From positions 1 through 37,500 of the forward strand of contig CANQYL010000009.1 in the NCBI GenBank assembly GCA_947628035.1: DNA of 37,500 nucleotides, in the 5' to 3' direction. The stretch's first letter is position 1, and every line of letters starts with the position of its first letter. Origin of the DNA: an uncultured Akkermansia sp. (GTDB taxonomy: Bacteria > Verrucomicrobiota > Verrucomicrobiia > Verrucomicrobiales > Akkermansiaceae). Made by a program: the position numbers and the translations under genes. Below, piece after piece: positions 1 through 37,500 of this stretch. The notes beneath the pieces are model-generated. The model saw only the letters and a program-made list of their open reading frames with translations, ran no database searches and was not told the DNA's origin.

Positions 1-73
1 TTCCTCCTCTCTCTCTTTTTCCCCTTCGTTTCCTCCCGATGAAGAGTTTTTAGAGATGGCAAAATCGTAAATA

Positions 74-106
74 GGCGGCAAAGCGGCGTCCCGCCGCCTT
101 GCCGCC
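74..106 (-). terminator. GC-rich hairpin followed (minus strand) by TATTTACGATTTT
   Basis: Minus-strand arms GGCGGCAAGGCGGCG / CGCCGCTTTGCCGCC, 3-nt loop; the single non-Watson-Crick pair is G-U on the minus strand but A-C on the plus strand. Confidence 0.45.
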
Positions 107-276
107 CGGGGGGTTTTCTCTTTTTGAAGGAGGTGGACAGGAGTATTTTTGTTATCGGCTGGAGGGGAGGGCGTTAGATTTTTGGGATTTTTAATAACAA
201 AAGACTAACCATTCCATTTCTGTTCTATGGTTCACGTAACAAGCGAGCTTTTTTCAGCGACATGTGAAAATTTTGC

Positions 277-306
277 TTGATTATCTCCTTCAAAAAGAGG
301 TATACT
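277..306 (+). promoter_or_regulatory. Candidate sigma70-type promoter of the giant autotransporter
   Basis: TTGATT (277-282) - 18 bp - TATACT (301-306), ~90 bp upstream of ATG 398. Confidence 0.45.
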
Positions 307-397
307 GCGTGAGCTATGAGGTTGCTGTCGTGCTTTTCGGCTTGCGGCGCGGTCTCGTGCACTTTCTGGTTCTAATAACTACTAGAATTTTCGCAAT

Positions 398-3300
398 ATG
401 AAATTACATCTCCCCTCGGGTCTTCGCAAGGCTTTGTTGGCATGCCTTGCTGCGGTAGCTCTGCCCGCTGCCACCATCCCCACAACCATCGCCTCCGCCT
501 CAGGCATCGCCGCGGTGTTCCTCATCGCGAGTCAGAGGGCGAGTGCGGACGAGCCGAGTTGGGTGGATGTAAGTGCTGGCGGAGGGGAGGTGTCGACTGA
601 GACTCTGAGTGCGCAAGCGGACAGCGACCTCAAGCTTACGATTTCCGGAGATGTAACCTTCGCGTCCGGTGCTGCTTTCCCCACTGGGAAGCAGGTCATG
701 ATCACGAGCGGAGGAGCGTACACCGCTACCGTAACGAGTAGCAATGGAGGCCTTTTCTCGGGGGTGACTGACATTTGGTCAAGCGTGTCACAACTCATTT
801 TTGACAACACAGTGGATTTTTCCGGAGCATCCAAGCTCACCGCCAACCTTCACTTGGGGGGAGGTAATTACACAGGCGGAAGTGACGACAAGTTGAAATG
901 GTCCACCTTACGCGTAGCGGGGAAGTTGGAGACGGACGGCGGGTTAGAGATGACGGCAGAAGGCAAGATCAGCATGGAAGGGGATGGTGAACTCACCATC
1001 AACGGGAATACAAATCTCACCCAACAACTGCGAATTTCTCATGGCGGGGAAGGTAGCAGTAAAGTCTCTTTGCTGGGAGGCGGCTCGCTCAACCTCGTAC
1101 TGGATTCATCTGGAGTGGATCTCTACATCGGAGGTGAGACTGCGTTTACGGCCCTTTCTACGAGCGGTTTTGGAGGAAAAATTTACCTTGTCGATGGCGC
1201 CGAAGTGACTTATGCCGGCGTCACAGCATTGGCGGATTTGAGCAAGCTGGACAACGTCCTGACTCAGGATCCGAGCGCAGTGAATGGCGGTGGAGCCATC
1301 GTTTTGACGTCGGGGGGAACAGGGATAGGAGGGGATAACGGTAGCACTGAAGATGAGGGGCATTATGTGAGAACCTCGTTCGGCGTTGTTTTAAATGGTT
1401 CGAGCCAGACCTATGACTTTAATAACGCTTCCTTCGAAGTAGGCGGGAACGTAAAGGTGGGAGAGGGTAACACCCTGAAGTTACGAAACGCGTCTGTTGC
1501 TACCATTAAGGGCACTGTTGACGTGCGGGGAACCCTCCAGTATTGGTCATCGAATAAGATTACTCTCGAGAAGGGAGGTTTTATCTCCAACTTGGATATA
1601 CAATGGGGAGGGACTCGAAGTTTTGTTTTGGGAGGAGATCTGGAGGTTGGTAATAGCGACTGGACAGTCACCGATGGCTCAGTGAGTTTTGAAAAGTTGG
1701 CTGAGACTTCTGAAAACGTCCACGTTGTTTTCAAGTCCGATGGAGAGGAGACCTCGACGTCTTTCAATCAATTCAAGGGAAAGCTTGGGAATGCAACTCT
1801 CCCGGCCGGAGAGGACGGTAAGGTCGGCAGCGTCGGGCTAGGTATCAGCGGTGGGCAAAAGTTAACGCTCACGGCAGGGGATACGGTGGATTTACATTTT
1901 GTCGTAAAGGGAACCGATTCAGAGAAGACGACGTTAAAAGCTGGAGGAGCGCTCACTTTCTCCGGAGAGCTGACTTTGGATGGAGGAACAGTTGAGCTGG
2001 CGGGCGGCACGTTGACAATTACAGGCGGACTTGTGCTGACGGGCAACAACAATGTTCTGTCCGTCACTTCAGCCGTAGAAAGTGGTTCCTACATTTCGAT
2101 GAACTCCGGCGCTACATTGGGGGGAAATGGGGAACTGACGATTAAAATCTCGGAGACGGTGCTGTCGGGGAAAGATGGGGGAACGGGAATCGAAAACTTC
2201 TTCAGTGGCTGGGATGCGACCTGGAGTAGCTACATCACACTAACGGCGGAAGGCACAAGCATTGACGAGTACACAAACCTCCGCATTGACGAAAGCGGCA
2301 AGCTTGTGTGGGGTACGGATACTGTTGAAGAGGAAAACCTGACGCTTGACGCTGCTACTACGACGCTCGATGGAGACAAAACGTACAAGGATCTCGTCAT
2401 CAAGACCAGTACCACCGGCGACGGTGCGGTTTTGAGCCTCTCAAATCACACAGCTACGTTCACCGGCGTGTTGAGGGAAGAGGGCGGACACTTTAATCTG
2501 CGCGTCAACGGTGGGGGAACTCTGGCGCTGCAGAATGGCGGCACGCTGACCGGCACCTTTGCCGCCTTTGATCAGGCAGATATCAAACTGGGTAAGGCTG
2601 GCGCCACCGGCACGACTCTCTCTGTGGGCAAGCTGGGAGGCAACGGCTTTAAGTTTACTGCTGCCGGTGAGAACGAGGTGACGCTGCAGATCACCACGGG
2701 CGATGAAACCGCAGGAGCACTCGGTCAGTCTGACGGCAAGGGCGGACACTCCACTTTCGGAGAGCACGTGACAGTGAAGTTGAATGACAGCATCACGCAG
2801 CGGTTCTCCGGCGTGGATTTCTTGAGCGGTTCCAAATTGAATCTTGGTACCGGCAAGGTGACGTTCACAAACATAGCGTGGGGCGACAATATGAGTTCGT
2901 TTGCCGGCGAGCTGAGTGGGACTGGAACCTTGGAGGTGAGCGGTGCAGCCCTCAACGAAAACCAACATAACACTTATACGGACGCTAAACTGGGTGCCGG
3001 TAAGTATCGTTTGGAGTGGAAGGGTTCGTCAACAGCCTTCACAGGCACTCTTTCCGTCGGTGCTAACGGCATCTTCGACATGTCGACGGGTTTCTCGGCG
3101 AACCAAGTCACTCTTGCCGGGAATTCCACCGTTCAGCTAACTGCCGGAACCTTGAAGGCAAGTGAGAGCGTGAATCTGAGTGGAGGTGAAGCCACACTGA
3201 AGCTCACGGTGGGTGAAAACTTCACCGCCGGCTTCTTGGAATTTGGTGGACTGACCGGAGATGGTTCGCTCAAGGTTGTGCTGACAGATTGGAGCACCTG

Positions 3301-6300
3301 GAATGGGACGCATGATAGTCTGCAACTCTTTACTACAGGCCCCTCCCTCACCTGGCTTACCGATGATTTGCTGAAAAAGTTCCACTTCTATGACGGCTCC
3401 GATGGAGACCTCAGTACTCAAGTTACCTTGGGGACGGATGGCAGGCTCACTTGGGGAGCTGGTAAGGACGTATACTGGGGCGGAAACGAGAGCGAGGGGG
3501 AACAAGATGGGACGCTGACGTGGGGTAGCAACTCAGGATTTGACTCCGATGAGCAGGGGAACAATCCCGGTAATGAGTCTTGGACCAATAGTGGCAGTGA
3601 GAATGTCACCTTTGTCGAGGAGTCAAACACGGATCGTACGGTGAAGCTGAGCGAGGATATCAAAGCCAGGAATTTGACCGTGAAAGGAGAGACAGGAGGA
3701 AGCTACACCTTTGAATCCAATGTCCCCGGTACAACATATGAACTGAATGTGAATGGCAGCCTCTCTGCGGAGAGTGGCGCGGATTTGGTCATCTCCGAGG
3801 ACGTGTCGCTCAACGTGACGGGGGATGTGACGCTGAGTACGAGTGGGGATGGAGGCACGGATAGCACGCTGACGCTGTATTCGGACATGGTGTTCGGCGG
3901 GAAATTGAGCGGTGGTGAAAAGAGTGTGCTGAACGGCAACGCTGCTTCTCCTTCCGAAGAGGTGCCCATGCTTACCATGGCTCTCGATGGGGATGCCGAC
4001 GTCGTCGACCCCGTCTATGCTCTCTGGGACAATGGTACCACGGGTAGTATTACCTGGACGGAATTGAAGGCGAAGTACGCATCCGTGTTGGGCGATAAGG
4101 TCGGCTATGGGGTGTATATGTCCTCGACAGACCTGACCATCACCGGTGAGTCTGATGCGACTGCCGAACTCGACCACGCCTTCAAGGTGAAAGGTAATGG
4201 AACAACAGAGACGAGGAAGCTCACGTTCAGCAAAGGGCTAGACCTCAAAGGATTCACCCTCGTGTTGGAAGACAATGTCGAGATTGAGATCGCAAAAGAA
4301 GGCGATCTGAAAAATACCGTAAGCAGTGAGATAGAGATTTCGCACATCGGCTCAGACACCGGCACGATAACGCTCGATTTGGGTGGAGGTGACCAAAGTA
4401 GAGGCAAAGATTTTATATCAACAAACATCACGTTCGGTGAGGGCGTGAAGTTGCACATCAAGGGGAAAGCGAAAAACGGAGACAGCGATTACTGGTCGAC
4501 CGTTTCAGACTTGAAGGCGCTGGGCGAGGTTGTTGCTGAGGGAAGGCAAGTTGCGCTTTCCGGGACGAATAGCATTGCGTCGCTTACCGTTATGTCGGGG
4601 GAGATGGATATGTTCTGCCTCACTGACCAACATACTTCCACCACCATAACTAGCGATACGACGATCGGCGCGGCTCTCGACTTCCGAAGAGGAGATCTCA
4701 TTCTGACTGATAGGAAGCTCACCTTGGGAGCCGGTATTTACATTAATTCGACTTCAAGCGGCTATTCAGGCGAGATCTCGGCAAAGGATTTAGAAATTAC
4801 CGGCTCAGATAGTCGAACATGGAACGGGTCACTGAATTTGACAGGAACGCTCACCATGTCCGGCGGCACGCAGACCATCACCGGTCAATATAAACCCACA
4901 AAAGACGGTAGTTCCACTGGTGAGTTGTCGGTCAATGCCGTTGAAGTGAAGAACAGCAGCAAGCTCATCATGAGCGGTGCGAGTGGGGCGTCGATGGAGG
5001 TCAAAGGAGGTGGAATGGACATTGAGAGTGGAAGCGAGTTTGAGTGGGCAGGAACAGAAGGCAAGGACCTCGCCGTCACCGGCGCCACCGTGCTGAATGG
5101 CACGCTCACGCTCAAGGGCGGGGCGAATGAGTTGACGGGCGCGGTGACTGCCAATGACGGCACGCTGAAGGTGGAAGGCGGGAGCTTGACTCTTAAGGGA
5201 GGTCTCAGTGGGATACTCACGAGCCTCACGCTGGGAGCGAGTGCAACGGAAGCCGAGGCATCATCCGTGACGCTCAGCGTCGGCACGGGAGATCTCACAC
5301 TCGGTGCCACGACGACGCTTTACGGGGAAAACACGATTGAATTCTCGACGCTCGGCGCTGCGGGGCAGAAGCTCGTGATTGGGAATGCGAGCTATGGCGA
5401 AGGCGGCAGCGGTTCTATCGTCATCAAACTCACGGCTGAGCTGCTTGGCCTCTCCAAAACCGGCCAGATTCGACTGGTGGATTGGGGGGATGATTACGAC
5501 ACTTGGAACACGCACATCACGCTGGATACAGCAGGTCTGAACGCAAATAAGTACCTAGAAATAGCGATCGACAGTAGTGGCTACCTGACCTGGACGGGCG
5601 AAGCAACGGAAACTTGGAAGGGAACTGTCAACAGCCTCGATTGGAGCACGGGAGGAGGAACCGGTTGGTTGAAAGCGGGAGGGAGCGAAGGATCATTCAG
5701 CGGGGGTGGTGACGTCATCTTTGCGGGGACATACTCGGATGCGGGACAGCCGATCACGGTGACGGTGGCAGGAGACATCTCTGTTGACGGGAATATGATC
5801 GTGCAAAAAGGCGAGGGTGACACCGGAGGGAAATACCTCTTTGACGTCAATAACAACCTCACCGTGAGCGGCGTACTCCTCATTGACGCGAAGACGGACG
5901 TCGAATTTGATGTAGCCGGTGACAAAAAGCTTTCGGCGACGAGTACGGAAGTGAAGGGGAAGCTCACCATCGGCGGCGATGATACCTCTGGGAGCGGCAA
6001 CAAGAGTCTGGGAGATGTGGACATTCAGAACGGTGGCGAAGTCGTCATCAAACAGGCTTGGAATCTTTTCAACAACAGCAATACCAATTGCTTCCACGGC
6101 GAGAACGGCACATTGACGGTGGATCTGAGTACGTATAGTCAATCGCAGGTTTTCTTGAATCAATTCACGAATATCATTGATGGAACCGGTGAGAGCAAGC
6201 AATTGGGGACGTTTGAGTTCAGGAATGCCTACCTTGCGTTACAGGGTAACGGCGTTTTCGCGCAATTCAAGAACCTGAACAAGGTCATTGTCGGAGAAAA

Positions 6301-9300
6301 CTCCAGTCTTCTGTTGGAGTGGAACGGAACAACCGGAGGCAACGGATGGGGAAAGGATAACATCGAGCTGCATCTCCAGGGCAGCGGCGTGAAAACAGAC
6401 ACTTCTCTGGAAAGCGGGATGATGGCGGATGCTGCCCTGAGCTTCTACACGCACGATACGTACAACAAAGCAGATCACACAACGACGGATACGATTTCTC
6501 TGCCGTGGAACATCACGCTGGATGGCGACGCTACGGTGCGTACCGGGCGCGACGAGTTGGGAGAAAACAATAAAGCTCATGTGCTGCAACTTAAAGGTAA
6601 GTTGACCAATGACGGGAATCACAAGCTCACCAAGAAAGGCATCGGCGTGCTTGAGCTGGCGAACGGCTTCACCGCCACCGGAGTCGGCACCATTGACGTG
6701 CAAAAAGGTTCTCTCAAGCTCAGCTACGGCACGAATGAGACGCTGAAGGATTACACCGTCAACTTAGGGAGAGGGACGACGCTGGACAGCGGCATCACCG
6801 GGACGGTGGGAACGTTGAGCGGCACGGGCGGCAATCTGACGCTCAGCGGCGGCGCGCTGACGATTGGCACCATGGACGCTAGCGCTAACCTCAGCACCTT
6901 GACCATGGGTGCAAACAGCCTCACTGTGTCCGGAGGCACCCTCATCTTTGGCGACCTTTCGTCCTGGGGCTGGGATAGAGACGCGGAACTCACGCTCGCC
7001 AAGGGTGTGACAATCACGCTGGGCTCGGGCTTCTCCTTCGCTGGAGACGTGAGTACCCCACTCGTGATTGATCTTGCAACAGATTATTTCCCCGCTGGAG
7101 ACGATAAGTCAATCAAACTCTTCGCCGGACAAGGGTGGAGCAGTAATTTTGTAAAAAACTTCACCTTCACGATCAATGGGGCGGATCCTGAAACTGTGAA
7201 GGGCTACGAGTGGCTCGAACTCAAGGATAACGGTACTCTGACTTGGGCTGCACCCACGCCGAGTGCGACGTTGTGGTGGGGGCAAGGTGACGGAGCAGGC
7301 TCAGAGGTGACGCTCGGAACGGGTGTGAGACAGCAATGGGGTGAAAGCACAGGTTCCAGCAAAGGTTACATTTGGTCGACAACAGAAGCCCCGTCCGTGT
7401 ATCTCGAAGCAACGAGAAGCACGGTGACGGTCACCGTGGGAGAAGGCGCGACGATGACGAACCTCTCCACCACTAACGTTGGCACCGACGGTGTGACCTA
7501 CAATCTCACTGCGGAAGCCGCAAAGACAGCCACGGTCAACGGCACCTTGTCTGTCGGTTCGAACACGACGCTTTCCGTCGGCAACAATGTCACTCTCGAT
7601 GTCAAAGGAACTTACAGCGGCGACGGCACTTTGAAGCTCGAGGGCGGCAATGTCAGCTTCGGTTCGACCGAGGGGACGACGATAAAGAACGTCACCTTAG
7701 CAGAAAGTGCGAACTCCGATATTACGCTGAACGGAAATCTTACGGTGGAGGTGCTCAAGGGCGATAACTGGAGCAAACCCAGCGATCTGACCATCAAAAA
7801 CGCCACCGAAACCTCAGAATCGCCGCTCACATTCACAGTCAACTCTGATAACGCAGGAGGAAACAATCTCTGGTCGGCGTTCACCTTGGGCGGTCCGGAA
7901 GCGCGGATCGACTTGGTCAAGACCGGCACAGGTATGCAGAGCCTTGGGGTAAAGAAAATTGAAATTTTCGGTGATGTGGCTGTGGAGGACGGAATCCTGC
8001 GCATCACGGCGGCTTCAGCCGGTTCGATCATCCACGGGAAGCTTTCCGGAAGTGGGCAGTTGCGTCTTGCTTCGAACACTTCTATTACCCTTGAAGGCAA
8101 GGACGGAGATGCCGGTACCATCAGCACATTGAATTGTTATGAAGCAAGCAAAAGCAGCCCAACACTCTATCTCGGCGGGGATCTCACATTCAAAGAAGTG
8201 CTTAGCGATGGAGATGGTGGTTCCCATGGATCTCTCACCCTCAATCGCGCGACGGAGACCCAAGGCGTTAACAACGCGCCGGAGGTGGTGTATCTGTTGT
8301 GGGACAGCACGGGTCAGTCGGAGGGGTTGACCTGGACCGGATATAAAGGCGAATTTGGTACCATCAAACATGGGGACAACGTGGACGGATTTGCTGATGA
8401 CACCGGTTACGGCAAAGCGGGGAATAATGAACTGACGATTAGCGACGCGGCGACGATTGATGGTAATTTCAAGGTGAAGGAAGGGACGTTGACGTTCAAC
8501 GCGGCGGCTACGTTGACGGCAGAGAAGCACATCGCAGTGGGGGACAGAGCGAAGTTGAAATTCAGCAGCGGCATCGCTGGGGAGTCGGGGGTTCTGACCT
8601 CTCTGACGCTCGGCGGGGGCGCGGGTGTGGAGTTCACGAGTGGCACGCTGGGCGCGACGACTCTCACGCTGGACGGTGATGCGACGATCAAGTTGACGGC
8701 TGCTTCCGAGGACGGGGCGGATCTGAGCATCGAAGGCATCACATTCAATACTCACAAGCTCACGATTCAGGTTGCCGGCTGGGATAACGTGAAGGAGGAT
8801 GGCTACAAGCTCTTCGAGAGTGATACCTTCAAAACGTTGTGGAAGGCTATCGGAGGCTCCTGGCAAGACAGCTTCGTCTTCCAAGACGGTAATGGAAAGG
8901 AGCTTACAGATGTCATGTTGAGGAAGGATGGCACCCTCATGCTCACGCCGCATGCTCTGTACTGGGGAACGGGCGATACGGGAGGCGAGGTGGTCCTGGG
9001 CAAGGGCGGCGAGGATGAATGGAGCACGAATAAAGGACAGCGGGGGGATCACGTGTGGGTGAACGGTTGGTACATTCACCTGGAACCCGTGGTTAGCGAT
9101 GTCACAGTGAAAGTGTCGGAGAATGGCGCTTCCATGTCCGAGCTCTATTTGGATGGCATCGAGGGGGGCGACGTTACCTACACGTTCACGCCGAATAAAG
9201 AGGGGGGACCCGCGACCGCGACGGTGACCGACAACCTCCGGAATAACGCGACGAAGCTTTCGATTGGCAGCAACGTCATCCTCGATGTTCAGGGCACGTA

Positions 9301-12300
9301 CGTCGGCAAAGGCGCGCTGGAAGTGGCGGGCGGTACGCTGAAACTCGGAAACAAGGAGCCTTTGACCGTCGAGGGTGCGGTGTCGATGGGGAACGACGGC
9401 ACGTTGAAGCTTGCCGGCTCTGTGACGCTCCAAGGCGGCTTGACGGCTATGGAGCTTGCGGAGGGTAGCAGCACGACGGCAACCGTGGCGATGGGGAGCA
9501 ATGGCGTGCTGAATGTGAAAGACATCGCCGGAGGAGCTCTCGAGCTGACGCTCACGATGGAGAAGGGGCGGACCACGGATTCCTTTGTCCTCGACGGCGG
9601 CACGCTGAACAAGCTCGGAGGCGACGCGGTCGGTCGATTGACCGACGAGTGGACGCTGAAGGGGGCTAGTTCGATTGGCGGTCTCCGGATGGCGGCGGGC
9701 GAAGCGCTGAATTTGACCATCGGAGACACATTCACCGTGCATTCGCTGGAGCAGAAGACATCGGCCGATGCCTCCGGCATCTCCTTCGCGGTGAAGAACG
9801 GTAAAGAAGAGGGGTCGGTGGACTTTGTTCTTGACCAGGCGGCGGGTAGCGCGTCTACGTTCTACGCCGGAACCGTCACCTTTGGCGACGCTGGAAAAGG
9901 TGTCAACTTCATCAAAAAGGGGAACGGAGGCTTTACCGTAGGCAATTGCGAGAACTTTGAGGTCTTCGGCAACTTGACCGATGAGACGGGCAGCAGCGGT
10001 TCCTTCTCGTTCCTCTTCTCGACAGCCAAGATTCATGGCACCATCACCTACGATGATGGTGAAGCATTCGTCCTCTCCAACACGGATCTCACCATCGATG
10101 GCGGGAAGAACACCCCAAGCAGGATTAAAAATCTCACCTTCTCCGGGCGCCTTGCTGACCGCACCAGTGAGTCTCGTATTCATCTCGGCGCCGATCTCCT
10201 CTTCGATGAGATCAGCTTTACCAAAGAGAAGGGTTGCAAAGATGCCACCGGAGTTGTGAGTAGAGCTTCTACAGCTCCGGAAGGCTCGAACGTGTATCTC
10301 CTCTGGGATTGGGAGTCTGCGACAGAAGCAGAATCATCGATCTCGATGGAGGACTTCCTGCACAAATATAGCATCGATATTAAGGGTGAAGAAGGAGCGC
10401 ATACTTTTGTTGACGCCGTTACATTCGAAGATGGTGCAGGTATGGGCGTGAGGATGACGGAAGATAAGACCTTCACGTCGGGGGGGCTCGCAACCGCAGC
10501 CTTCAAGGTGACGGGCAGAGGCACGCTGACGTTGCAAGGAACAACGGGCAGTAATTACGAGTTCCGGAAGGGCTTGGAGCTGGACGGTGTAACGCTGAAC
10601 CTCGAGACCAACAGTTCCGTCATTGTCGGAGGAGCCTTGAGTTGGAGGAACGGGGCGGGGCTGAAACTGTCGAGCACTACCCCGGGGCTCGAGATCGATC
10701 TCACGGGTGCGACGCTTCCGGAGAGCACCGGGGATGAGTCCAAGCTTGCGTTGGAATTCACCAGCGAGTTCTTGAATGCCGTCGGATCAGGCTACCGGCT
10801 CTTCAACGTGAGTGAGGATCAGGACCTTTTGAAATACTTCAAGTGGAATAACATCGCTGGCTACGACAACCTCAGGTTGACCTGCGATGGATTCATTCTC
10901 TGGGGCCCCATCAAGGATTTGTACTGGCCGGGCGGCGAAGAGGATGCTGAGCTTGTCTGGGGAACCGGAGACTATAAGGAGTGGGCGGAGAGCCCGAGGT
11001 CACCGAAGGATGAGAAGCTGACGTGGTCTAACGACGCCAAATACAACGTGCACCTCGGTGCGACGGGTGATGCCACGGTGACGCTGGTGGATGGGACGAT
11101 CACCGTCGGCACCATGAGCTTCAGCGCAGCCAACGTCAATGCAGCAACGGGCTACACCTTCAGCTCAGGTGCGCAAGGAGGTTCCACCAGGCTTGAGGTG
11201 ACAGGCATCACCAACCTCGACGGCTCGCCTGTCGGAGTAAAAGCCGTCTTCGATGAGAGCGTGAATGTAGAGGTGAAAGGAAGCTTCAAAAACAGGGAAG
11301 TAGCGTCCAGCTATACCTTCAGAAAGAAGTTGGTGGTGGGAGGCTGGTTGCAGATGTGGGGCGGAGCCACGCTGGAATTGGATGAGGGTGGCGAAGTGGG
11401 AACCTTGGATGCCTCGTGGAACGACGGAGTAATCAAGTTGGGTGACGATCTTGTCGTCGGGGAATGGAACTTCAATGACGATGGAGCGAATGGAGGGCAC
11501 AATTCAACGTTTGAAAGGATAGGAGACGCCGAGGAGGTATTCCTGGATGTGCACAGTGTAAAGGAGTGGGGAGGCGGTTCAGAGCTCTCAATGACGGGCA
11601 ATGGCAACGGGACTCTCTCCATCGGTGATGGCGTCGGCATCAAGAGCAGCGTCTCAGGCAACACCCTGACCTTCGGCGGGACGACACGCTTTGAGGTGGG
11701 CGGGAGCTTTGCGGCGGTGGACGGAGGCAGCATGGTGTTCAATGTGGATGCCTGGGCGGGGATGAATGTTGAAGTGGGGGCGGGTTCCACCATCACCATC
11801 AACAACATCGTCGTCGACGAAGATACAACGACACCGGTGACTCTCACGACCAACGGTCTGACAGGCTGGGCGGACGAGGACGGCAACATGACGTACGGCA
11901 ACATCGAGGGCGACGGCATACTGGAGTTGAACGATGAGAAGGGAGGCGGGAGCTTCGGGGGAACGATTAGCAGCAACTTCACGTACAGAGGCACGTATGC
12001 AGGAGAGGAGACCTTCACCCTGAGTCAGGCGTTCGATGGAAGCACGCTGACGGTGAGAGGCGGCTCGTTGACGCTGGAGCAAGCTCTGAACACGACGACC
12101 GTGAATCTTGCGGGTGGCGAGCTGGCTTTGAAGGAAGGCGGAACCATCGGGAGCGCTGATTCCAATGACGGCAGCTTGGTGCTCAGCGGTAACGCGAAAG
12201 TCACTACGGGGGACGGGCATACAGTTCGCAAACTCACGGTGAACGGGAACGTCACCAATGATGACGAGGCGAATGCCGTCTTCGATGAAACGGTGAAAGT

Positions 12301-15300
12301 GCATGTGACGGGCAACTTTACCAACACCGAGGCTCGGTCGGAGTACACCTTCGCGAACAAGCTTGTCGTTGATGGTAAGCTTCAGCTTTGGGGTACCCCC
12401 AACAGTGAGGAAGGGGCATCGGTGATGACCTTGCAGAAAGGAGCCGAGGTGGGAACGCTTGATGCGAGCTGGGCAGGCAAGTTTGTGCTGGGTGGAGATT
12501 TGGTTGTCACGACGGAATGGCATACCGATAACGGAGGTCACTGGTCGTGGTTTGAGAAGTGGAGCGGAGCGGAGGCGGAAGAGGTGTTTGTGGACCTCCG
12601 GAAGACACCGGGAGCGGCGCTCTCAATGACGGGCAATGGCGGGACCCTCGGCTTCGGCGATGGCGTCGGCATCAAGAGCAACGGCGAAGAGACCGTCCTG
12701 ACCTTCGGCGGGACGGAAACCTTTGTCGTGCGCGGGAGCTTTGCGGCGGTGAATGGAGGCGACATGGTGTTCAACGTGGACGCCGAGGCGTGGATGAATG
12801 TTGAAGTGGGGGCGGGTTCCACCATCACCATCAACAGTGAGAAGACTCTCACGACCAAAGGTTTGACCGGCTGGGACGGCGGAGAAGGCGACATCGCGGG
12901 CGACGGCACGCTGGTGTTGAATGATGAGGAGGGAGGCGGGAGCTTCGGGGGAGAGGTCGGCTGCAGCTTCACGTATGCGGGCGCGTATGAAGGAGACGAG
13001 ACCTTCACCCTGAGCGGGAAGTTCAGCGGAAGCAACCTGAATGTGACGGACGGCACGTTGACGCTGACCGCGACGTCGACGTTGGGCGGCGAAGGCAAGA
13101 CCGTGAGTGTGGCAGCCGGCGCCGAACTTGTGGTCGGAGGTACGGATGAGGTGAGCATCGACAACACGTACGATAGTCTGACGTTGGAGGGTACGCTGAC
13201 CCTGAACGGCGTCTCGGCGAACACCGTGACCGGCGATGTCACGCTGGGCGAGGAAGCAGCGCTCGTCTTCGCGAACGGCTCGCAGACTAACGCCGTGGAC
13301 GGCGCGGTGACGATGGGGGGCGGTGAGCTGGTGACGACGGATAAACTGAGCGTCGGCTCGCTGGCGGGCGACGGCAGCGTCACCTTCACGAGAGAGAACG
13401 GGGTTCTCAGGTTCAATGACAAGTCGACAGTCACGCCGGCGCAAGCCAAGACATACAGCGGCGCGATCGAGGGGACGAATGTCAACCTCGTGATGGAGGC
13501 GGGCAACCAGACGCTCGAGCAGGAATTCTCGGTCGGGGACGTCACGGTGACCGGCGGCAAGCTGACGCTGAAGGAGGTGACGACCGCGGACACGGTGAGT
13601 GTGACCGGCGGCGAGCTGATGCTCGAGCAGACGTTCGAGTGCTCGGGAGTCACGGTGTCCGGAGGCGCCTTGGAGTTCACGGGCGGTCTGAACACGAGCG
13701 GTGCGGTGGATCTCACCGGCGGTGCGTTGACCGTGGCGGGCGGCACGATGGGCAGCCTGAAGGGTGGCACGGACACGACAGGCGGGAACCTGACGCTCAC
13801 CGGCGACCTGACGGTAGGGAACGTGAGCGGCGCGCTGGGGACGCTCGACCTGGGTGGAAGCCAATTGACCTTGGACAGCGGCACCTTGGATGTGTCGGGG
13901 CTTAAGGTGGGAAGAGGCAGCCTGGCGATTTCGCTCACGGGCGAAGCGGGCGAAACGGTCGGCGTCCATTTCGCCGACCGCATGGCAGGGCTTGACTTGT
14001 CCGGCTTGGTGGACCCGATCATCGTGCATCTCAGCTACGAGGATATCGCGGGTTACGTCGAGGCAGGCTACCACTTGTTTGTCTCGAACGTGGACACGGA
14101 CAACATCGCGCAGTACCTCCGATTCGTGGTGGATGGTGTGGAGGAAGGCGCCCCCGGTTACGATGTGACTCTCAATGACGGTTTGCTCACGTTTGAGAAG
14201 AGGGCTGCCGGCCTCAAGTGGGACGGCGACGGTAACGTGCTGACATGGAAGAGAGCCGGAGCCCTGACAGACGACGGCTGGATCACGGAAGGATCATTCG
14301 GTGAAAGACAGGATGTCATCTTTGAAGGCAGAGGAACAGGGGAGGTCACGGTAACTCTCGACGGCTTGATTGCGGTGGGCGACATGGCGGTCGGCGAGGA
14401 AGGGAACGTGACGGGCTACGTGTTCACGGCGGAGGAAGGAGTAGATGCGACGTTGTTGACGGTGCACGGCAAACTGACGCTCAACGACGCCACCACGTTT
14501 GAGGTGGACACGGAAGTGAAGGGTGCGCTGAAAGGCGCGGCGGATCTGACCGTGAAGGGGACCCTGACGCTCGACACAACCCTCAACGGCGCCCTCAACG
14601 GGGAGAAAGACTTCACCGGCGGCATCACACTGGACGGGGGCACGCTGAACCTGAGGGGCGCGGCAGACGTGCTGACCAAGGGAACCAACACGCTGGGGAC
14701 TCTCACCGTGGGAGAGGGCGGCGGCACCCTGAACGGAGCCGTGGAGAGCGGCGCTCTCGCCAGCGGGGAGACTGCCGGCAAGCTCACGCTCGACGGGGAG
14801 ATGACTCTCTCCGGCTCGACCGCGGGCGAGGTGGAAGTGAGCGGGGGCAGCAAGCTCACGGGAGCCGACCTCACGGTGGGCGGATTGAGCGGCACGGGCA
14901 CGGTGAGCGGCGCCATCATAGTGGACGGCAAGGACGCCACGACCACGTTTGAAGGAGCAATCGGCGATTTGCTGGACCTCACGGTCGAGAGCGGCACGCA
15001 GGGCTTCAGCAACGATGTTGCTCTCTCGAACGTCACCCTCTCCGGCGGCATGTTGCAACTCGCCGAGGGAGGTGAGATGGCTCTACTCAACGTTGATTCC
15101 GGTAATTCCGGCACCGTTGAATTGGGTGGAGACTTGAGCATCGGTAATTTTGCGGCGGGCGATTGGCCTGCAGGCGGAGTTTCTCCTGCCGGGGAAATCA
15201 CCATCAGGCAGACCCCGGGTGAGGAGGAGCCCGAGGCGGCTCCTAAGGAAGCCCTCACTCTGACCATAACTCCGACAGAGGAAAGCGCTGCGTGGACAAG

Positions 15301-18300
15301 CGCGTTCACCCTCGGCGCGGAAAACGCGAGGGTCAACCTCGTGAAGGCAGGGAATTCGATGCAGATCATCGGCGCAGGAACGGTCACAATCTACGGCGCT
15401 GTGACGGTCGAGGGAGGAAGCCTCCGGTTGACCAATGTCTCTGAAGGTTCCACGATTCACGGGACTCTTTCCGGAGACGGAACGCTGGATCTCGCCGGAG
15501 GAACGAATCTCACCATCACGGGCGCGGACGGAAGAGTCGGCAGCATCGGAACGCTTGCAACCACTGCCAGCCAAGGCACTCCCACACTGAACCTCGGCGG
15601 CGATCTCACATTCACGAACACGAACTTCACGACCGCCCTCACCCTCGACCGCGCGGATGTAACCGACGCGCCGGAGACGGTGTACCTGCTGTGGGGCGCC
15701 GGAACGGGGGCGCAGAGTCTCAGGTGGAGTGTGTACACGGACAAATATGCGAATGTTTCCTTCGGCGATAACACCGGCTACGGCATTGTGGACGGCGACC
15801 TGACGATTACCGACGGCGCGACCTTGGCGGAAAACTTCAAGGTGGTGTCCGGATCGATGACGATCAACGGTCAGACGACGATGCAGGAGAAGGCGGTGGA
15901 ACTCGGTGACAGCACGAAGCTCGACCTGGCAGGCGGGGTGACGGGAACGCTCACGAATCTCGCCCTGGGCGCCGGAGCGACGCTGCACGTCGGCGCCAAT
16001 ACGGAGAAGACCCCGCAGGCTCTGGACATCACGGGCGGACTCACCTGGGGCAAGGATGCCAAGCTGGATATCGATTCGCAGCTCACGATCGGTCTCGCAG
16101 GTGTGGAGCTTGCGAAGCCCGACGACGGGAACGGCTTGCTCACGATCGACCTCTCCGCGGATGTGCTGGCCGGTCTTAAGAGCGGCGAGTGGCAACTCTT
16201 CAGCGGCTGGACAGGCGCCGCCAACTGGAAGGACTACATCCAATTTGCCGGTGTGAATGCCGCCAAGTACGACGAGTTCGGACTGGATAAAAAGGGCTAC
16301 CTGACTTGGGACGACCTGGATGAGGTGATTATCTGGAAAGACCCGGACGGTAACGGTGCATTGGTGTGGGGTCAGGACGCCGAGTGGACCATGGGGTCTC
16401 ATGAGAATCAAGCGTACACCAACGAAAGAAACGTGGTGTTCCGCGGCACTCATGAAGGCGTCATCCAAGTGACGCTGGCAAACGACATCACCGTCGGTAG
16501 CGCCGGCAATGCCAAGACGATGGAGTTGAAGTTGACGTACGGCGACGACCCGCAGGCGTACAACTTTGAGTTGGGCGAGACGGCAGCGACGGCGAAGTCG
16601 CTCACGGTGACGGGGTCGTTGACCGTCGGCGATGGCATCACGGCGGAATTCTCCGGCGCGGGTGAACTCACGGTCAACGGCGGAACCATCGTGGTCGGCA
16701 CGTTGGCGGTGAGCACGAGCGGAGCGAAGAATCTCGGCGATGTCACGGTCACCGACGCCACTTCCGAGTTCGTGGTGAGGAATACAGACTCGTGGACCGG
16801 CACCACGACGAGCGGCGAGGGTTCGCTCGTGTTTGAGATGCTCGATGAGGTGGAAGCGGACACGGTCAATGACTTCATCAAGAGTGACGAGGACAGCACG
16901 CTGGGCGCCGTTGTGCTGCGCGGAGACAACACGTCTCTCGCCCTGTCTGCGGACAGCCTCGGCAACATCGCGAAGGCGGGCAAGCTGGTGGTGGAGAAGG
17001 GTGCGACGTTGACATTGGCAGGTGACATCCTCAATGGAGAAGGAAAGCCCGAAGTGCACATCTCCGGAGCAGGAGCGGGCGACTCCGACGCGGCTCTCTT
17101 CCTCAATCCTACCACCGAGGGGGAAACGGGCAGAAATGATCATACGCAAATTGTCCTCGATGACGATGCGACCATCAGCAATGGGAGTACCATCTGGTTC
17201 ATGGGCGGCTTGAGTGCGCTGCAGGACGATGAAACGGAAGGTGAGGAACGCCATACGCTGACGAAGAAAGGAGATGGCTTCTTCATGGTTTTGGGTGCGT
17301 CAACGGTCACGAATGTTGATTTCGACGTGGCAGAGGGTCGGTTGCTGATCAACCTGGACAATGATGATATCCGGAGCACGACCGTTACCCTGTCGGGCGG
17401 ACATCTCAAAGTAGGCGGTGGTGGTGCAAACGATACCACAACTCTTACGTTGAAAGCCTTGGAAGGCGAGACGGAGAATAGCAGTATCTACGCAGGGACT
17501 GCCTCCTTCACTCTGACCTTGTCGGATGACACGGAAGGGGCGGGACACAGCATCGTGGCGGATCTGGGCTATGGCAGCGATGAGGTTGTGGGTAAAGATG
17601 CCACGGCGAGTAACGCCTTTAACTTGACAAAGGCAGGACAGGCGACGCAGAAGTTCGAAGGTAAAGTCAACTTGGGTAACATCGATGTACAGGGAGGTAA
17701 GCTGGAATTTACCCTGACGGACGATGGTACAGCGGGGGCGGTAACCTTCGCTGAGGACACCGAGTTGGTTGTGGGCGGACATACGCTGACCATCAGCGGA
17801 CTGAGCGGCGCAGGCGCCATCACGGGCGACGGCACGCTGGAGCTGACGGCGGATAGCGGGTCGTTCGAAGGAAGCATCGCCACGAACCTCACGTACAACG
17901 CGGCAACGCCTGACACCGGCAGCTTCACGCTCACCGGTGAGTTCACCGGCGATGAGTTGACTGTGACGAGCGGCACGCTGACGCTGGAGCAGGGCGGAGT
18001 GCAAGAGTTCGACTTGAGCGACGCGACGGTGACGGTCGATGCCGCCGGCAGCCTGATTCTGGGCGGCGCGGAGACGACGGATGTGACGGTGAAAGACCTC
18101 GCGGATCAGATGAAGGGTTCGCTGACCCTGAAGGGCACGACGAGCAACACCGTGGACGGCGATGTCACGCTGGCTGAGGGCGCCGCGTTGACCTTCGAGA
18201 ATGGCACCGACAACGCCGTGACCGGCTCGGTGACGATGAACGGCGGTGCGCTGACGACGACGAATCAACTGAGCGTCGTCTCGCTGGCGGGCGACGGCAG

Positions 18301-21300
18301 CGTCACCTTCACGGAAACGGACGGGGTTCTCACGTTCAATGACGGGTCGGAAAGAACGCCGGAGGAAACCAAGACTTACAGCGGGACGATCGGGGGCGAG
18401 AATGTCAGCCTCGTGATGGAGGCGGGCAACCAGACGCTCACGCAGGCGTTCGACGGCAAGGGCATCACGGTGACCGGCGGCAAGCTGAGCGTGGCGGGCG
18501 GCACGTTTGAGACCCTCGCGGGCGGCGAGACGGCAGGCGGTGACCTGACGCTCACCGGCGACCTGACGGTAGGCAACGTGGACGGCAAGCTGGGGACTCT
18601 CGACCTGGGTGCGAATAGGCTGACCTTGAACAGCGGCACCTTGGATGTGACCGGACTGACGGCGACAGAAGAGGGCAGCCTGGCGATTTCGCTCACGGGC
18701 GGCGTTCAGTTTGCCGGCAGCATGGGCGGTCTCAAGTTGGACGTGGACAGCAAGCTGGATGTGCATCTCAGCTACGAGGACATCAAGGGTTACCTTGCGG
18801 ACGGCTATCAGCTCTTTGTCGGTGAAGATGTGGATACGACCACCATCGGGCAGGATCTGGAGTTTGTGGTGGATGACGAAGAAGACAATTACACGGTGGC
18901 GCTCAGCGAGGACGGGAAGCTCACGTTCACGGAGGTGCACACGCTCCTTACGTGGAACGGCGCGACTACCGACCTGACGTGGGAAAGCGCCGGAGTTCAG
19001 AAGGCCGATGGCTGGAGCCACGACGGCACCTTCGGTGAAAAGCAGGATGTCACGTTCCACGGCACGGCGACAAGCGATGTGACGGTCTCTCTCGACGGTC
19101 CGATTGTGGTGGACGACATGGAGGTGGGAGCGGAAGGGGAGGGTGCGACGGGTTACGTGTTCACGACGACGGAGGATGCTCCCGACGCGACGTTGACCGT
19201 GGACGGCACGCTGACGCTCAACGACGCCGCCACGTTTGAGGTGGACACGGAGGTGAAGGGTGCGCTGGCAGGCAAGGCGGATCTGACCGTGAAGGGGAGC
19301 CTGACGCTCGACAATGCTCTCGACGGGACGACCTTCGCCGGCGGTGTCACGCTGGACGGCGGTACGCTCAATCTGACGGAAGATAACACGCTGGGCGAAG
19401 GCAAGAAGCTCACGCTCGGTACAGGTGACAGCGCGATCAACGGCTCCATCACGGCTGAACTCGACGGACAGGGCGCCGGGAAACTGACCCTGGACAAGGG
19501 CAACCAGAACCTCTCCGGCTCGACTTCGGGTGTGGTTGAGGTGGGTGAGGGCGGTACGCTCACGAGCGACAAGCTCACGGTGGGCGGACTGAGCGGCAGC
19601 GGTACGGTGGGCGGATCCGTCACGGTGGACGGCACAGGCGGTACGTTTGACGGAACGATCGCAGGTCCGCTGGAACTCACCGTCAACAACGGCACGCAGG
19701 GCTTCAAGCAGAACGCGAAGCTCTCGGATGTCGCCCTCAACGGCGGCAAGCTGAATCTCGCCGAGGGCGGCTCGATCTCGAACCTGAATGCCGCGGGCGG
19801 TTCGCTGGAGGTCGGCGGCGATGTGAATGTCGACTCCGTGGCGGGCAGCCTGACGCAACTCAACCTGGGCGACAGGGCGACGATGCGCGTCAAAGGCGAA
19901 GGAATGACGATCACGGACGGCTTTGCCTGGGGACAGGGAGCCACGCTGGGTATCGGCTCGCAGTTCACGATCACTCTCGCGGAGGGTATGACGCTTGCGC
20001 AGCCCGGCGAGGGTGGGCAGCTCACGATTGACCTCTCCTCAGAGGTGCTGGATCAATTCCGTAGTGGCGATTGGCAGCTCTTCAACGGTTTCAAAGAGGA
20101 GTGGAGTGAATACTTCAAATTCACCATCGATGGGCAAGCCGTGGATGAGTATCGGTACGGCGATGATTTCGGATTGGATGCCGATGGCAGACTCACGTGG
20201 ACGGAGCCGGAGCACGGCAACCTGTACTGGAATGCCGATAAGGACGACGATGGAACGCTGGACTGGAACACCAAAGACAGAGAATGGAGTGACCCGGCGG
20301 AGAGAGAGAAGCCGAACGTGGCTTGGCCGGAAGGCGCGTCCGACAAGACGAATGTCCACATAACCGACCCGACTCCGGAAGAGGATCCTGATCACACGGT
20401 GAACATGGAAGGTGGCGTGACGGCGAACAATGTGGAGTTCAACGGAGGTAATTACGAGTTCACAGAAGGAATGGGGGGAGGCACGCTCAAGACAAACGAT
20501 CTCACCGTGGGAACGGGAACGACCGTTGACTTCGGCGACAAGCAACTGGACGTGGGCGGCAATCTGGAAGTGAGTGAAGGCAGCATACTGACCACGACGG
20601 GAGACACGACGGTGACGGGCGATTTCTCACTCGGAAACAACGGCGGTGCAAACATCGGCGGCGCGTTGAGCGTAGGTGGCAACTTGACCACGGGCGAGAG
20701 CAACGCGCTGGAAGCGGGTTCCGCAACGGTGCAGGGTGACCTCTCGATTGGGGCGAACGGCGGTGCAAACATCGACGGCACGCTGGACGTGGGCGGCAAG
20801 CTGACCACGGGTAACAGCAGTACGCTGACGGCGGGAGGCGCGTTGAGCGTGGCGGGCGGAGTGACCACGGGCGAGGGCAGCACGCTGGAAGCGGGTTCCG
20901 CGACGGTGCAGGGCGGAGTGACCTTGGGTGACGGAAGTACGCTGACGACGACCGAGGGCGACGCGACGGTGACGGGTGACCTCTCGATTGGGGCGAACGG
21001 CGGTGCAAACATCGATGGCACGCTGAGTGTGGACGGAAACCTGACAACTCACGACGAGAGCAAGCTGACCACGGCGGAAGATACGACTGTGACGGGTGAT
21101 TTCTCGCTCGGAAACAAGGGCGAGGCAAACATCGATGGCGCGCTGAGCGTGGACGGCAGCTTGACCACGGGCGAGAGCAGCACGCTGGAAGCGGGTTCCG
21201 CAACGGTGCAGGGTGACCTCTCGATTGGGGCGAACGGCGGTGCAAACATCGACGGCACGCTGGACGTGGGCGGCAAGCTGACCACGGGTAACAGCAGTAC

Positions 21301-24300
21301 GCTGACGGCGGGAGGCGCGTTGAGCGTGGCGGGCGGAGTGACCACGGGCGAGGGCAGCACGCTGGAAGCGGGTTCCGCGACGGTGCAGGGCGGAGTGACC
21401 TTGGGTGACGGAAGTACGCTGACGACGACCGAGGGCGACGCGACGGTGACGGGTGACCTCTCGATTGGGGCGAACGGCGGTGCAAACATCGATGGCACGC
21501 TGAGTGTGGACGGAAACCTGACAACTCACGACGAGAGCACGCTGGTCACGGCAGGTGACACGACTGTGACGGGTGACCTCTCGCTCGGAAACAAGGGCGG
21601 GGCAAACATCGACGGCGCGTTGAGCGTGGACGGCAGCTTGACCACGGGCAAGGAAAGCAATCTGACAGCCGGCTCCGTGACGGTGCAGGGCGAGGGCGGA
21701 ATGACCTTGGGTGACAGCAGTACGCTGACGGCGGAAGGCGCGTTGAGCGTGGCGGCGGGCGGAGTGACCACGGGCGAGGGCAGCACGCTGGAAGCGGGTT
21801 CCGCGACGGTGGCGGGCGGAGTGACCTTGAGCAGCGGCAGCAGAGCGACGACGAATGGCAAGCTGGATGTGACGGGCGATGTGAGCGTGGGCAGCGGTTC
21901 GCTGACGGCGAATGGCGGCGTCACGGTGACCGGCGAGCTGAAGGCGGAAGGCGGGAATCTGACGGTGGGGGGAGAGAGCACGCTGGGGTCGGTGAGCGGC
22001 AATTTCACCGGACTGGAGATTGAGAAAGACGGTACCTTGACCGTGCAGAAAGGAAAGGGCTTGACGGCGGACAGCTTCACCTGGGGTAGCGACAGCACGC
22101 TGAGTCTCGGGAAGCGCTTCAAAGGCACGCTGGACTTCGGCAAGCTCACCGGCACGGAGGATGATCGGCTCACTCTCGATTTGTCCAGCGAATTCTTGGA
22201 TCAGCTCGAGTCCGGAGACACGTTCTTCAAGGATGTGACGGGATACGGCGAGGGCTGGAACGGTCTGTTTGACTTTACCATCAACGGCAGGTCGATCGAA
22301 GAGTTCCGCAACGGGTACTACAATGATCTGCACATCACGGCGGACGGAACCCTGGCGTGGAGCGAAAAGGAGCACGGTCCGGACTACACCAGTTCCGAGG
22401 ACAACATCGGCAACAAGTGGAACACGAATGGCAAGAACATCTATGACAGCGTAGGCGACTACAGAAACGTCATCGTGGACAAAGACACGAACATCAGCTT
22501 CGCCGGCGCGGACGTGAATGAGTCGAAGGGCGTTGAGCAGTGGAGTGTGGACGGTCTGACGGTGCACAACCTGCAGGGCGGTGAGAAGGGCGTCACGTTG
22601 ACCATCACCGGTGATAGAGGACCCAACAACAAGGTGACGCTCAGGAACACCTCCGTCGGCGAGCATGACCTGACGTACGCCGGCGGACTCACGGTGGTGG
22701 GCGCTGAGTTGCACATCTCCCACGAGGATACCGACCCGGATAGCCTCGACCAGGGCGCCGTATGGAGTACGGTGATGGGCGGAAATCTCGACCTTTCGGG
22801 TGGAATGGGGCTCTTCATGGATCGCGGCGTGCTCGAACTCCAAGGCGGAGCGAACAAGCTCACCAACGTCACCTTCACGAACGATTGCGACGGTCAGCTC
22901 GTGGTGAACGGAGGAGCCGCGACGGTCTCCGGGAACATTGTCCTGGGGAGCGAAGAAGCCGTGTACACGAAGGATGCGGATGGCAAGGAGGTGACGCGCG
23001 ACCACGTGCGACTTGAGAACGGCGGCGTGCTGGAACTCGATGGCATAACGGTGGGCGCAGGTGTGACCATCGGCGGTGATGACAGCGACAACGTCGTGAG
23101 GGCGAAGGGGAATGTCAGCATGGAGAAGGGGAGCAAACTCAGCGGTGCGCACCTCGTCTTGGCAGGCAATACTGTGCTGGATGTGGGCAAGGGTGAGACT
23201 GAAGCGGCATCCGATCCATTCAGCATCTACGGCATCCAGTCCGACGGGGGACATCTCACCGGTAATCGGGACATGAACATCGCCGTGCAAGGGGATCATC
23301 GCTTCACCGGGAGCATGGAAGGGTACTCGGGCAAGATGTCCTTCACTTCTCAAGTCAAGAGGATCGAGGACATTTTCATGCCGCCGACGCAGCGCTTCAC
23401 TCAGGTGACGACCGGCAGCAGAGACTGGGATATGGAGGTCGGCTCCGGGGCTCACGTGGAGCTCAACGTGCTCAACAGCGAGGGCAAGAACGCCGGTTGG
23501 GAGATGGGAGATATCACGCTGCGTGCGGGATCGACGACCACACTCGGCTTTACCTTCTCCTCCGACGGAGTGAAATCCGCCACGGAAACGGGGATGAGCT
23601 TCACCGGCTTCCTCATGGAGGACGGCGCGACTCTGACTCTGCGTGCGGACGGTGACGCGATGCCCACGGGCACGGAGTTTGTGCTGGGCAAGGTGGTGGA
23701 TGGAGGCGAGGTGGATCTGCACTGGTCCGTCAGCAAGGATGAGGAATCTGCGGAGGGCGAGGCGAAGGGGGATAACGGCGGGGAAGAGCTCGCCGCCGCG
23801 AAAGCGGCTCCTGAGCCGAGAGATCAGGTGAACCCCAATGTGCTGGAGCTTCAGAAGGACAATCTCGAGGGCAACGCCTGGCTGCACGTGGAGAGCGCCA
23901 AGATTGTGCATAAAGGTGACCAGATCAAGCTGGTGATGGAGATGATAAAGGGCAACGCGCTGGCGGACGCGGTGCAGGGTGTTCACGAGAACGCCACCGA
24001 GGGCGCCAAGGCTCTCTGGCAGCTCACCGACACCGTCAATAATCCGAAGGGGAATGAGAATCTCAACGACCGGAATTCCGACACCTCCAAGTTGGTCTCG
24101 GATGCCACGAGTCTCCTGGACGGCGAAAACAAGAGCGAACTCGCCAAACTGCTGGCATCGGCGGCGGGCGCCGGCTACACCGGCTACACCGCGGCCCTCG
24201 GCGAGGATATGCACCGCCAGCTCACCGCTATCCGCAACCGGACGACTTCCATGGGCGATGAGGTACAGTCGGCCCGGGATGAAGATTTGCCCTACTGGCA

Positions 24301-25144
24301 CGCCTGGCTCAATGCGGAGAGCTCCTTCCGCGAGCTGGATGCGGATGGTCTCGCACCGGGCTATCGCCTCAACGGCTGGGGCGGCACCTTCGGCGTGGAT
24401 GCCGATGCCTCGCGCAACACCACGATCGGGCTCGCCCTCACGGCCATGTACAATGACCTCAAGTGCACCGGGGCGGATTCCATCAGCGGAGATATGGACA
24501 CGATGTACGCCACGGCCTTCCTGCGCCACATGAGCGGACGCTGGATGCACACCTTCGTGCTCAGCGGAGGCACGGCGGACTTCAAGACGCACCGCACGGT
24601 GATGACGGGCAACGGCAGCTACACGGCGGACGCCGACACGAGCGGCTACTCTCTGGGCGCTCTCTACGAGATCGGCTACACCACCATGCTGAGCAAGGAT
24701 GCCCGCCGCGTCCTGCAGTACGTCTTCAACGTGGAAGCGCGTTACAGCACGATCGACTCCTTCACGGAGAGCGGCAGCGACGCCGGTCTCGTCGTGGATG
24801 ACATGGACAGCGTGGCTCTCACCTTCGGCGCAGGAGCCCGCCTGCAAGCGCTCTTCGGCGGGAAGGTGTACAACCGCAGCGCGCTCTTTGAGGCTCGCCT
24901 CCTTGTGAAGGCCGATGCGGGTGACCGCCGCGGTGAGGCTGCTACACGCTTCATCAACGGCTCCTACGTCACCAACATGGTCGGCGCTGAGGTCGGCGCT
25001 CTGGGTGTCGAATTGGGCGCCGGCATCACGGTGCCGGTCGGCTCCACTTCGCGCGGCGGCTCCTTCTTCATCGACGGCAGCGTCGAGCTCCGCCAAGGCT
25101 GGACCAGCTTCGACGCAACAGCGGGTTACAGAATCAGCTTCTGA
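398..25144 (+). CDS. Giant autotransporter (type Va secretion) with beta-helical repeat passenger and C-terminal autotransporter beta-barrel
   Basis: Uninterrupted 8248-aa ORF; hydrophobic N-terminus (MKLHLPSGLRKALLACLAAVALPA...ASA); thousands of residues of LTLxGGxLxV-type repeats typical of autotransporter-associated beta-strand (PATR-like) passengers; C-terminal ~285 aa barrel-like region (YWHAWLNAESSFRELDADG...GWGGTFGVDADAS...) ending in GYRISF with terminal Phe as in outer-membrane barrels. Confidence 0.93.
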   Translation: MKLHLPSGLRKALLACLAAVALPAATIPTTIASASGIAAVFLIASQRASADEPSWVDVSAGGGEVSTETLSAQADSDLKLTISGDVTFASGAAFPTGKQVMITSGGAYTATVTSSNGGLFSGVTDIWSSVSQLIFDNTVDFSGASKLTANLHLGGGNYTGGSDDKLKWSTLRVAGKLETDGGLEMTAEGKISMEGDGELTINGNTNLTQQLRISHGGEGSSKVSLLGGGSLNLVLDSSGVDLYIGGETAFTALSTSGFGGKIYLVDGAEVTYAGVTALADLSKLDNVLTQDPSAVNGGGAIVLTSGGTGIGGDNGSTEDEGHYVRTSFGVVLNGSSQTYDFNNASFEVGGNVKVGEGNTLKLRNASVATIKGTVDVRGTLQYWSSNKITLEKGGFISNLDIQWGGTRSFVLGGDLEVGNSDWTVTDGSVSFEKLAETSENVHVVFKSDGEETSTSFNQFKGKLGNATLPAGEDGKVGSVGLGISGGQKLTLTAGDTVDLHFVVKGTDSEKTTLKAGGALTFSGELTLDGGTVELAGGTLTITGGLVLTGNNNVLSVTSAVESGSYISMNSGATLGGNGELTIKISETVLSGKDGGTGIENFFSGWDATWSSYITLTAEGTSIDEYTNLRIDESGKLVWGTDTVEEENLTLDAATTTLDGDKTYKDLVIKTSTTGDGAVLSLSNHTATFTGVLREEGGHFNLRVNGGGTLALQNGGTLTGTFAAFDQADIKLGKAGATGTTLSVGKLGGNGFKFTAAGENEVTLQITTGDETAGALGQSDGKGGHSTFGEHVTVKLNDSITQRFSGVDFLSGSKLNLGTGKVTFTNIAWGDNMSSFAGELSGTGTLEVSGAALNENQHNTYTDAKLGAGKYRLEWKGSSTAFTGTLSVGANGIFDMSTGFSANQVTLAGNSTVQLTAGTLKASESVNLSGGEATLKLTVGENFTAGFLEFGGLTGDGSLKVVLTDWSTWNGTHDSLQLFTTGPSLTWLTDDLLKKFHFYDGSDGDLSTQVTLGTDGRLTWGAGKDVYWGGNESEGEQDGTLTWGSNSGFDSDEQGNNPGNESWTNSGSENVTFVEESNTDRTVKLSEDIKARNLTVKGETGGSYTFESNVPGTTYELNVNGSLSAESGADLVISEDVSLNVTGDVTLSTSGDGGTDSTLTLYSDMVFGGKLSGGEKSVLNGNAASPSEEVPMLTMALDGDADVVDPVYALWDNGTTGSITWTELKAKYASVLGDKVGYGVYMSSTDLTITGESDATAELDHAFKVKGNGTTETRKLTFSKGLDLKGFTLVLEDNVEIEIAKEGDLKNTVSSEIEISHIGSDTGTITLDLGGGDQSRGKDFISTNITFGEGVKLHIKGKAKNGDSDYWSTVSDLKALGEVVAEGRQVALSGTNSIASLTVMSGEMDMFCLTDQHTSTTITSDTTIGAALDFRRGDLILTDRKLTLGAGIYINSTSSGYSGEISAKDLEITGSDSRTWNGSLNLTGTLTMSGGTQTITGQYKPTKDGSSTGELSVNAVEVKNSSKLIMSGASGASMEVKGGGMDIESGSEFEWAGTEGKDLAVTGATVLNGTLTLKGGANELTGAVTANDGTLKVEGGSLTLKGGLSGILTSLTLGASATEAEASSVTLSVGTGDLTLGATTTLYGENTIEFSTLGAAGQKLVIGNASYGEGGSGSIVIKLTAELLGLSKTGQIRLVDWGDDYDTWNTHITLDTAGLNANKYLEIAIDSSGYLTWTGEATETWKGTVNSLDWSTGGGTGWLKAGGSEGSFSGGGDVIFAGTYSDAGQPITVTVAGDISVDGNMIVQKGEGDTGGKYLFDVNNNLTVSGVLLIDAKTDVEFDVAGDKKLSATSTEVKGKLTIGGDDTSGSGNKSLGDVDIQNGGEVVIKQAWNLFNNSNTNCFHGENGTLTVDLSTYSQSQVFLNQFTNIIDGTGESKQLGTFEFRNAYLALQGNGVFAQFKNLNKVIVGENSSLLLEWNGTTGGNGWGKDNIELHLQGSGVKTDTSLESGMMADAALSFYTHDTYNKADHTTTDTISLPWNITLDGDATVRTGRDELGENNKAHVLQLKGKLTNDGNHKLTKKGIGVLELANGFTATGVGTIDVQKGSLKLSYGTNETLKDYTVNLGRGTTLDSGITGTVGTLSGTGGNLTLSGGALTIGTMDASANLSTLTMGANSLTVSGGTLIFGDLSSWGWDRDAELTLAKGVTITLGSGFSFAGDVSTPLVIDLATDYFPAGDDKSIKLFAGQGWSSNFVKNFTFTINGADPETVKGYEWLELKDNGTLTWAAPTPSATLWWGQGDGAGSEVTLGTGVRQQWGESTGSSKGYIWSTTEAPSVYLEATRSTVTVTVGEGATMTNLSTTNVGTDGVTYNLTAEAAKTATVNGTLSVGSNTTLSVGNNVTLDVKGTYSGDGTLKLEGGNVSFGSTEGTTIKNVTLAESANSDITLNGNLTVEVLKGDNWSKPSDLTIKNATETSESPLTFTVNSDNAGGNNLWSAFTLGGPEARIDLVKTGTGMQSLGVKKIEIFGDVAVEDGILRITAASAGSIIHGKLSGSGQLRLASNTSITLEGKDGDAGTISTLNCYEASKSSPTLYLGGDLTFKEVLSDGDGGSHGSLTLNRATETQGVNNAPEVVYLLWDSTGQSEGLTWTGYKGEFGTIKHGDNVDGFADDTGYGKAGNNELTISDAATIDGNFKVKEGTLTFNAAATLTAEKHIAVGDRAKLKFSSGIAGESGVLTSLTLGGGAGVEFTSGTLGATTLTLDGDATIKLTAASEDGADLSIEGITFNTHKLTIQVAGWDNVKEDGYKLFESDTFKTLWKAIGGSWQDSFVFQDGNGKELTDVMLRKDGTLMLTPHALYWGTGDTGGEVVLGKGGEDEWSTNKGQRGDHVWVNGWYIHLEPVVSDVTVKVSENGASMSELYLDGIEGGDVTYTFTPNKEGGPATATVTDNLRNNATKLSIGSNVILDVQGTYVGKGALEVAGGTLKLGNKEPLTVEGAVSMGNDGTLKLAGSVTLQGGLTAMELAEGSSTTATVAMGSNGVLNVKDIAGGALELTLTMEKGRTTDSFVLDGGTLNKLGGDAVGRLTDEWTLKGASSIGGLRMAAGEALNLTIGDTFTVHSLEQKTSADASGISFAVKNGKEEGSVDFVLDQAAGSASTFYAGTVTFGDAGKGVNFIKKGNGGFTVGNCENFEVFGNLTDETGSSGSFSFLFSTAKIHGTITYDDGEAFVLSNTDLTIDGGKNTPSRIKNLTFSGRLADRTSESRIHLGADLLFDEISFTKEKGCKDATGVVSRASTAPEGSNVYLLWDWESATEAESSISMEDFLHKYSIDIKGEEGAHTFVDAVTFEDGAGMGVRMTEDKTFTSGGLATAAFKVTGRGTLTLQGTTGSNYEFRKGLELDGVTLNLETNSSVIVGGALSWRNGAGLKLSSTTPGLEIDLTGATLPESTGDESKLALEFTSEFLNAVGSGYRLFNVSEDQDLLKYFKWNNIAGYDNLRLTCDGFILWGPIKDLYWPGGEEDAELVWGTGDYKEWAESPRSPKDEKLTWSNDAKYNVHLGATGDATVTLVDGTITVGTMSFSAANVNAATGYTFSSGAQGGSTRLEVTGITNLDGSPVGVKAVFDESVNVEVKGSFKNREVASSYTFRKKLVVGGWLQMWGGATLELDEGGEVGTLDASWNDGVIKLGDDLVVGEWNFNDDGANGGHNSTFERIGDAEEVFLDVHSVKEWGGGSELSMTGNGNGTLSIGDGVGIKSSVSGNTLTFGGTTRFEVGGSFAAVDGGSMVFNVDAWAGMNVEVGAGSTITINNIVVDEDTTTPVTLTTNGLTGWADEDGNMTYGNIEGDGILELNDEKGGGSFGGTISSNFTYRGTYAGEETFTLSQAFDGSTLTVRGGSLTLEQALNTTTVNLAGGELALKEGGTIGSADSNDGSLVLSGNAKVTTGDGHTVRKLTVNGNVTNDDEANAVFDETVKVHVTGNFTNTEARSEYTFANKLVVDGKLQLWGTPNSEEGASVMTLQKGAEVGTLDASWAGKFVLGGDLVVTTEWHTDNGGHWSWFEKWSGAEAEEVFVDLRKTPGAALSMTGNGGTLGFGDGVGIKSNGEETVLTFGGTETFVVRGSFAAVNGGDMVFNVDAEAWMNVEVGAGSTITINSEKTLTTKGLTGWDGGEGDIAGDGTLVLNDEEGGGSFGGEVGCSFTYAGAYEGDETFTLSGKFSGSNLNVTDGTLTLTATSTLGGEGKTVSVAAGAELVVGGTDEVSIDNTYDSLTLEGTLTLNGVSANTVTGDVTLGEEAALVFANGSQTNAVDGAVTMGGGELVTTDKLSVGSLAGDGSVTFTRENGVLRFNDKSTVTPAQAKTYSGAIEGTNVNLVMEAGNQTLEQEFSVGDVTVTGGKLTLKEVTTADTVSVTGGELMLEQTFECSGVTVSGGALEFTGGLNTSGAVDLTGGALTVAGGTMGSLKGGTDTTGGNLTLTGDLTVGNVSGALGTLDLGGSQLTLDSGTLDVSGLKVGRGSLAISLTGEAGETVGVHFADRMAGLDLSGLVDPIIVHLSYEDIAGYVEAGYHLFVSNVDTDNIAQYLRFVVDGVEEGAPGYDVTLNDGLLTFEKRAAGLKWDGDGNVLTWKRAGALTDDGWITEGSFGERQDVIFEGRGTGEVTVTLDGLIAVGDMAVGEEGNVTGYVFTAEEGVDATLLTVHGKLTLNDATTFEVDTEVKGALKGAADLTVKGTLTLDTTLNGALNGEKDFTGGITLDGGTLNLRGAADVLTKGTNTLGTLTVGEGGGTLNGAVESGALASGETAGKLTLDGEMTLSGSTAGEVEVSGGSKLTGADLTVGGLSGTGTVSGAIIVDGKDATTTFEGAIGDLLDLTVESGTQGFSNDVALSNVTLSGGMLQLAEGGEMALLNVDSGNSGTVELGGDLSIGNFAAGDWPAGGVSPAGEITIRQTPGEEEPEAAPKEALTLTITPTEESAAWTSAFTLGAENARVNLVKAGNSMQIIGAGTVTIYGAVTVEGGSLRLTNVSEGSTIHGTLSGDGTLDLAGGTNLTITGADGRVGSIGTLATTASQGTPTLNLGGDLTFTNTNFTTALTLDRADVTDAPETVYLLWGAGTGAQSLRWSVYTDKYANVSFGDNTGYGIVDGDLTITDGATLAENFKVVSGSMTINGQTTMQEKAVELGDSTKLDLAGGVTGTLTNLALGAGATLHVGANTEKTPQALDITGGLTWGKDAKLDIDSQLTIGLAGVELAKPDDGNGLLTIDLSADVLAGLKSGEWQLFSGWTGAANWKDYIQFAGVNAAKYDEFGLDKKGYLTWDDLDEVIIWKDPDGNGALVWGQDAEWTMGSHENQAYTNERNVVFRGTHEGVIQVTLANDITVGSAGNAKTMELKLTYGDDPQAYNFELGETAATAKSLTVTGSLTVGDGITAEFSGAGELTVNGGTIVVGTLAVSTSGAKNLGDVTVTDATSEFVVRNTDSWTGTTTSGEGSLVFEMLDEVEADTVNDFIKSDEDSTLGAVVLRGDNTSLALSADSLGNIAKAGKLVVEKGATLTLAGDILNGEGKPEVHISGAGAGDSDAALFLNPTTEGETGRNDHTQIVLDDDATISNGSTIWFMGGLSALQDDETEGEERHTLTKKGDGFFMVLGASTVTNVDFDVAEGRLLINLDNDDIRSTTVTLSGGHLKVGGGGANDTTTLTLKALEGETENSSIYAGTASFTLTLSDDTEGAGHSIVADLGYGSDEVVGKDATASNAFNLTKAGQATQKFEGKVNLGNIDVQGGKLEFTLTDDGTAGAVTFAEDTELVVGGHTLTISGLSGAGAITGDGTLELTADSGSFEGSIATNLTYNAATPDTGSFTLTGEFTGDELTVTSGTLTLEQGGVQEFDLSDATVTVDAAGSLILGGAETTDVTVKDLADQMKGSLTLKGTTSNTVDGDVTLAEGAALTFENGTDNAVTGSVTMNGGALTTTNQLSVVSLAGDGSVTFTETDGVLTFNDGSERTPEETKTYSGTIGGENVSLVMEAGNQTLTQAFDGKGITVTGGKLSVAGGTFETLAGGETAGGDLTLTGDLTVGNVDGKLGTLDLGANRLTLNSGTLDVTGLTATEEGSLAISLTGGVQFAGSMGGLKLDVDSKLDVHLSYEDIKGYLADGYQLFVGEDVDTTTIGQDLEFVVDDEEDNYTVALSEDGKLTFTEVHTLLTWNGATTDLTWESAGVQKADGWSHDGTFGEKQDVTFHGTATSDVTVSLDGPIVVDDMEVGAEGEGATGYVFTTTEDAPDATLTVDGTLTLNDAATFEVDTEVKGALAGKADLTVKGSLTLDNALDGTTFAGGVTLDGGTLNLTEDNTLGEGKKLTLGTGDSAINGSITAELDGQGAGKLTLDKGNQNLSGSTSGVVEVGEGGTLTSDKLTVGGLSGSGTVGGSVTVDGTGGTFDGTIAGPLELTVNNGTQGFKQNAKLSDVALNGGKLNLAEGGSISNLNAAGGSLEVGGDVNVDSVAGSLTQLNLGDRATMRVKGEGMTITDGFAWGQGATLGIGSQFTITLAEGMTLAQPGEGGQLTIDLSSEVLDQFRSGDWQLFNGFKEEWSEYFKFTIDGQAVDEYRYGDDFGLDADGRLTWTEPEHGNLYWNADKDDDGTLDWNTKDREWSDPAEREKPNVAWPEGASDKTNVHITDPTPEEDPDHTVNMEGGVTANNVEFNGGNYEFTEGMGGGTLKTNDLTVGTGTTVDFGDKQLDVGGNLEVSEGSILTTTGDTTVTGDFSLGNNGGANIGGALSVGGNLTTGESNALEAGSATVQGDLSIGANGGANIDGTLDVGGKLTTGNSSTLTAGGALSVAGGVTTGEGSTLEAGSATVQGGVTLGDGSTLTTTEGDATVTGDLSIGANGGANIDGTLSVDGNLTTHDESKLTTAEDTTVTGDFSLGNKGEANIDGALSVDGSLTTGESSTLEAGSATVQGDLSIGANGGANIDGTLDVGGKLTTGNSSTLTAGGALSVAGGVTTGEGSTLEAGSATVQGGVTLGDGSTLTTTEGDATVTGDLSIGANGGANIDGTLSVDGNLTTHDESTLVTAGDTTVTGDLSLGNKGGANIDGALSVDGSLTTGKESNLTAGSVTVQGEGGMTLGDSSTLTAEGALSVAAGGVTTGEGSTLEAGSATVAGGVTLSSGSRATTNGKLDVTGDVSVGSGSLTANGGVTVTGELKAEGGNLTVGGESTLGSVSGNFTGLEIEKDGTLTVQKGKGLTADSFTWGSDSTLSLGKRFKGTLDFGKLTGTEDDRLTLDLSSEFLDQLESGDTFFKDVTGYGEGWNGLFDFTINGRSIEEFRNGYYNDLHITADGTLAWSEKEHGPDYTSSEDNIGNKWNTNGKNIYDSVGDYRNVIVDKDTNISFAGADVNESKGVEQWSVDGLTVHNLQGGEKGVTLTITGDRGPNNKVTLRNTSVGEHDLTYAGGLTVVGAELHISHEDTDPDSLDQGAVWSTVMGGNLDLSGGMGLFMDRGVLELQGGANKLTNVTFTNDCDGQLVVNGGAATVSGNIVLGSEEAVYTKDADGKEVTRDHVRLENGGVLELDGITVGAGVTIGGDDSDNVVRAKGNVSMEKGSKLSGAHLVLAGNTVLDVGKGETEAASDPFSIYGIQSDGGHLTGNRDMNIAVQGDHRFTGSMEGYSGKMSFTSQVKRIEDIFMPPTQRFTQVTTGSRDWDMEVGSGAHVELNVLNSEGKNAGWEMGDITLRAGSTTTLGFTFSSDGVKSATETGMSFTGFLMEDGATLTLRADGDAMPTGTEFVLGKVVDGGEVDLHWSVSKDEESAEGEAKGDNGGEELAAAKAAPEPRDQVNPNVLELQKDNLEGNAWLHVESAKIVHKGDQIKLVMEMIKGNALADAVQGVHENATEGAKALWQLTDTVNNPKGNENLNDRNSDTSKLVSDATSLLDGENKSELAKLLASAAGAGYTGYTAALGEDMHRQLTAIRNRTTSMGDEVQSARDEDLPYWHAWLNAESSFRELDADGLAPGYRLNGWGGTFGVDADASRNTTIGLALTAMYNDLKCTGADSISGDMDTMYATAFLRHMSGRWMHTFVLSGGTADFKTHRTVMTGNGSYTADADTSGYSLGALYEIGYTTMLSKDARRVLQYVFNVEARYSTIDSFTESGSDAGLVVDDMDSVALTFGAGARLQALFGGKVYNRSALFEARLLVKADAGDRRGEAATRFINGSYVTNMVGAEVGALGVELGAGITVPVGSTSRGGSFFIDGSVELRQGWTSFDATAGYRISF
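20530..21990 (+). repeat. ~20-residue tandem rung repeats inside the giant passenger
   Basis: Successive units such as DVGGKLTTGNSSTLTAGGAL / SVAGGVTTGEGSTLEAGSAT / VTGDLSIGANGGANIDGTL, 19-21 aa each. Confidence 0.85.
20706..21539 (+). repeat. Exact internal DNA duplication: 20706-21062 = 21183-21539 (357 bp, offset 477 bp)
   Basis: Base-by-base comparison of the two blocks shows identity, bounded by mismatches at 20705/21182 and 21063/21540. Confidence 0.92.
24293..25141 (+). other. Autotransporter beta-barrel domain of the giant ORF
   Basis: Alternating amphipathic strands, 'NGWGGTFGVDADASRNTTIGLALTAMYNDL', 'SGYSLGALYEIGYT', C-terminal aromatic residue; preceded by a helix-like linker (YTAALGEDMHRQLTAIRNRTTSMGDE). 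Confidence 0.85.
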
Positions 25145-25445
25145 GCATGGACGATGGACGATGTACGATGGACGATGTAGGAAATTCCGCGCCGTTGGCG
25201 CAATTTAGCGGAGCGGGAGCGCAGCGGAATTTTTGGAACGATGCGAGATGGCTCATTAGAAAGCGGCCGGAGTTTCGCCATGCCATCGTGTCGGCTTTGC
25301 TTCCATCGTCCATCGTCCATGTCTTGATTTACGATTTGAGAAATTCGCGCGCTCCGCGCGGTTTATGCGGAGCGAGAGCGCAGCGGAATTTTCCGGAACG
25401 ATGCGAGATGGCTCATTAGAAAGCGTCCGGAGTTTCGCCATGCCG
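25145..25445 (+). repeat. Dispersed composite repeat, copy A (heptads + two palindromic cores + duplicated tail)
   Basis: GGACGAT heptads from 25149; core GAAATTCCGCGCC...GCAGCGGAATTTTT 25181-25234; second core 25340-25392; tail '(G)GAACGATGCGAGATGGCTCATTAGAAAGCGKCCGGAGTTTCGCCATGCC' present twice (25235-25284 and ~25394-25444); CCATCGTCCATCGTCCAT at 25303-25320. Confidence 0.85.
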
Positions 25446-25476
25446 TCTATGGGCAAACGATCCGCGGTTGCTTACT

Positions 25477-25561
25477 GCCAAATTTAGCCAATTTTGTCCC
25501 GAAAGTGGTGCCAATTTCAGCCAATTTTACTTAAAAAGTGGTGCCAATTTCAGCCAATTTT
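25477..25561 (+). repeat. Three iterons of consensus TGCCAATTTCAGCCAATTTT
   Basis: 25477-25496 (TGCCAAATTTAGCCAATTTT), 25509-25528 and 25542-25561 (both TGCCAATTTCAGCCAATTTT); spacing 32 and 33 bp. Confidence 0.85.
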
Positions 25562-25565
25562 TTTG

Positions 25566-25594
25566 TTGAGTTTGAACAGGAATTATGCTATAAA
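25566..25594 (+). promoter_or_regulatory. Promoter of the DUF4143 ATPase gene
   Basis: TTGAGT (25566-25571) - 17 bp - TATAAA (25589-25594) with extended -10 TGC; ATG at 25601. Confidence 0.6.
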
Positions 25595-25600
25595 GCATTC

Positions 25601-26920
25601 ATGGAGCGGACAATATTACAGGAATTGAAGGACTGGAAAACAAGCGCCATGAGAAAACCCCTTGTTTTGGAGGGGGCGCGTCAGGTGGGAAAGACATGGG
25701 TGATGCAGGAGTTCGGAAAAAGGGAGTACAAGCACACGGCGTACCTGAATTTGACGGACAAACCGAGCGCCTGCTCCTTATTTGAAGGAGATTATGAGGT
25801 GGGACGTCTCATGAGGGCCATCAGTCGGCAAAGCGGGACAACAGTGGTGCCGGGTGAGACTTTGATTATCCTGGATGAGATTCAAGAAAGTGAAAGAGCG
25901 CTCAATTCTCTCAAATTTTTGCACGAGCGGGCGCCGGAATACCATGTGATGGCAGCCGGAAGTTTACTCGGCATCGCCCTCAACCGGCAGCATATGTCAT
26001 ACCCGGTGGGACACGTGCAGATACGACGACTGTTCCCCATGAGTTTTCATGAGTTTCTCCGAGCTTTGGGTGAAAAGACCAGCGATGAAATTCTGTGCGA
26101 GGCTGATGCCGAAATGATCCATCTGATGCACGACAACTTGTGTTCTCTCTTCGAGGAATATGTCACCGTGGGAGGTATGCCGGAGGTTGTCAAGAATTAC
26201 GCGCAGATGCGGTCGGGAAAGACCATACGACGACTGCAGAATGATATCATTGATGCGTATGCCTACGACTTTTCGAAATACTCCACCAAACAGCAGGTGA
26301 CACGTATTCGTGACGTGTGGCAGTGCATCCCGGCGCAGCTGGCGCGTCAATCGTCCAAGTTTACCTATTCCCATATCAAAGAAGGGGCGCGTGGTCGTGA
26401 TTACGAAGCCGCCATTGATTGGCTCAACCTTTGCGGCTTGGTCCATCGGGTGCATCGCATATCCAAACCGGAGTTTCCTCTTCCTCACTACCAACTAGCC
26501 GACGCTTTCAAACTTTTCCTGAGCGACACCGGTCTGATGAGCGCCATGGTGAATCCCAACCCCGAGACCTTTCTACCGGATCGTTCGCAGTACAAGGAGT
26601 TCAAGGGCGCCCTCACGGAGCAATGCGTTTGCCAGATGCTGCAAACCTCTCAACCGCGGTCCTCTCTCGCTTACTGGAGTATTCCCGGAAATATGGCAGA
26701 GGTTGATTTTATCCTGCAGTACGATAACTTGATCATCCCAATCGAAGTGAAGGCTGCGACCAACACACAGGCAAAAAGTTTGAACCTGTACTGCGAAAAG
26801 TACGCCCCCAAAATTGCCGTCCGCGCCTCTTTGGCTCATTTCGGTGTCAGGGACCGACTCCTCAGCCTCCCCCTTTACATGGTGGAAGATCTGCCGTCTG
26901 TTCTTGGCAAACTTTTGTAA
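25601..26920 (+). CDS. AAA_14 / DUF4143 family ATP-binding protein
   Basis: Walker A GARQVGKTW; 'LIILDEIQESERALNSLKFLHE' Walker B region; 'AAGSLLGIAL'; C-terminal 'KGALTEQCVCQML...YWSIPGNMAEVDFILQ...IPIEVKAATNTQAKSL' nuclease-fold-like DUF4143 tail. ATG 25601 preferred over the track start 25538, which lies within the iterons. Confidence 0.9.
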   Translation: MERTILQELKDWKTSAMRKPLVLEGARQVGKTWVMQEFGKREYKHTAYLNLTDKPSACSLFEGDYEVGRLMRAISRQSGTTVVPGETLIILDEIQESERALNSLKFLHERAPEYHVMAAGSLLGIALNRQHMSYPVGHVQIRRLFPMSFHEFLRALGEKTSDEILCEADAEMIHLMHDNLCSLFEEYVTVGGMPEVVKNYAQMRSGKTIRRLQNDIIDAYAYDFSKYSTKQQVTRIRDVWQCIPAQLARQSSKFTYSHIKEGARGRDYEAAIDWLNLCGLVHRVHRISKPEFPLPHYQLADAFKLFLSDTGLMSAMVNPNPETFLPDRSQYKEFKGALTEQCVCQMLQTSQPRSSLAYWSIPGNMAEVDFILQYDNLIIPIEVKAATNTQAKSLNLYCEKYAPKIAVRASLAHFGVRDRLLSLPLYMVEDLPSVLGKLL

Positions 26921-26970
26921 AATCATTCCCCCTCCCCGAGCCAACGGGCGCTAACATCCACATCGTCCAT

Positions 26971-27005
26971 AAAAAGCCGCCCGCAGGATTTCTCCCACGG
27001 GCGGC
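26971..27005 (-). terminator. Intrinsic terminator (minus strand)
   Basis: GCCGCCCG ... CGGGCGGC 8-bp stem followed on the minus strand by TTTTT. Confidence 0.75.
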
Positions 27006-27040
27006 TCAAATAATGAAAGCAGGGGCGCTGATTCCCCACG
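26971..27040 (-). ncRNA. Candidate orphan small RNA (~70 nt)
   Basis: Minus-strand promoter TTGACA-N16-TATAGT (27074..27047) followed by an intrinsic terminator at 27005..26971, with no ORF of note between; located in the gap between convergent ATPase and acnA 3' ends. Confidence 0.5.
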
Positions 27041-27046
27041 GTTCTG

Positions 27047-27074
27047 ACTATACAACAACGAGCTATCTTGTCAA
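27047..27074 (-). promoter_or_regulatory. Sigma70-type promoter for the candidate sRNA
   Basis: Minus strand TTGACA (27074-27069), 16-bp spacer, TATAGT (27052-27047). Confidence 0.55.
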
Positions 27075-27104
27075 CCTCATTTTCCTCATCACACTCCGTG
27101 TGTT

Positions 27105-27184
27105 GTTTCAAAATTCCGCTGCGCTCTCGCTCCGCATAACCCGCGCGTAGCGCGCGAACTTCCTACATCGTCCATCGTAAATAA
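27105..27184 (-). repeat. Dispersed composite repeat, copy B (core 27110-27162)
   Basis: Minus strand GAAGTTCGCGCGCTACGCGCGGGTTATGCGGAGCGAGAGCGCAGCGGAATTTTGAAAC; flanked by TTTACGATGGACGATG. Confidence 0.8.
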
Positions 27185-27206
27185 GCGGCGTTAGCAATAA
27201 CGCCGC
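27185..27206 (-). terminator. Hairpin overlapping the acnA stop codon
   Basis: Plus strand GCGGCGTTA-GCAA-TAACGCCGC, 9-bp perfect stem; contains the acnA TAA (27191-27193); followed on the minus strand by TTATTTACGAT. Confidence 0.55.
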
Positions 27207-29914
27207 AGGACGTAGGGGAGAATGCCTCCCGCGCGGAAGTATTCAATCTCGATGGGGGTGTCCAGCCGCACGATGAGGGGAACGGAGAAGGGCGCCCCTT
27301 GGGCGGGATGAACCTCCAGCACAGCTTCCGCGTGGGGCAGGAGACCGTTGTGCAGTCCACGGATGTTGAAGGTAGCGTCCCTGAGGTCGCACACCCGTTC
27401 GTAGTCCGCGGGGTCGGCAAAGACGAGAGGAAGCACCCCCATGCCGATGAGGTTGGAGCGGTGGATGCGTTCGAAGCTTTTGACGACGACGGCGCGCACC
27501 CCGAGGAGCGAGGTGCCTTTGGCGGCCCAGTCGCGGCTGGAGCCCATGCCGTAGTCGGAGCCTCCGATGATGATGGTGGGGATACCCTCGGCTCTGTATG
27601 CCATGCCGGCATCAAAGATGAAGGTTGCTTTCCCGTGGGGAACGTCGCCAAGCTCCACGTCGGGTCGTCGGACGTCGGAGGCGCCGAAGTAGAGGGTGTA
27701 CCCGCCCTCGATGCCGGGAACCATGCGGTTCTTGATGCGGACGTTGGCAAAGGTGCCGCGTACCATGACCTCGTCGTTACCGCGTCGGGATCCGTACGTG
27801 TTGAAGTCGGATTTTTGCACGCCTCGTTCGGCGAGGAAGAGCCCGGCGGGACCCGTCGGTTTGATGGCGCCGGCCGGTGAGATGTGGTCGGTTGTCACGC
27901 TGTCGCCGAAGATGCCGAGAGCGCGTGCATTCATGATGTCCCGCAGATCGAGTTTTTCGCCCGTGTAGGAGTCAAAAAATGGGGGACGATGAATGTAGGT
28001 GGAGTCCGCGTTCCACGAGAATGTTGCCCCTCCGGGCGCCGATACCCGCGTCCATTCCGCCACGCTTTCAGCGTAGCACGCGCTGTATTCTTCCGGAGTG
28101 CAGACCTTGGCCTGGGCGGCTGTCAGCTCCTCGGGGGTCGGCCAGAGGTCGCGCAGGTACACATCCCGCCCGTCCTCGGTCCGCGCCAGTGCTTCGTTCT
28201 CCATGTCGACATCCACTCTGCCGGCGAGGGCGAAGGCCACAACGAGAGGGGGCGACATGAGAAAATTAGCCTTCACATGCGGATGAATGCGCGCCTCAAA
28301 GTTGCGGTTTCCCGACAGGACGGAGCAGGAGACCAGCCCGTTCTCCACCACGGCTTCCTCGAGCGTCTCGTGCAAGGGACCGGAATTGCCGATGCACGTG
28401 GTGCAGCCGTAGCCGACGATGGAGAAGCCGATGGCGTCCAGCGAGTCCATCAAGTCATTGTTGGCAAAGGAGATTGCCGCCGCTCGGGAGCCGGGCGCCA
28501 TGCTGGTCTTGACGTGAGGAGGCACGCGCAACCCGAGCTGAGCCGCTTTCTTCGCGACCAGTCCCGCGGCGAGCATGAGGCTTTCGTTGCTCGTGTTGGT
28601 GCAGCTGGTGATGGCCGCCACAAGGATGGAGCCGTCCGAGAGTTCGACCTCGTGACGGGAGGAGGCCTCCGGATTTCCGGCGTCGCCTTGCATGGTGACG
28701 CGGATCGGTGCGGTGGGGACGTCCTTGCCGTAGATGTCTTTGCAGATGCGGTCGCGGAAGGTGGTCTGCAGTTGCTTCAGCGGGATGAGCTCCTGAGGCT
28801 TGCGCGGACCCGCTACGGCGGGTTCCACGGTGGAGAGGTCCAGATGCAGCTCCTCGCTGTAATCGATGTCCCCCGGCATGGGCATCCCGAAAATTCCTTG
28901 GGCTCGGTAGTAGGAACGATAGGTTTCCACGTGTTCCCGGGAGCGCCCCGTGGACAGAAGATAGCCGGTCGAGGTTTCATCCGGTGGGAAGAATCCCATC
29001 GTCGCGCCGTACTCGGGAGCCATGTTGGCGACCGTGGCGCGGTCCGGCAGGGAAAGCGCCGCCGCCCCCTCGCCGAAGAATTCGACAAATTTGCCCACGA
29101 CTCCGTGTTGCCGCAGCATCTGCGTGATCCGGAGAGCCAGATCGGTAGCGGTGACCCCGGGTTGCAAGCGCCCGGAGAGGTGCACGCCCACGACCTGCGG
29201 CGCGAGGAACGTGATCGGCTGCCCCAGCATTCCGGCCTCCGCCTCAATGCCGCCGACTCCCCAGGCGACAATTCCCAACCCGTTGATCATCGTCGTGTGG
29301 GAATCCGTGCCGACGAGGCTGTCGGGGAAGAAGAGGTCATCCCTTTGCATGACACCGCGAGCGAGACGTTCGAGGTTCACCTGGTGAACGATGCCGGTCG
29401 AGGGGGGGACAACGCTGAAGGAGCTGAAGGCTTGTTGCCCCCATTTGAGGAATTCGTAGCGTTCGGCATTGCGTTCAAATTCACGCTTCAGATTTTTAGC
29501 GTACGCTTCCGGGAAGCCCGCCCAGTCCACTTGAACGGAGTGGTCCACCACGAGGTCAACCGGCACCAACGGCTCCATCCTCCCCGCATCCTTTCCACGC
29601 GCTTTCACCGCGTCCCTCATGGACGCCAAATCAACCAGCAACGGCACCCCCGTCAGATCCTGCAGGATGATGCGCGCCACGGTGAAGGGAATTTCAAAGT
29701 TCGCTTGCTTGGTCGGCTCCCAAGAGGCGAGGTTGTGCACGTCCTGCTCGCGCACGCGTACCCCGTCGCAGTTGCGTAGCACGCTCTCAAGCACGATGCG
29801 CAGGCTCACGGGCATACGAGATATCCCCGGATGCCCCTCTGCTGCCAGCGCCGCCAATGAGTAGTATTTCCCCTCGGCGCCATCTCCCTTCCTGAATGTG
29901 CGTAAGGTGTCCAT
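27191..29914 (-). CDS. acnA: Aconitate hydratase (aconitase A)
   Basis: Full-length AcnA-like protein: 'GVPLLVDLASMRDAVKARGKD', 'VDHSVQVDWAG', 'GTDSHTTMINGLGIVAWGVGGIEAEAGMLGQP', 'ITSCTNTSNESLMLAAGL', 'GYGCTTCIGNSGPL', 'GDSVTTDHISPAGAI', 'GSSRDWAAKGTSLLGVRAVVVKSFERIHRSNLIGMGVLPL'. Start MDTLRTFRKGDGAEG at 29914 (907 aa); the 84-aa upstream extension of the track ORF is intergenic repeat. Confidence 0.95.
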   Translation of the reverse strand: MDTLRTFRKGDGAEGKYYSLAALAAEGHPGISRMPVSLRIVLESVLRNCDGVRVREQDVHNLASWEPTKQANFEIPFTVARIILQDLTGVPLLVDLASMRDAVKARGKDAGRMEPLVPVDLVVDHSVQVDWAGFPEAYAKNLKREFERNAERYEFLKWGQQAFSSFSVVPPSTGIVHQVNLERLARGVMQRDDLFFPDSLVGTDSHTTMINGLGIVAWGVGGIEAEAGMLGQPITFLAPQVVGVHLSGRLQPGVTATDLALRITQMLRQHGVVGKFVEFFGEGAAALSLPDRATVANMAPEYGATMGFFPPDETSTGYLLSTGRSREHVETYRSYYRAQGIFGMPMPGDIDYSEELHLDLSTVEPAVAGPRKPQELIPLKQLQTTFRDRICKDIYGKDVPTAPIRVTMQGDAGNPEASSRHEVELSDGSILVAAITSCTNTSNESLMLAAGLVAKKAAQLGLRVPPHVKTSMAPGSRAAAISFANNDLMDSLDAIGFSIVGYGCTTCIGNSGPLHETLEEAVVENGLVSCSVLSGNRNFEARIHPHVKANFLMSPPLVVAFALAGRVDVDMENEALARTEDGRDVYLRDLWPTPEELTAAQAKVCTPEEYSACYAESVAEWTRVSAPGGATFSWNADSTYIHRPPFFDSYTGEKLDLRDIMNARALGIFGDSVTTDHISPAGAIKPTGPAGLFLAERGVQKSDFNTYGSRRGNDEVMVRGTFANVRIKNRMVPGIEGGYTLYFGASDVRRPDVELGDVPHGKATFIFDAGMAYRAEGIPTIIIGGSDYGMGSSRDWAAKGTSLLGVRAVVVKSFERIHRSNLIGMGVLPLVFADPADYERVCDLRDATFNIRGLHNGLLPHAEAVLEVHPAQGAPFSVPLIVRLDTPIEIEYFRAGGILPYVLRRYC

Positions 29915-29933
29915 AATTACTGAGTCCGCGCGA

Positions 29934-29961
29934 AGTATACACATATCCCCCACGATTGCAA
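29934..29961 (-). promoter_or_regulatory. acnA promoter
   Basis: Minus strand TTGCAA-N16-TATACT, 20 bp upstream of the ATG at 29914. Confidence 0.5.
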
Positions 29962-29969
29962 GAAGAAAA

Positions 29970-30206
29970 TCCGCTCCGCACTCCTTCGCACCGCGCGTGT
30001 AGCGCGCTGCATCCAAATCGTCAATCAAGACATGGACGATGGACGATGGACGATGGACGATGGACGATGGAAGCAAAGCCGACACGATGGCATGGCGAAA
30101 CTCCGGCCGCTTTCGAATCAACAACCCGCATCGTTTCAAAAATTCCGCTGCGCTCCCGCTCCGCATAAACCGCGCGTAGCGCGCGAATTTCTCAAATCGT
30201 AAATCG
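29970..30206 (-). repeat. Dispersed composite repeat, copy C (reverse orientation of copy A)
   Basis: Five perfect GGACGAT heptads 30034-30068; then AAGCAAAGCCGACACGATGGCATGGCGAAACTCCGGCCGCTTTC (reverse complement of copy A); core 30138-30191; AAATCGTAAATCGTAAATAG. Confidence 0.85.
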
Positions 30207-30242
30207 TAAATAGCCGGAAAGGCAGGCCTTGCCGGCTATTTA
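30207..30242 (-). terminator. Hairpin overlapping the ispH stop codon
   Basis: TAAATAGCCGG ... CCGGCTATTTA 11-bp perfect arms with inner AAGGC/GCCTT; on the minus strand the first three nt are the ispH TAA stop; followed by the repeat CGATTTACGATTTG. Confidence 0.6.
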
Positions 30243-31457
30243 CGAGGGCTGAGAGGAAGGGAAGAACTGTTCCAGCGTTGTTTGTCGCAGGGAGGCGAGG
30301 CGCCGGATGACTCCTTCAACGATGTTGTTGGGACAGGATGCGCCGGCCGTGATGCCTATACGCCACGTGCGTTGAAGGTCCGCAGCAAAGTCCGGCAGGG
30401 ACATGAGCTGCTCGCTCTTGGTCTTCCAATCAAAGGCGCGAACCCGTTGCAGACTCTCCAGACAGGAAGCGTCACGCACAAAGAAAGTCGGCAGACGGCT
30501 CGCAGAAATATGCGCGAGGTGGGAGGTATTGGAGCTGTTGTATCCGCCGATGATGAACATGGTGTCCGGCATAGTCTCGAGCAGGTCGAACAGAGCCTGC
30601 TGTCGATCTTGGGTTGCGCCGCAGATGGTATCGTAGGCATGGAAACGCGAGTCGTCTCCATCGCGCTGCCGCACGGCTTCTCTGAGCATCTGTTGCAGTT
30701 GTGCTGTTTCCCCCTTCAGCATGGTGGTCTGATTAGCCATGCCTATCTCGTTCAGATCCGTGTCCGGATCAAAACCGGCGGAGTGACAGCCATCGAAATG
30801 AGTGAGGAATTGCCCCCTGTCTCCGCCGTGGCGGATGTAGTCCGCCAGCAGCTCGGCATCAGACTTGTTGTATATGATGAGGAAACGACCGCGACCGTCC
30901 TCACCGAGGGAATGCGAAGCTGTGGCCATGCTCTCCTCATGGTGAACCTTGCCGTGGATGATGCTGGTGATGCCGCGCTGAGCGTAGGAACGCACCCGCT
31001 GCCACACCTTCACCACGTTGCCGCACGTGCTGTCCACCAGCTGCACGCCGCGCTCTTCAAGCATCTTACGCAACTTCAGGGAGATGCCGAAGGCGGGGAT
31101 GATGACGACATCCTCGGCGGTGAGGTGTTCATAGCCCTTGCCGTCGGTATTCCACGGCAGATGGAGCAAGCCCAGCGCATCCAAGCGCGCATTCACCTCC
31201 GGGTTGTGGATAATTTCGCCGATGAGCCAGACGCGCTTTCCCTTCATCACGTGGCAGGTGGCATACGCTATCTCGATGGCGCGCTGAACTCCGTCGCAAA
31301 ATCCGAACGCCTCCGCAAGCCGTATCTCCAAACCGGGCACGCGCAACACGTTTCCCGCCATGCGTATCTCATCAATGAGCTTGCTCCCGTAACGACGCAC
31401 CTCTTCCTGCACCAGCGGCAGTACTTCTTTCCGCCTTACATTGATGCTGCGTGCCAT
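30240..31457 (-). CDS. ispH: 4-hydroxy-3-methylbut-2-enyl diphosphate reductase (long, plant/cyanobacterial-like form)
   Basis: Conserved Cys motifs 'FGFCDGVQRAIE', 'DSTCGNVVKVWQR', 'DTICGATQDRQQAL', 'GGYNSSNTSHL', 'GITAGASCPNNIVEGVI'. Start MARSINVRRKEV at 31457; the track N-terminus (MGSSPTAGIAEGVFT) overlaps tRNA-Leu. Confidence 0.92.
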   Translation of the reverse strand: MARSINVRRKEVLPLVQEEVRRYGSKLIDEIRMAGNVLRVPGLEIRLAEAFGFCDGVQRAIEIAYATCHVMKGKRVWLIGEIIHNPEVNARLDALGLLHLPWNTDGKGYEHLTAEDVVIIPAFGISLKLRKMLEERGVQLVDSTCGNVVKVWQRVRSYAQRGITSIIHGKVHHEESMATASHSLGEDGRGRFLIIYNKSDAELLADYIRHGGDRGQFLTHFDGCHSAGFDPDTDLNEIGMANQTTMLKGETAQLQQMLREAVRQRDGDDSRFHAYDTICGATQDRQQALFDLLETMPDTMFIIGGYNSSNTSHLAHISASRLPTFFVRDASCLESLQRVRAFDWKTKSEQLMSLPDFAADLQRTWRIGITAGASCPNNIVEGVIRRLASLRQTTLEQFFPSSQPS

Positions 31458-31477
31458 AGTGAAAACCCCTTCCGCGA

Positions 31478-31557
31478 TACCGGCTGTGGGACTCGAACCC
31501 ACACTCGTTAGAACTCGATTTTGAGTCGAGCGCGTCTACCAATTCCGCCAAGCCGGC
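31478..31557 (-). tRNA. tRNA-Leu (anticodon CAA)
   Basis: Minus strand GCCGGCTTGGCGGAATTGGTAGACGCGCTCGACTCAAAATCGAGTTCTAACGAGTGTGGGTTCGAGTCCCACAGCCGGTA; anticodon stem CTCGA/TCGAG with loop CTCAAAA; T-arm TGTGGGTTCGAGTCCCACA. Confidence 0.93.
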
Positions 31558-31570
31558 AAGGAATGCGCTG

Positions 31571-31599
31571 ATTAAACCACAGAGAACCCCATGTGTCAA
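31571..31599 (-). promoter_or_regulatory. Promoter of tRNA-Leu(-ispH)
   Basis: Minus strand TTGACA-N17-TTTAAT. Confidence 0.7.
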
Positions 31600-31628
31600 G
31601 TCACTTCTTTATTCGATCAATGTTAGCA

Positions 31629-31815
31629 CACATCCGTCCCAAGAAAAAGCGATGCCCAATAGGTATTTAATGGCGGATAATGTGGCATAACCCGTTGATT
31701 ATGTACGAAGGACGAAGGACGATGGACGATGGACGGTGGACGATGGACGATGTGAATAAACGCGTTGGGGAATGGGTTGAATGAGTCCGGAGAAAATTTT
31801 CTTGGGACACGTGTG
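31629..31815. mobile_element. MITE-like element carrying a heptad array
   Basis: Terminal inverted repeats CACATCCGTCCCAAGAAAA (31629-31647) / CACACGTGTCCCAAGAAAA (reverse complement of 31797-31815), 16/19 identical; perfect 9-bp direct repeats ATGTTAGCA at 31620-31628 and 31816-31824; seven heptads at 31704-31752. Confidence 0.7.
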
Positions 31816-31925
31816 ATGTTAGCAAGACGGCAAACCATTGACGATTCAGCAAGGCGGTCGACGGTCCCGGTGGAGCGGCGCTGAGTCAAAGCCGTGAAAT
31901 CCGGTATGGCGTAATTTCTTTTGGA

Positions 31926-31953
31926 TTGACATCGACGCTGGTTGTGGTAGAGT
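31926..31953 (+). promoter_or_regulatory. plsX promoter
   Basis: Consensus TTGACA (31926-31931), 16-bp spacer, TAGAGT (31948-31953); ATG at 31983. Confidence 0.55.
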
Positions 31954-31982
31954 ACGCTCAAATAAGAAACAGCCTGCCTTTT

Positions 31983-33023
31983 ATGAAACTAGCGTTGGAT
32001 GCAATGGGCGGCGACAACGCCCCTCAGATCAATATCGACGGAGCGAAACTCGTGCTGAGCAGGCTGAAGCGTCTGGACGCGCTCTTCATGGTGGGCGATG
32101 AAACGATACTGCGCAAGGCGTGCGATGCGGCAGGGATAGGCTCCGACAGCAGGCTGCAGATTGTCCATGCCCCGGATGTGGTCTCCATGGAGGAGAGCGG
32201 TCTCACCGCCGTGCGACAAAAGAAAAATTCCTCCATGAGTCTCGCCGTTGATCTCGTGAAGAACGGCGACTGCGATGCCGTGATCTCCGCCGGCAACACG
32301 GGTGCGGCTGTCGCCGCGAGCACCATCAAACTCCGTCTCCTGGAGGGAGTGGAACGCGCCGGCATCGTCTCTCCCATGCCCAGCGTGCACGGCTACGTGC
32401 TGGTGAGCGACACCGGAGCCAACCCCGACGCCAAGCCGAGCCACTTGGTGGGGTATGCCGTGATGTCCGCCATGATGGCTCGCTACATTTACGACCGGCC
32501 CATGCCGAACGTAGCGGTCATGAGCAACGGCACCGAAGACTGCAAAGGCAGCGAGTTTTCCAAGGAAGCCCACCACCTGCTTCAATCGCTCGACGAGCAG
32601 CATCTGCTCCCCTTCAACTACACCGGCAATTGCGAGGGACACGACCTTTTTGAGACCGAGTTGGACGTTGCGCTCACCGATGGCTTTACGGGCAACATCC
32701 TGCTCAAGAGTGTGGAAGCCACCGCCAAGGCCTTTTCTCACTGGCTCAAGGCGGGCATCAAGAAGAGTCCCATGGCCATGCTGGGAGCCCTCGCCATGCG
32801 GCACGTTTTCCGCGACATCGCCACCAGCATGAGCGCCGACAGCGTCGGAGGCTGCCCCCTCATGGGCGTCAACGGCGTCTCCATCATCGCTCATGGCTCC
32901 GCCAACGCCACCGCCATCTTCAACGCCTGCCGCATGGCCGACGGTATGCTCCGCCACAGCGTGAACGACCGCATCGTCGAGTCACTCGCCAAAATCAATC
33001 CCTCCCTGCACGCCAACGGCTGA
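31983..33023 (+). CDS. plsX: Phosphate acyltransferase PlsX
   Basis: MKLALDAMGGDNAPQINIDGAKLVL, 'VISAGNTGAAVAAS', 'DTGANPDAKPSHLVGYAVM', 'LTDGFTGNILLKSVEATAKA', 'IIAHGSANATAIFNA'. ATG 31983; the track start 31926 lies on the -35 box. Confidence 0.95.
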   Translation: MKLALDAMGGDNAPQINIDGAKLVLSRLKRLDALFMVGDETILRKACDAAGIGSDSRLQIVHAPDVVSMEESGLTAVRQKKNSSMSLAVDLVKNGDCDAVISAGNTGAAVAASTIKLRLLEGVERAGIVSPMPSVHGYVLVSDTGANPDAKPSHLVGYAVMSAMMARYIYDRPMPNVAVMSNGTEDCKGSEFSKEAHHLLQSLDEQHLLPFNYTGNCEGHDLFETELDVALTDGFTGNILLKSVEATAKAFSHWLKAGIKKSPMAMLGALAMRHVFRDIATSMSADSVGGCPLMGVNGVSIIAHGSANATAIFNACRMADGMLRHSVNDRIVESLAKINPSLHANG

Positions 33024-33039
33024 TGGAGTTTTCCCTCAC

Positions 33040-33230
33040 CTCCGCATATCCCGCGCCTCCGGCGCGCTAAAATCAAATCGTAAATCGTACATCGAAAATC
33101 GTCAATAGGCGCCGTCAGGCGCCCCCGCCCCATGCTCCATTCTTCCCGCTACGCATCCGCTCCGCATATCCCGCGCGCATGCGCGCTAAAATCTCCATCG
33201 TCCATCGTCCATCGTCCATCGTCCATCATA
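33040..33230 (-). repeat. Dispersed composite repeat, variant copies E
   Basis: Two CTCCGCATATCCCGCGC..GCGCGCTAAAAT variants (33040-33073, 33160-33193), AAATCGTAAATCGTACATCGAAAATCGTC, hairpin GGCGCCGTCAGGCGCC 33108-33123, TCCATCG heptads 33194-33228. Confidence 0.75.
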
Positions 33231-33233
33231 GAT

Positions 33234-34280
33234 GTGCCCGAGGACCCCGTTTCCGGGACCGACCTGCGGTGGCCGGCTGAGTGGGAACCCGTCGAAGCAA
33301 TTTGGCTCTCCTGGCCTCACCGAGCCGACCTCTGGGACGGTTCTCTGCGCGATCTGGAGGAGCGGTTCGTAGCCCTCGCTCGCGAAATCTCACCTCACGC
33401 CGAGGTGCGAATCAACGCCGACGCCTCCCTGCATCCGCACCTTTCTTCCCTCCTGCAGGACGTGCGCTGCCGGCTCTACAACCATCCGACGAATGACGTC
33501 TGGTGCCGCGACCACGGCGCCATCTTTGTGCGCCGAAATGACGGCGGGCTGCAAGTGGCGGACTGGCAATTCAATGCTTGGGGCGGACAATTCCCACCCT
33601 GGGAGCTCGACAACGCCATCCCACGGCGCATGGCCGAAAGTCTCGCTCTCCCGCGTCAGGAGAGCTCTCTGGTTCTGGAGGGCGGCGCCATTGAGGGCAA
33701 CGGCGAGGGGCTGTTGCTCACGACGGAAGCTGTCCTGCTCAACCCGAACCGCAACCCGGACGCTACCAAACAAGCTGTCGAGGCTGAACTGCTGCGCATG
33801 ATGGGCACCACGCACGTCTTCTGGCTCGACTCAGGCATCGAGGGGGACGACACCGGCGGGCATATCGACGACATGGTTCGCTTTGTGCGGTCGGATGCAG
33901 CCGTTGCCGTCACGGAAACCAACCCGCACAGTCCCCACTACTTCGCCCTCGCCGAAAATCATGAACGCCTTGAGGATCTCCGCACCCCTTCCCGGAGCTC
34001 TGTAGAAATCATCCCTCTTCCCATGCCGGATCCCCTCATCCGCCGCGATTGGCGTCTTGAGCAACTTCCCGCCAGCTACGCCAATTTTCTCATCTGCAAC
34101 AACCTCGTCCTCGTCCCCACGTTTGACCAACCTAAAAACGACGACCGCGCACTCGGCATTCTGCGCGAATGCTTCCCGCACCACCAGGTTCGAGGCTTCG
34201 ACGCCCGTCTCCTCCTCATCGAAGGAGGAGCCATTCACTGCGTCACCCAGCAGCAACCCGCGCTTGTAAACGAGACGTGA
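33234..34280 (+). CDS. aguA: Agmatine deiminase family protein (PAD_porph fold)
   Basis: 'WPAEWEPVEAIWLSWPHRADLWDG', 'NDVWCRDHGAIFV', 'LEGGAIEGNGEGLLLTTEAVLLNPNRNP', 'DDTGGHIDDMVRFV', catalytic-Cys motif 'GGAIHCVTQQQPA'. Start uncertain: GTG 33234 or ATG 33132, the latter inside the repeat. Confidence 0.85.
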   Translation: MPEDPVSGTDLRWPAEWEPVEAIWLSWPHRADLWDGSLRDLEERFVALAREISPHAEVRINADASLHPHLSSLLQDVRCRLYNHPTNDVWCRDHGAIFVRRNDGGLQVADWQFNAWGGQFPPWELDNAIPRRMAESLALPRQESSLVLEGGAIEGNGEGLLLTTEAVLLNPNRNPDATKQAVEAELLRMMGTTHVFWLDSGIEGDDTGGHIDDMVRFVRSDAAVAVTETNPHSPHYFALAENHERLEDLRTPSRSSVEIIPLPMPDPLIRRDWRLEQLPASYANFLICNNLVLVPTFDQPKNDDRALGILRECFPHHQVRGFDARLLLIEGGAIHCVTQQQPALVNET

Positions 34281-34305
34281 CGGAAGCAGGTGCCCGCAAG
34301 ACGGC

Positions 34306-34499
34306 AATTCATGGACGATAGAGCCAAGGGAGCGGGAGGGAGACCGGCATACGATTCACTGCTGATTCTAAAAATGCTCATATTGCAAAAGCTCTACAAC
34401 CTATCGGATGAGCAGGTAGAGTGCCAGTGCAAGGATCGCTTGACATTCCAAGATTCTTGGGGTTGGCGCTGGGTGACGCAATACCGGATGCCATGACGA
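34306..34499 (+). pseudogene. IS5-type transposase N-terminal fragment, frameshifted and truncated
   Basis: GAGGRPAYDSLLILKMLILQKLYNLSDEQVECQCKDRLTFQ in one frame, continued after an apparent single-base shift as RFLGLALGDAIPDAMT in the next. Confidence 0.75.
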
Positions 34500-34511
34500 G
34501 GGTTGACCCAA

Positions 34512-34540
34512 TAAAAAAGACCATGTTCGATGAACATGGT
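34512..34540 (-). terminator. Intrinsic terminator downstream of tRNA-Gly
   Basis: Minus strand ACCATGTTC-ATC-GAACATGGT followed by CTTTTTT. Confidence 0.75.
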
Positions 34541-34554
34541 CGGAGGGGAAGGAA

Positions 34555-34626
34555 AGCGGATGATGGGACTCGAACCCACGACATCAACCTTGGCAAGGTT
34601 GCGCTCTACCACTGAGCTACATCCGC
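34555..34626 (-). tRNA. tRNA-Gly (anticodon GCC)
   Basis: Minus strand GCGGATGTAGCTCAGTGGTAGAGCGCAACCTTGCCAAGGTTGATGTCGTGGGTTCGAGTCCCATCATCCGCT; anticodon loop TTGCCAA; CCA not encoded. Confidence 0.95.
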
Positions 34627-34664
34627 GCTACATCGATCCGTCGAGCGGAAAGAGTTGCGGGGCG

Positions 34665-34693
34665 ATTATACGGATATTGAGAGCAGGAAGCAA
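34665..34693 (-). promoter_or_regulatory. Promoter of tRNA-Gly
   Basis: Minus strand TTGCTT-N17-TATAAT. Confidence 0.7.
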
Positions 34694-34814
34694 GACTTTT
34701 TTGGGGAAATTCGAAAGTATTTCACAATCGCTCGGAAAAACACTGAAATAAGGGCATCGTTCATGTGTTGGTTTACGATGCCGGGAATTCTCATATCGAT
34801 GGCGCGAGGAGCCG

Positions 34815-35135
34815 GGCAAACGCATTTGGAAATGCGTTTGCCTATTTACGATTTACGATTTACAAAGCCCACGAGGGCTCGGAGTGGGATTGGACAAAAT
34901 GCGCAAGCATTTTGCCCGAAGGGCGCTGAGGCAGGGTGGTGCCGAAGCGTCAATTTACGATGTGGGGAATTCCGCGCCGTTGGCGCAATCTAGCGGAGCG
35001 AGAGCGCGGCGGAATTTTTGAAACGATGCGGGTTGTTGATTCGAAAGTGACCGGAGTTTCGCCATGCCGGCTGCACTGCTTTGCTCCCATCGTCCATCGT
35101 CCATGTCTTGATCTACGATTTACGATGTGGGGAGT
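34815..35135 (+). repeat. Dispersed composite repeat, copy F (preceded by hairpin)
   Basis: 13-bp perfect hairpin 34815-34842 followed by TATTTACGATTTACGATTTAC; core 34966-35019; tail AAACGATGCGGGTTGTTGATTCGAAAGTGACCGGAGTTTCGCCATGCC; CCATCGTCCATCGTCCATGTCTTGATCTACGATTTACGATG. Confidence 0.8.
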
Positions 35136-35187
35136 TCGGCGGCTACGCCGCGAATTGGGTGAACGAGAAGGCTTTTTGAGAAGCGTC

Positions 35188-35218
35188 ATCATGATGACCG
35201 CTTGTCGTCATGATTTTT
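35188..35218 (+). terminator. Terminator-like hairpin
   Basis: ATCATGATGAC-CGCTT-GTCGTCATGAT followed by TTTT. Confidence 0.5.
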
Positions 35219-35419
35219 GATACGCATCAACGATGATATTAATCAATGAGAGCATTCTCTCTGTTGATGAACCTCTCTCGAATGCGGTTGCCCTGGAAGG
35301 GGGGTGTTGAATTGAAAAATCCAACAATTTTTCGGTGTGACAAAAGAACAGGGAATCTCACCGTTAAAAGCAAATTGAAGAAAAGGGCGGAAGATCAGGG
35401 ATGAAAAAGAACAACAAAG

Positions 35420-37500
35420 ATGAGATACGAACGACAGCAACGGAGAGTGGGTCGGATGGGAAGGCAAATAGGAGTGATAACCATGTTGGCGCTGGGAAGT
35501 TGGCTAGCGAGAGGTGAAGGGCTGAAGGATATGGAGAGGGTAGAGGAGTGGATGTTTTGGAATGAAGGGATGTTGATGAACGCGGGAGGAGAGGTATTTG
35601 AGCAAGGGGACAGCGTGAATTTTGTGGAGGATGTGGTTGTGGGGTTGATGGATGACATACGGTGCGGCACGGTGCGGGTGGAGAGGGGAATAGAAGTTAC
35701 GATGATGCCATACAGCGGGAATTTGTACATGGATGAGTTGCAGCTGGAGGGGACGTTGGTGTTCACAGCGCCGTGGGTATTGAGCAACCACTGGGTGATT
35801 CACGCCGGGGAAGAGGGGAAGATCGTGATGGACATGGGATATTTTGACGTGGAACTCGGGGTGGCGCTTCCGGGCGAGTATGAGGGTGATCTGGAGATCA
35901 GGAGCGGACGCATGAGGTACCGGGAGGATACGGGGGAGTTGCACTTCAAGAGTCTTACGATCACGGATGGCGCGCAATTGGCGCTGGAGGAGGGAAGCGA
36001 TTACACAGGGGAGATTGTTTTGAGCGGAAAGGGGTGGATCAAGAACGACGGAGAGACGGGGAAAGGATGCGTCCTGTTTAAGAACGGCGGAGAGAATCGG
36101 GCGACGCTGGGCGGTCACATCGCACTGGCGGGAGAGACCGTGCTGAATGTGGCACGGGAAGAGGACTGTGGAGTGATCGAAGGGGAGCTGGATGCCGCAG
36201 GACACAAATTGGTGAAGGTGGGGCAAGGGGAGTTGCGAGTGGAGGGAGGGAGAGTAAGCGGGTTGGACGGGGTCGAGGTGGATGAAGGGAAGTTGATTTT
36301 CATGGAGGACGTGGAGACGCAGAGATTGCACGTGAGTGGGACGGGAGAACTGGAATTGCAGGGGAAGGGGAATCGGTTGGGTCTCCTGGAGCTGGAGGAG
36401 GAGACACGAGTGGAGATGCAGGCGGGCGAGATCGGCGAATTGAGAGGAACAGGAGGACTCACCGTCACAGGCGGGGAGTTGCGGCTCGAGAAAATCAACG
36501 ACTTTAGCGGCGAGCTGCACGGGAAGAAGTTGTGGCTGGGAGGAATCTCTGTGGAGGAGGGGGCGGAGGCAACAGTTGATCTGCTGGATTTTGAGCGGAT
36601 TGAGGTATCGGACGGGGAAAGTGCCGAGGTGCGCTCTGTGCGCGCGGCGGGAGGGACGACGATAGGCGGGGGAGGAGAGCTGAGATTGAGGGCGGAGAGA
36701 CTGGCGGATGGAGAGCTGAATACCGGAAACCTCACCATTGACGGGGCGCATCTGCACCTGCTGCAGCCGAAGGAAGGAGGGATGAGCGAGATGGCGAGGG
36801 TCGAGGTGAGGGAAGGCGGTAGCCTGTACGTTGAAGCGGCGCGGGAAGGGGGAAATACGCAGTTGCACGTGGAGGAATTGGAGTTGCGGAGGGGTTCGCG
36901 GCTGGAACTCGTTTTCAACCTCGGCGCTGCCGTATCATCCGGGGAGGGAGATACGGCGCGAGGCCTGCTCAGCGGCTCTGTGCGTTCGGAAGCCGGGGCT
37001 CTGCTCTCCCTACGCGTGACAGGTATTGATGATGACTTCGAGTTCGACGGAGGTCATTACATGGAATTTCTTCTTGCGGATGAATTTGCCGGTGAGATCA
37101 GTTTGGATGATGCGACGGAGGATTTCATGCAAAAGTATTTTGGCAACAGCGGTCAACTCGTCGTGAGGGACGGGATGCTGCTGTTCACGGGAACGACTGT
37201 GATGGAGGAAGCGGAGCAGCCTGACCAAGGGGAGCAAACACCGCCGGAGGGTCAGGAGGGCGGCGAGTTGCCGGAGGATCCCGGAGAGACGGAGGATCCC
37301 CAGCAACCTCAGCAGGGGGAACCGACACCACCGGAGGGTCAGGAGGGCGGCGAGTTGCCCGATGATCCCGGAGAGACGGAGGAGCCTCAGCAGCCTCAGC
37401 AGGATGAGCCGACACCGCCAGGTGGTCAGGAGGGCGGCGAGTTGCCGGAGGATCCCGGAGAGACGGAGGATCCCCAGCAACCTCAGCAGGGGGAACCGAC
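35420..37500 (+). CDS. Second autotransporter/adhesin-like surface protein, 3'-truncated by the window edge
   Basis: Open frame from ATG 35420 (alternative ATG 35456: MGRQIGVITMLALGSWLARGEG, signal-peptide-like) to the window end without a stop. Beta-strand-repeat passenger (e.g. LTVTGGELRLEKINDFSGELHGKKLW; NTGNLTIDGAHLHLLQPKEGG), then an acidic Pro/Gln-rich repeat. Absent from the ORF track because no stop is reached. Confidence 0.85.
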   Translation, partial: MRYERQQRRVGRMGRQIGVITMLALGSWLARGEGLKDMERVEEWMFWNEGMLMNAGGEVFEQGDSVNFVEDVVVGLMDDIRCGTVRVERGIEVTMMPYSGNLYMDELQLEGTLVFTAPWVLSNHWVIHAGEEGKIVMDMGYFDVELGVALPGEYEGDLEIRSGRMRYREDTGELHFKSLTITDGAQLALEEGSDYTGEIVLSGKGWIKNDGETGKGCVLFKNGGENRATLGGHIALAGETVLNVAREEDCGVIEGELDAAGHKLVKVGQGELRVEGGRVSGLDGVEVDEGKLIFMEDVETQRLHVSGTGELELQGKGNRLGLLELEEETRVEMQAGEIGELRGTGGLTVTGGELRLEKINDFSGELHGKKLWLGGISVEEGAEATVDLLDFERIEVSDGESAEVRSVRAAGGTTIGGGGELRLRAERLADGELNTGNLTIDGAHLHLLQPKEGGMSEMARVEVREGGSLYVEAAREGGNTQLHVEELELRRGSRLELVFNLGAAVSSGEGDTARGLLSGSVRSEAGALLSLRVTGIDDDFEFDGGHYMEFLLADEFAGEISLDDATEDFMQKYFGNSGQLVVRDGMLLFTGTTVMEEAEQPDQGEQTPPEGQEGGELPEDPGETEDPQQPQQGEPTPPEGQEGGELPDDPGETEEPQQPQQDEPTPPGGQEGGELPEDPGETEDPQQPQQGEP
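37233..37500 (+). repeat. 87-bp (29-aa) tandem repeats, GEQTPPEGQEGGELPEDPGETEDPQQPQQ
   Basis: GGTCAGGAGGGCGGCGAGTTG recurs with exact 87-bp period (GTC at 37251, 37338, 37425); continues to the window edge. Confidence 0.9.

Follow-up and report, generated by a model that had tools for sequence, protein, structure and literature searches.

Mobile insertion cassettes (MICs), which are related to IS231 of the IS4 family, consist of IS4-family ends around unrelated DNA, carry passenger genes and are moved in trans. The IS4Sa subgroup is recognized by a size of 1150-1750 bp, ends of the form CA------T and a target-site duplication of 8-10 bp (PMC2266710). In Porphyromonas gingivalis, the BrickBuilt MITE has a conserved leader and a conserved tail that enclose a tract of tandem repeats, and its ends resemble those of a resident IS family (PMC4596501), and intergenic arrays of TAACTGA heptamers with no evident mechanism of spread have been described in Beggiatoaceae (PMC4679880).

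In the present work, a stretch of 37,500 nucleotides (hereafter, the window) from an Akkermansia sp. genome was analyzed. This genome (G000) is a 2.36-Mb assembly of 160 contigs, and its nearest named genomes are metagenome assemblies of Akkermansia sp., with isolate names suggestive of rabbit and goat gut. A 187-bp element located between tRNA-Leu/ispH and plsX is very probably an IS4-type MITE, a non-autonomous element inserted at this position by an IS4-family transposase. Like the MICs, it has IS4-family ends around an unrelated interior, although passenger genes are absent. It has the same ends and duplication length as a candidate partner IS found in a congener (G087), but differs from the IS4Sa subgroup (PMC2266710) in having no transposase gene, only the terminal 19 bp being common. 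With BrickBuilt (PMC4596501) it shares an internal tandem-repeat tract enclosed by conserved terminal parts, ends resembling an IS family and many copies without both ends; the units of BrickBuilt, however, are 23 bp long, its ends are of the IS5 family and its duplications are irregular, whereas in the Akkermansia MITE the units measure 7 bp, the ends are of the IS4 family, the duplications are consistently 9 bp long and the interior modules are interchangeable. The Beggiatoaceae arrays (PMC4679880) are, like those of Akkermansia, intergenic heptamer direct repeats at many genome sites, although of a different unit. BrickBuilt is the nearest counterpart in build, and the Beggiatoaceae heptamers are the nearest one for the arrays alone. 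Among the papers searched, none described a MITE in Akkermansia, the one hit being an unrelated study. The reading as an IS4-type MITE is well supported; the family is new but its kind is known, and its internal repeat is of interest.

Structure and genomic setting of the element

The boundaries of the element were checked base by base (31629-31815, plus strand), and it was delimited on the basis of its ends, its duplication and the multicopy family to which it belongs. Perfect 9-bp direct repeats (ATGTTAGCA) flank it at 31620-31628 and 31816-31824. The terminal inverted repeats (TIRs) are imperfect, with 16 of 19 positions identical, 12 of them consecutive: the left one (CACATCCGTCCCAAGAAAA, 31629-31647, plus strand) agrees at all 19 positions with each end of the IS4-family IS of G087, and the right one is CACACGTGTCCCAAGAAAA (31797-31815, minus strand). 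Inwards of the left end, a conserved terminal module of about 72 bp (31629-31700, plus strand), common to most family copies, is followed by an array of about seven ATGGACG-type heptads (31701-31752, plus strand; 7.4 copies, 88% matches), found at a similar place in other copies, and by a conserved right terminal module of 58 bp (31758-31815, plus strand) with DNA matches to family copies. The G+C content of the element was 48%, compared to 58% for the window. At a size threshold of at least 80 aa, the single ORF overlapping it (112 aa, minus strand, 31623-31961) spans element and flank and is unsupported; the element therefore falls among short sequences (about 50-1000 bp) without a transposase gene, as is typical of MITEs. 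The original prediction of a 187-bp element with a 9-bp duplication, imperfect 19-bp TIRs including a 12-bp perfect stretch, a central seven-unit heptad array and no ORF of note proved correct, its boundaries to the base.

Gene and tRNA calls bore out the predicted position as well. To the left lies tRNA-Leu(CAA) (minus strand, about 31476-31558), with ispH farther left on the same strand; plsX lies to the right. The promoter scan found a single promoter, the sigma-70-like one of plsX (31926-31953), and none within the element. An inverted interior-module fragment of the MITE repeat family (31825-31858, minus strand) adjoins the element on the target side. A reading of the element as a structured RNA was rejected, given modest fold z values (-1.6 and -1.4), and an Rfam search at the locus returned no family except tRNA. 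Longer tandem repeats were also present in the window at 20588-21649 and 37238-37500 (a 477-bp unit in 2.2 copies with 94% matches, and an 87-bp unit in 3 copies).

A multicopy family with 9-bp duplications

The DNA search yielded 53 matches to the element in G000, many of them starting exactly at its left end or stopping exactly at its right end with the middle missing, and in dozens of further copies the alignments ended at exactly these boundaries. In the genome search for the same termini that had been proposed earlier, G000 gave 111 occurrences of the 19-bp terminus at a tolerance of 2 mismatches, against 3 matches for a control pattern. The terminus also occurred in a dozen congeners, with up to 279 matches in one, while the control pattern had 0 there. 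These data derive from draft metagenome assemblies, with one genome per species.

Among 25 inverted TIR pairs of G000, drawn from stretches selected for holding termini, a perfect 9-bp duplication was present in 8 and one with at most one mismatch in 12, while mispaired left and right flanks of different copies gave a 9-bp match in 0 of 600 cases. The duplications varied among copies, matching within true pairs only, and 9 bp was the only length that stood out, one further pair having 8 bp. In the congener G016, two of the seven copies examined had perfect 9-bp repeats and one a single mismatch. The recurring ends, the excess of termini over the control and the single duplication length together place the element beyond chance. 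Duplication-flanked copies in G000 ranged from 187 to 589 bp, all except the window copy measuring 253-589 bp, and 60 termini were unpaired. In addition, a recurrent 28-bp sequence (AATTGCAAGAACAAATGCAACATATGAC) was observed near contig ends of G000 (C13, C14, C26, C32, C40, C105, C108, C122, C126 and C138) and of congeners; it probably marks the border of a further multicopy element at which the assembly breaks.

Interior modules and heptad arrays

The interior of the MITE is not a deleted transposase gene. It consists of the conserved left end, the heptad tract, interchangeable intergenic modules in the longer copies and the conserved right end; in the duplication-flanked copies of G000, constant ends enclosed a heptad tract and varying modules, and two copies held nested elements of other types. 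The modules between the heptads and the right end of 330-340-bp copies were absent from the 187-bp copy, whose internal junction was unique, other G000 matches covering the left or the right part alone. The heptad tract lay 58-95 bp inside the left end in many copies, those of congeners included, and in G016 a tract made mostly of ATTTACG units occupied the corresponding place.

The free arrays of the window sat in intergenic mosaic repeats (25147-25445, 27100-27184, 29972-30211, 33050-33229 and 34814-35100), with modules in common with the MITE interior and without MITE ends. Their contents, in varying order, were variable GC-rich palindromes, ATTTACG and ATGGACG heptad arrays, and GCGCGC...GGAATTTT modules. 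As to the transposition route that had been suggested for the spread of heptad arrays, it held in part: among the ATGGACG arrays listed for G000 (contigs C1-C51), 16 of 51 lay just inside the left end of a MITE and can ride with it, but 35 of 51 were located elsewhere. Moreover, of the 76 genomes of the genus, 8 contained ATGGACG triplets, and many TIRs were present in 7 of these 8, yet several TIR-rich congeners (G061, G016) had no ATGGACG arrays. Transposition can carry heptads, yet it does not directly account for most arrays.

A tentative and rather doubtful proposal is that the MITE has the heptad tract as a constant component, which acts as a recombination joint. With the same heptads in MITEs and in intergenic mosaics, interiors would be swapped at the heptads, new modules would be picked up between the constant ends and then transposed, and the heptad unit would be homogenised genome-wide (ATGGACG in G000 and G068, ATTTACG in G016). 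Were this the case, the MITE would be an engine that makes and spreads modular intergenic repeats.

Other insertions were also observed within the family. In one MITE copy (L043, G000:C85:409-997) a second element was nested, bounded by GGCTCTGTCCTACCACAGTGTTGA ends and flanked by repeats of 8 bp (AAAATTTT), features that appear like those of ISL3-type elements; similar ends were present in L041 and L192. An inserted unit with ends ACACCTCTAAAAACT...GTTTTTAGAGGTG was found inside or beside heptad tracts at L016 and L041 (G000:C20 and C68).

A candidate partner IS in a congener

A full-length IS with the same ends, a search for which had been proposed with the original prediction, was found in the congener G087 and not in the window's own assembly. 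This complete IS is 1462 bp long, has CACATCCGTCCCAAGAAAA at both ends (perfect 19-bp TIRs) and is flanked on both sides by a 9-bp duplication (GGTGAAATT), so that the MITE has ends in common with an autonomous IS, at 19 of 19 positions for its left TIR and 16 of 19 for its right one. The common sequence is limited to about 19 bp per end and does not extend to the sub-terminal sequence. The single ORF of the IS (420 aa) encodes a product matching DUF4372 and DDE_Tnp_1, and the NCBIfam model for IS4 family transposases scored 251.8 bits (cut-off 115). The predicted transposase fits the IS4 family in its catalytic spacing of D-65-D-136-E and in its complete YREK motif, Y(2)R(3)E(6)K; moreover, the size of the IS, its ends (CACATCCGT) and its duplication length match the published hallmarks of IS4Sa, by which placement in this subgroup appears fitting. 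A search for solved structures resembling the G087 transposase by sequence found none.

Stretches from G014, G016 and G020, mostly contig ends, showed the same TIR followed by a leader and ORF start (MPKITILAQIAR), and in G014 a deletion had reduced one such IS to a TIR-flanked derivative of 500 bp whose ends are similar. In the G000 assembly, a protein search for DDE_Tnp_1, a search for relatives of the G087 transposase and a search for IS ends beyond the TIR all found none. The lack of such IS ends makes a real absence of the transposase from G000 more likely than an assembly gap, and the MITE copies of this genome may now be stranded without a transposase. The first IS candidates considered (L168-L178) were discarded: they were either ends lying beside contig edges or genes unrelated to an IS of this type, or IS whose termini are different (CACATGTGTCCCAAAGATT). 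Related IS4-family elements with that different terminus occurred at three loci (L190, L205 and L213) of G024, another species of the genus.

The empty site and the origin of the insertion

In order to locate an empty site, the two flanks without the element were searched against the 76 genomes of the genus. One match spanned the junction, in G068 (97% identity over 183 bases), a genome rich in the MITE family (108 terminus matches). It carries a single AAGCTAGCA where the window has two copies of ATGTTAGCA, these being identical to each other, with 2 of their 9 bases changed in G068. On the right side of the junction, the homology covers about 34 bp, which already include the inverted interior-module fragment, and then ends near the contig end, so that the right flank is short. 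In the nearest named relatives (L076-L079), the sequence upstream of the orthologous plsX differed, and these loci were uninformative as to an empty site. A relative with a single target copy, as had been foreseen, is thus present, and other copies of the terminus are abundant; neither of the outcomes named beforehand as speaking against an insertion appeared.

An IS4-family (IS4Sa-like) transposase supplied in trans would have inserted the element and duplicated 9 bp; the mover would be the G087-type transposase or a lost close relative, probably acting by cut-and-paste, the route usual for the IS4 family. The MITE-like insertion originally proposed is supported by the multicopy termini, the 9-bp duplications, the IS with the same ends and the empty site. 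It is scarcely credible that the element is no transposon at all and arose from the mosaic repeats by recombination or as a hairpin element, with direct repeats due to chance. Such an origin would agree with an interior common to mosaic repeats without TIRs and with the many unpaired termini, but the copy-specific duplications of true and not mispaired flanks, the empty site in G068 and the G087 IS argue against it, as do the unremarkable RNA fold and the Rfam result. As regards direction, a gain in the window genome would be favored over a loss in G068. The state of the duplications relative to the G068 site is compatible with either, and slippage between direct repeats can delete an insert; an element ancestral at the site and precisely lost in G068 is nevertheless improbable, since one empty site whose homology is intact on either side is just what a later insertion would be expected to show, and precise excision is rare.

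For the inserted IS4-type MITE, the internal deletion giving the 187-bp form may have happened after insertion, because no other G000 copy has its internal junction. There is slightly less than an even chance that a full-length member (about 330 bp) was inserted and later shortened to 187 bp through loss of DNA between the heptad array and the right end, in which case the 187-bp form itself would never have moved; this is a variant of the MITE reading rather than an alternative to it. The larger size of the other duplication-flanked copies points in the same direction, but perfect duplications also flank elements as short as about 250 bp in the G000 species and in another, and these indicate that short forms can move.

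Significance

Part of the repeat load in these Akkermansia genomes stems from a MITE family of IS4 type, and this may be one reason why their assemblies are fragmented and their intergenic regions vary. After BrickBuilt, it is a further example of a MITE in bacteria that has a tract of tandem repeats built in. Its 9-bp duplications are clear, a candidate partner IS has been identified, and it offers a system in which transposition-driven spread and turnover of short tandem repeats could be tested.
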